A stretch of 55,834 bases of DNA from Methylococcaceae bacterium (GTDB lineage: Bacteria > Pseudomonadota > Gammaproteobacteria > Methylococcales > Methylomonadaceae). The stretch lies in the NCBI GenBank assembly GCA_007280895.1, contig QYQN01000108.1, positions 1 to 55,834 on the forward strand. The letters are read 5' to 3'. This document shows positions 1 through 55,834 of the stretch, piece after piece. The stretch's first letter is position 1; the number at the start of each line of letters is the position of its first letter. The notes below the pieces were generated by a model that worked only from the letters and a program-made list of their open reading frames with translations, was not told where the DNA came from and did not search any database. The translations under genes and the position numbers were made by a program.

Positions 1-1278
1 AATTTGTTTAATGTCGTCTTCGGATAATTCACGGGTGCGACGATTGATTAAATGCCCCAAATTACGCGCATCAATAAACAAAATTTCTCCGCTCCGGTTT
101 CTAAATTTGCCGTTGCTGCGGTTACGGCTCATAAACCACAAAGCAGCAGGAATTTGTGTATTCAAAAACAGTTTGGCGGGCAGGTTAACGATGCAGTCGA
201 TCAGGTTGCCATCTTCAATCAGGGCTTTACGAATGTCACCTTCACCGCTGGTTTTAGAGGTCAATGCCCCTTTAGCCAAGACAATACCTGCTTGACCGCT
301 AGGGGCAAGGTGATAGGCAAAATGTTGCAACCAGGCAAAGTTGGCGTTGCCTGCTGGCGGCGTACCGTATTGCCAACGGCCATCGGTGCGTAACAGTTCC
401 CCGCTCCAATCGCTGACATTAAACGGGGGGTTGGCAATGATGTAATCGGCTTTCAAGTCTTTGTGGGCATCGTTCAAAAACGAGCCTTCGTTGTTCCATC
501 TGACTTGTGAGCTATCAATGCCGCGTATGGCGAGATTCATTTTAGCCAGCCGCCAAGTGGTTTGGTTGCTTTCTTGCCCGTAAATGGAAATATCATTAAC
601 GCGGCCTTGGTGTTCCTCGACGAATTTTTCAGACTGCACAAACATACCACCAGAGCCGCAGCATGGATCAAACACCCGCCCTTGATAAGGTTCAAGCATT
701 TTTACCAAGAGTTCGACAATGCTGCGTGGGGTGTAAAACTGCCCGCCTTGTTTGCCTTCGGCCAGTGCAAATTCACCCAGAAAATATTCAAATACATGCC
801 CCAACACATCGGCGCTACGGGCTTTGGCATCGCCCAGCGCAATATTGCCGACCAGATCAATCAAGCCACCAAGGCTGGCCGGATCAAGATTTTGCCGCGC
901 AAACACTTTGGGCAATACGCCTTTGAGCGAAGGGTTTTCCTTTTCAAGCGCATCCATAGCTTCATCGACAAACGTGCCAATCTTTGGTTGCTTAGCGTGG
1001 GCTTGCAGATAAGTCCAACGTGATTCAGCTGGTACAAAGAACACATTTTCGGCTTTGTATTCGTCTCTATCTTCGGGGTCTGCACCGGCATATTCGCCTT
1101 GCCCTGCTTGTAGTTTGGCAAAGTGTTCTTCAAACGAATCGGAAATATATTTTAGGAATATCAATCCTTGCACGATGTGTTTGTATTCGGCGGCATCAAT
1201 GTTTTTTCGCAGTTTGTCGGCGGCTTTCCAAAGTTGTTTTTCTAAAGGTTCTGCCGTGTCTGTTTTGACCTTTGCCAT
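1..1278 (-). CDS. hsdM: Type I restriction-modification system DNA methyltransferase subunit (HsdM), 3' end beyond window
   Basis: Manual reverse-strand translation from ATG at 1278 stays open to position 1 (426 codons): [36 protein letters not shown]..., [26 protein letters not shown] (SAM motif), [14 protein letters not shown] (NPPF catalytic motif). Absent from the ORF track because it runs off the window. Confidence 0.95.
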
Positions 1279-1403
1279 TTATTTTCCTAATTTCACGTAT
1301 GATTTTTCTATATGGGATAAATTTCTAATAGGGTGCGTAGTACTTAAAATTTATTTTATTCCACCTCTACCACCAGGCAAATGAACGTAGCACCTTTTGG
1401 TTT

Positions 1404-1435
1404 GCCGGATGACGCTTGCGCTTATCCGGTCTACG
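1404..1435. repeat. REP-like palindrome GCCGGATGACGCTTGCGCTTATCCGGTCTACG
   Basis: Imperfect palindrome CCGGAT...ATCCGG with an inner GC/GC stem. Resembles enterobacterial REP consensus (GCCGGATGCGGCG...CTTATCCGGCCTAC). Located between hsdM and ssb. Confidence 0.6.
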
Positions 1436-1644
1436 TGCTAAGTGTCCCATCGTATTTCCGCCCTGTTTTGATTTGTAGGGATTACCAAAACCAACTTCAT
1501 CAACAAATAATCCACCTAAAGCTTAGACCGCTTTTCCTGCATGATGTTTTGTTTGAAACATGCCTTCAACTTCCAAATCCACTATAGAAAACGCTGCCGT
1601 GATTGATAATATTGCGGCAGCTTTAAATAAGTGTAGGGGAATGG

Positions 1645-2136
1645 TTAAAAAGGTATGTCATCGTCAAAATCTTCAAAACTTTGTGGCGGTGGAGGCGGTG
1701 CCATTGTTTGATGTGATTCAGGCATTGCCGTGTGTGCAGATGCTTTGCTTGGGGCTGACGGTGTTTCTGAGGCAGGATAATCATGACTAAATTCGCCTGT
1801 TCCGCCACTGCGCGTTCCGAGCATGTTCATTTCATTTGCGACAATTTCGGTTGTGTAACGATCTTGTCCCTCTTGAGTTTGCCATTTACGGGTTTGTAAA
1901 CGTCCTTCCACATAGACTTGTCGGCCTTTCTTTAAATATTCACCGACAATTTCTGCGAGTGGGCTAAAAAATACGACACGATGCCATTCTGTTGCCTCTT
2001 TGCGCTCACCAGATTGTTTGTCTTTCCAGCGACGGGTTGTTGCCAGACTAATGGTTGCGACAGCACCGCCGGCGGGCATGTAACGGACTTCTGGATCAGC
2101 ACCTAAATTGCCAATCAGGGTTACTTTATTAAGCAT
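1645..2136 (-). CDS. ssb: Single-stranded DNA-binding protein
   Basis: [37 protein letters not shown]...; acidic C-terminal tip DDDIPF typical of SSB. Confidence 0.97.
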
Positions 2137-2483
2137 TAAATTCTCCTTGAGGGTTGCATGGGGTGGATAGCTTAAACGGAATTAAGTGTGGAAGGCTTAT
2201 TTTAGTCATTATTGCTTTAGAATTTCACCGTATTTTTAGTGCCACGCGTGGTTGATAGGCGTTTTATTGCTGCACGACGCTTAGTCACTGATGTCATGCC
2301 ATTCTTCTGTCATGTAAAAGATCAGCATCGGTGGGGCACATGACGGCAAATCGAGCTTACTGCGTTGTCAGTAGGTAAGAAACATTTTTTCTGTAGCATG
2401 GCATTTTTTTAGTAAAGTAGTATAAGTAATATCCTGACATTCAGATAAAATGTCAGCTTAATTAGACCCTATCGGGTTATCTT

Positions 2484-2607
2484 GGCTATCAATTAAGACG
2501 GGACGGTTAAGCCGATCATGGTTCGACAAGGCTTTTAGTCCTGAGCTTCGCCTAAGCCTCACCACAAATGGTTTAAGCTCAGGCTATCCTGTCTTAAGTG
2601 GGTAGCC
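2484..2607. mobile_element. Putative MITE-like element (124 bp) with ~16-bp imperfect terminal inverted repeats and a near-perfect 8-bp direct repeat
   Basis: Left end GGCTATCAATTAAGAC, right end GTCTTAAGTGGGTAGCC; flanks GTTATCTT (2476-2483) and GTTCTCTT (2608-2615); internal CTGAGCTT...AAGCTCAG stem. Confidence 0.55.
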
Positions 2608-2649
2608 GTTCTCTTTAAATGTAATTGATTTTATTAAATAGTGACTCTT

Positions 2650-3180
2650 ATGCACACAATAAAACACCTCTTAAAACAAACCTTAGTATGTTCCCTCGTC
2701 ATCGTGAGTACCGTTTTTTCCATGGAGGGCAAGGCCGATTTAAAATCCGAACAAGAGTTTTTAAAAGCTCGCGTTAAAAATATGGAACAACATAATGAGC
2801 ACGCCGAACATCAGCAAGCTATCGATAAAAGCACAGATTTTCATGGTGTTTTTTATGGCTACTTACCTTGTGAAGATTGTAATGGCGTTAAAATAACTTT
2901 GTCGTTAAAGCAAAAAAATCTTTATTTGTTGGTGACCCAATCTGCCAAAGAATCGTCAAGAGAATTTTATGAAAAGGGTAAGTATCAATGGGACGATGCC
3001 ACGCAAACAGTGCTCTTAACACCGCGTGACAAAGGTACGCCGCATTACTATCGTATTGAAAATAATGAAACTTTGATTAAACTCAGCGACGATGGCAAGC
3101 CTTTGCCTGTTAATCAAAAAGATCGTTATACCTTGCGTAGAAGCGATACAGTACAAAACCGCGAAGTACATATTCATTAA
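2650..3180 (+). CDS. NlpE N-terminal-domain-like periplasmic protein (copper resistance/envelope stress family)
   Basis: HGVFYGYLPCEDCNGVKITLSLKQKNLYLL matches NlpE-type G-x-Y-x-G-x-L-P-C-x-x-C-x-G-I motif; N-terminal signal-like hydrophobic segment. Confidence 0.75.
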   Translation: MHTIKHLLKQTLVCSLVIVSTVFSMEGKADLKSEQEFLKARVKNMEQHNEHAEHQQAIDKSTDFHGVFYGYLPCEDCNGVKITLSLKQKNLYLLVTQSAKESSREFYEKGKYQWDDATQTVLLTPRDKGTPHYYRIENNETLIKLSDDGKPLPVNQKDRYTLRRSDTVQNREVHIH

Positions 3181-3226
3181 CTTTTTGCCGCTAGGCAACT
3201 TAACTTCCTCATAATCAATAAGACGT

Positions 3227-4054
3227 ATGGATATTTTATTAGCATTAAAAGCACTTGTGTTAGGCGTTGTTGAAGGCTTAACCGAATTTTTACCCGTGTC
3301 GAGCACGGGGCATTTAATTTTGGTTGGCGATTTACTTAATTTTAACGATGATAAAGGCAAGATTTTTGAAATTGTTATCCAAATGGGAGCGATTTTTGCG
3401 GTGTGCTGGGAGTATCGTAAGAAAATTATGACGGTATTATTAGGCTTGCCTACGCAACGTTCAGCACAAAAATTTGTGCTGAACCTCGTGATTGCTTTTA
3501 TTCCTTTAGCCGCCTTAGGTTTGTTGTTGGGTGATTATATTACCCATTTTTTGTTTAAGCCGGTGCCGGTGGCCTTAGCCTTTATCATTGGTGCGTTTAT
3601 TATTATTTGGGCTGAACGTAGAGAGCATGTGATTCGTATTCATGATGTTGATGATTTACAACCCTTAGATGCCTTAAAGTTGGGACTAGCTCAGGCATGT
3701 GCGTTAATTCCAGGCACTTCGCGTTCGGGCTCAACCATTATTGGTGGCTTATTATTGGGTTTATCAAGAAAAGCAGCGACGGAATTTTCATTTTTTTTAG
3801 CTATTCCTACCTTAATTATCGCTAGTCTTTATAAAATGATTAAGCATCGTGAGTTGTTCGATTTAGCAACCGATGCACCGTATTTTAGTCTAGGCATAGT
3901 TGCTGCATTCCTCAGTGCATTATTTGCCACTAAAAGTTTATTGCGCTATATAAGTAATCATGATTTTATTATTTTTGCATGGTATCGCATTGCTTTTGGC
4001 ATCATTGTTTTAGTTACCGCATACAGCGGTGTAGTGCAATGGACGGTTGAGTAA
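3227..4054 (+). CDS. uppP: Undecaprenyl-diphosphatase (BacA/UppP)
   Basis: [25 protein letters not shown] and [33 protein letters not shown] signatures. Confidence 0.97.
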
Positions 4055-4058
4055 TTTT

Positions 4059-5393
4059 ATGCTTCTGGCGCTTAAGCGTATTGATGAGGCTATTCAACTT
4101 CATCAAGCTTCGCATATTTATATTGCGTATAGCGGTGGTCTGGATTCTCATGTGTTGCTGCATGCCTGTGTTAACCATCTTGAGGGCAAGAAAAAAATTA
4201 CCGCTGTCTATGTAAATCATGGTTTGCAAGCTGTCGCTGCTCAATGGTCGGCGCATTGCCAAGGTATCGCTCAGGCTTACCAAATTGACTTTATTGGCGT
4301 ATCGGTTGATGCGCAGCCTCGTTTAGGTGAAAGTCCTGAAGAGGCTGCAAGAAATGCGCGTTACGCTGCATTAAAATCCTTAGTAAAAAAAAATGATCTG
4401 CTGCTGTTAGCGCAGCATCGTGAAGATCAGATGGAAACGGTCTTGCTGCAATTATTTCGCGGCAGTGGGTTACGAGGGTTGGCGGCAATGCCTGCGGGTA
4501 AGGCGTTTGGGCAAGGGTATTTAATAAGACCCTTGCTTGACACGACCAAAGCCGCTATTACGGCTTATGCTAAACAGCATGCTTTACAGTGGGTAGAAGA
4601 TCCTACCAATCAACAAACAGATTATGATCGTAATTATTTACGTTTAACTGTTCTTCCTTTAGTAAAACAACGCTGGCCTGGTGTAGATAAAACTATTGCC
4701 AGAACTGCCAGTCATTGTGCTCAAGCTGACGCTGTGACCGTAGAGCTGGCTACAATTGTGTTAGGCACCTTACTTAATAACGCAGACAATAGTTTGCCGT
4801 GTTCGCAATTAAATACTTATTCAGTGGCAGTTAAGCATGCCATTTTGCGAGCGTGGCTTAAGCACTTAGGCATAAGAATGCCCGCTTTAAAGGTACTTGA
4901 GAAAATTGATAGTGATGTCGTCAATGCACGTGAAGACAGTATGCCTCAGGTGACACTCAATGCGTTGTATAGTATTCGGCGCTATCAACAAACCTTATAT
5001 TGTGTCGCCAATGACAACGCTGGTGATGAGCAGGTTAAAATCAATTGGCCAAATCAACAACAGGCATTGCGCTTAAGTGCTAGTCATCGCTTATGCTGTG
5101 AGCCAGCCTCTTCAGGTATTTTGTTAAGCACATGGGCGAATGCGCACATTGAAGTACGCTTTAGATCCGGTGGGGAAAAAATTTGCTTACCTAATCGGCG
5201 TGGTTTTCATAGTTTAAAAAAACTCTTTCAAGAAGCTAGCATCCCACCTTGGCAGCGCACGCTCATGCCGCTTATTTATTTAGATCAACGTTTAGCGGTG
5301 GTGGGTGAACACTGGATAAGTGCTGATTTTTATCAGGAAAAAGAACTGGGGTGTGTGCGTATCCGTTGGTTAATAACTAACTTAGCTGTGTAG
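4059..5393 (+). CDS. tilS: tRNA(Ile)-lysidine synthase
   Basis: SGGLDSHVLLH PP-loop, AQHREDQMETVLLQLFRGSGLRGLAAM; ATG at 4059 preferred over the TTG start at 4047 in the track. Confidence 0.95.
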   Translation: MLLALKRIDEAIQLHQASHIYIAYSGGLDSHVLLHACVNHLEGKKKITAVYVNHGLQAVAAQWSAHCQGIAQAYQIDFIGVSVDAQPRLGESPEEAARNARYAALKSLVKKNDLLLLAQHREDQMETVLLQLFRGSGLRGLAAMPAGKAFGQGYLIRPLLDTTKAAITAYAKQHALQWVEDPTNQQTDYDRNYLRLTVLPLVKQRWPGVDKTIARTASHCAQADAVTVELATIVLGTLLNNADNSLPCSQLNTYSVAVKHAILRAWLKHLGIRMPALKVLEKIDSDVVNAREDSMPQVTLNALYSIRRYQQTLYCVANDNAGDEQVKINWPNQQQALRLSASHRLCCEPASSGILLSTWANAHIEVRFRSGGEKICLPNRRGFHSLKKLFQEASIPPWQRTLMPLIYLDQRLAVVGEHWISADFYQEKELGCVRIRWLITNLAV

Positions 5394-5425
5394 GGAGGGC
5401 AAGTTGTATTGCCCTCCCAATTTTT
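5393..5425 (+). terminator. Rho-independent terminator after tilS
   Basis: GGGAGGGCAA-loop-TTGCCCTCCC followed by AATTTTT. Confidence 0.75.
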
Positions 5426-5478
5426 CTTGGCTATCGTGTGTGCCAAATAGCTTATGCTTTGTCATGTTTATTTATGAT

Positions 5479-5994
5479 TTAGGGGGGTAATAAAACATGG
5501 TAATTAATAAAAAGAGACTGCACTGAGTTAATCATGGCTAAATTGAACACAACTATATTTTTGCCGGCTTCTAAAGAATCCCATAATAGGACGGCTTCAC
5601 CAATACCGCCTTTTTTGCCTAGGGTTCTAATTTCAAAGCAGCCGTGAAGTTGTGAATGAACAACTAGCGATAGTTGTAAAAAATAATCCAAATCATAGTA
5701 ATCATCATATTCTTCAATTTTAACAGCTTCCATGGGAAGAATATGGGTATAGTAATAACCTTTACCTGTATCTATCGTTGCTATTTCATCATCACAGCTT
5801 ACGAAGCCACCGGTATCAACTATCAATTTCTCCAGTATTTCAGTTGTATTATTGACAAAATAGCGCTCACCACCGTCACAGGCTATCCAATAGAGAGGGT
5901 TGCGATGATCGGCTTTGCGGGGCGGTGCCAATTTATTGCGTAAATGCATGGGCACCCATTGAAATTTGTTTTGAATTCTTTTTTGTTCTTTCAT
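5479..5994 (-). CDS. Hypothetical protein (171 aa)
   Basis: Clean ORF with no competing strong ORF; no recognisable motif. Confidence 0.6.
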   Translation of the reverse strand: MKEQKRIQNKFQWVPMHLRNKLAPPRKADHRNPLYWIACDGGERYFVNNTTEILEKLIVDTGGFVSCDDEIATIDTGKGYYYTHILPMEAVKIEEYDDYYDLDYFLQLSLVVHSQLHGCFEIRTLGKKGGIGEAVLLWDSLEAGKNIVVFNLAMINSVQSLFINYHVLLPP

Positions 5995-6052
5995 TAGCGT
6001 AATCTCACAAAAGGAGGAATGAATAGGTTGTTCTTAGGCTATGTAAGAATAA

Positions 6053-6382
6053 TTATTTTCTAATAGTGACTAATTTCATTAGTTCACGAAGTTTTTCAGG
6101 TGAAAAACCATACAATTCTTTAATAGCTAAAATTAACGCTAGCCACAAGGTAGTGCCCTCTGAGTTTCTTTCAAAATTAAAAATATCATTTAATAGCGTG
6201 AAAAATTCTCTGGTGTCGTTACTCCGATGAAAATGATTGAAATGTTGCATAGCTTTTAAAGCAGTTAATAACGCGACGATTTGCGCATCTTTATGAGGGC
6301 TTGGAACCTCTGCGTCGTAAACAGCAGTAAAAAAATAATCTAAGCGGTCTTGCGTTAGATAAGGCAAGTCGGATTTGTGCAT
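6053..6382 (-). CDS. Hypothetical protein (109 aa)
   Basis: Clean ORF, same strand and 58 bp upstream of the 171-aa ORF; no recognised family. Confidence 0.6.
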   Translation of the reverse strand: MHKSDLPYLTQDRLDYFFTAVYDAEVPSPHKDAQIVALLTALKAMQHFNHFHRSNDTREFFTLLNDIFNFERNSEGTTLWLALILAIKELYGFSPEKLRELMKLVTIRK

Positions 6383-6594
6383 AAAATCTCCATACTAAGT
6401 AAATAACAACATGTGTGTTGAGGTAATGGAGATAGTATGGAAGATAGCAGCGACAAACAGTGACGTTTGAAAAAGTTTTTTTGCAAAAAACGTAGGCATC
6501 ATTTCTTGCTCAGGAAAAATGCTTTATCGACGCTGCCTGTGGGTTATTAATGCTGTTATAAAATCAGCAAAAGGCGCTTTGGGTAAAATAAAAA

Positions 6595-6640
6595 GAAGGG
6601 TGAGGGTTAGGTCAAAGACTTTGTTAACCCTTCACCCTTT
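6595..6640 (-). terminator. Terminator hairpin downstream of acnB
   Basis: GGGTGAGGGTTA...TAACCCTTCACCC, near-perfect stem; A-rich run on + strand at the left side (T-run on the minus strand). Confidence 0.7.
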
Positions 6641-6650
6641 CAGGTGCTGT

Positions 6651-9206
6651 CTACGCGTCTTGATAAGCACTCATAGTATTAAAATTTAAATACCGATAAG
6701 TATCGGCTGCGTTGTCAGTGATGTGTTGGCTGTAGTGCATGTATTCAGCAACGGTTGGAATTTTGCCTAACACTGAGCATACGGCCGCTAATTCTGCTGA
6801 GGCTAAATACACATTCGCACCATTACCTAAACGATTGGGAAAGTTTCGGGTTGAGGTTGAGACCACCGTTGCATTATCTGCAACACGCGCCTGATTGCCC
6901 ATGCACAACGAGCAGCCAGGCATTTCGGTGCGTGCACCAGCACGTTTAAATGTTTCATACGCGCCTTCTTTGGTCAGTTCTGTTTCGTCCATTTTAGTGG
7001 GGGGGGCAATCCATAAGCGTGTTGGTAACTCACCTTGGTGTTGCTTTAATAATTTTTCAGTAGCACGGAAATGCCCAATGTTGGTCATACAGGAGCCTAA
7101 AAACACTTCATCAATGCTTGTTCCTGCAACGTCTGATAAAGGTTTAATGTCATCAGGATCATTAGGACAGGCAAGTAACGGTTCTTTGATGTCATTTAAA
7201 TCAATATCAATGATTTCATAATAGTCGGCGTCAGCATCTGGGGCCAATAACTCTGGGTTGGTAAGCCAAGCGTGCATGGCTTCAATACGACGCGTAAGGG
7301 TTGCAGCGTCGCCATAACCTTGGTTAAGCATCCAGTGCAATAAACTAATATTGGATTGTAAATATTCTTTAACGGGTTCTGGGTTGAGTCTAATTGTACA
7401 CCCCCCTGCGGAGCGTTCGGCTGAGGCATCTGATAATTCAAAGGCTTGTTCAATTTTTAAATCGGGCAAGCCTTCGATTTCTAAAATGCGTCCTGAAAAG
7501 ACATTTTTCTTGGCGGTTTTAGCAATGCTTAATAAGCCTTTTTGTAGGGCCACATACGGGATGGCATTGACTAAGTCGCGCAGTGTTATGCCGGGCTGCA
7601 TTTGTCCACTAAAACGCACCAATACTGATTCAGGCATGTCTAAGGGCATAACGCCTGTTGCCGCAGCAAAGGCAACTAAACCTGAACCTGCTGGAAATGA
7701 AATACCCAACGGGAAGCGCGTGTGTGAATCACCGCCAGTGCCTACTGTGTCGGGCAATAACATGCGATTTAGCCAAGAATGAATAATGCCATCTCCAGGA
7801 CGTAACGACACGCCGCCTCGATTCATGATGAAGTCAGGTAAGCTATGTTGCATGGCAATATCCACTGGTTTTGGGTAGGCCGCAGTATGACAAAAAGATT
7901 GTAAAACTAAGTCTGCTGAAAAGCCCAAACAGGCCAAATCTTTTAATTCATCGCGTGTCATCGGCCCCGTGGTGTCTTGTGAGCCTACGGTAGTCATGTG
8001 TGGTTCACAGTAGGTATGTGGACGCACCCCAGCCACACCACAGGCTCGCCCTACCATTTTTTGCGCTAAGGTAAAGCCTTTACTTGGCGCTTCAGCAGAT
8101 TGACTAGAGGGGCGATTAAATACCGTAGAAATAGTTAAGCCCATCGCTTTTCTTGCGCGATCGGTTAAGCCACGACCAATAATCAAGGTAATGCGCCCAC
8201 CCGCACGCACTTCATCAAGAATCACGTCGGTCTTTAAAGAAAATTGACAAACGATTTCTTCACTGTCATGGCGTTTAATAACGCCTTGGTAAGGAAAAAT
8301 GTCAATGACATCACCCATGAGTAAGCGCGTAACATCACATTCAAGAGGTAAGGCGCCAGAGTCTTCCATAGTGTTAAAGAAAATGGGTGCGATTTTTCCA
8401 CCAATGCACACGCCGCCATCACGCTTATTGGGGATAAAAGGAATTGCGTTACCTATGTACCATTGCACAGAGTTGGTTGCTGATTTTCTTGATGAGCCTG
8501 TACCCACCACATCGCCCACATACGCCACGGGGAAGCCTTTTTGTTTTAATTCAGAAAGTTGCTGTTCTGCATTACTAATGCCCTCGCGTGGAATGCTTAA
8601 CATTGCTTTAGCATGTAAAGGAATATCAGGGCGTGACCACGCATCTGGTGCGGGCGATAAGTCATCGGTATTGGTTTCACCGGTGACTTTAAAAACGGTC
8701 ACGGTTAATTTTTCAGGGACGCTGGGTTTGCTGATAAACCATTCGGCGTCTGCCCACGCTTGCATAATTTGTTGGGCATAGTCATTGCCAGCTTTGGCTT
8801 TGGCATGAACATCATGAAAGGCATCAAAGACTAATAAGGTGTGAGCTAACGCTTTTGCAGCTAAGGGTGCTAACGCGGCAATGTCTAATAAATCAATTAA
8901 GGGGGCGACGTTATAGCCGCCTAACATAGTGCCTAATAAAACGGTGGCATCTTCTGCAGATAAAATAGGGGAGTGTGCGTCATTTTTGGCAATTGCCGCT
9001 AAAAAACCTGCCTTTACATACGCGGCTTCATCAACGCCTGCAGGGATTCTATTAGCCAGTAAATCTAATAAAAAGAGCGTGTCTTCGCCTTCAGGTGGGT
9101 GCGTAATGAGCTCACATAAAGCAGCGGTTTGTTCAGCATCCAAAGGTTTGGGCACAATGCCTTCGGCAGCACGTTCAGCGACATGGTTACGATACGTCTT
9201 TAGCAT
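6651..9206 (-). CDS. acnB: Bifunctional aconitate hydratase 2/2-methylisocitrate dehydratase
   Basis: [34 protein letters not shown]..., [30 protein letters not shown]; 851 aa, AcnB architecture. Confidence 0.98.
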
Positions 9207-9547
9207 GGAAATACTCCTTTAACAGGTAATAACAAAATAAGTGGTGAGATAACGTGAAACAAAGCAACATTCACGAAAGCAGTGAATGCGTATCTTAAAG
9301 TCATGGTACTAAACAAACACGGGCTAATCAGTATTTTTTTTATGAAATTTAAATTTCGGCATCTTTAAGTGTTATACGGGCGAATAACTGGAACAACACA
9401 ACTAATCAGAGGGCTTTAACTGTTAGTTTTAATGATACGCACTGGCTTATTACGACCTAACCTTAACAAGGCTTAGCAGTTATAATGCTGGTTAATTTTT
9501 CACCATGCGACGTGTGTAGGCCTCGCTTTCTTAACAGCAGCTTCTTA

Positions 9548-11305
9548 ATGTATTCTCAAAGTGTAAAAAAATTGATAGTGACACGTCCGCTTTCTAATCA
9601 TGCGACGTCGTTATTCGAGCGCTCTTCTTTGTTGCAACGAATTTTTTCTGCGCGTGGTGTTTATGCAGAAGAGGAGCTTGATCGCCGTTTGCTTAAATTA
9701 CCTTCACCGTGGTTATTATCAGGGATGACAACAATGGTTGAGGTATTAACACAGGCACTTGTATTGCAACAAAGAATAACCATTGTGGCTGATTTTGATG
9801 CCGATGGCGCAACCAGTTGTGCTGTGGCAATTAAAGGTTTACGTGCTTTAGGAGCGCGTTATGTTGATTTTGTTGTGCCTAATCGTTTTGAATACGGTTA
9901 TGGCTTAACTCCAGAAATTGTTGAGTTAGTTAAATTACAACATCCAGACATTATTATCACGGTGGATAATGGCATTTCTAGTATTGAGGGGGTGGCAACG
10001 GCGAATGCCTTGGGCATTAAGGTCTTAATTACTGATCATCATTTGCCTGGTAATGAACTGCCTGAGGCCGCAGCTATCGTTAATCCTAATTTACAGGATG
10101 ACCTCTTTCCTAGTAAGTCGTTAGCTGGAGTGGGGGTTATTTTTTATGTGTTGATGGCGTTACGAAGTCGCCTACGTGAAAAAAACTGGTTTACTGAGCA
10201 ACAACTTGCTGAACCAAATTTAGCGCAGTTACTTGATTTTGTAGCCTTAGGCACAGTAGCAGACGTGGTGGCATTAGATCAGACCAATCGAATTTTAGTT
10301 CATCAGGGGTTGTTGCGAATTCGTACTATGCAATGTCATCCAGGTCTCTTGGCGTTAATTACGGTGGCTGGGAAAAATCCTGCCACGCTGTCAACAAGCG
10401 ATTTAGGGTACACCATTGCCCCCCGTTTAAATGCCGCTGGGCGCATGGATACTATGGCCTTGGGTATTGAGTGTTTATTAACAGATGATCATGAACTGGC
10501 TAAGCATTCGGCATTATTATTAGATCAGTTAAATACCGAACGTCGTGAAGTTGAAGAGCAGATGAAACAGGAAGCAATGGGGTTACTGGCGGAATTACAG
10601 CTCATGGATGCTCACTATGCTTCTGCAGGCGTGTGTTTGTACAATAAGGACTGGCATCAAGGTGTTATTGGCATTTTAGCCGCGCGAATGAAAGATAAAT
10701 TACATCGTCCTGTCATTGCTTTTGCACCCGTTACGCAAGGTGCTATAGACGGCGAAATAAAAGGCTCGGCGCGTTCTATTCACGGTTTGCATATTCGTGA
10801 TGTGTTAAGTGATATTGCCACGGCTCACCCTAAAATTTTATCTAAATTTGGTGGTCATGCGATGGCCGCTGGGTTAACCATTATGCTGCATGATTATCCA
10901 GCATTTGTGTTGGCATTTAATGAGATCGTCACGCAACGCTTAAACAGTGTTGATTTAGAACAAAAAATACTCACTGATGGTGAATTAACAGAAGATGAAT
11001 TAACACTTGTTACCGCAGATGTATTGCAACAGGCGGCAACGTGGGGGCAAACCTTTCCAGAGCCTTTATTTCATGGGGTATTTGACGTTATTCAAGTGCG
11101 GATTGTTGGGCAACGGCATTTGAAATTTGTATTACGTCAACCAAAAGGGCATGTTTTAATCGATGCGATTGCTTTTTTTGTGGACCAAACTGAGCAATGG
11201 CTAGGGCTAAGACAAATTAAGGCAGTGTATAAACTAGAAGCTAATGAATACCGTGGTCAGCGTCAGGTACAGTTGCTAATCAGTTATGTAGAAAAAATTA
11301 TATAA
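9548..11305 (+). CDS. recJ: Single-stranded-DNA-specific exonuclease RecJ
   Basis: VADFDADGATSCAVAIKGL, ITVDNGISS, LITDHHLPG, APRLNAAGRMDTM, GGHAMAAGLT; ATG at 9548 preferred to 9485. Confidence 0.95.
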   Translation: MYSQSVKKLIVTRPLSNHATSLFERSSLLQRIFSARGVYAEEELDRRLLKLPSPWLLSGMTTMVEVLTQALVLQQRITIVADFDADGATSCAVAIKGLRALGARYVDFVVPNRFEYGYGLTPEIVELVKLQHPDIIITVDNGISSIEGVATANALGIKVLITDHHLPGNELPEAAAIVNPNLQDDLFPSKSLAGVGVIFYVLMALRSRLREKNWFTEQQLAEPNLAQLLDFVALGTVADVVALDQTNRILVHQGLLRIRTMQCHPGLLALITVAGKNPATLSTSDLGYTIAPRLNAAGRMDTMALGIECLLTDDHELAKHSALLLDQLNTERREVEEQMKQEAMGLLAELQLMDAHYASAGVCLYNKDWHQGVIGILAARMKDKLHRPVIAFAPVTQGAIDGEIKGSARSIHGLHIRDVLSDIATAHPKILSKFGGHAMAAGLTIMLHDYPAFVLAFNEIVTQRLNSVDLEQKILTDGELTEDELTLVTADVLQQAATWGQTFPEPLFHGVFDVIQVRIVGQRHLKFVLRQPKGHVLIDAIAFFVDQTEQWLGLRQIKAVYKLEANEYRGQRQVQLLISYVEKII

Positions 11306-11310
11306 AAAAA

Positions 11311-11332
11311 AGGGCGATTAACTCGCCCTTTG
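11311..11332. terminator. Terminator between convergent recJ and the parvulin gene
   Basis: AAAAAAAAGGGCGA-TTAAC-TCGCCCTTTG. Confidence 0.75.
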
Positions 11333-11364
11333 CACAACTTATAGTTATAAATGCGGGCGTTGGC

Positions 11365-12408
11365 TTAGTGCTTTTTTTCTTCTTTTTTAGCTTTTTCTGC
11401 TGGTTTTTCAGCAGGTGTTTTTTCTTCTATTACGGCTGCTTTTTCTTCTACTGCTTGTGTAGTTTCAGTAGTTGCTTCTTCAGGGATAGCTTCTTCAGGT
11501 AGTGCTGGTGCAATTTCAGCCGGTGCTTCTTGGACTTTAGCAGGCTCATCTTTTAAAGGAACTAAGATTTCAACTTTTGCTTCTTTGCGTAAGTTTTCAA
11601 TCATTGTTTGCAATTTTTTACGTTGCAAGAAAGGGGTTAGCTGTTCTTTAACTGCTTCCAAGGGTGGTGGTGTTTGCGGACGTGAATCTTCTCTTAAAAT
11701 AATGTGCCAGCCAAATTGAGTTTGTACCGGTGCAGTTGTGTATTTACCTTTCTCTAATGCCATGACTGCTTTTGAAAAAGGCTCAACCATTTGACTGGCA
11801 ACAAACCAACCTAAGTCACCACCATTTTGTGATTCTTTGCCATCTAATGAATTTTTATCTGCTAATTTAGCAAAGTCAGCACCTTTGTCTAATTCAGCAA
11901 GCAATTTTTTAGCTTCAGCTTCAGTTTTTACTAAAATGTGTCGCGCTTTGTATTCAATCGCTTTTTCACCCGCAACTTTAGTGTCATATTCTGCTTTAAC
12001 TTCAGCATCAGTAACGGGGTTATTTTTCATAAATTCTTGGACCTCAGCCTGAGTCAAAATTGATTTTTTTGCATCATCAACATTTGCCAAGACTTCAGGT
12101 GTTTTATCAAGATTCTTCTTTTCAGCATCTTGCACCAACAATTCACGTTGAATTAATTCTTCAATTAATTTTTCTTTTGGAATACTTTGACCTTGACCAC
12201 GCATAGCAATTTCTTTTTCAAGATTTGCTAAGGTACTTTTAGGAATATATTTGCCATTTACTGAGGCAATCGCATCTGCTTTATCAACAACAGGCGCTGC
12301 TGTTGATGTTGCAGCAGCAGGTGCAGCTGTGTTGGGTAATTTTTGATCGCAACCTACGGCAATAAGACTTGTGCCTATAACCAGTAAGGGAATATATGCT
12401 TTTTTCAT
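11365..12408 (-). CDS. Peptidylprolyl isomerase lipoprotein (PpiC/PrsA parvulin type) with low-complexity C-terminal tail
   Basis: MKKAYIPLLVIGTSLIAVGC lipobox; parvulin core ARHILVKTEAEAKKLLAELDKGADFAKLADKNSLDGKESQNGGDLGWFVASQMVEPFSKAVMAL...FGWHIILRED; Glu/Ala/Pro/Lys-rich tail. Confidence 0.9.
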   Translation of the reverse strand: MKKAYIPLLVIGTSLIAVGCDQKLPNTAAPAAATSTAAPVVDKADAIASVNGKYIPKSTLANLEKEIAMRGQGQSIPKEKLIEELIQRELLVQDAEKKNLDKTPEVLANVDDAKKSILTQAEVQEFMKNNPVTDAEVKAEYDTKVAGEKAIEYKARHILVKTEAEAKKLLAELDKGADFAKLADKNSLDGKESQNGGDLGWFVASQMVEPFSKAVMALEKGKYTTAPVQTQFGWHIILREDSRPQTPPPLEAVKEQLTPFLQRKKLQTMIENLRKEAKVEILVPLKDEPAKVQEAPAEIAPALPEEAIPEEATTETTQAVEEKAAVIEEKTPAEKPAEKAKKEEKKH

Positions 12409-12421
12409 GTGTTTATTTCCT

Positions 12422-12685
12422 TTATTTTTCAGAGGGTGAGAGAGCATTAATGCCAAGGGCATGAATTTGTTGTTTCATCAAGTCACCAAGTGCTTGATAA
12501 ATTAGTTGATGCCGTTGTACGGCAGATTTTCCTTCAAACGCGTCAGCGACAATAGTGACATGGTAATGACCGCCACCAGCACGCGCACCAGCGTGACCGG
12601 CATGAGCCGCACTACTATCAATAATTTCCAGAATTTCTGGTGTAAAGGCAAGCGTTAAACTTTGTTTAATGAGTTCAGTAGTCAT
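12422..12685 (-). CDS. BolA family protein
   Basis: [42 protein letters not shown]. Confidence 0.92.
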
Positions 12686-12984
12686 TGTGGAAAAATTTGT
12701 TTAAAGGGTTTAACAGTGACGCGAGCAAAAACGCCCGCAATGAAATATGGATCAGTATTTGCCCAGTGCTCAGCAGCGCTAAGCTCTGAAAACTCAGCAA
12801 CAATTAAACTACCGGTAAAGCCTGCATCACCAGGGTGATTGGAATCAATGGCAGGAAAGGGGCCAGCAAGGACTAATTTTCCTGCATCTTGCAGGTCTTG
12901 AAGGCGCGCTATATGTGCTGGTCTTACTGACATACGTAGGGTCAAGCTATTATCAACATCTTCACTTATGATGGCGTAAAGCAT
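12682..12984 (-). CDS. YciI family protein
   Basis: [86 protein letters not shown]. Confidence 0.92.
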
Positions 12985-12985
12985 G

Positions 12986-13522
12986 TTATTTCTCCGATTG
13001 GGGAATATATTTATATAAAAAAAACATTTGAGCAACTATAAAAATAACCAGCAAACCTGGCACACCAAAGGTTTTAAAGGTCACCCATTCATCTGTAGAA
13101 AAATTGTACATGACGTATAAATTGATAAAACCTACACTCATAAAAAAACTGGCCCATAGCAGATTTAAGCGTTTCCAAACATTGTCTGGCAAACTAATAT
13201 TGGCTGACATAATGCGCTCTACAAAAGGTTTGTTACCGATAAATTGACTACCTAAAAAAGCCAGACCAAATAACCACTCAATGATCGAAAGCTTCCATTT
13301 GATAAATTGTTCATCTTGTAAATATAAGGTTGCACCGCCCATGATAATGATTAAACCTAGGGTTATCCATTGCATGGTTTCCACTTTACGATAGCGAAAC
13401 CACGTATAGGTAACGTGCAATAGGGTGGCAATCATCACGACCGCAGTTGCCACGTAAATATCGTAAAATTTATAGGCGATAAAAAATAGCAGGACAGGAA
13501 TAAAATCTAAGGCTTGTTTCAT
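12986..13522 (-). CDS. yciB: Inner membrane-spanning protein YciB (septation protein A family)
   Basis: [30 protein letters not shown]...; 5-TM protein, canonical YciB N-terminus, next to yciI. Confidence 0.95.
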
Positions 13523-13539
13523 GAGAAAAATACTTAATA

Positions 13540-13854
13540 TTAAGCGTAGACATCGACGCTTGAAAGGAGAGAATCAGAAGTTTGAAAGGGTTGAGTTAAA
13601 AAACGTTGATAAGCATTCAGGGCGTTACGCGTGTTTTTATCAGTAGGTTGATAGTGTTCAGTTGAGTTAGCGGAATTATCACGGACAGGAGCAGTAGCTG
13701 AAACCTGTTCTACCTTGGCGGCATTAGGGATTGCATTGCCACGGGTATTATTGACTTGAGTTGGCTCAGATGGTGAAGTCGCACGGTTTTTAGTGGCAGA
13801 CTGATGCGTCAGTCTGGCCGGCGTTATGGTCAATGATGAACTGTGAATTCTCAT
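13540..13854 (-). CDS. Hypothetical small protein, mostly disordered with ordered C-terminal motif
   Basis: Ser/Thr/Asn/Pro-rich N-terminus; C-terminus NALNAYQRFLTQPFQTSDSLLSSVDVYA. Confidence 0.6.
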   Translation of the reverse strand: MRIHSSSLTITPARLTHQSATKNRATSPSEPTQVNNTRGNAIPNAAKVEQVSATAPVRDNSANSTEHYQPTDKNTRNALNAYQRFLTQPFQTSDSLLSSVDVYA

Positions 13855-14258
13855 GAAATTACCAATTAAATCCCAAAATTGATGAGTTAAACATACTGAT
13901 TAATGATAAACGGCATTATAACTTACGTGGTGTTACGATTAAAGAATCAGCCAGCACCCTAAGTTACGTGCATTTTAACGTAATATTGCAAACTCACCAT
14001 AATTAAACAAAAGATGAGGTGTAAGTATACCGCTGGTATTAGCCTTGTTAAGGGTAAAATAAATTTTTTAAACAGGGTGTTAGCTTTTAAATTCAGTTAT
14101 TTATCGCCCTCATGGTTAATCTCACTGTACTTAATTAAGTGGTGTGATGAATGTTTAACGAAGAGGTTACCTGACAGTATGGTTTTTTGTTATGTCCTTG
14201 AAATTAAATTTTTATGCCCCACCTATTAAAAATAGACCTAAAAAACACCTACGTTACG

Positions 14259-14564
14259 ATGGAGAAAAGTATGCAAGATGCCACACAAACTGAGTTAGAC
14301 GCAGCCGTTTTTAGACGTTTGCTGGTTCACTTACAAAGTCATCCAGACATACAAAATATTGAGTTAATGAATCTTGCTGACTTTTGTCGGAATTGTTTAG
14401 CTAAGTGGTATGTTGAGGCGGCTCAGGAAAAAGAATTGGCGATAGATTATGAAACAGCGAGAGAAAAAATTTACGGAATGCCTTATGCGCAATGGAAAGA
14501 TACTTACCAACAAGAAGCTACGCAAGAGCAATTAGCATTATTTACGGCGAAACAAGCTAATTGA
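14259..14564 (+). CDS. DUF1244 domain-containing protein
   Basis: VFRRLLVHLQSHPDIQNIELMNLADFCRNCLAKWYVEAAQE; ATG at 14259. Confidence 0.85.
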   Translation: MEKSMQDATQTELDAAVFRRLLVHLQSHPDIQNIELMNLADFCRNCLAKWYVEAAQEKELAIDYETAREKIYGMPYAQWKDTYQQEATQEQLALFTAKQAN

Positions 14565-14601
14565 TTAGCTATCTTCGTGAGACGACCAAAAGGTTAAATT
14601 T

Positions 14602-15660
14602 GTGAACCAAAATTTTCACCATCTTAATGAACGCTCCTTACAGTTACTAAAAACCTTGGTTGAGCGTTATATCTCAGATGGTCAGCCAGTAGGATCGCGT
14701 GCCTTATCAAAAGATTCAGAATTAAAACTTAGCCCAGCTACCATTCGAAATGTCATGGCTGATTTAGAAGATTTAGGGCTAGTGCATTCGCTGCATACTT
14801 CTTCTGGTCGGGTACCTACCATTACCGGCTATCGTTTATTTGTTGACACATTAGTCACCGTTAAGCCCTTAGACGAGCAAGTATTAGTACGCATGCAAGA
14901 AGGGTTATCTGCCACGAACGATGCGAATGATATGCTGGGTGCAGCATCAAAATTACTTGCTGAACTGACTCAAATGGCCGGAGTTGTCACCTTGCCGCGT
15001 CATGAAATTGTCTGTTTACGCCATATTGAGTTTTTGCCTTTATCCCATAATCGTGTCTTAGTTATTTTTGTCACTAATGAACAGGAAGTTCATAACAAAA
15101 TTATTCATACGGTGAAAGAATTTTCAGTGACTGATTTACAACACGCCGCAAATTACCTTAATACCCATTATTCAGGTCGCAGTTTGGAGTATTTACGCAC
15201 GTCGCTGATTAAAGAAATGCAGTTTGATCAACAGCATCTCAATGAAGGCATGTTAGAGGTTATTAAAATGGCGCATGAAAGCTTTGATCAAGATAAAACT
15301 AAAGAAGATTATATTTTGGCAGGTGAAACTAATTTAATGGGGTTTTCAGAATTAGCCACGACAGAGCGTTTAAAAACACTCTTTGAAGCCTTTAATCAAA
15401 AACAAGGCGTCATTCATTTATTAGACCAATGTATGAAAACAGAAGGTGTGCAAATCTTCATTGGTGAAGAATCGGGTTATCAAGCATTTGATCATTGCAG
15501 TTTGGTGACTTCAGCATACTCGGTAGACAATGAAGTAGTAGGCGTGCTGGGAGTCATTGGTCCAACCAGAATGGCGTATGAAAAAATTATTCCTTATGTG
15601 GATGTCACGGCAAAATTATTAGGTGCTGCCTTGAATCCAAAATCACCACCCCCATTTTAG
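14602..15660 (+). CDS. hrcA: Heat-inducible transcription repressor HrcA
   Basis: LLKTLVERYISDGQPVGSRALSKDSELKLSPATIRNVMADLEDLGLVHSLHTSSGRVPTITGYRLFVD; GTG start. Confidence 0.97.
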   Translation: MNQNFHHLNERSLQLLKTLVERYISDGQPVGSRALSKDSELKLSPATIRNVMADLEDLGLVHSLHTSSGRVPTITGYRLFVDTLVTVKPLDEQVLVRMQEGLSATNDANDMLGAASKLLAELTQMAGVVTLPRHEIVCLRHIEFLPLSHNRVLVIFVTNEQEVHNKIIHTVKEFSVTDLQHAANYLNTHYSGRSLEYLRTSLIKEMQFDQQHLNEGMLEVIKMAHESFDQDKTKEDYILAGETNLMGFSELATTERLKTLFEAFNQKQGVIHLLDQCMKTEGVQIFIGEESGYQAFDHCSLVTSAYSVDNEVVGVLGVIGPTRMAYEKIIPYVDVTAKLLGAALNPKSPPPF

Positions 15661-15691
15661 GGGACTTAACCAACAGCCAAGGTATAGAGAA

Positions 15692-16318
15692 ATGACGACT
15701 GAGCAGGAAAATATAATAAGCGGTATTGACGAAGAAACAACGATGCACGAGCCGCTTGAAAGCGAGGTAAGCGCAGATAATGTAATCAATGAACAGGCTG
15801 AACACACTGAAATTATCGAGCATGAATATACAATAGACGAATTAAAACAAGAGCTTGCTATTGAAAAATCAAAGGCTACCGAGCATTGGGAAAAAGTGTT
15901 GCGCATTCAAGCAGACATGGATAACTTGAAAAAAAGAACTAAAAAAGACTTAGAAGATGCACATAAGTTTGCTTTAACCAATTTTGCTAAAGAATTATTG
16001 CCCGTATTAGATAGTTTAGTGTTGGGATTACATGCCGCCAATGGCGACAGTGACGAAGTAAACAAATTTCGCCAAGGCAGTGAATTAACCATTAAACAAT
16101 TTGAATCTGCGTTAGCAAGATTTAATATTGAAACGATTGATCCAGTCGGTCAACTGTTTAATGCCGAGCATCATCAAGCCATGGCAATGCAGGAAGTAGA
16201 AGGCGCTGCTCCCAATACAGTGGTCAATGTATTTCAAAAAGGCTACTTACTTAATGGTCGATTATTACGTCCTGCAATGGTCGTGGTGGCAAAAACCAGT
16301 ATTGATACACAGGCTTAA
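15692..16318 (+). CDS. grpE: Nucleotide exchange factor GrpE
   Basis: KVLRIQADMDNLKKRTKKDLEDAHKFALTNFAKELLPVLDSLVLGL...GAAPNTVVNVFQKGYLLNGRLLRPAMVVVAK. Confidence 0.97.
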   Translation: MTTEQENIISGIDEETTMHEPLESEVSADNVINEQAEHTEIIEHEYTIDELKQELAIEKSKATEHWEKVLRIQADMDNLKKRTKKDLEDAHKFALTNFAKELLPVLDSLVLGLHAANGDSDEVNKFRQGSELTIKQFESALARFNIETIDPVGQLFNAEHHQAMAMQEVEGAAPNTVVNVFQKGYLLNGRLLRPAMVVVAKTSIDTQA

Positions 16319-16327
16319 CGTTAAAAG

Positions 16328-16353
16328 CTTGAAATCAAAAAAAACGACCCTAT
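16328..16353 (+). promoter_or_regulatory. Putative sigma-32 (RpoH) promoter upstream of dnaK
   Basis: CTTGAAA (16328-16334), 13-nt spacer, CCCTAT (16348-16353); close to CTTGAAA-N11-15-CCCCATnT. Confidence 0.5.
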
Positions 16354-16402
16354 TATCGGGTTAAGTATTTACATTTTATAATTGTCAAGTTTGGAGAATT
16401 CA

Positions 16403-18322
16403 ATGGCTAAAATAATTGGTATAGATTTAGGAACAACAAACTCATGTGTTGCAGTATTGGAAAATGGCGTAGCGCGTGTTATTGAAAACAGTGAAGGTGC
16501 GCGTACTACCCCTTCAATTATTGCCTTCACCAGTGATGATGAGGTGTTAGTTGGGCAATCAGCAAAACGTCAAGCAGTCACTAATCCAACCAATACACTG
16601 TTTGCTATCAAACGATTAATTGGTCGTCGCTTTAAAGATGATGCAGTGCAAAAAGATATTAAAATGGTGCCTTATCATATTGTCGAAGCTGAAAACGGTG
16701 ACGCATGGGTTGAAGTCCACAATAAAAAAATGGCCGCACCTGAGATTTCTGCTCGCGTTTTAATGAAATTAAAAAAAGATGCAGAAGCGTATTTAGGGGA
16801 AACCGTTACTGAAGCAGTTATTACCGTGCCTGCTTATTTTAATGATTCACAGCGTCAAGCCACTAAAGATGCTGGGCGTATTGCCGGCTTAGAAGTTAAA
16901 CGTATCATCAATGAGCCAACAGCATCGGCGCTTGCGTTTGGTATGGATAAACCTAAAGGCGATACTAAAATCGCAGTCTATGATTTAGGTGGCGGTACCT
17001 TTGATATTTCAATCATTGAAATAGCTGAAATAGATGGTGAACATCAGTTTGAAGTGTTATCAACTAATGGTGATACATTCCTAGGCGGCGAAGATTTTGA
17101 TTCACGTATTATTGAATTTCTTGCAAGTGAATTTAAAAAAGAAAGTAGCGTAGACCTTCATAAAGATCCTTTAGCTTTACAACGCTTAAAAGAAGCGGCT
17201 GAAAAAGCTAAAATCGAATTATCATCAAGTCAACAAACAGATGTTAACTTACCTTATATTACCGCTGACGCTTCAGGACCAAAACATTTAAACGTTAAAT
17301 TGACCCGTTCAAAATTAGAAGCCTTAGTTGAAGAGTTAATTAATCGCACTAAAGGCCCTTGTGAAATGGCGTTGAAAGACGCGGGCTTATCAGCAAGCGA
17401 AATTAATGATGTTATTTTAGTGGGTGGGCAAACAAGAATGCCTAAAGTGCAAGAAATGGTTAAAAGCATTTTTGGCCAAGAACCACGCAAAGATGTCAAC
17501 CCTGATGAAGCCGTAGCATTAGGTGCAGCCATTCAAGCGGGTGTATTAGGTGGTGAAGTAAAAGATGTGTTGTTATTGGATGTTATTCCCTTGTCATTGG
17601 GTATTGAAACAATGGGCGGTGTGATGACAAAACTAATTGAAAAAAATACCACCATTCCTACCAATGCTTCACAAGTTTTTTCTACAGCTGATGATAATCA
17701 AACGGCGGTTACTGTGCATGTGTTACAAGGTGAGCGCGAAAAAGCGTCTGCCAATAAATCTTTGGGACGTTTTGATTTAGCCGACATTCCACCTGCACCA
17801 CGTGGTATTCCACAAGTTGAAGTAGCCTTTGATATCGATGCAAATGGCATTTTAAATGTTTCAGCAAAAGATAAAGCAACCGGTAAAAAACAATCAATTA
17901 TTATCAAAGCCTCAAGTGGATTATCAGACGATGAAGTGCAACGTATGATTAAAGACGCCGAAGCCCATGCTGATGAAGATCGTAAATTAACTGAGTTAGT
18001 TCACGCAAGAAACCATGCTGAAGGCATGATTCATGCGACTGAAAAATCAGTAAAAGAATTTGCTGAGCAAATGGATTCAGAAGAAAGAACAGCCATTGAA
18101 AATGCAATTAATGCCTTAAAAGACGTTCTTAAAACTGAAGATAAAGAGGCAATCGATGCTAAAACGAACGAGTTGACTGAATTATCAGGTAAACTAGCCG
18201 AACGTATGTATGCACAAAAAGACAATGCTGAGGCTGATAATGCCGAGCATGCTTCTGCATCACATGCTAGCGATGATGGCGTTGTCGATGCTGAATTTGA
18301 AGAAGTTAAAGAAGACAAATAA
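16403..18322 (+). CDS. dnaK: Molecular chaperone DnaK
   Basis: [22 protein letters not shown]..., [29 protein letters not shown]; ends ...[13 protein letters not shown]. Confidence 0.99.
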
Positions 18323-18356
18323 CTTTCAATAGTTGAGTCAACGTTTTATTTCCAGA

Positions 18357-18382
18357 ATGGGAGCGGGATTAGCCGCTCCCAT
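18357..18382 (+). terminator. Terminator-like hairpin after dnaK
   Basis: ATGGGAGCGG-GATTAG-CCGCTCCCAT, 10-bp perfect stem, weak T tract. Confidence 0.6.
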
Positions 18383-18419
18383 TACTACTCATAATGTTAA
18401 AAAGATAGTCCCTAATTTT

Positions 18420-18490
18420 GGCTACCAACTTAAAGCAGGACACGATTAAAGGTTAAGCCTTGTTCTGTGTCTCGTGTTAAGTTGGTAGCC
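18420..18490. mobile_element. Putative MITE-like element, 71 bp, perfect 14-bp terminal inverted repeats, flanked by direct repeat CTAATTTT/CCTAATTTT
   Basis: GGCTACCAACTTAA (18420-18433)...TTAAGTTGGTAGCC (18477-18490); CTAATTTT at 18412-18419 and 18491-18498 (9-bp CCTAATTTT if the boundary shifts by one). Confidence 0.7.
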
Positions 18491-18623
18491 CTAATTTTCA
18501 AATGGGGTAACACGTTATGCACGCATGCTTTACTTATTATCAGTACATTGTTTGCATTGATTTCCCTTTGAATCTTTTATAACTCAACTCACCTCCCTAT
18601 CTAACAAGAGTTAATACTAAGTC

Positions 18624-20563
<1,940 letters not shown>

Positions 20564-20617
20564 TACACTGAAATTATTAAAGGCTTTAGTCAGCGTTTAG
20601 ATAATTTTAGTTGCTAT

Positions 20618-20653
20618 AAAAAAGGGGAAGCACGAGTGCTATCCCCTTTTTTT
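20618..20653. terminator. Terminator after dapB
   Basis: AAAAAAGGGGA...TCCCCTTTTTTT hairpin. Confidence 0.75.
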
Positions 20654-20674
20654 ATGTCAATTTAGCGTAGTTGA

Positions 20675-21085
20675 TTAATGACTAGGTTGTGCAATTTTTA
20701 TTAGCCAACCCGTAGACGCATCACAGCCTAATACGGCCTCAGCGTAAACATTAAGCCTTACAAATTCACCATTAAGTGTCGCCGGTAATTGGCTATTCAC
20801 TTTATGAAAAGTGCTGTTTGATTCTACTTTAAAGGGGATTTCTTGACCCTTTGCCGTTACTTTTATTGTGCTTGGGTCAGTCCATACTGAGACTTTAAAA
20901 GAAAATGTGGCTTCAGCAGGAATTTGATTATTATCTGCTGCCAAATAGGGGGCTAAAGTAAAATCTGTAAATCTAGGTTTTTTACAGTCTTTTTTAAGTT
21001 CTTCAGGTGAATAAGCATAACTAGAAACGTGGCCAAAAACAGCAACTAGCATGACCATTAGCGTGATTTTTTTTGTTATTTTCAT
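20675..21085 (-). CDS. Hypothetical secreted protein (136 aa)
   Basis: Signal-peptide-like MKITKKITLMVMLVAVFGHVSSYAYS; no recognised domain. Confidence 0.65.
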   Translation of the reverse strand: MKITKKITLMVMLVAVFGHVSSYAYSPEELKKDCKKPRFTDFTLAPYLAADNNQIPAEATFSFKVSVWTDPSTIKVTAKGQEIPFKVESNSTFHKVNSQLPATLNGEFVRLNVYAEAVLGCDASTGWLIKIAQPSH

Positions 21086-21347
21086 GAGTTAATCCTCTTT
21101 TACATAGGTGTGATAGGTTGTTATACCAAGTGTCACTTTAATTATTTTTTCATATTACTTCAACTAAATCCCAAGTAATTTATTATGAAATTAAAAAAAT
21201 CACCTCATGGGTGATTTACATCACAACATAGTGCTGTATCGTAACTTACTTGCTGAAACCTAATATGTACTGACTCGCGCTAGCAATTCAGTATTTTCTA
21301 ATTTATCTATTAACTAAATATTTTGGAAACAAGATGCAGATAAAAAC

Positions 21348-22892
21348 ATGGTATTGTTTAGCTCTCTTGATTTAACTTACTTTTTCCTCATGTTGACTTC
21401 TCATTTATCTTTTAAATATCTCGTTGCATTCAGTGCTGGTGTGTTATTTGCCCTTGGTTTTGCGCCGATGAGTTTTGCGTATTTAACCGTACTGGCGTTA
21501 AGCCTTTTATTTTATCTTTGGCATCATGCTACACCGCTGCGTGCTTTTGGCTGTGGTTATATGTTTGGTCTGGGAGCATTTGGCTTTGGGGTGTCGTGGG
21601 TTTACATCAGTATTCATGAGTTTGGGGGGGTTGATCGCTACAGTGCTAGTGCAATCACTGCGTTATTTGTGGCATTTTGGGCATTATTTCCAGCCATGCT
21701 TGGATTAATGAGTGTTCGCTTGCGAGTGCATCGGAACGTGCTGGTGCTTGCTGGGTTATGGGTAGCCGTCGATTATTTTCGTGGGGTGTTATTACTTAAT
21801 GGCTTTCCTTGGTTATTAGGTGCTTATTCACAATTAGCAACGCCACTAGCAGGGTACATTCCTGTTGTAGGGGCTTATGGAACCAGTTATTTATTGGTTA
21901 TCACTGCGGCGTTACTGACTTTAGCTGTGACGCAAGCACACTGGCGATGGCGAGCAGCAGGCATTGTGTTAGTCCTGTGGGGCGCGGGAAGTTTATTAAC
22001 AAACATCAATTGGACTTCGCCAAGAGGCGAACCTTTTCAAGTGTCTTTAATTCAGGGCAATATTGCTCAGGATCAAAAATGGTTAGCCAAATCCAAGTTA
22101 AACACCATGCTGCGTTATCGGCAATTAACGGAGGCGCATTGGGATTCTGCGGTCATTATTTGGCCAGAAACGGCTATTCCTGCCTTTTACAATGAGGTGG
22201 AGGAAATTTTTATTGAGCCGTTGCAAAGTGCTGCCAAAGAGCATGGGGTGGATATTATTATTGGTCTGCCCTTGGCAAATCTTGAGAAAAAGGAAATTTA
22301 TAATGCAGTGTTTGCCCTAGGTGAGCAGCAAGCTATTTATCGAAAAGATCATTTACTGCCTTTTGGGGAATACATGCCTTGGCAACCCGTGTCAGGATTT
22401 ATTCTTAAACAATTACGGATTGGTTTAGGCGATTTTACGCCAGGTGGTAAGCAACAAGCATTATTAACAGCGGCAGGGTATCCGTTTATCACTTCAATTT
22501 GTTATGAAGATGCCTTTGGTGATGCGAGCAGAGACTTTTTAGCCGAGGCCGCCTTTTTGGTTAATGTGAGCAATGATGCGTGGTTTGGGAATTCATTTGA
22601 GCCACATCAGCATCTGCAAATCGCTGCGATGCGGGCGTTAGAATCTGGGCGTTACATGGCGCGGGCAACCAATACTGGGGTGACTGCGTTTATTGATTCT
22701 AAAGGCAGGATTATTAAACAAGCGCCGTTGTTTACGACAACAGTGTTAACAGAAAAAATCACTCCGATGCAAGGTTTAACGCCCTACGCTCACTTGGGTG
22801 ATCAATGGATTATTTGTGCAATCTTGCTTATTACACTGCTGACTTGGCTGGTGCTTACCTTGAAAAATCGTGCGCCGCATGTAATTATTTAA
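21348..22892 (+). CDS. lnt: Apolipoprotein N-acyltransferase
   Basis: GFAPMSFAYLTVLALSLLFYLW, WPETAIPAFYNEV, YRKDHLLPFGEYMPWQ, SICYEDAFGD, VNVSNDAWFGNSFEPHQHLQIAAMRALESGRYMARATNTG. Confidence 0.97.
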   Translation: MVLFSSLDLTYFFLMLTSHLSFKYLVAFSAGVLFALGFAPMSFAYLTVLALSLLFYLWHHATPLRAFGCGYMFGLGAFGFGVSWVYISIHEFGGVDRYSASAITALFVAFWALFPAMLGLMSVRLRVHRNVLVLAGLWVAVDYFRGVLLLNGFPWLLGAYSQLATPLAGYIPVVGAYGTSYLLVITAALLTLAVTQAHWRWRAAGIVLVLWGAGSLLTNINWTSPRGEPFQVSLIQGNIAQDQKWLAKSKLNTMLRYRQLTEAHWDSAVIIWPETAIPAFYNEVEEIFIEPLQSAAKEHGVDIIIGLPLANLEKKEIYNAVFALGEQQAIYRKDHLLPFGEYMPWQPVSGFILKQLRIGLGDFTPGGKQQALLTAAGYPFITSICYEDAFGDASRDFLAEAAFLVNVSNDAWFGNSFEPHQHLQIAAMRALESGRYMARATNTGVTAFIDSKGRIIKQAPLFTTTVLTEKITPMQGLTPYAHLGDQWIICAILLITLLTWLVLTLKNRAPHVII

Positions 22893-22929
22893 TAATTATG
22901 GATAGGTAGCATAAGCATTACGTTTACTC

Positions 22930-22977
22930 AACGCTTAGTGCTTAGATGCATCAATAATGATGCATCATGGAAGCGTT
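22930..22977. terminator. Hairpin between convergent lnt and hydrolase genes
   Basis: GATGCATCA-ATAA-TGATGCATC perfect stem (22945-22966) inside outer AACGCTT/AAGCGTT. Confidence 0.55.
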
Positions 22978-22980
22978 AAT

Positions 22981-23763
22981 TCAGTTTAACGGTTGCCTAA
23001 GCACGTCTCTAACCTGCTGTAAAAAGGCTTCGGGTTGTTGTGCGTGTAGCCAATGTCCAGCATTCTCAATGTTTATTTGCTGCGCGTTAGGGAACAGTGG
23101 TTGACAGTGCTTTAAGTGACAATAATCAGAGTCTTGACCGCAAATAAAAGTGGTTGGGCGGGTAAATGGGATTATTTGTTCGGTCTTGGGGAACGCTACA
23201 ATATGATGTGCCATTTTTTTAAAAACTGTTAAATCAACACGCCATTTATAGCCGGTGTCTGTTAAAAGTAAATTTTGTAATAAAAATTGCCGATAAGATA
23301 GGTCAGGAATGTAATCACTTAACCAGTGTTCGGCCTGTTTACGTTGTGTTAATTGCGTTAATGGTAAGGCTTGCAAGGCGGTAATTAAGGAATCAAAACT
23401 GTGTTCATAGCTTCGTGGGGCAATGTCAATAATTAGTAATTTATTAAGCTGGTTTGGGTAATTAAGCGCACACCACATGGCGACTTTGCCCCCCATGCTG
23501 TGTCCTAATAAGTGCGGTGGCGTTTTGGTGTGCGTAGCCATAAAGGCTAGTAAATCAGTAGCCATGCTTGGGTAATCGAGTAGCGGGTGGTGCGGCGATG
23601 CACCATGATTACGAAGGTCAGGCACAAAGACATGGTATGAGTCGGCTAGTTTTTCTGCAATAACGCGCCAATTTCTGGAGGATGCAAAAAAGCCATGCAG
23701 AATAATAAGGGGAGGCTTATCTGCATGACCAAATTCTTGAAAGGCTAAGTTTAGTGCAGTCAT
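22981..23763 (-). CDS. Alpha/beta-fold hydrolase (YbfF-type esterase)
   Basis: PLIILHGFFASSRNWRVIAEKLADSYHVFVPDLRNHGASPH..., LLGHSMGGKVAMWCAL. Confidence 0.9.
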   Translation of the reverse strand: MTALNLAFQEFGHADKPPLIILHGFFASSRNWRVIAEKLADSYHVFVPDLRNHGASPHHPLLDYPSMATDLLAFMATHTKTPPHLLGHSMGGKVAMWCALNYPNQLNKLLIIDIAPRSYEHSFDSLITALQALPLTQLTQRKQAEHWLSDYIPDLSYRQFLLQNLLLTDTGYKWRVDLTVFKKMAHHIVAFPKTEQIIPFTRPTTFICGQDSDYCHLKHCQPLFPNAQQINIENAGHWLHAQQPEAFLQQVRDVLRQPLN

Positions 23764-23766
23764 TAT

Positions 23767-24483
23767 TTAAGCAAATGCAAATAAAGCGCCCATCACACCA
23801 CCAAAAATACCTCCCCAAATAACCAGCCAGCCTAAGTGTTCGTTAATAATGTTTTGCACCATTACTTTAACCATCTGTGGGGTTAATTCACTCAAGCGTT
23901 TATCGATGACTAATTCAATTTTATTGACAATATCATGACTAATTTTGTTAGCATTTAGACCGTCTTGTAGCGCTGTTTTAAAGGTTTCTGAGGCAACAAT
24001 TTCAGTTAACGCTATGCGCATTTTTTCCGTTACAGGTTCTCTTAACGGCACTAAAGCTTCTGGGCCGCCCATCATTTGTAACATGCTGCCAAACGATGAT
24101 TCCATAATCGATTCAACTAAACTTTGAAAGATTTTTTCGTAATCCACTGCGTCGAGTAAAGGCTCTAAATTAAGCAATTGACTGCCTTGTTGTTCTTCGG
24201 TTTGGATAAAGCTGGTGATATGACTTTCAGTAAAAAACTGTTCCATCATGAGTTGTTTTATTGAAAGCTTGAAATCTTCAAAACGTTCTGGAATAACGCC
24301 TGAACCGTACAGGTAAGGAATTTTTTCGAACAGCATGTGGATGGCAAGCCAGTTTGTGATAGCGCCTGAGAGGGCAAAAAAACCTACTGACTTAATGAAA
24401 TCTTGGGAAAAAATTAGTCCAATTAAGCTAATAACTAGGGCTATTAAATTGGTGGTCATGCTTTTGCTTAATGTGTTTTTCAT
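23767..24483 (-). CDS. DUF445-family membrane protein
   Basis: GALSGAITNWLAIHMLFEKIPYLYGSGVIPERFEDFKLSIKQLMMEQFF typical of DUF445; start MKNTLSKSMTTN at 24483 preferred because the upstream extension to 24627 reads through a repeat. Confidence 0.85.
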   Translation of the reverse strand: MKNTLSKSMTTNLIALVISLIGLIFSQDFIKSVGFFALSGAITNWLAIHMLFEKIPYLYGSGVIPERFEDFKLSIKQLMMEQFFTESHITSFIQTEEQQGSQLLNLEPLLDAVDYEKIFQSLVESIMESSFGSMLQMMGGPEALVPLREPVTEKMRIALTEIVASETFKTALQDGLNANKISHDIVNKIELVIDKRLSELTPQMVKVMVQNIINEHLGWLVIWGGIFGGVMGALFAFA

Positions 24484-24550
24484 AACTAAATAAATGAGTA
24501 AATAAATGGTTGAAAATAAGTTTATTGCGCTGACAATAAAGGTGGGACAC

Positions 24551-24604
24551 CATGAAGCGCAGACTTTGCCTGTTAGCAAGCCGTGCTTGCACTCCACACG
24601 GCAT
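24551..24604 (-). repeat. Interspersed repeat, copy A, upstream of hypA/DUF445 divergent region
   Basis: Reverse complement GCCGTGTGGAGTGCAAGCACGGCTTGCTAACAGGCAAAGTCTGCGCTTCA closely matches the 25848-25902 copy. Confidence 0.7.
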
Positions 24605-24724
24605 AGCCATTCATACTGTTCAGCCATAGTATAGTCTAGCTTTTATGCACTGCTTATAGGTTAATCATGTGCTATTATTTGAGAATAATATGAGTTAGAG
24701 AAGTCTATTTTCCGTTTAACTGCT

Positions 24725-25066
24725 ATGCATGAATTATCCTTGTGTGAAAATATTTTACAGATGATTGAGCAACAAGCCAAAGACCAGCAGTTTACTCGGG
24801 TGCTTACTGTGTTTTTGGAAATAGGGCAATTATCGGGTGTTGAGCCTGAGGCAATTAGTTTTTGTTTCGATGCTGTAATGGCTGGCTCTGTTGCAGCTCA
24901 TGCCAAATTAGTTATTGTGCCGCAAGTGGGTTTAGCGTGGTGTGCAAAATGTTATCATCATTTTGAAATACAACATCGGTATGATGAGTGTCCAATATGT
25001 GGCAGTTATGAATTTCAAATAAAAAAAGGTGAGCATTTGCGTATTAGTGAATTGGAGGTTATTTAA
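24725..25066 (+). CDS. hypA: Hydrogenase/urease nickel maturation protein HypA
   Basis: [51 protein letters not shown]..., CAKC-CPICGS zinc motifs. Confidence 0.97.
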
Positions 25067-25827
25067 TGTGTGGAATTTGTGGTTGTGGTGAAAGCCAGTT
25101 GACAGCACATACGCATGCCCATACCCATACACATGAGCATGAGCATGTTGAACACTCAGCAACGGTTAGGCGGATTAAAGTCGAGCAAGATATCTTTGCT
25201 AAAAACAATCAGTATGCTCAGCTCAATCGTGAATATTTTAGACAACACGGCATTTTTGCTCTAAATTTTGTGTCAAGTCCGGGCTCAGGTAAAACCAGTT
25301 TATTAACGGCTACCATTACACAATTGCCTGCTGACTGTGCCATCAGCGTCATTGAAGGCGATCAACAAACGACACTCGATGCTGAAAAAATTCGTGCGAC
25401 AGGGGTTAGAGCGTTACAAATTAATACAGGCAAGGGTTGTCATTTAGATGCACATAGTATTGCCCATGCTCTGCAAGATCAAATACCCGAACCTAATAGC
25501 TTGGTTTTGATTGAAAATGTGGGTAATCTCGTTTGTCCAGCCGCCTTTGATTTAGGCGAAGCTTATAAGGTCGTGGTGTTGTCGGTCACCGAAGGTGAAG
25601 ATAAGCCGCTTAAATATCCAGATATGTTTCATGCGGCTGAGCTAATGATTTTAAATAAAATTGATTTATTACCTTACCTCGATTTTGATGTCGAAAAATG
25701 TATTGATTACGCTAGACGTATTAATCCACGCATTAAAGTGTTACAGCTGTCAGTAAAAACTGGGCAAGGTATGACCGAGTGGTTGCAGTGGTTGACAATA
25801 AGTCAACGTTTATCAAGCATTGCTTAA
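25066..25827 (+). CDS. hypB: Hydrogenase nickel incorporation GTPase HypB
   Basis: His-rich [35 protein letters not shown]-loop, [20 protein letters not shown]. Confidence 0.98.
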
Positions 25828-25847
25828 CAGCATAATGCCAACAAAGT

Positions 25848-25902
25848 AAGCCGTGTGGAGTGCAAGCGTTGCTTGCCAGCTTAGCAAAGCCTGTGCTCCA
25901 GA
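25848..25902 (+). repeat. Interspersed repeat, copy B, between hypB and the chemoreceptor
   Basis: GCCGTGTGGAGTGCAAGCGTTGCTTGCCAGCTTAGCAAAGCCTGTGCTCCA; GCAAGC/GCTTGC stem and TGGAG/CTCCA outer stem. Confidence 0.7.
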
Positions 25903-25916
25903 ATTACAACTTTTAG

Positions 25917-28277
25917 ATGACAAAAAATAACATGAAAATAAATATGCCCATAACCAATAACGAAGTCTTTATGAAAAAAGGCGAAATTTTGGTTAGTCGT
26001 ACTGATTTGAATGGACGGATCACTTATGTAAATGACGCTTTTATAAGTATTAGTGGTTTTACTCGTGACGAGTTAATTGGCTCTGATCATAGTATTATTC
26101 GTCATCCTGAGATGCCCTCGGCTATCTATAAACAATTATGGGAAAGCATTCAGCAAGGACGACCTTGGTTAGGGTATATTAAAAATCGTACAAAAAAGGG
26201 TGATTTTTATTGGGTTGAAAGCAATATTATTCCAAAATTTAAAAATGGTGAGTTACAAGAATTTCTTTCAGTTTGTTACGCGATGAAACGTGACGAGCTA
26301 CCTAAAACAGAGGCCTTGTATAAAGATTTGAATGAAAATAAAGCCAGTTTAGAGCTCTCGCCACTTAATGTTTTAATCAAATATTTTAGTGAAAGCAGCG
26401 TCGTTAAAAAAGTGTCCTATGGTTTAGGCTCTTTATTTATACCGATAGCTTGGATAATGTATCAGTTAGCGTTAGTACAAGACTATGCGCTCATGGGGGT
26501 ATTTGCTGCGATGTCCTTGTGGGGATCTGCACTGATTATCAAATTAGCTGTTGATGTAAATAGTTCATTAGAATCAGGTGTTTATGCGCTTTATTGCATG
26601 GCTGATGGGCGTTATAAGAATAAGTTAAATCTATCGCGTAATGATCAATTTGGTGATTTACTTCGTGGCATTCATGTTGCTCAAGTCAACATGAATGTTC
26701 AATTAGCTGATTCCAGACAAATTTTAGATAATGCGTTTCGTCTTAATCAGGCGCTAGATGGCGCACAATCAGCGGTGATGGTTGCCGACGCACAATTTGA
26801 AATTATCTACGTTAATCCGTCTGCTTATAAAATATTTAAACAGAGTGAGCATGATTTTCGTAAAGATTTACCTGGGTTTGATATTGAAAACGTGCTTGGT
26901 CAAAGCATCGATGTATTCCATAAAAATCCACAACATCAACGTAAATTACTTGAAAACTTAACAGGGTCATTTAAATCAGATGTCTTAATCGGCGGACGAA
27001 ATATGACAGTTAAAGCGAATGCAGTATTCAATGACAGCGCTGATCGCGTAGGTTATGTTATTGAATGGGAAGATAACACTAACATGATTAAATTCATGAA
27101 AGATGTGGATACGGTTATTAATGCAGCCGTCAATGGTGATTTTAATGAACGCATTTTTGAACAAGGTAAAGAAGGCTATGATTTAATCATCGCCAAAAGT
27201 ATTAATAAGCTGATGGAAACCTGTTCAATCAGTTTAAATGAAATTATTCGTGTTCTGGGTGCCATGGCAACAGGCAATTTAACGGAAAAAATTACCAGTG
27301 ATTATTCAGGCGCGTTTGGACGTTTGCGTGATGATTCAAATACGACCGTCGCTAAATTAAAAGAAATGATTAATGAAATCATTTTAACCTGCTACACCAT
27401 TCAGACTGCTGCACAAGAAATAGCTTCTGGAAATAATGATTTATCACACCGTACTGAAGAGCAAGCCGCTAGTATTGAACAAACGGCAGCAAGTATGGAA
27501 GAGTTAACTTCTACCGTTCAAGCCAATACAAAAAGTGCTAAGCATGCGAGTCAATTAGCCATTGATTCCTCGGCAATTGCCACTAAGGGTGTAAATGTTG
27601 TTCATGAAGTAGTCGTGACGATGGAAGAGATTAATCAATCGTCACATAAAATTGGCGACATTATTTCTGTTATTGATGATATTGCTTTTCAAACGAATAT
27701 TCTTGCATTAAATGCCGCAGTTGAGGCCGCGCGTGCAGGCGAAAGTGGTAAAGGCTTTGCGGTAGTCGCTGTTGAGGTGCGTAATTTGGCGCAACGTGCA
27801 GCAAAAGCCGCAGGTGAAATTAAAGAATTAATTCAAGATTCAGTAAGTAAAGTTCAAGATGGTACGCATTTAGTATCACAAGCAGGGGTAACGATGAATG
27901 AAATCGTGGCTGCGATTAATGGTGTAACCACGATTATGACTGAAATTGCTGAAGCCTCTACTGAGCAAAGTGTGGGGATCTCACAAGTTAATCAAGCTAT
28001 TTTGCAAATGGATAATGTCACGCAACAAAACGCGGCATTAGTGGAGCAAGCCTCGGCGGCGGCAGAATCAATGGAAGAACAGGTGCAAAATTTATCGCTT
28101 GTCGTGGGCTATTTTAAAGTAGGTAATAGTAACGAAGCACCAATCCAGTCTGATTTTAGTGACGTCAATTATGTGCCCAAGCAAGTGGAACGCCAGGCTG
28201 CCAGTAAATCATCTACAGCGCCAAAAGTAACTAAAATAGAGTCTATTGAAGAAGGCGATGATTGGGAAGAGTTTTAA
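25917..28277 (+). CDS. Methyl-accepting chemotaxis protein with N-terminal Aer-like PAS domain and second PAS-like domain
   Basis: ISGFTRDELIGSDHSIIRHPEMPSAIYKQLWESIQQGRPWLGYIKNRTKKGDFYWVESN (Aer PAS), TM pair, MCP hairpin IDDIAFQTNILALNAAVEAARAGESGKGFAVVAVEVRNLAQRAAKAAGEIKELI, C-terminus DWEEF. Confidence 0.95.
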   Translation: MTKNNMKINMPITNNEVFMKKGEILVSRTDLNGRITYVNDAFISISGFTRDELIGSDHSIIRHPEMPSAIYKQLWESIQQGRPWLGYIKNRTKKGDFYWVESNIIPKFKNGELQEFLSVCYAMKRDELPKTEALYKDLNENKASLELSPLNVLIKYFSESSVVKKVSYGLGSLFIPIAWIMYQLALVQDYALMGVFAAMSLWGSALIIKLAVDVNSSLESGVYALYCMADGRYKNKLNLSRNDQFGDLLRGIHVAQVNMNVQLADSRQILDNAFRLNQALDGAQSAVMVADAQFEIIYVNPSAYKIFKQSEHDFRKDLPGFDIENVLGQSIDVFHKNPQHQRKLLENLTGSFKSDVLIGGRNMTVKANAVFNDSADRVGYVIEWEDNTNMIKFMKDVDTVINAAVNGDFNERIFEQGKEGYDLIIAKSINKLMETCSISLNEIIRVLGAMATGNLTEKITSDYSGAFGRLRDDSNTTVAKLKEMINEIILTCYTIQTAAQEIASGNNDLSHRTEEQAASIEQTAASMEELTSTVQANTKSAKHASQLAIDSSAIATKGVNVVHEVVVTMEEINQSSHKIGDIISVIDDIAFQTNILALNAAVEAARAGESGKGFAVVAVEVRNLAQRAAKAAGEIKELIQDSVSKVQDGTHLVSQAGVTMNEIVAAINGVTTIMTEIAEASTEQSVGISQVNQAILQMDNVTQQNAALVEQASAAAESMEEQVQNLSLVVGYFKVGNSNEAPIQSDFSDVNYVPKQVERQAASKSSTAPKVTKIESIEEGDDWEEF

Positions 28278-28289
28278 GTCTTCAAATTT

Positions 28290-28390
28290 AAGCTGAGACA
28301 GCCTGAGCTTAAGCCGTTTGGGGTGAGCCCTTCGGTGCTTCGCTCAGGTGACTTGTCCAACTATGTTAGAACTTTAACCGTCCACTCTTC
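28290..28390 (-). repeat. Diverged relative of the 2484-2607 element (inverted orientation)
   Basis: GACAGCCTGAGCTTAAGCCGTTTGGGGTGAGC...CTTCGCTCAGG...TTGTCCAACTATG...TTTAACCGTCC aligns to reverse complement of 2484-2607. Confidence 0.5.
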
Positions 28391-28445
28391 GCCTCCTGCA
28401 ACAACCACATGGCGAACGGTTATCCCTAGCAACTTAACGTTTTTG

Positions 28446-29444
28446 TTATGCTGTTAATAACTGATCAGCCATTTCAATAATGTTTTTTTCTGAAATATCT
28501 GCAATTGAAAAATCTTTCTTATTCAATCGATAAGGATTCACTATCGAGGATGATTTAAGCACTTTATTAATGCTTGTTTGGTAAACACGGCTAATAGGTG
28601 TTGGACCAAATAAAGTAATCGAGGGTTTATTTAAGCCCCATGCGATATGGGTTGGTCCAGTATCGTTTCCAATGAGTAAATCAGCGTGTGCTATTAAAGC
28701 TTTTAAATCATTTAACGTAAGTTTAGGCATGACGTGTATGAATTTACTTTGCGTGGCCATCCATGTTGCTGTGTCAAACTCCCATTGATTTCCCCACACG
28801 ACTAAACAATGCTGCTGTAAGCCTTCTGCAATAGTGACAAACTTTGCGGCTGGATAATTTCTGCTCGGCCACGTTGAACCAATCACAAATATAATATTTT
28901 TTTTCTTTGGATGTAAATGCAAAGATAATTCGACGGACGGTGGTGCGAAAAAAAGAAACGCTTGTTTTGCAATAATATCGTGTTGCGAAATTGTAAAACC
29001 TAAGGGTTCGGCTAAGACTTTGGCGTTACGATCGATGGTGTTGGTATCATAAGCGGCATCAATGGTGGTTTTATAAAACCAAGAAGCTGCTTTTTCACGG
29101 CAAGAATGGGCGTTAAAGCCGGCAAGCTGTGGGCTCAGTAAGCGTGCGGTTATGGCTGATTTAAGTAAGCCTTGAGCATCAATGACAAGGTCATAGTTTT
29201 GTTGTTGGTAGTGCTTTAAGGTAGTAAATTGTTTAATAAATTGACTCGGGTTTTTCTTGAGAGCTTTAAGTTGAATGGGCAGTACGCGATGAATATCTGG
29301 ATTATGAGCAAGGAGTTCTGCAAAAGGCGCTTCAACTAGCCAATCGATTTCACTACTAGGAAACTGCTGTTTAATAAATTGTAGAGCGACCATTGCATGG
29401 ACAATATCACCTAGCGCAGAAAGTTTAACAATGGCTAGTTTCAT
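28446..29444 (-). CDS. waaC: Lipopolysaccharide heptosyltransferase I
   Basis: MKLAIVKLSALGDIVHAMVALQFIKQQFPSSEIDWLVE..., LLIGNDTGPTHIAWGLNKPSITLFGPT. Confidence 0.93.
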   Translation of the reverse strand: MKLAIVKLSALGDIVHAMVALQFIKQQFPSSEIDWLVEAPFAELLAHNPDIHRVLPIQLKALKKNPSQFIKQFTTLKHYQQQNYDLVIDAQGLLKSAITARLLSPQLAGFNAHSCREKAASWFYKTTIDAAYDTNTIDRNAKVLAEPLGFTISQHDIIAKQAFLFFAPPSVELSLHLHPKKKNIIFVIGSTWPSRNYPAAKFVTIAEGLQQHCLVVWGNQWEFDTATWMATQSKFIHVMPKLTLNDLKALIAHADLLIGNDTGPTHIAWGLNKPSITLFGPTPISRVYQTSINKVLKSSSIVNPYRLNKKDFSIADISEKNIIEMADQLLTA

Positions 29445-30469
29445 CGTGGTATTAATTTTAAAACAAGTTCAGGGCGAATGCCGGTAAGGCAGCTTAAGTG
29501 ATTTTCATCTCCAGCAGGAGCGATTGGACATTCTCGCTGGAAGCAAGGTGAGCAGGTTAAGCGTAATGAGAGAATATGGGCATTATTATTGAGCGGGGGC
29601 GTAAATGCTGGGTCTGAAGAACCATATAGCACTATCAATTGTTTATTGAGCGCGGCAGCAATATGCATTAATCCAGAATCATTGCTAATTACCGTATCAG
29701 TTAATGAGAGTAAATCGACCGCATCAGCTAAGCTTGTTTTACCAGCAAAATCAGTGCAGTGATGTTCACAAAGTTGATTGATTTGTTCAGTGATGGCGTG
29801 ATCTTTATCCGAGCCCAATAGCCATACTTGCCAGCCTTGGCATAATTTTTCACGGGCTACTTCGGCAAAATAGGCAGCCGGCCAACGCTTAGCTGCACCA
29901 AATTCAGCCCCAGGACAAAGGGCTAAAATTTTTTTGCTGGCCGATTGGTGTAAGGTAAATTTTTTTCGTACAGCATGTTGTTTATGAGTGTCTACGACTA
30001 AGCGTGGCTGAGCAAAATTGACTGGTTTTTGGTCACTTGCAGGGTAAGCTAAACTTACAAAGCGTTCAACCGTCATGGTGAGCAGTGTGGTATTTAGAAT
30101 TCGGCTGTCGTTGATTAAACCAAACCGTTGTTCACCAAGAAAACCAGTGCGTTGTGGAATGCCTGCGAAAAACGGGATTAATGCAGATTTCCATGAGTTA
30201 GGTAACACAATGGCTTGGTGGTAGTGATTTTTATGCAGTTGGCGACCCAGTTTATAGCGTGTGCTTAAGCCAAATTGACCATGAGTTAAAGGCATGGCGA
30301 TGACGTGTGTGACCTCGGGCATGCGTTGGAGAATGGGGAGCGACCACGCTGGGGCTAAGACATCGATACGACAGTTGGGCATGACCTGCTTTAAGGTTAA
30401 AAACAGGCTTTGCGCCATGACCATATCACCAATCCAAGCAGGACCGATAATCAGGATTTTTTTAGTCAA
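29441..30469 (-). CDS. waaF: Lipopolysaccharide heptosyltransferase II
   Basis: KKILIIGPAWIGDMVMAQSLFLTLKQVMPNCRIDVLAPAWSLPILQRMPEV..., CPGAEFGAAKRWPAAYFAEVA, VISNDSGLMHIAAALNKQLIVLYGSS. Confidence 0.95.
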   Translation of the reverse strand: MTKKILIIGPAWIGDMVMAQSLFLTLKQVMPNCRIDVLAPAWSLPILQRMPEVTHVIAMPLTHGQFGLSTRYKLGRQLHKNHYHQAIVLPNSWKSALIPFFAGIPQRTGFLGEQRFGLINDSRILNTTLLTMTVERFVSLAYPASDQKPVNFAQPRLVVDTHKQHAVRKKFTLHQSASKKILALCPGAEFGAAKRWPAAYFAEVAREKLCQGWQVWLLGSDKDHAITEQINQLCEHHCTDFAGKTSLADAVDLLSLTDTVISNDSGLMHIAAALNKQLIVLYGSSDPAFTPPLNNNAHILSLRLTCSPCFQRECPIAPAGDENHLSCLTGIRPELVLKLIPR

Positions 30470-31385
30470 GATAGGTCAGCCACGCTTCGTGTTGAGGATG
30501 TCGGCCATTCACTGCATCAAAGTACAGTGCTTGTAGCTTTTCGGTGATAGGGCCACGAACACCTTGCCCAATAGTGCGGTTATCTAATTCTCTAATGGGG
30601 GTGACTTCAGCGGCTGAGCCAGTAAAAAAGGCTTCATCAGCAACATAAATTTCATCACGAGTAATCCGTTTTTCAATAACCTGATAGCCTTCTTCACGGG
30701 CTATTTGGATAAGTGTGTCGCGCGTTATACCTTCTAAGGCAGACGTGGTTTCTGGGGTGTATAACGTATTATTACGAATAATAAACAAATTTTCTGCACT
30801 GCCTTCAGCAGCAAAGCCTTCATGATCAAGCATTAAGGCTTCATCATAGCCGTTGGCTAAGGCTTCTTGTAAAGCAAGAATTGAATTAATGTAATTGCCA
30901 TTTGCTTTGGCTTTACACATAGTGCTGTTGTGATGGTTGCGCGTATAAGAGGAGGTGCGAATGCGAATGCCTTTTTCAATACTGTCGGTGCCTAAATAAG
31001 CCCCCCAAGACCAGGCCGCCACCATAACATGCACTTTAAGATTATCTGCACGTAAGCCCATACCTTCGGAGCCATAAAAACACATGCTGCGAATATAGGC
31101 ACTGTCTAAATTATTGTTAGCAACGGCTTGTTTTTGAGCCTCATTGATGGCTTCTTTTGTGAACGGCATGGACATATTCATGATGTGTGCAGAACGAAAC
31201 AAGCGATCAGTATGTTCTTGCATTCTAAAGATAGCCGTTCCCTTACGGGCATGGTAAGCGCGAATACCTTCAAATACGCCTAAGCCATAATGTAAGGTAT
31301 GTGTTAATACATGGACTTTAGCCTCGCGCCATTCAACCCATTGTCCGTCTAGCCAAATTACGCCGTCTTTATCGTCCATTGTCAT
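30462..31385 (-). CDS. ilvE: Branched-chain amino acid aminotransferase
   Basis: GVIWLDGQWVEWREAKVHVLTHTLHYGLGVFEGIRAYHA..., EGSAENLFIIRNNTLYTP. Confidence 0.96.
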   Translation of the reverse strand: MTMDDKDGVIWLDGQWVEWREAKVHVLTHTLHYGLGVFEGIRAYHARKGTAIFRMQEHTDRLFRSAHIMNMSMPFTKEAINEAQKQAVANNNLDSAYIRSMCFYGSEGMGLRADNLKVHVMVAAWSWGAYLGTDSIEKGIRIRTSSYTRNHHNSTMCKAKANGNYINSILALQEALANGYDEALMLDHEGFAAEGSAENLFIIRNNTLYTPETTSALEGITRDTLIQIAREEGYQVIEKRITRDEIYVADEAFFTGSAAEVTPIRELDNRTIGQGVRGPITEKLQALYFDAVNGRHPQHEAWLTYLD

Positions 31386-31480
31386 GGTTTTCTCCTCGTG
31401 TTGGATGCTGATGTTTATTTTTGTTGGTGATGTAAAGCTAGCTTACTAAGTATGTGCTGTCGTACTTTGGAATAAGCACA

Positions 31481-34354
31481 TTATTCCATAAACTGATGCC
31501 AAATTTTTTCAATATGTATTTTAATTTCGTGTACCTGAGTTTCATCAATAATGGCTGCATCACCTTGTAAACCTTGTTTATGGCCATAATCACGATATAG
31601 ACAGTATGCTTTTTTTAGTGTTTCTGCATCGTCGTGGCTAATTAAGGCTGCCTTATCTAAACTTTCCAGCAGGCGGATATTATCTGTGTAATGGCTTAGG
31701 CTGGGGAATTCTGCGGCGTGTGCCAAGACTTGAAATTGTACTATAAACTCAATATCTGCAATACCGCCACGACTTTGTTTTAAGTCAAATTGTTCATTTT
31801 TATTGATGGCTAAATGACTGCGCATTTTTTCGCGCATGGTGCGAACTTCGTTTTTTAGTTCATGCACCTCGCGTGTTAAACATAAAATGCGCTGACGGAT
31901 ACCTGAAAATTGCAGCTCAAGTCGTGCGTCACCAGTAATAAAGCGTCCACGCACTATCGCTTGATGTTCCCACGTCCACGCTTGATTGAGTAAATACTGT
32001 TCATAGGCATCGTAGTGGGTGATTAATAAACCTGAATCACCGCTGGGTCGTAAGCGCATATCAACTTCATAGAGAATACCCGATAGCAGTCGGGTATCTA
32101 AGATATGCCTAATTTTTTGGCCAAGTTTTCCATAAAATTGGGCGCAGGAGATCGCTTTTTCACCGCCTTTAGTTAAGCTTTGGCCATTGTCACTTTGGTA
32201 TAAAAATACGAGGTCTAGGTCGGAACTATAGCCTAGTTCAATGCCTCCGAGTTTGCCAAAGCCAATAATAGCAAAGCCTTTATTGGTTACTGAGGTTGCC
32301 GGTGGGCAGCCATGTTTTTCAGTTAGCATTAACCATGCGCGTTCTAAAACATGATGAACAATAGTTTCTGCTAGTGCTGTTAAGTAATCACTTACCACCA
32401 TCAGAGGAATGATGCCCATGATATCTGCTACGGCGATACGTAAGACGCTGCTTTGTTTAAATTCTCTTAACACAATCATGAACTGCTCAAGATCGTGGAT
32501 GTCAATGGCGTTGACTAAGTGACTTAAGTCCGAAGACAGTGCTGCTTTTTTCAGTGGCTCATATAAACGTCGAGTATCAAGTAAATCATCAAACAATATC
32601 GGATACCGTGATAAATAATCAGATAACCATGGGCTTGCTGAGCTTAGGCGCAGTAATTGAGTTAATGCTTCGGGATTTTCAGCTAATAACGATAAATAGA
32701 CATTACGTCCGGCAATGGCTTCAAATAGCGTGACCACGCGCTTAAGTGTTTGATCTGGATTAGGAAAGGCAGGCAGTGCCTTAATAAGTGTGGGCATTAA
32801 GCGATTGAGCACGCCCGCACCTTTATTCGTTAAGCGTTTAAGCGCTGCGGATTGTTTGAAGTGTTTGAGCGTGTTTAAGCTGTCTGCGCAAGTCAAAAAA
32901 CCAAGCTGCGTTAACGCCGTTTCTAATATTTCATCATCCGCCGCACCTGTCCACAGTTGTTGGCATAAGGGGTCATACTGTTCTTGTTTCGATAATGAAA
33001 ATACGGCATCAAATACGCTGTGAATGTGCTCGCGATGGTGAGTTAATGCGCTGTTAAAGCTAGACCAATGCGTGTAATCCATGGAATAAGCTAACCGCTC
33101 TTGGTTAAGTTCATCACTGGGGAGGTGGTGAGTTTGTTTGTCTTGATAGGCTTGCAGATGATTTTCAACACGGCGTAAAAACACATACCCTAAAATTAAG
33201 CCTTCTGCATCGGACGAGGTCAGTAAATTAAGGTCTTGTAAGCGTTGTAATACCTGAATAATGCCACGAATTTGCAGGCTCTTTTCATTACCACCACGGA
33301 TCAATTGAAACGCTTGGCCAATAAATTCAACTTCTCGAATACCGCCACGGCCTAATTTAATATTGTCTAGGTGATCTTTGCGGCGTAGTTCTTGAGTAAT
33401 TTGTGCTTTCAAGCCACGTAATTCTTCAAAGGCTCCGTAATCTAAATAACGTCGATACACAAAAGCGTGCAACATGCTCATAAGCTGAGCTCCGGTTTCG
33501 GTATCACCCGCCACAACGCGGGCTTTAATCATGGCATAGCGCTCCCATTCTCGTGCTTGGGTTTGGTAATAGTTTTCCATGCCGTCGAAGGTCATGATGA
33601 GCGCGCCACTCTCCCCAAAAGGACGTAAGCGAGTGTCTGTTCTAAAAACAAAGCCATCGACGGTGATGTCATCTAAGGTTTTAATTAGGCTTTGGCAGAG
33701 ACGCGTAAAAAATTCCCCATAACTGGTTTGTTTACGATCAGTTAAGGTGCCTTCTTCTGGATACGCAAAAATTAAGTCAATATCTGAGGAATAATTTAAC
33801 TCATGCGCTCCCAATTTGCCCATGCCTAAGACCACAATCTGCTGAGGTTTGCCATTGGCTAAGCGGGGTGTGCCGCGTTTAGTGCAGGCGTAATCATAGA
33901 GAGTGCTTAACGCAAATTTTATGCACGCTTCAGCAAGCCAGGACAGTTCGAGTAAGGTTTCTGCTAAAGAGGCCCAGTTGGCTAAATCACGCCAAGCAAT
34001 TCGTAGCATTTCTCGACGTCGAAAGAGACGTAATTTTTTTCCTAACTCTGCTTCATTGTTAATGTGCAGTTGCTGTAAAGACTGTTGATAATAAGTCTCT
34101 GTATAAGCACTAAAAAGAGTCTGAGTGTCGATTAGATCAAGCAATAATTGAGGTTGTTGCACACAACAATCATAGATAAATTGGCTAGAGCCTAGCACTT
34201 TTGGTAACGATGCGACTAGCTCTGCTGAAAAATTGAGGTAGGGGGCAACGCTAGCGAATTTTTCTTGAAAGTGGATAAGTTGCGCGTCTATTTGTGCATT
34301 GAGTTGTGCAGAATTACAGTGCGTCGACGTAGGTAAGTGAAGAGGTGTGAACAT
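31481..34354 (-). CDS. glnE: Bifunctional glutamine synthetase adenylyltransferase/deadenylase
   Basis: Two GlnE catalytic halves: LGMGKLGAHELNYSSDIDLIFAYPEEG and IGFGKLGGIELGYSSDLDLVFLYQSD; 957 aa. Confidence 0.97.
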   Translation of the reverse strand: MFTPLHLPTSTHCNSAQLNAQIDAQLIHFQEKFASVAPYLNFSAELVASLPKVLGSSQFIYDCCVQQPQLLLDLIDTQTLFSAYTETYYQQSLQQLHINNEAELGKKLRLFRRREMLRIAWRDLANWASLAETLLELSWLAEACIKFALSTLYDYACTKRGTPRLANGKPQQIVVLGMGKLGAHELNYSSDIDLIFAYPEEGTLTDRKQTSYGEFFTRLCQSLIKTLDDITVDGFVFRTDTRLRPFGESGALIMTFDGMENYYQTQAREWERYAMIKARVVAGDTETGAQLMSMLHAFVYRRYLDYGAFEELRGLKAQITQELRRKDHLDNIKLGRGGIREVEFIGQAFQLIRGGNEKSLQIRGIIQVLQRLQDLNLLTSSDAEGLILGYVFLRRVENHLQAYQDKQTHHLPSDELNQERLAYSMDYTHWSSFNSALTHHREHIHSVFDAVFSLSKQEQYDPLCQQLWTGAADDEILETALTQLGFLTCADSLNTLKHFKQSAALKRLTNKGAGVLNRLMPTLIKALPAFPNPDQTLKRVVTLFEAIAGRNVYLSLLAENPEALTQLLRLSSASPWLSDYLSRYPILFDDLLDTRRLYEPLKKAALSSDLSHLVNAIDIHDLEQFMIVLREFKQSSVLRIAVADIMGIIPLMVVSDYLTALAETIVHHVLERAWLMLTEKHGCPPATSVTNKGFAIIGFGKLGGIELGYSSDLDLVFLYQSDNGQSLTKGGEKAISCAQFYGKLGQKIRHILDTRLLSGILYEVDMRLRPSGDSGLLITHYDAYEQYLLNQAWTWEHQAIVRGRFITGDARLELQFSGIRQRILCLTREVHELKNEVRTMREKMRSHLAINKNEQFDLKQSRGGIADIEFIVQFQVLAHAAEFPSLSHYTDNIRLLESLDKAALISHDDAETLKKAYCLYRDYGHKQGLQGDAAIIDETQVHEIKIHIEKIWHQFME

Positions 34355-34608
34355 AGTGAGGTAGAGTAATCTGGAGGAGCTAAAGTATCGTGCAAAAGGG
34401 AGGCCGTGTAGGAACTTGCCGTCGTGTTAGAGTAAGCAACGTTAGTGTGCCACTTAAGGCATGCTTGGTAAGTCGTTGCGAAGATAGCGTATCACTGTAA
34501 ATGAAGAGGGGTTAGTAATTATTAGTTGTGGCAAAGAAATTAAACTTCAGCATGGCTTCGTTAGGTAGCGTGCTGGCTGTTTTGTGCGATAAAAATATCA
34601 GTTCAGCG

Positions 34609-35631
34609 CTAAAATAATTCAATGTCACTCAGGTCATCGTCATTATCTTCAGCAATGACCGTTATATCTTCATACATGACAACTTGATTTCTGCCGTGTT
34701 CTTTTGCGTAGTAAAGGGCTTTATCAGCACGATCAAGCAATGTCATGGGTAAAATAGTGGAGCCTTGAATACAGGTTATGCCAATACTTACGGTAACTTT
34801 GCCGACCAATGGAAAGTTATAGGTTTCAACAGCGGTGCGAAAGCGATCAAAAACAGTTCGGGCATCAGTAGCATTAACGCGATTTAAAATGACCACAAAC
34901 TCTTCACCGCCATAGCGAAATAAAAAGTCTATGTGGCGAAATTTTCGTTGCATTAATTGACTGAAATGCAGCAATACTTCATCACCATACAAGTGCCCAA
35001 AATTATCATTGACCCGTTTAAAATGATCAATATCAAGCACGGCAATCCAAGAGTATTTTAGGTGCTCAGATGCTTCAAATTGAGGGTGTTTATTACGTTG
35101 ATAATAATCGCACACTTCCATCAAGCGCATTTCCAAAGATTGGCGATTGGGCAAATTAGTTAAGACATCGCGTTCTTTATGATCGTGGAGGATAACTTGG
35201 TTGCGATACAGTTTAAGTAAGTGTGAAAGTAAGGTAACGGCATCGTCATTAAACAAGCCTTTCACTAGAATGGCACGGTCAGGGCCACTGTCAGTCGCGA
35301 TGGGTAAAATGGCATGGTGTAAACCATTGTCATGAAAAAATTCAATGGTTTTAGGTAAGGGATTGTTAAGGACTGCGGGGTGATTCTGACTGTTTTCATC
35401 ATTACCAAAATCGAGGGGTAATTGGGTAATGTGCAATTGTAAACTATCGATGTCAGTGGTGAATTTTGTTTTGCTGGTGTCATAAATTTCATAAGCAACA
35501 GCAGCATGTACCCAATCTAAGGTATGCAATAAGTTTATAAAAACTGGCGTAAGTGTCAGGTAATCTTGACAGTACGTGATGTCATGTGCCCATGAGAAAC
35601 ATTGTTCTGCAGAGACAGTTTGTATCGTCAT
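34609..35631 (-). CDS. GGDEF domain diguanylate cyclase
   Basis: [16 protein letters not shown]..., [14 protein letters not shown] (GGEEF active site), [16 protein letters not shown]. Confidence 0.94.
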
Positions 35632-35755
35632 GTAATTATTTCCGATTATTTGATGAATTCTGAATTCTGATTAATGGATAACTAGATTAACGCGGGTTAA
35701 TTCTTTATCGGTAATAGTATAGTATAGCTAATAGGATTTTTTTTGAGTGGATTAA

Positions 35756-36934
35756 ATGATTAACACCGATGTTATTATTTTAGGTGCGGGCGCATCAGGT
35801 TTAATGTGTGCAATAGAAGCAGGCAAGCGTGGTCGACGAGTTATTATTATTGATCATGCGAATAAAGCAGGGAAAAAAATTTTAATGTCGGGGGGCGGTA
35901 AATGTAATTTTACCAACAAACATCTTGAGCCTCGGCATTATCTCTCTAACAACCCTCATTTTTGTAAGTCAGCATTACAACGCTTTACCCAATGGGATTT
36001 TTTAGCCTTAGTTGAACATTACCAAATTGCTTATCATGAACGTGCTCATGGGCAGTTGTTTTGTACGGACAGTGCAAAAGATATTCTTGCCATGTTAGTA
36101 AGCGAGTGTGAAAAAGCTAAGGTGCTTATGCGCTTAAATTCGTCAATACAGACTATTGATGTTATCGCCGACAGATTTGTATTGACAGAAGGTGAGCAAC
36201 GCTATGCTTGCGAAAGTTTAGTGGTGGCAACGGGAGGTTTATCCATTCCCAAAATGGGCGCCACGCCTTATGGTTATCAACTTGCCGAACAATTTGGGAT
36301 TCCTATTGTGCCAACACGCGCAGGTTTAGTGCCTTTTACTTTACAGCCAGATGATAAGGCGCGTTGGTCTTTATTATCGGGCATCGCTGTTGAAGCCATA
36401 GTCAGCGTAGGGAAACGCGCGTTTAGAGAAAATTTATTATTTACTCATCGCGGCTTAAGTGGACCCGTTATTTTGCAAATTTCATCGTATTGGACACCAG
36501 GACAAACCCTTACAATTAATTTTTGTCCTGATACCAATTTAACTGAGTTATTAAAAAGTAACCGCCAGCAAAAAAATAAACAATGGGTGAAGACCGTGTT
36601 GGAGACGTGTTTACCTAAACGCTTACTGGCTCTGTTGTTGCCTGAAAGGGTGCTAATTTCAGCGATTGCTGATTGCTCAGATAAATCTATTCAACAGATA
36701 GCAACATTGTTGCAACAGTGTCAGCTTAAACCCAATGGCACCGAAGGTTATCGAACCGCCGAGGTAACGCTGGGTGGTGTTGATTGCAATGCCTTATCGT
36801 CTAAAACTATGGCAGCTCATTGCTTACCAAATCTGTATTTTATAGGCGAAGTCGTTGACGTAACAGGCTGGTTGGGAGGATATAATTTTCAGTGGGCGTG
36901 GTCGTCTGGGTGGTGTGCAGGTCAATACGCATAA
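35756..36934 (+). CDS. NAD(P)/FAD-dependent oxidoreductase, HI0933/YhiN family
   Basis: DVIILGAGASGLMCAIEAGKRGRRVIIIDHANKAGKKILMSGGGKCNFTN..., GEVVDVTGWLGGYNFQWAWSSGWCAG. Confidence 0.93.
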   Translation: MINTDVIILGAGASGLMCAIEAGKRGRRVIIIDHANKAGKKILMSGGGKCNFTNKHLEPRHYLSNNPHFCKSALQRFTQWDFLALVEHYQIAYHERAHGQLFCTDSAKDILAMLVSECEKAKVLMRLNSSIQTIDVIADRFVLTEGEQRYACESLVVATGGLSIPKMGATPYGYQLAEQFGIPIVPTRAGLVPFTLQPDDKARWSLLSGIAVEAIVSVGKRAFRENLLFTHRGLSGPVILQISSYWTPGQTLTINFCPDTNLTELLKSNRQQKNKQWVKTVLETCLPKRLLALLLPERVLISAIADCSDKSIQQIATLLQQCQLKPNGTEGYRTAEVTLGGVDCNALSSKTMAAHCLPNLYFIGEVVDVTGWLGGYNFQWAWSSGWCAGQYA

Positions 36935-37084
36935 ATCGAGCAATTTTCTTGGTGTTAAGTTAATTGGCTGATTGCGCTTAGCAGTAAGTATTGCTAACTA
37001 TTTTTACATCAAGTAATTTAAGGCTATCACTCACCTGATTGCACTCCCCGCGCATTTAGAAAAACAGCTAAACTTTAAGGCGAA

Positions 37085-37822
37085 TTAATCATCTGAGCTG
37101 TTAGTGTTAATTTCAAAAATACTTTTGTACGAAACAAACATTAATGCTGAAACTAATACATACAAGACTGGTGTTAATAACGGCGTTACTGATGAACACA
37201 ATAAAGCTTCAAAAAAAATAAAAGCCCATAATTTATAAAGTGAGGCTTGATTACGACTTAATGCATAGGTACTTTTTTCTTTTGCCTCAGTAAAACCAAG
37301 GTCTTGAAACAGCATCAAGGCGTGAGTAAACCAACCTACAAAAGTATTTAACATGAGTAACATAAAAATCAGCCCAACATTTGCATAGGAAAATAACCAG
37401 CCCGCGAGTTCACGGGTAGTTTGTAATTTAATCTTTCCATTAAGCAGGTCAAGGTACAAAAAAAACTGCCCGATTTTATGTGCCTCACCATTAAGTAAGC
37501 TTGCTAACGCCATAAAAATAAACCAAAAGACTACAATGCTACTCGCAGCAAGCATCGCTAAGGGGATGCTTTTATTTACCGCCCAGTATAAGTTTACTGG
37601 TGCGGTAGATTTCTTCAAGTCGCAGTATTTAGCCAAGCCCACGCCAACAAATAAACTGCTAATTGAAGAGAAAATGCCAAATGCGGGTGAAAAACGTCCT
37701 ATCACTAATAAAAGGCTAATTAATAAGCCATAAATTATCCATAAAATATAGGAGCTACCTAGCAGCACTAACGCCTGCTGTAGCCATTCGGTAAATTTTG
37801 GTTTTTTAAAGGGTTTTCTCAT
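37085..37822 (-). CDS. Multi-pass membrane protein, possibly BPSS1780-like
   Basis: Several hydrophobic segments (ILWIIYGLLISLLLVIGRF, MLAASSIVVFWFIFMALASLL); overlaps the trpS stop; family call tentative. Confidence 0.65.
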   Translation of the reverse strand: MRKPFKKPKFTEWLQQALVLLGSSYILWIIYGLLISLLLVIGRFSPAFGIFSSISSLFVGVGLAKYCDLKKSTAPVNLYWAVNKSIPLAMLAASSIVVFWFIFMALASLLNGEAHKIGQFFLYLDLLNGKIKLQTTRELAGWLFSYANVGLIFMLLMLNTFVGWFTHALMLFQDLGFTEAKEKSTYALSRNQASLYKLWAFIFFEALLCSSVTPLLTPVLYVLVSALMFVSYKSIFEINTNSSDD

Positions 37823-38832
37823 GATGAAATCCTATGTATACCCACTGATTTGCGTATTTCTTGAAGAAAGGGCACGCTCACTGCTCTGGCTTTTTTTGCA
37901 CCTTCTTGTAGCTGTTCTTCAATATGTTCAGGTCTTTGTAACAGCACTTCGTAGCGTTCTCTAGCGGGGGCTAAGTGGTTGTTAAGATAGTCGAATAAGA
38001 TTTTTTTCATGTCTCCCCACCCCATGCCATTCGCATAATTTTCGCGCATTTGAACAATCTCATCAGGGCTGGCAAAGGCTTGATAAATACTAAACAAGGT
38101 ACAGCCTTCGGTTAGTTTAGGTTCACCAGGGAGTAATGAATTAGTAACTATTTTATTAATTAATTTACGCAATTTTTTTTCTGGCTCAAAAAGAGGAATG
38201 GTATTTTGATAACTTTTGCTCATTTTTCTGCCATCAAGACCTGTTAAGGTAGCGCCATGCTCTGCAATCACTGCTTCTGGTAAGGCAAAGTGTGGGCCAT
38301 AAATATGATTAAAGCGTGCTGCAATATCGCGTGCCATTTCAATGTGTTGAATTTGGTCTTTACCTACAGGCACTTTATTTGCCTTAAACATTAAAATATC
38401 TGCGGCCATTAAAATGGGATAGCTAAATAAGCCCATGGTGATGCCTTTATCTGGATCATTTTCACCAGACTGTTCATTGTCAGCCACCGCTGCTTTATAA
38501 GCATGAGCGCGGTTCATTAATCCTTTTGATGCCACGCAGGTTAAAATCCATGTTAATTCCATAATTTCAGGGACATCAGATTGCCGATAAAACACGGCAT
38601 TATCCGTATCTAGTCCTAATGCTAGCCATGTAGCTGCAATTTCAAAACTGGATTGTTGAACACGCGTAGGTTCTTGGCATTTTATTAGGGCGTGATAATC
38701 AGCAAGAAAATAAAAAGGCAGCAGTGAGGCTTCTTTACTTGCTGCAATAGCTGGGCGAATTGCACCAACATAATTACCTAAGTGAGGTGTTCCAGTAGTG
38801 GTAATGCCAGTTAAAACAATAGCTTTATTCAT
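37819..38832 (-). CDS. trpS: Tryptophanyl-tRNA synthetase
   Basis: VLTGITTTGTPHLGNYVGAIRP (HIGH-like), LDGRKMSKSYQNTIPLF (KMSKS). Confidence 0.96.
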   Translation of the reverse strand: MNKAIVLTGITTTGTPHLGNYVGAIRPAIAASKEASLLPFYFLADYHALIKCQEPTRVQQSSFEIAATWLALGLDTDNAVFYRQSDVPEIMELTWILTCVASKGLMNRAHAYKAAVADNEQSGENDPDKGITMGLFSYPILMAADILMFKANKVPVGKDQIQHIEMARDIAARFNHIYGPHFALPEAVIAEHGATLTGLDGRKMSKSYQNTIPLFEPEKKLRKLINKIVTNSLLPGEPKLTEGCTLFSIYQAFASPDEIVQMRENYANGMGWGDMKKILFDYLNNHLAPARERYEVLLQRPEHIEEQLQEGAKKARAVSVPFLQEIRKSVGIHRISS

Positions 38833-39008
38833 TAGAGTAAATAGACTGAAAAAAAGGAAAATTAAGCTAAGATTACATCATAAACACCGCGTAAAGTTAA
38901 TGTCTAGTTTGTTATTAACGGCAACTGTCTAAGTAAACTACGCAACTATTGCAGTAGATATACTCGACATTAATGATAAATCAATTTGATTTATGGAAAG
39001 AGTGTTAC

Positions 39009-39115
39009 TTAGTATTTGATGTTACGCACCTTCCTTTATCCGCAGCGGCCAAAAGCAGGCGCTGCTAAGCGAATTATGTTCTTTATTGATATTACGTAAC
39101 ATACAGTTAGTATTG
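39009..39115. repeat. Intergenic inverted-repeat structure, possible degraded small element
   Basis: ATGTTACGCA (39019-39028) vs TACGTAACAT (39093-39102), internal GCAGCG/CGCTGC stem, flanking direct repeat TTAGTATT at 39009-39016 and 39107-39114. Confidence 0.35.
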
Positions 39116-39208
39116 TTAGTAGCTCGTTGATGAGATGCGTAAGCAGTGTTGAACATTAAGGGGACGGGGGATATTTAATGAATGCTTGTTAATTAATGAT
39201 TATTAGGT

Positions 39209-39228
39209 GCCGTCATGACAATGACGGC
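39209..39228 (-). terminator. Hairpin directly adjoining the feoC stop codon
   Basis: GCCGTCAT-GACA-ATGACGGC, perfect 8-bp stem. Confidence 0.5.
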
Positions 39229-39449
39229 TAGTTCAGCCATTCATACAGTTCCGTTAAGGTGGGATCGCATTGACAGCATTGCGTTCCACATGAGGCGGTC
39301 ATGGGCAATTTTTGTAGCTGACCTTTACGAATCCATTTTTCCAGCATTCCACGCAGGGTCTGTGCGTCTATATCAAAGTGAGTCATGAGGTCGCGAAGTG
39401 CTACACGTCTATGTTGTTGAAGATAAGTGCGTATATCAGAAAGAATCAT
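39228..39449 (-). CDS. feoC: FeoC-like winged-helix protein with C-terminal cysteine cluster
   Basis: MILSDIRTYLQQHRRVALRDLMTHFDIDAQTLRGMLEKWIRKGQLQKL...SCGTQCCQCDPT; directly downstream of feoB. Confidence 0.85.
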   Translation of the reverse strand: MILSDIRTYLQQHRRVALRDLMTHFDIDAQTLRGMLEKWIRKGQLQKLPMTASCGTQCCQCDPTLTELYEWLN

Positions 39450-39460
39450 GGCATCGTACC

Positions 39461-41776
39461 TTAATTTAGAGATGGGGAGGGTGGCTGATTTTGGTTAGTT
39501 TTACCTGTAAACCATAATCCAGCTAAGACCACAGAAAATCCTAAAAGTAAGCCGTTAATCCAATATAAAGAATAACTTGGATGTTGGTTAAACGTCATGA
39601 GCTGATAAAACACGGTTGCGATTAAATAGCCTAGCCCAGTGGTCCAAGCAACGACAAACAGGGTCCAGTTTAAATTAGTTTCTTTAAAGATTGCCGCAGT
39701 AGCCGCAGTGCATGGTGCATAAAGCAAAATAAAGAGTAAGTATGCGAAGGCACCACTTTTACCATCAAAACTTTTTTGCATGGCAGTATAAGTACCTGAG
39801 TTGACATCATTTTTTTCTGTTGCGACAGCAATATTAAGGCCTAAGGGATCGAGCACGCGCCCAGCAATTTCAGTAAGATTTGCAGGAATAGTGGCAAACG
39901 CAGCATGTAATGTGTCATAAAGAGTAAGCTTAGGTTCGGCTGCGCTGGGCGTGGAGGTAGTTAACGCTTGCTGACTGTATAATGTATTTAACGTACCCAC
40001 AACGGCTTCTTTGGCTAAAATTCCTGTAAAAATACCCACCGTTGCGGGCCAATTATTTTCTTGAATACCCATAGGTTTGAAAAGTGGTGTGAGTTGTCGA
40101 CCGATTTCACTTAAAACCGATGTTTGGCTGTTACGCTGACTAAGGGAGCCATCGGTACCTAGCGCATTTAAAAAATTTAACACCAACACCATAGGAATGA
40201 TGACTTTACCGGCATTGATGATAAAACTCTTTAAGCGTTCCCAGGTGCGAATGAACACGCCGCTTAAGGTGGGTAAGTGGTAGGCAGGAAGCTCCATAAT
40301 GAATGGCGACGATTCACCTTTTAATAACGTATAGCGCATAATTAAACCAGTAAAAACCGCCACTGCAATGCCAAACAAGTATAAAAAGAACACGATATTT
40401 TGACCACTTACAGGGAAAAAAGCAGCGGCAAAAAGTGCGTAAACAGGTAATCTTGCCCCACAAGACATGAAGGGGTTCATTAAGTTGGTTAAAATTCGAT
40501 CACGTTGATTGTCTAAGGTGCGTGTTGCCATGATGGCAGGCACATTGCACCCGAAGCCGACAATCATGGGTACGAATGATTTTCCTGGTAAACCAATAAT
40601 GCGCATGAATCGATCCATCACAAATGCAGCACGTGCCATGTAACCTGAGTCTTCTAAGGCGGAAAGAAATAAAAAGAGGAAGCCTACAATTGGGATAAAG
40701 GTGGCAATGACTTGTATCCCGCCGCCAATACCTTGAGTAAGTAACACGATCAACCACGAGGGTAAACCTGTGGGGGTTAGTGCTGTGGCTAAGCCGTCCA
40801 CAAATAAGGCTCCAGTAATTTGATCGAAGAAATCAATAAAGGCACTGCCAATGTTTATGGTAAACATAAACATAGCGTACATAACTAAAAGAAAAATCGG
40901 AATGCCAAGAAAACGATTTAAGACAAGATTGTCAATACGCGCGGTGGTGTGGCGACTTACTTCATTGAGTTTGCAAACCGCCTGCTGAGTAAGTTGATTA
41001 ACAAAGCCATAACGTGCATCAGCAGCAAGAATGTCAATGTCATCTGCAGTAGCTTCTTCAATTTGCTGTTGTAACACACAAATAAGCTCCGAGTACTCTG
41101 AGCCTGCTAGTTGTTTGGCTAAGGTATCGTTTTCAAGACTTCTGAGACTTAACCAGCGTAAGTCGCATTGTGCGTGGTGAGCAAGGTCTGTTAATGGCAC
41201 GGCTAAGCGAGAAATTGCCGCTTCAAACGCGGGATGATAGAAAAATTGTGCACTAGGGATTGGTTGGCTTAACGCCGCTGAATTAATCGCTTCTTTAAGC
41301 TGCGTTAGGCCGTGTTGTGACGCGGCGCTAATAGGAATAACAGGACAACCTAAGGTGGTTGACAATACCGTAACATCAATTTTAATGCCGCGTTGTTTAA
41401 CTGTATCCATCATGTTAAGCACGATAATCATGGGTACACGCATTTCAATTAACTGAGACGTTAAATATAAATTTCGTTCAATATTCGCGGCATCAAGAAT
41501 ATTGATGATTAAGTCCGCGTGTTTAGCAGCCACATAATCACGCGCAATTTTTTCGTCTAAAGAGACTTGATCATCAGAAGCTTCTAAAGAATAGGTGCCA
41601 GGAAGATCAACTAATTCAATGACTTTATTAGCAAAGCGATACGTGCCACTTTTTTTTTCAACCGTAACACCAGGCCAATTACCTACCTGTTGCTTGGCAC
41701 CCGTAAGCGCATTAAATAATGTGGTTTTGCCACAATTTGGATTGCCAACAACGCCTACAGTAAGTGTGTTATTCAT
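39461..41776 (-). CDS. feoB: Ferrous iron transporter B
   Basis: VGVVGNPNCGKTTLFNALTGAKQQVGNWPGVTVEKKSG..., VDLPGTYSL, VPMIVGFGCNVPAIMATRTL. Confidence 0.98.
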   Translation of the reverse strand: MNNTLTVGVVGNPNCGKTTLFNALTGAKQQVGNWPGVTVEKKSGTYRFANKVIELVDLPGTYSLEASDDQVSLDEKIARDYVAAKHADLIINILDAANIERNLYLTSQLIEMRVPMIIVLNMMDTVKQRGIKIDVTVLSTTLGCPVIPISAASQHGLTQLKEAINSAALSQPIPSAQFFYHPAFEAAISRLAVPLTDLAHHAQCDLRWLSLRSLENDTLAKQLAGSEYSELICVLQQQIEEATADDIDILAADARYGFVNQLTQQAVCKLNEVSRHTTARIDNLVLNRFLGIPIFLLVMYAMFMFTINIGSAFIDFFDQITGALFVDGLATALTPTGLPSWLIVLLTQGIGGGIQVIATFIPIVGFLFLFLSALEDSGYMARAAFVMDRFMRIIGLPGKSFVPMIVGFGCNVPAIMATRTLDNQRDRILTNLMNPFMSCGARLPVYALFAAAFFPVSGQNIVFFLYLFGIAVAVFTGLIMRYTLLKGESSPFIMELPAYHLPTLSGVFIRTWERLKSFIINAGKVIIPMVLVLNFLNALGTDGSLSQRNSQTSVLSEIGRQLTPLFKPMGIQENNWPATVGIFTGILAKEAVVGTLNTLYSQQALTTSTPSAAEPKLTLYDTLHAAFATIPANLTEIAGRVLDPLGLNIAVATEKNDVNSGTYTAMQKSFDGKSGAFAYLLFILLYAPCTAATAAIFKETNLNWTLFVVAWTTGLGYLIATVFYQLMTFNQHPSYSLYWINGLLLGFSVVLAGLWFTGKTNQNQPPSPSLN

Positions 41777-42030
41777 TACACTTTCTCGATGAGTAACGAG
41801 GCGGCTTCAGCTTTGCGTAAGGTCAAAGAAAAGCCGCGCAGTTTAATTTCTATTGGATCGCCTAAGGGTGCAAAGCGTGTAATGCTAAATAAGGTGCCAG
41901 GAGTAAGTCCCATGGCTAATAAGCGTTTGCGATAAGCTTTACCAGCCTCATTAAAGCCAGTTATTTTGGCAAAATCACCGGTTTTTAACTGGGTGAACTG
42001 ATGTGCTATGGACATAGATAATTCCTTCAA
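41776..42030 (-). CDS. feoA: Ferrous iron transport protein A
   Basis: LKTGDFAKITGFNEAGKAYRKRLLAMGLTPGTLFSITRFAPLGDPIEIKLRGFSLTLRKAEA. Confidence 0.95.
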   Translation of the reverse strand: MKELSMSIAHQFTQLKTGDFAKITGFNEAGKAYRKRLLAMGLTPGTLFSITRFAPLGDPIEIKLRGFSLTLRKAEAASLLIEKV

Positions 42031-42031
42031 T

Positions 42032-42046
42032 CAATAATCATTCTCA
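42032..42046 (-). promoter_or_regulatory. Putative Fur box upstream of feoA
   Basis: Reverse strand TGAGAATGATTATTG vs Fur 7-1-7 TGATAATnATTATCA: 11 of 14 positions match. Confidence 0.55.
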
Positions 42047-42400
42047 TTTGTTAGTCAATTTATACTATTTTTTATAGCTTCGTCAAAAAGATATTAGAGA
42101 TTGTGCCGTTATACATAAACTATGACATGTCATCACTTGTATTTTTAAAGCTAAAATTGAATGTTATGGAACATTTTTTCACACTACCTGTTCAATAAAA
42201 TTCATAATAGTTGTCATGGTTTTGTAAAATAAGCATGAGTTTTTAGAGAGTATCAAGCGCGTATTCATTATTGATTTCACTGTGCCAGACCGCACTGTTA
42301 GTGTGATGAATTTGGTGACCCGTTGCCAAAACTTTCTCCACTGCTAAAGATAGTGCCGAAACTATTTTGTTGAATTAGTTCACTCTAAAAGGATAAAAAT

Positions 42401-43306
42401 ATGACAATGTATCTTACTGAAAAATATATCAACCCTTTTACCGATTATGGGTTTAAACGCTTATTTGGCGAAGAGGCGAATAAAGATTTATTACTGGATT
42501 TTCTCAACGAATTATTACGTGAAGAACAAGGTGAAATTAAAAACATAAGCTTTTTAAAAACAGAGCAGTTAGGTTCGACTGAAATAGATAGAAAAACCAT
42601 TTTTGATTTATATTGCGAAAATGAAAGAGGTGAAAAATTTATTGTTGAGCTACAAAAATCCAAGCAGAATTTTTTTAAAGATAGGGCGTTGTATTACTCA
42701 ACTTTTCCCATTCAGGAGCAGGCGCAAAAAGGTGAATGGAATTATGAGTTGAAAGCTATTTATACCATTGCCATTTTAGATTTTGTATTTGATGAAGATA
42801 AAAATGAGCCTGATAAATATAAGTATTTTGTTAAACTCAGTGATATTGAAACCAATAAGATTTTTTATAATAAATTAACTTTTGTGTATTTGGAGATGCC
42901 AAAATTCAAAAAAGAATTATTGGAAATAGAAACGCATTTTGAAAAATGGCTGTATGTGCTAAGGCATTTAGAAAAATTAGATAGAATACCGCCCAAATTA
43001 ACAGAGAAAATATTTCAGCGCTTGTTTGACGTAGCTGAAATTGCAAAGTTTAACCGCGAACAATTGATGCAATACGAAGACAGCTTGAAGTATTATCGGG
43101 ATTTAAAAAATTCGTTTGATACATCCAGGGAAGAAGGTAGAGAAGAAGGTAGAGAAGAAGGCAGAGAAGAAGGCAGAGAAGAAGGCAGAGAAGAGGGAAA
43201 GCAAAAGCGTAATCTTGAAGTTGCAAAACTAATGCTAGCAGAAGGTTTTGATATAAAAACCATTGTTAAAATTACTGGGCTAAAAGAAGAAATGATTTCG
43301 CAGTAA
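42401..43306 (+). CDS. Rpn family recombination-promoting nuclease/putative transposase (PD-(D/E)XK superfamily)
   Basis: YINPFTDYGFKRLFGEEANKDLLLDFLNELL..., FDLYCENERGEKFIVELQKSKQNFFKDRALYYSTFPIQEQAQKGEWNYELKAIYTIAILDF. Confidence 0.9.
   Translation: MTMYLTEKYINPFTDYGFKRLFGEEANKDLLLDFLNELLREEQGEIKNISFLKTEQLGSTEIDRKTIFDLYCENERGEKFIVELQKSKQNFFKDRALYYSTFPIQEQAQKGEWNYELKAIYTIAILDFVFDEDKNEPDKYKYFVKLSDIETNKIFYNKLTFVYLEMPKFKKELLEIETHFEKWLYVLRHLEKLDRIPPKLTEKIFQRLFDVAEIAKFNREQLMQYEDSLKYYRDLKNSFDTSREEGREEGREEGREEGREEGREEGKQKRNLEVAKLMLAEGFDIKTIVKITGLKEEMISQ
43127..43198 (+). repeat. In-frame 12-bp tandem repeat (6 copies, REEG) inside the Rpn gene
   Basis: AGGGAAGAAGGT AGAGAAGAAGGT AGAGAAGAAGGC x3 AGAGAAGAGGGA. 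Confidence 0.95.
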
Positions 43307-43618
43307 ACGACATGTATTTACTCAAATATGGGTGCTGGTTGCTTTGCCTAGAGTAAATTGCTCTGTCCAGACAAAAAATCATGGACTGAACAGATCTGGT
43401 GGGTAACTTAGAAAACTACTAATGGAATAGATGACTACCTCAATACGTAGCAATTTAAAAGTGGTAGCCAATGCCTGTTGTTGCTTTTTTGCTTTTTTGG
43501 CTATTATTTCCGTTAACATTCATGGGTTTTACAAGTGTGACAAAATTTCACAATTTAATAACAGAGAACTTTTGTCAACAGAAGATATAAATTAACGACA
43601 ATTTTGGGGAGTTATGCA

Positions 43619-44281
43619 ATGGAAATTAAAATCGATCAAGCTATTAACCATTTACCGTTAACAATGATTCCTGCTAAAACTGAGAAAGTTTCCGCTGAGC
43701 CATTGCAGTCAGTTTTAGCGGTCAATAAAATTGAATTAAATAAAAATATTTTACAAACATCATTAGAATTAAGCTTAACGGCAGGTGATAAGCCGATGAC
43801 CTTATTGTTAAAAACAGCTCTCGATGGCATTAATAAGGCGTTAAAAAATGATTTTGGAGATAATGCTATTCAGAATGCTTATGATGCAGGAATAGATATT
43901 TCACCAGAAGCGACGGCACATCGCATTGTTAGCTTAACGACCGCATTTTTTCCAAAATACCAAGCCATTCATCCTGAAATGAGCACCGAGGAGGCACTTA
44001 AGTCGTTCGTGAATGTTATTGGTAAAGGCATTGACCAAGGCTTTAATGAGGCTAAATCAATTTTAAAAGGTTTAAATGTTTTAGATAACACAATGACCAG
44101 CACAATTGATCTTACATATGAATGGGTGCAAAAAGGTTTGCAGAATTTTATCGCACAGTATAATTCAGAAGAAAATTCGGCTGAGGCATTGCCGCGTAGT
44201 GAAAAAGAGCTTGAGCAGATGGCAGAGTTAGCTAATGAATACAATGCTGATCAACCTGAAAGTGATAAAAAAAAAGTATAA
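43619..44281 (+). CDS. DUF5610-like domain protein
   Basis: AYDAGIDISPEATAHRIVSLTTAFFPKYQAIHPEMSTEEALKSFVNVIGKGIDQGFNEAKSILKGLNVL; ATG at 43619. Confidence 0.7.
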   Translation: MEIKIDQAINHLPLTMIPAKTEKVSAEPLQSVLAVNKIELNKNILQTSLELSLTAGDKPMTLLLKTALDGINKALKNDFGDNAIQNAYDAGIDISPEATAHRIVSLTTAFFPKYQAIHPEMSTEEALKSFVNVIGKGIDQGFNEAKSILKGLNVLDNTMTSTIDLTYEWVQKGLQNFIAQYNSEENSAEALPRSEKELEQMAELANEYNADQPESDKKKV

Positions 44282-44323
44282 AAAAACGCAGTAAGAAAAC
44301 GCAAGCTAAAGGAGCTAATTACA

Positions 44324-44857
44324 ATGCCAATCAAGGCTTTCAACGGTAAGTTTCCCCGCTTTGATGATTCTGTTTATATTGATGAAACAGCTGTTGTTAT
44401 TGGTGATGTCACGTTAGGAGCAGACGTGTCTATTTGGCCAACTGCTGTGGTCAGGGGCGATGTGGAAAAAATTACAATTGGTAAAACGAGTAATATTCAA
44501 GATGGGTGTGTCTTGCATGTCTCTCATGCGGGGCAGTATTCGCAGCAAGGTCACCCACTAATCATGGGTGAAGGCGTGACCTTAGGGCATCGTGCTGTTG
44601 TTCATGGCAGTAGCATTGGAAATTATTGTCTTATTGGTATTGGAGCCATTGTCTTAGACGATGCTATTTTAGAGGACTATGTAATGTTAGGTGCAGGCAG
44701 TTTAGTTCCGCCTGCCAAAAAGCTTTACAGCGGAAACTTGTATGTTGGCGCACCTGCAAAACTTTCACGCGCTTTAACTGCGCAAGAAAAGGCTTTTTTA
44801 CACTATTCTGCGCAACATTATGTTACGTTAAAAAATAAATATTTAGTTGCGCGTTGA
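44324..44857 (+). CDS. Gamma carbonic anhydrase family protein (left-handed beta-helix, YrdA-like)
   Basis: ADVSIWPTAVVRGDVEKITIGKTSNIQDGCVLHVSHAG..., GEGVTLGHRAVVHGSSIGNYCLIGIGAIVLDDAILEDYVMLGAGSLV. Confidence 0.94.
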   Translation: MPIKAFNGKFPRFDDSVYIDETAVVIGDVTLGADVSIWPTAVVRGDVEKITIGKTSNIQDGCVLHVSHAGQYSQQGHPLIMGEGVTLGHRAVVHGSSIGNYCLIGIGAIVLDDAILEDYVMLGAGSLVPPAKKLYSGNLYVGAPAKLSRALTAQEKAFLHYSAQHYVTLKNKYLVAR

Positions 44858-44870
44858 TGCGGTTAGCGTC

Positions 44871-44909
44871 GCCTACGGTGGGCAGGGTTAAGCCCTGCTC
44901 ACCGTAGGC
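44871..44909. repeat. Long near-perfect hairpin between convergent genes (terminator/REP-like)
   Basis: GCCTACGGTGGGCAGGG-TTAAG-CCCTGCTCACCGTAGGC, 17-bp stem with a single G-T wobble. Confidence 0.75.
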
Positions 44910-44918
44910 TATGTGCAA

Positions 44919-46103
44919 TTAAATAACGAGATCTTTTTTCATCATCATACGAATGCCGCGTATTGCTTGACGAGTGCGGTGTTCGTTTTCAATTAAGCCA
45001 AAGCGAACATGGTCATCACCGTATTGACCAAAGCCAATGCCAGGGGCAACAGCTACTTTAGCTTCTAATAATAATTTTTTGCTGAATTCTAAAGAGCCCA
45101 AGTGTTGATAAGCCTCAGGAATTTTTGCCCATACAAACATGGTGGCTTTGGGTTTTTCAACTGGCCAGCCAGCTGCGGTTAAGCCTTCGCACAATACATC
45201 ACGGCGTTTACGGTACATGTCAGCAATCTCGTGAACGCAGTCTTGTGAACCTTCAAGAGCGGCAATCGCAGCTATTTGAATTGGGGTAAACGTGCCATAG
45301 TCTAAATACGATTTAATGCGTGCTAAGGCGGAAACTAATTCTTTGTTACCGCACATAAAACCCACTCGCCAACCTGGCATGTTGTAGCTTTTAGACATTG
45401 AGAAAAACTCGACAGCAATGTCTTTAGCCCCTTCTATTTGTAAAATCGACGGTGCAACATAGCCATCAAACACAATATCAACATAAGCAATATCGTGGAC
45501 TACCCAAATGGAATGTTCTTTTGCTAAGGCAATTATCTTTTCAAAAAAATCTAGCTCTACGCATTGAGCCGTAGGATTGCCAGGAAAATTAATAATGAGC
45601 ATTTTGGGTTTAGGCCAGCAATCAATGATTGCTTTGTGTAATTCATCAAAGAAATCAACGCCAGGAATTAATGGCACATGGCGTAAATCTGCACCAGCAA
45701 TCACCACACCATAAGGATGAATGGGGTATGCAGGATTAGGTACTAAGACAATATCTCCAGGTCCTAAGGTGGCTAAGGCTAAATGTGCAAGACCCTCTTT
45801 TGAGCCGATAGTCACAATGGCTTCGGTTTCAGGATCAATGTCGACATTGAAACGTGTTTTATACCAAGTAGAAATGGCCTTGCGTAAGCGTGGAATTCCT
45901 TTTGACATCGAGTAACGATGTGTATCGTCCCGCTGTGCAGCCTCAATCATTTTATCAACTATATGTTTTGGCGTGGCTTGGTCAGGATTGCCCATGCCAA
46001 AATCAATAATATCTTCACCTCCAGCGCGTGCTTTGGCTTTGAGTTCATTGACAATGTTGAATACATAAGGAGGTAAACGGCTTATTCTCTGAAATTGTTC
46101 CAT
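44919..46103 (-). CDS. alaC: Alanine transaminase AlaC-type class I/II aminotransferase
   Basis: [54 protein letters not shown]..., [15 protein letters not shown]. Confidence 0.92.
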
Positions 46104-46228
46104 TACAAAATTAAATGACCAATGCGTGATAAAAGTTAAATGATGGGGTGTAAATTACTGGTATAAAAAAAATATGTCAAATGTTGGTGCTGACAAATTA
46201 CAGATACAGGCTTTTATGTGCGCTCAGT

Positions 46229-49200
46229 TTATCGCTGTTCTCGTATAGTAACATCACGCTGCGGTAACGGTATTTCAATATTATGCTCTCGTAACGTGGT
46301 GAGTAAGCGTTGATGTAAATCATGCGTGACTTGTAAGCGATGCCCTAATTCACTTACATAAACATAAATCGTAAAGTTTAATGAATTATCGCCAAAATTC
46401 ATAAAGAGTACGCAGGGTTCAGGATTATCAAGCACTAATGGTGTTGAACGCACAGTGTTTAGCATGATTTTATGTGCTAATTCAATATCGGATTGATAAG
46501 CTATGCCCACATTAATGCCAACGCGCGTGGTGGAATCGCTTAATGTCCAATTAACTAATTGGTGGGTGATGAATGTTTTATTGGGCACAATCAGTTCTTT
46601 TTGATCCCAATCCATCAGTGTGGTGGCGCGCATTTGAATACGACTGACTTTGCCAGTAATATCTCCTACGGTAACAGTATCGCCCACGCGAATGGGGCGT
46701 TCAAACAATAAAATAATGCCTGACACCATGTTGGCAAATATTTCTTGTAAACCAAAACCCAGTCCTACACTAAGCGCGGCAACCAACCATTGCACTTGTG
46801 ACCAATTGCCGCCAAGTTCATTGGCAACCACTATAAAACCGATGGAAAATAAGACATATTTCGACAATTGATTGATGGCGTAACGACTGCCTGTTTCAAT
46901 GGTGAACCGTCTAAACACAAACAGCTCCATAATCCCAGAAAAGTTACGCATAGCGACGACGGTAATAAATACATACAACCCAGCCAACATAAGATTAGTC
47001 AGCGTGATGGGCACATAGGTATTTTGATTATTTAGCGACACTTGATGCTGCCAAAGCATAATGTCTTCAAGAAACGCAAAGGCAGGCAGAATATTTTTCC
47101 AAATCATTGAAAAACCAATAATTAAGCCAAAACCAATCAGTGCATTGAGTAAGTTAAGCGTTTGCGCGTTAATAGTAGGAATGTCGATAAGTTGCTCGTT
47201 ACTGGGCAACACGGGGTCTTCACCACTAATAACGGCACGGTGTTTTTCTGAATGCCCTTGGCTAGACAGTTTGCGAGCGGTTTCGGCATTATCTAAAGCC
47301 AATTGTTGATTAACTAAGCTTAACCAACGAAATGCTAGCGCATGTAAAATCATCATTAAAAAAATCAATCGCCAAGTAATAATTAATTTTTGTTGTAACT
47401 CTAAAGCACTTAAATAATAGCCTGTAGCGGCAAAGCCAATAATGATTAATGGCATGATGACGGCTGCGGGCATCCAAAAAAAATGAAACCGTGCTAACCA
47501 ACTGTGTGGATGGATTTTGATAACCGTCGTTAATAAACCCTGTTCGGGATTTAAAATACGGTATAAAAATAGTGCCATCCCTAACATACTTAATATCAGC
47601 GCTAAGCGACCTAAGCTATCACTGTGCGCTGACACTTTCGAGACACTGGTACAAGCAATGATAAAGGCACAAGGGATAGCGATAAAACGTAACCAGGCAA
47701 GTTGTTTGCGCAGTAATTTTGTTGATCGTAGTTGCCATTGAAAATGCTGCCTGACAATGCCCTTAGGTGCAAAGAGTACGTAAAAGAACTGCATAAAAAA
47801 TAAGGGGATAGCCATTATTTCCAAGCCTGTGCCAATGGCTTTACTGTAGTTATCAATTGGGTGGTTATGCAGTAATAGCCAGCCACAGGAATAACTCAGC
47901 CATGGCAACGGAAGGATGATTAAGGAAGTAAAAGTGAGTGCCTTGAGGGTAGAAAAGAAATGCTCAGTGAACAGCACATTAACTTTTGCTGCACTAATGA
48001 TAAGTTGTTTAGGTAACCATGAAGATAGAGCAAGCAAGCCTAGCACGCTAGTTAACACTAAAAAACTGGCAAACGGTGCATTGACGAGGCTATTAAAAAA
48101 ATCTTTAAGCAACGTGAGGCCATTGATTGGGGACAATAACCAGATTAAAGCAAAATAAATATCTGCTATAAAATGTTGATCAATAGGGGGGGAACTGCGT
48201 ACCCATAATAAGCGTTCATCAAGATACGCGGCAAATTTATTGGCTTGGGTATTAAGTTGTTGACGAGAAAAATCAAAATCGCCCAAGGTGCGAAGATAAT
48301 TCGTGTCAGCAAAATAGAGCTTAGTGAGTAATTCTTTTTGGTTGTCCATCAGCATGCGTAATTCTGCTTGAATCATCATTCGCTGGTCTTCTGACAGCTG
48401 CTTATCAACGTGCAATCTCATGCGTTCACGTAATTCTGAATCAATATTCGCCAAATGTTTAAGCACCTCTTCCTGCTTAAATTCATTGAGGCTGATCAGT
48501 GCTATTTCATTTTTTATGGTATCTGACTGTAAGGTTTCTTGAATTTGTGTGAGCAAGCTTCGGCGTTGTTCGCGTAATAATTTACCCAGTTCTGGACTTA
48601 GACTGGCTAACGCAATTTTTTTGTCGACATTTTTAAAATCCGAATCTAAGTCAGCAGCTTGTTTATCGATACTGGTTTTTTGTTCGATGAAGTTGTTTAT
48701 TTTTTCGGTAACAATCTGTAACTCACGGCTGTATTGAATATTTTCGCGCGTGATGCTTTGTAATACTGGATGTTTATTGGCAATATCTTGCTCTGCTTGG
48801 GTTAAGGCATTTTGTGCTGCCAGTGCTTCTTGTTGGCGTCGCGCGGTTAAAATACTTTCAATATAAGCAATTAAAGGTGTAAAAGTATTTTTTTTAAGAT
48901 CAAATAATTGATAATGAGTTTTAAGGTATTCAACGCGTGCAGGATTGCTAATCGCTTCAATTTCAAGCATTTTTAATTCTGCACTGCGGGCTTCTAGCAA
49001 GGATTTTAGAAAATACTGCGCAGCTTCATTTTCCAGTTTAGTGCGCGTAGTATCCGGCGTTTCTAATTTTTTCTGGGTGACATCAAAATCTTGTTGCGCA
49101 GTGACAGTTTCTTGACGAATCATTTGCGGACGAGATTGTTGAACGGCTAATTCCGTTTCCAATTTATTAAGTTGCTCATTGATACTGCTGAGTTTTTCTT

Positions 49201-49639
49201 TTTCGATAATCAAACGTTGTTCTAACTCTTGCGTGCTAATCCCATTAAAATTTTCTAATTTTAGTTTGGTGGGTTTGGCTTGCGCTTCAGCTAATTCTTG
49301 TTGGAGTTTTTTAGTTTTTTCAGGATCTTCTTTAATGGCATTTTTATAAGCTATGTTATGTGCCTTAAATAAATCGATGTTTATTAAATTATCTTGCGCA
49401 GATTGGTAAAACTTTAAAAGCGTAGCTTTACTTTGCTCATCGAAGCCTTGACGATTATTGATGGCATCTATTTTTGTTTGCAATACGGACGCGGTTATTT
49501 CAAAACTCGAGCCTTGAAAATTTTTAGTAGGCGAGGGACGCGCCGCGTGAGCACTGGTCATCAGGCTAACGAAAAAAAACAGCACGGCGACACCGAAAAA
49601 TGTGGGCAAGGTGATGCTAAAAGGAGTCATTAATTTCAT
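46229..49639 (-). CDS. Large MscS-family mechanosensitive channel (MscK/KefA-like)
   Basis: 1136 aa; signal peptide, long coiled-coil periplasmic region, multiple TMs, C-terminal MscS domain GLGFGLQEIFANMVSGIILLFERPIRVGDTVTVGDITGKVSRIQMRATTLMDWDQKELIVPNKTFI. Confidence 0.93.
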   Translation of the reverse strand: MKLMTPFSITLPTFFGVAVLFFFVSLMTSAHAARPSPTKNFQGSSFEITASVLQTKIDAINNRQGFDEQSKATLLKFYQSAQDNLINIDLFKAHNIAYKNAIKEDPEKTKKLQQELAEAQAKPTKLKLENFNGISTQELEQRLIIEKEKLSSINEQLNKLETELAVQQSRPQMIRQETVTAQQDFDVTQKKLETPDTTRTKLENEAAQYFLKSLLEARSAELKMLEIEAISNPARVEYLKTHYQLFDLKKNTFTPLIAYIESILTARRQQEALAAQNALTQAEQDIANKHPVLQSITRENIQYSRELQIVTEKINNFIEQKTSIDKQAADLDSDFKNVDKKIALASLSPELGKLLREQRRSLLTQIQETLQSDTIKNEIALISLNEFKQEEVLKHLANIDSELRERMRLHVDKQLSEDQRMMIQAELRMLMDNQKELLTKLYFADTNYLRTLGDFDFSRQQLNTQANKFAAYLDERLLWVRSSPPIDQHFIADIYFALIWLLSPINGLTLLKDFFNSLVNAPFASFLVLTSVLGLLALSSWLPKQLIISAAKVNVLFTEHFFSTLKALTFTSLIILPLPWLSYSCGWLLLHNHPIDNYSKAIGTGLEIMAIPLFFMQFFYVLFAPKGIVRQHFQWQLRSTKLLRKQLAWLRFIAIPCAFIIACTSVSKVSAHSDSLGRLALILSMLGMALFLYRILNPEQGLLTTVIKIHPHSWLARFHFFWMPAAVIMPLIIIGFAATGYYLSALELQQKLIITWRLIFLMMILHALAFRWLSLVNQQLALDNAETARKLSSQGHSEKHRAVISGEDPVLPSNEQLIDIPTINAQTLNLLNALIGFGLIIGFSMIWKNILPAFAFLEDIMLWQHQVSLNNQNTYVPITLTNLMLAGLYVFITVVAMRNFSGIMELFVFRRFTIETGSRYAINQLSKYVLFSIGFIVVANELGGNWSQVQWLVAALSVGLGFGLQEIFANMVSGIILLFERPIRVGDTVTVGDITGKVSRIQMRATTLMDWDQKELIVPNKTFITHQLVNWTLSDSTTRVGINVGIAYQSDIELAHKIMLNTVRSTPLVLDNPEPCVLFMNFGDNSLNFTIYVYVSELGHRLQVTHDLHQRLLTTLREHNIEIPLPQRDVTIREQR

Positions 49640-49898
49640 GCAATGCTTAACGTTTGAAGGGCTAGTGAATTATAAAACAGCGTTATGTTGGGCAATGAGC
49701 TAATTATCAAAGAACCGATTTTCAACCTAATATTACCAGTGGGTAGTGTAGAATGGTTTTATTTATTTACTGTGATGACTTCGCCTAATACGAAGGGAAT
49801 GACAATGGTTTATGTATAGAGCTGTAAAGAATAATTAATTGGTTAACTTTATTTCCTTACTGGTTTGACTTTATTCAGTCCACCTCTCTCTATTGTTG

Positions 49899-50009
49899 AG
49901 ACAGATTGAGGGAGATTCGTTCAATATTGACAAGGTTGCTTTAGCATCGTTATCCTTTTTAGTAAGCCTCACGTTCACAGGGGAGGCAATCCATCGATCT
50001 CAATCTGTC
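49899..50009. repeat. Intergenic inverted repeats upstream of the thioesterase gene
   Basis: GACAGATTGAG (49900-49910) pairs with CTCAATCTGTC (49999-50009); alternative local hairpin CCATCGA...TCGATGG. Confidence 0.45.
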
Positions 50010-50069
50010 GATGGCCTTATCATTCGGCAGATAATGTTGAATGTGGTTTGAAACTAACTATCATAATCA

Positions 50070-50561
50070 ATGAAACAAGAAAAAATACTTACGATGACAG
50101 TGTTAATGACACCCGATATGGCTAATTTTTCGGGTAATGTGCATGGCGGGGCATTACTTAAATTATTAGATCAGGTGGCTTATGCCTGTGCAGCAAAATA
50201 TTGTAAAAACTATGTCGTCACTGCCGCCTTAGATCAGGTGTTTTTTAAGCAACAGGTCAATGTCGGCGAATTAGTCACGTTTCATGCTCAAGTCAATTAT
50301 GTTGGCCGCTCTTCAATGGAAATTGGTGTAAATGTCTTTGCAGAACACCTACGTACCTATGAAAAACGCTTTACCACCTCGTGTTTTTTTACCATGGTAG
50401 CCATCGATGAACAAGGCAAATCAGTGGAAGTGCCGCGATTGCAGTTAGTTACACCCGAGGATCATAATCGCTTTGCTGCAGCTGAATTAAGAAAACAGTT
50501 GCGGCAGGAAAGTTTAGAAAAAAGTCGAATTTTACACACCGAGTTTGAGGATGATTGTTAA
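50070..50561 (+). CDS. Acyl-CoA thioesterase (YciA-type hotdog)
   Basis: TVLMTPDMANFSGNVHGGALLKLLDQVAYACAAKYCKNYVVTAALDQVFFKQQVNVGELVTFHAQVNYVGRSSMEIGV. Confidence 0.92.
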   Translation: MKQEKILTMTVLMTPDMANFSGNVHGGALLKLLDQVAYACAAKYCKNYVVTAALDQVFFKQQVNVGELVTFHAQVNYVGRSSMEIGVNVFAEHLRTYEKRFTTSCFFTMVAIDEQGKSVEVPRLQLVTPEDHNRFAAAELRKQLRQESLEKSRILHTEFEDDC

Positions 50562-52793
50562 GTGAAGGCTATAGATAATTTTGAACAACTGCCATTAAAG
50601 GATTTTGCAGAAAAAGCCTATTTAGATTATTCAATGTACGTGATTCTTGATCGTGCCTTACCCCATCTAGCCGATGGCTTAAAACCCGTGCAGCGACGTA
50701 TTGTTTATGCCATGTCAGAATTGGGTTTAACCGCCTTAGCAAAATTTAAAAAATCGGCGCGTACCGTAGGGGATGTTTTAGGCAAATATCATCCGCATGG
50801 CGATTCGGCATGTTATGAAGCGATGGTGTTAATGGCACAAGCATTTTCCTACCGATATCCCTTGATTGATGGACAAGGCAATTGGGGCTCACCTGATGAT
50901 CCTAAATCTTTTGCTGCCATGCGTTACACCGAATCACGTCTCACCCTTTATGCACAATCGTTATTAAACGAATTAGGACAGGGCACAGTGGAATGGACGG
51001 ATAACTTTGATGGCACCTTACAAGAACCAGAACTTTTACCTGCGCGTTTGCCCAATATTTTATTGAATGGCACGATGGGCATCGCGGTGGGTATGGCAAC
51101 CGATATTCCCCCGCATAATTTACGTGAAGTAGTGCAAGCGTGTCTGGCGTTATTGGACGACCCTGAGTGTTCCTTAGCCACCTTATTAACGCATATCAAC
51201 GGGCCGGATTATCCCACCGATGCTGAAATTATCACGTCTGAAGAAGATATTCGCGCAGTGTATGTATCGGGTGGTGGTTCAATAAAAATGCGCGCCACCT
51301 ATGAGCTTGAAGACGGTGTCATTATCATTACCGCCTTACCTCATCAAGTGTCTGGGGCTAAGTTAATGGAGCAGATAGCCGCGCAGATGTTAGCCAAAAA
51401 ACTACCGATGATTGAAGATTTACGTGATGAATCAGATCATGAAAATCCCACACGTTTACTAATTATTCCCAAAACTAAACGACTGGAAGTTGAGTCAGTC
51501 ATGTCGCATTTATTTGCCACCACCGATTTGGAAAAAAGTTATCGCGTTAATTTAAATATGATTGGCTTAGATGGGCGACCTAAAGTCAAAGATTTGCGCA
51601 CTATTTTAACTGAATGGCTAAGCTTTAGAATTGCGACAGTGCGCAGACGCTTGCAATACCGATTGGATAAAGTCGTGGCACGGTTGCATATTTTAGATGG
51701 CTTATTAATTGCCTTTTTAAATATAGATGAAGTGATTGCCATTGTTCGTGCTGAAGATTATCCCAAGCCTGTATTAATCAAACGCTTTAGCATTAGTGAG
51801 GTACAAGCTGAAGCTATTTTGGAATTAAAATTACGTCAATTAGCGAAATTAGAAGAGCTTAAAATTCGTGGTGAGCAAGCTGAATTAGCCGCAGAACGTA
51901 TGGAATTAGAGCAATACTTAAATTCAGAAGTTTTATTAAGGCGTTTAGTTCGTGCTGAATTACAGGCCGATGCAGAAAAATACGGTGATCTTAGACGCTC
52001 GCCCATTGTGTCCCGTGCGGCAGCACAAGCGTTGGCAACGACCGCCTTAATAAGCAATGAGCCGATCACAGTGATTTTGTCAGAGAAAGGGTGGATAAGA
52101 GCGGCTAAAGGTCATGATTTTGAGGTAAGTACACTCAATTATCGTACTGGTGATGGCTTTGCCGATGCCTTACGCTGTCGCTCTACGCAAGCTATTGTGG
52201 TGTTTGATTCCACAGGACGTAGCTATATTATTTCTGCTCATGATTTACCTTCAGCGCGCACTCATGGCGAACCCTTAACCGCACGCTTAAATCCGCCTGC
52301 GGGAGCCGTTTTTAGGTATCTTCTGGCAGCTCAAGCAGAAGCGCAGGTGATGTTAATCAGCACTCATGGTTATGGCTTTCTTGCGCCCATACAAGAACTG
52401 CACACCAAAAACAAAGCGGGTAAAAGTGTTGTAGCGTTAACGGATGGTGCGCACTTATGTCAACCTATGCACCTTAATACAGCTACCGATTTACTCGTCA
52501 TAATTACCGCGCAAGGTAGATTACTGATTATGCCAAGCACCGAATTACCTGTACTTGCGCGGGGGCGTGGCAATAAATTGGTCAAGCTTACTAGCGAAGA
52601 GCTTGCTACAGGAAAAGATTATGTTCTTGCAAGCGTCATATTACCCGAGTCGGCCAGTTTAAAAATATGTTCTGGCAAACAGTTTTTATTATTGAAATCA
52701 TACGAATTAAGTCCCTATCTAGGCACACGCGGTCAACGTGGGCAGCTCTTACCTAGAGGCTTTCAGCGTGTGGACAGTGTATCAATAGAGTAA
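50562..52793 (+). CDS. parC: DNA topoisomerase IV subunit A
   Basis: [38 protein letters not shown]..., [57 protein letters not shown] start. Confidence 0.97.
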
Positions 52794-52858
52794 ACGCGCT
52801 CGCTTTACGTTAAGAGCGAGTCAGTGCAATGGATACATAAAGCAGGATAGCAGGATGT

Positions 52859-52893
52859 TGGGAGGGTAAGCGCTGCTTGCTAGTGGGCACGCC
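52859..52893 (+). repeat. Partial relative of the hypAB-flanking repeat (copy C)
   Basis: GGGAGGGTAAGCGCTGCTTGCTAGTGGGCACGCC vs TGGAGTGCAAGCGTTGCTTGCCAG of copy B. Confidence 0.4.
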
Positions 52894-52953
52894 ATATCGC
52901 CTCTTACCTTTATAGATTTTATTTTTTTGATATTTTTTTACTACGCCTTGGTT

Positions 52954-55611
52954 ATGACTTTAAAAAATTCAGTGTTAAATGTAATGACTCGTTGTGGAAA
53001 TTGGGGGCTTAGCCATCCAGTTGGGATGCTTGTTATTATCATGATAATTATGTGGGGAGCGTGGGAATACACCGCTCAACATCTAAGTATTAATACAGAT
53101 ACCACCGAGTTAGTTGCGCCTGAGGCAGATTTTCAAAAAAATAGCCGACAATTTGAGAAAGCATTCCCACAAGATATGCGCACCTTATTATTGGTATTGG
53201 AGTCAACAACACCTGAATTAACAAAAACAGCCAGCAAGCGTTTAGGGCAATTATTGGCTAATGATAAGACCCATTTTGATTTTGTCTATTTACCTGCCGA
53301 CAATGCCTATTTACGAAAAAATGGGTTGCTTTATTTAGATGTTAACCGCTTAAACCAGCTGTCGGACAGCTTAGTCAAAGCCCAGCCCTTTATCGGACGC
53401 ATTGCTGAACAGCCTAATTTAACAGGTTTTTTATCGATTATTGATGAGGCCTTGCAAGCCAGCACAACACCCGATAAGGGTGCTGTTGATTTGCTTAGCA
53501 TCATCAATAAAGTATCCTCGACCTTACGTGCAACGATCAATAATGAACCCACCATGCTGTCTTGGGAAAGTATGATTGTTGATAAGACCTTAGCTTCCAC
53601 TACTCAGTTTATTATTGTTCGTCCAAAATTAGATTACACGCAGATTCGTCCAGCAGAACAAGCCATCACTACGGTAAAAAAAGCCCTTAGTACCATTCAA
53701 GAACCCAACTTACCGCAGATAAAAATGTGGATAACTGGAGAGTTAGGCTTAGAAGATGACGAGCTATCTGGTATGAGTACCGGCACCTTCACAGCAAGTT
53801 TATTTTCAATCGTGCTCGTGTTAGTGATTTTGATGTTGGCGTATCGCTCGCTTTATCTCACCCTTGTTACCTTAGTTACGTTAGCGTTAGGGATGATTTT
53901 ATGCGGCGCGTTTGCCGCGTTTGCCGTGCAGGAATTAAATTTAATTTCAGTCGCTTTTGCCGTCTCAAACATTGGTTTAGGCGTGGAATATGCCATACAT
54001 TTTTGTTTACGGTATCGTGATAATTTAGCACATCATATTAGTCGTGAACGCGCTATAAGCGGCACCTTAACCTCAACCAGTCCGTCCTTATTATTATGCG
54101 CCGGCACCACTGCCATTGGTTTGTATGCCTTTATTCCAACGGACTATCAAGGCGTCTCTGAATTAGGTTTATTGGCAGGTACCAGTTTATTTATCTGTTT
54201 ATTAGTAACATTAACGGTATTACCCGTGTTATTAACGTTAATTCCCGTGCATATCACTCATTTGCCTGAAACAAATCATAAACGCTTCTTTCACTTCCCT
54301 GAAAAACTCGCTAATTTCACCTTACATTTTGCGCAACCAATTGTCATTATCGTAGGCATTCTTGCCGTACTTGCACTAGGCATGGTAACGCAGGTGCAAA
54401 CGGATTTTAATCCTATCAATTTGCGCGACCCTACAACAGATTCAGTGATTGCCTTTAAAAATCTAATTAAAGATAAAGACACCACGCCCATGACCTTAAC
54501 AGTGTTGGTTAACGATGCGGCAAAAGTAAAAGCCTTGCAAGCACAATTAAGTGCCTTACCCAGTGTTGAAAAAACTGTAAGTTTGTTTGATTTTATTCCC
54601 AGCGAACAGTCAGAAAAGCTGGCAATTATTGACGACATGGCAGAAACCTTGGGGTTAAATTTAGCTCGTTTTCCAGAATTGCAGCTAAGCACCGATCCTG
54701 TACCAAGTATTGAGCACTTAATTACCACTATCGAGCAGACGCTGCCTAAAAAAACACAAGCTAGTGACATTGCGTCCCTACTTTCGTTAAAAATTGAATT
54801 ACAGGCCTTGCTCGATGAATTAAATAATCGACAAATCAGCAGTCGTCGTCAGTTTCTTGAACGCGTTCATTCAAGTGTATTAGGAACCTTGCCACCAGTC
54901 ATGAATGATTTATTGACAGGGTTAAATGCAGAACATATTCGCTTGGAAGCGTTGCCTCCAGAGATGCGAGATCGTTGGGTAAGTAAAGAGCAGTTGTATC
55001 GTATTCAGATTTTTCCTAAGCAAGATGTCAATGATTTAGATCATTTGGAAGACTTTATTACCGACGTGCAAACGTTAGCGCCTAACGCCACGGATTTACC
55101 AATTTTGTATTGGGAATCTATGAAAGCCGTGGTGGGTGCATTTAAACAAGCCATCACCATTGCGTTGCTAACAATTGCTATTGTGTTATTAATCATTCGT
55201 CGCAATATCACCGATACCTTGCTAATTATGACACCCTTAGTGTTGGCAGGCTTATTCACCATGGCGAGTACCGTAATCACCCACACGCCGATTAATTTTG
55301 CCAATATTATTGCACTGCCCTTGTTATTAGGATTTGGTGTCGATAATGGCATTCACATGGTCGAAAAATTGCGTCATTCACTCTCAGAAGAGCAAAATAT
55401 TTATAAATCGAGTACCGCAAGAGCCATGTTTTTTGGTGCTTTAACCACCAGTTCGAGTTTTGCGGGCTTAGCCTTCTCACCCCATGAAGGCATTGCCAGC
55501 ATGGGCTTAGTGATAACTATTGGGATTTTTTGGATAATGACCAGTACCTTTATAATCTTGCCAGCTTTGGGTAAGTTAGTCTTAAAGCCGCAAGGAACCA
55601 TGGCAAAATAG
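52954..55611 (+). CDS. MMPL/RND family transporter, HpnN-like
   Basis: Two repeats of a 6-TM RND domain with a large periplasmic loop after TM1 (LSINTDTTELVAPEADFQKNSRQFEKAFPQDMRTLLLVLES...); NIIALPLLLGFGVDNGIHMVEKLR. Confidence 0.88.
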   Translation: MTLKNSVLNVMTRCGNWGLSHPVGMLVIIMIIMWGAWEYTAQHLSINTDTTELVAPEADFQKNSRQFEKAFPQDMRTLLLVLESTTPELTKTASKRLGQLLANDKTHFDFVYLPADNAYLRKNGLLYLDVNRLNQLSDSLVKAQPFIGRIAEQPNLTGFLSIIDEALQASTTPDKGAVDLLSIINKVSSTLRATINNEPTMLSWESMIVDKTLASTTQFIIVRPKLDYTQIRPAEQAITTVKKALSTIQEPNLPQIKMWITGELGLEDDELSGMSTGTFTASLFSIVLVLVILMLAYRSLYLTLVTLVTLALGMILCGAFAAFAVQELNLISVAFAVSNIGLGVEYAIHFCLRYRDNLAHHISRERAISGTLTSTSPSLLLCAGTTAIGLYAFIPTDYQGVSELGLLAGTSLFICLLVTLTVLPVLLTLIPVHITHLPETNHKRFFHFPEKLANFTLHFAQPIVIIVGILAVLALGMVTQVQTDFNPINLRDPTTDSVIAFKNLIKDKDTTPMTLTVLVNDAAKVKALQAQLSALPSVEKTVSLFDFIPSEQSEKLAIIDDMAETLGLNLARFPELQLSTDPVPSIEHLITTIEQTLPKKTQASDIASLLSLKIELQALLDELNNRQISSRRQFLERVHSSVLGTLPPVMNDLLTGLNAEHIRLEALPPEMRDRWVSKEQLYRIQIFPKQDVNDLDHLEDFITDVQTLAPNATDLPILYWESMKAVVGAFKQAITIALLTIAIVLLIIRRNITDTLLIMTPLVLAGLFTMASTVITHTPINFANIIALPLLLGFGVDNGIHMVEKLRHSLSEEQNIYKSSTARAMFFGALTTSSSFAGLAFSPHEGIASMGLVITIGIFWIMTSTFIILPALGKLVLKPQGTMAK

Positions 55612-55642
55612 AAGATTGAACACGAGTACTCAACTCCTCCAT

Positions 55643-55692
55643 ACAAAAAAAACCGCCCTTAGTTTTCAGTAATCTATGAGCGGTTTTTTTAT
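55643..55692 (+). terminator. Terminator after the MMPL gene
   Basis: AAAAAAAACCGC...GCGGTTTTTTTATGG. Confidence 0.7.
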
Positions 55693-55748
55693 GGCTAAAT
55701 GATAGAATCATGGCTTTAACTTGACGTGCTTAACTCTGGGAAAGCCAC

Positions 55749-55834
55749 ATGATCAGCAAATACTTCAACCCTTACACAGATTTTGGTTTTAAAAAACTGT
55801 TTGGTGAAGAAGCCAGCAAAGACTTGTTAGTTGA
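55749..55834 (+). CDS. Second Rpn family nuclease/putative transposase, truncated by window edge
   Basis: Manual translation MISKYFNPYTDFGFKKLFGEEASKDLLV matches the N-terminus of the 42401 gene (YINPFTDYGFKRLFGEEANKDLLL); not in the ORF track. Confidence 0.85.
   Translation, partial: MISKYFNPYTDFGFKKLFGEEASKDLLV

Follow-up and report, generated by a model that had tools for sequence, protein, structure and literature searches.

A 71-bp MITE between dnaK and dnaJ of a methane-oxidising bacterium and its likely parent, a DUF6399 insertion sequence

The dnaK-dnaJ gap and its empty counterpart

The window (the whole 55,834-nucleotide stretch of DNA that was analysed) comes from a methane-oxidising bacterium and carries a 301-bp gap between the stop of dnaK at 18322 and the start of dnaJ at 18624. 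Direct reading of the sequence places a 71-bp element in this gap, flanked on both sides by the octamer CTAATTTT and ending in perfect 14-bp terminal inverted repeats, GGCTACCAACTTAA...TTAAGTTGGTAGCC, beyond which the inverted repeat extends inward imperfectly (Table 1). An earlier sequence-only reading had described the same element, inverted repeats and position, and had assigned it no coding capacity; each of these points was borne out, and no ORF of at least 80 aa overlaps 18420-18490. The element is also well within the few hundred bp typical of a MITE. The core GGTTAAGCC of its internal segment is conserved in the short class of copies described below, including those of the related methanotroph G027. 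A separate hairpin, GGGAGCGGGATTAGCCGCTCCC, lies right after dnaK at 18358-18381; an altered form is also found in the nearest relative, G004, and this hairpin probably belongs to the original dnaK-dnaJ gap.

Table 1. Positions of the element, its flanks and a second family copy in the window.
Feature	Position	Strand	Basis
Left target-site duplication, 8 bp, CTAATTTT	18412..18419	.	Sequence; G004 empty site has a single CTAGTTTT
71-bp MITE, short class	18420..18490	+	Sequence, host copies, absence from G004
Left terminal inverted repeat GGCTACCAACTTAA	18420..18433	+	Sequence; identical to left end of G027 1.70-kb IS
Internal segment aggttaagcctt	18450..18461	+	
Right terminal inverted repeat TTAAGTTGGTAGCC	18477..18490	-	Sequence
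Right target-site duplication, 8 bp, CTAATTTT	18491..18498	.	Sequence, genome-wide flank comparison
Second family copy, 124 bp, more diverged left end	2484..2607	.	Absent from G004:C79
Second copy, left 8-bp duplication GTTATCTT	2476..2483	.	Flank comparison
Second copy, right 8-bp duplication GTTCTCTT, 7/8 match	2608..2615	.	Flank comparison

G004 matches this region of the window at 91% identity except for the 71-bp element. The aligned site in G004 reads ATAGTCCCTAGTTTTCAAATGGG, with one octamer, compared to CTAATTTT, 71 bp and CTAATTTT in the window. The second family copy is likewise missing from G004:C79, where the flanking matches abut its borders exactly and overlap by 8 bp. Since these are two independent and precise empty sites, insertion in the lineage of the window is the natural reading at both; it is much less likely that G004 lost each of the two copies precisely. 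The sequence-only reading had proposed a search for an empty site with a single octamer in a close relative, and had named constant presence between dnaK and dnaJ in all relatives, with no other genomic copies, as a finding that would count against an insertion; G004 supplies the empty site, and the reading stands. Because the element is absent from G004, the dnaK-dnaJ operon does not need it.

Copies in the host genome and the length of the target duplication

Host copies were gathered by search and from fetched regions. In the host genome, an 88-bp query had 34 matches; sites resembling the 14-bp end, with up to 2 mismatches allowed, numbered 106, compared to 18 for a reversed-pattern control. 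The family is accordingly multicopy and dispersed, with similar copies in many other intergenic gaps, and no reading frame of at least 100 codons runs across any of the 34 distinct host copies. A search of host genome and relatives for further copies, which the earlier reading had recommended, thus returned dozens of related copies in the host.

We used the flanks of 41 candidate end pairs in the host genome, a set that includes overlapping alternatives for one element and from which 34 were kept as distinct copies, to measure the length of the target-site duplication. Flank identity within the same element was 0.70 at length 8 compared to 0.31 between elements, and was at background for lengths 5-7 and 9-12. 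Perfect octamers flanked 16 of the 41 pairs and matches of at least 7/8 flanked 24, compared to 6 of 1640 cross-paired flanks; counted over the 34 distinct copies, the figures are likewise 16 and 24. The sequence of the octamer varies from copy to copy, such that the duplication is constant in length and specific to each copy. The sequence-only reading had allowed 8 or 9 bp; the 8-bp value held and the 9-bp value did not, length 9 being at background genome-wide and the extra base being the element's own last base (18490 C). It had also held that copies elsewhere lacking flanking duplications would speak against a MITE, and the fraction of pairs at 7/8 or better leaves that reading standing. 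A recognisable duplication is absent at some copies (e.g. L009, L015, L046 and L047), which counts against a MITE moved by the transposase discussed below; the absence may be due to decay or recombination.

Two sizes dominate, one of 62-71 bp and one of about 141-151 bp (L010-L013, L017, L019, L021, L025, L028 and others). Copies of the long class contain the short core and, between GGTTAAGCC or GGCTTAACC repeats, a ~76-bp insert reading CCGTTCG..CTGAGC..TGTCGAA..CGAACGG. This nested insert has the appearance of a REP-type palindrome, and its core words were absent from the papers in our literature search. Two further forms were observed. A 359-bp copy at L031:289-647 has perfect GTATTTTT duplications and contains another nested inverted-repeat insert (CATAGGTATCTACACAAG...TTGTGTAGATACTTATG), and a lone 24-bp palindrome at L042:354-377, GGCCACCCACTTAAGTGGGTAGCC, in which two ends overlap, is perhaps the smallest remnant.

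Insertion sequences with the same ends and their DUF6399 protein

Stretches downstream of isolated ends in G027 were fetched in order to find full-length elements. Thirteen elements that have these ends and measure 1697-1712 bp were extracted. Identity to the reference copy was 99.1% or more in every case, and the flanking octamers were perfect in 12 and matched at 7/8 in one. The ends of this insertion sequence (IS) are GGCTACCAACTTAAGACGGGACA and GGCTACCAATTTAAGACGGGACA, and the left end of the window copy is GGCTACCAACTTAAAGCAGGACA. The IS strongly resembles the window element over about 22 bp, with no resemblance further in; the consensus of the family end over this length, GGCTACCMACTTAAGRCGGGACA, is somewhat diverged in the 18420-18490 copy. 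The sole ORF of more than 100 residues in the 1.7-kb element is a DUF6399 frame. A stop-free frame of 540 residues is kept in L223 and L230, the other extracted G027 copies being broken by frameshifts or stops, and a protein search of G027 gave 23 matches, several with the full 540-residue frame.

Elements of this kind were also found outside G027. G009, which belongs to the same genus as the window, carries an apparently intact 1.67-kb IS with the same ends, a 530-residue open frame and perfect AAAAAAGA duplications, and in G059, from another family of the order, a 1705-bp contig starts and finishes with the family ends. The window element therefore has its ends in common with an autonomous element in three genomes (1.70 kb in G027, 1.67 kb in G009 and 1705 bp in G059). 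Partial DUF6399 matches were found in G003, G011 and G014. Short elements sharing IS ends are present in G027 as well, where 113-bp MITEs with perfect duplications begin with 28 bases that equal the right end of the IS with one difference. A 630-bp, internally deleted DUF6399 element with both ends kept was observed on a plasmid of Methylomonas sp. AM2-LC (CP157007.1; L288:1930-2559); no 8-bp duplication was seen at this copy, which is plausibly an intermediate between IS and MITE.

A protein search of the host assembly, a draft of 160 contigs with 99.9% estimated completeness, gave no DUF6399 match. As draft assemblies easily lose multicopy IS, absence of the transposase gene from the host is probable rather than proven. 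Since the assembly holds no transposase match, the host copies look stranded and now immobile.

We examined the 540-residue protein against family models. It matched PF19936 (DUF6399) with E = 6.5e-63 and 211.6 bits, compared to a cut-off of 35.4; no other Pfam model scored over its cut-off, and the Pfam transposase models gave no match at E <= 1. Within NCBIfam, NF048019 (IS256_Zn_var) matched the middle of the protein with 27.5 bits compared to a cut-off of 150. The 8-bp duplications and this weak match resemble the IS256 family, but the protein lies far below the curated cut-off and has no Pfam transposase match, which does not place it in that family. Six proteins were compared, taken from Methylococcales, two cyanobacteria and Thiodictyon, the first sharing 26-70% identity with the others. 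D145, D200 and E455 were invariant among them and fall within conserved stretches around DETF, SD.A.AL and SS..EGRNG. We infer that these residues are a candidate DDE triad and that the PF19936 protein of the IS is most likely a DDE transposase. No meaningful match to the IS protein was found among solved structures and no relative of it among viral contigs. Annotated public records name such proteins solely "DUF6399 domain-containing protein", and the name DUF6399 was not found in our literature search.

The ends of more distant DUF6399 elements were also compared. The Thiodictyon copy has GGCCTTGATCAT ends, which differ from the family ends but have GGC tips, and it is flanked by perfect 8-bp GTCCAACC duplications; the 8-bp rule therefore extends to at least one distant member. 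The ends of the Acaryochloris copies can be aligned with those of the family (GGCTACCAGCATAAAGCGGGAAAA and GGGTATCAATTTAAGCCGGGAAAA), and a clean 8-bp duplication was not seen at them. Ends were looked for at the Crinalium copy and not found.

Among related methanotrophs, the 14-bp ends at up to 1 mismatch occur at some 115-230 sites in each of G014, G027 and G028. At G028:C33:17605-18775 the ends recur at ~193-bp spacing (17605, 17797, 17990, 18183, 18376, 18569 and 18762), which suggests a tandem array containing the MITE end. A search with a 23-base end in 274 genomes of the class, a set with two other members of the order, matched the host only. By this search the family is not widespread across the class, and the host-only match is no sign of uniqueness to the species.

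Origin of the element and its significance

Taken together, the empty sites in G004, the 8-bp duplications, the multicopy dispersal and the IS with shared ends strongly support the earlier reading of 18420-18490 as a MITE. That reading had left the transposase family unnamed, and the likely parent is now a DUF6399 element that has these ends and likewise makes 8-bp duplications. We consider it very likely that the element is a MITE having its ends in common with the 1.67-1.71-kb DUF6399 IS, whose transposase presumably moved it in trans. According to this model, the transposase would have bound the ends of the 71-bp element, moved it in trans and left an 8-bp duplication of the target, and the present host copies, with no transposase gene in the assembly, would be immobile. 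Two findings weigh against a DUF6399 parent: the host assembly lacks a DUF6399 match, so that the helper is deduced from relatives, and the window element resembles the IS at its ends alone, with an interior that a simple deletion within the G027 IS would not produce.

Some other transposase recognising similar ends, e.g. of the IS256, IS1595 or IS4 type, might instead have moved the MITE, with DUF6399 as a passenger. Duplications of 8 bp are produced by several DDE families, and the sub-threshold NCBIfam match to an IS256 variant points the same way. However, inspection of IS1595 and DDE_Tnp_1 loci in the same genomes showed no matching end pair, the 1.7-kb element has no second ORF of more than 100 residues, and the distant Thiodictyon element, despite its different ends, combines a DUF6399 protein with GGC tips and a perfect 8-bp duplication; we regard this origin as very unlikely. 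Transposases of the PF01609 and PF12762 families were found in the host and relatives, and the relatives' loci examined had no matching end pairs. If a RAYT (Y1 HUH) transposase, and not a DDE element, had spread these copies, they would be extragenic palindromes of the REP/BIME type. Such repeats are likewise short, palindromic, intergenic and multicopy, and the long class does contain the REP-like CCGTTCG...CGAACGG insert. Nevertheless, a REP/RAYT element should lack a target duplication, and 8-bp duplications are present both here and at the 1.7-kb IS with the same ends; to our knowledge, HUH transposition of REP sequences generates no such duplications. These rule out a REP/RAYT origin of the outer element, the least credible of the alternatives; for the nested insert of the long class, absent from the 18420 copy, such an origin may still hold.

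The sequence-only reading had also suggested that the element could fold as an RNA hairpin, and the computed fold is indeed stable, at -37.9 kcal/mol compared to -14.8 +/- 2.8 for shuffled sequences (z = -8.2). The element probably lies in the dnaK-dnaJ transcript and may affect expression of these genes or processing of their transcript. Unequal dnaK and dnaJ expression is common in heat-shock operons. So stable a fold at an intergenic site in a heat-shock operon would suit a conserved regulatory RNA or attenuator selected at this position, yet the exact site is empty in G004, with one octamer left, which refutes such an RNA as the origin of the hairpin. Similar copies in many other gaps argue against it as well, as do the lack of any Rfam family at cut-off for the 71-bp element and of a terminator-like tail, a consensus scan of 18300-18640 having found no promoter- or terminator-like site. 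We judge a regulatory origin highly improbable.

Bacterial MITEs are a well-known kind of element. In general such elements, for example MITEAba12 of Acinetobacter (PMC6382973), are comparably short and non-coding, with terminal inverted repeats and a target duplication, and are also multicopy with ends in common with a full insertion sequence; they differ from the window element in end sequence, host and parent, which here is the DUF6399 element. The Methylococcales PF19936 IS has the same ends and 8-bp duplications as the window MITE. The IS of this kind in Methylococcales, Acaryochloris, Crinalium and Thiodictyon encode the putative transposase, and the MITE has only the terminal ~22 bp in common with them. 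Our literature search returned no paper with 12-base end sequences in a relevant context, and none joining Methylococcales, insertion sequence and MITE. By the literature and collections searched, the MITE family and its likely parent are new, and so is the interpretation of DUF6399 as a transposase.

With roughly even odds, we propose more broadly that the DDE transposases of an IS family, or of a distinct branch of one, are DUF6399 proteins, and that the annotation examined here does not recognise them as such. This family would be present in Methylococcales, Chromatiaceae and Cyanobacteria, with GG-tipped ends and 8-bp duplications, and would have given rise to at least one large family of MITEs, which in some hosts persists after its parent is gone. 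For the locus itself, an unexplained palindrome in a heat-shock operon becomes an insertion with a known empty site. The findings further suggest that a domain listed without a known function acts as a transposase, and a frequent intergenic repeat of related methanotroph genomes can now be labelled.
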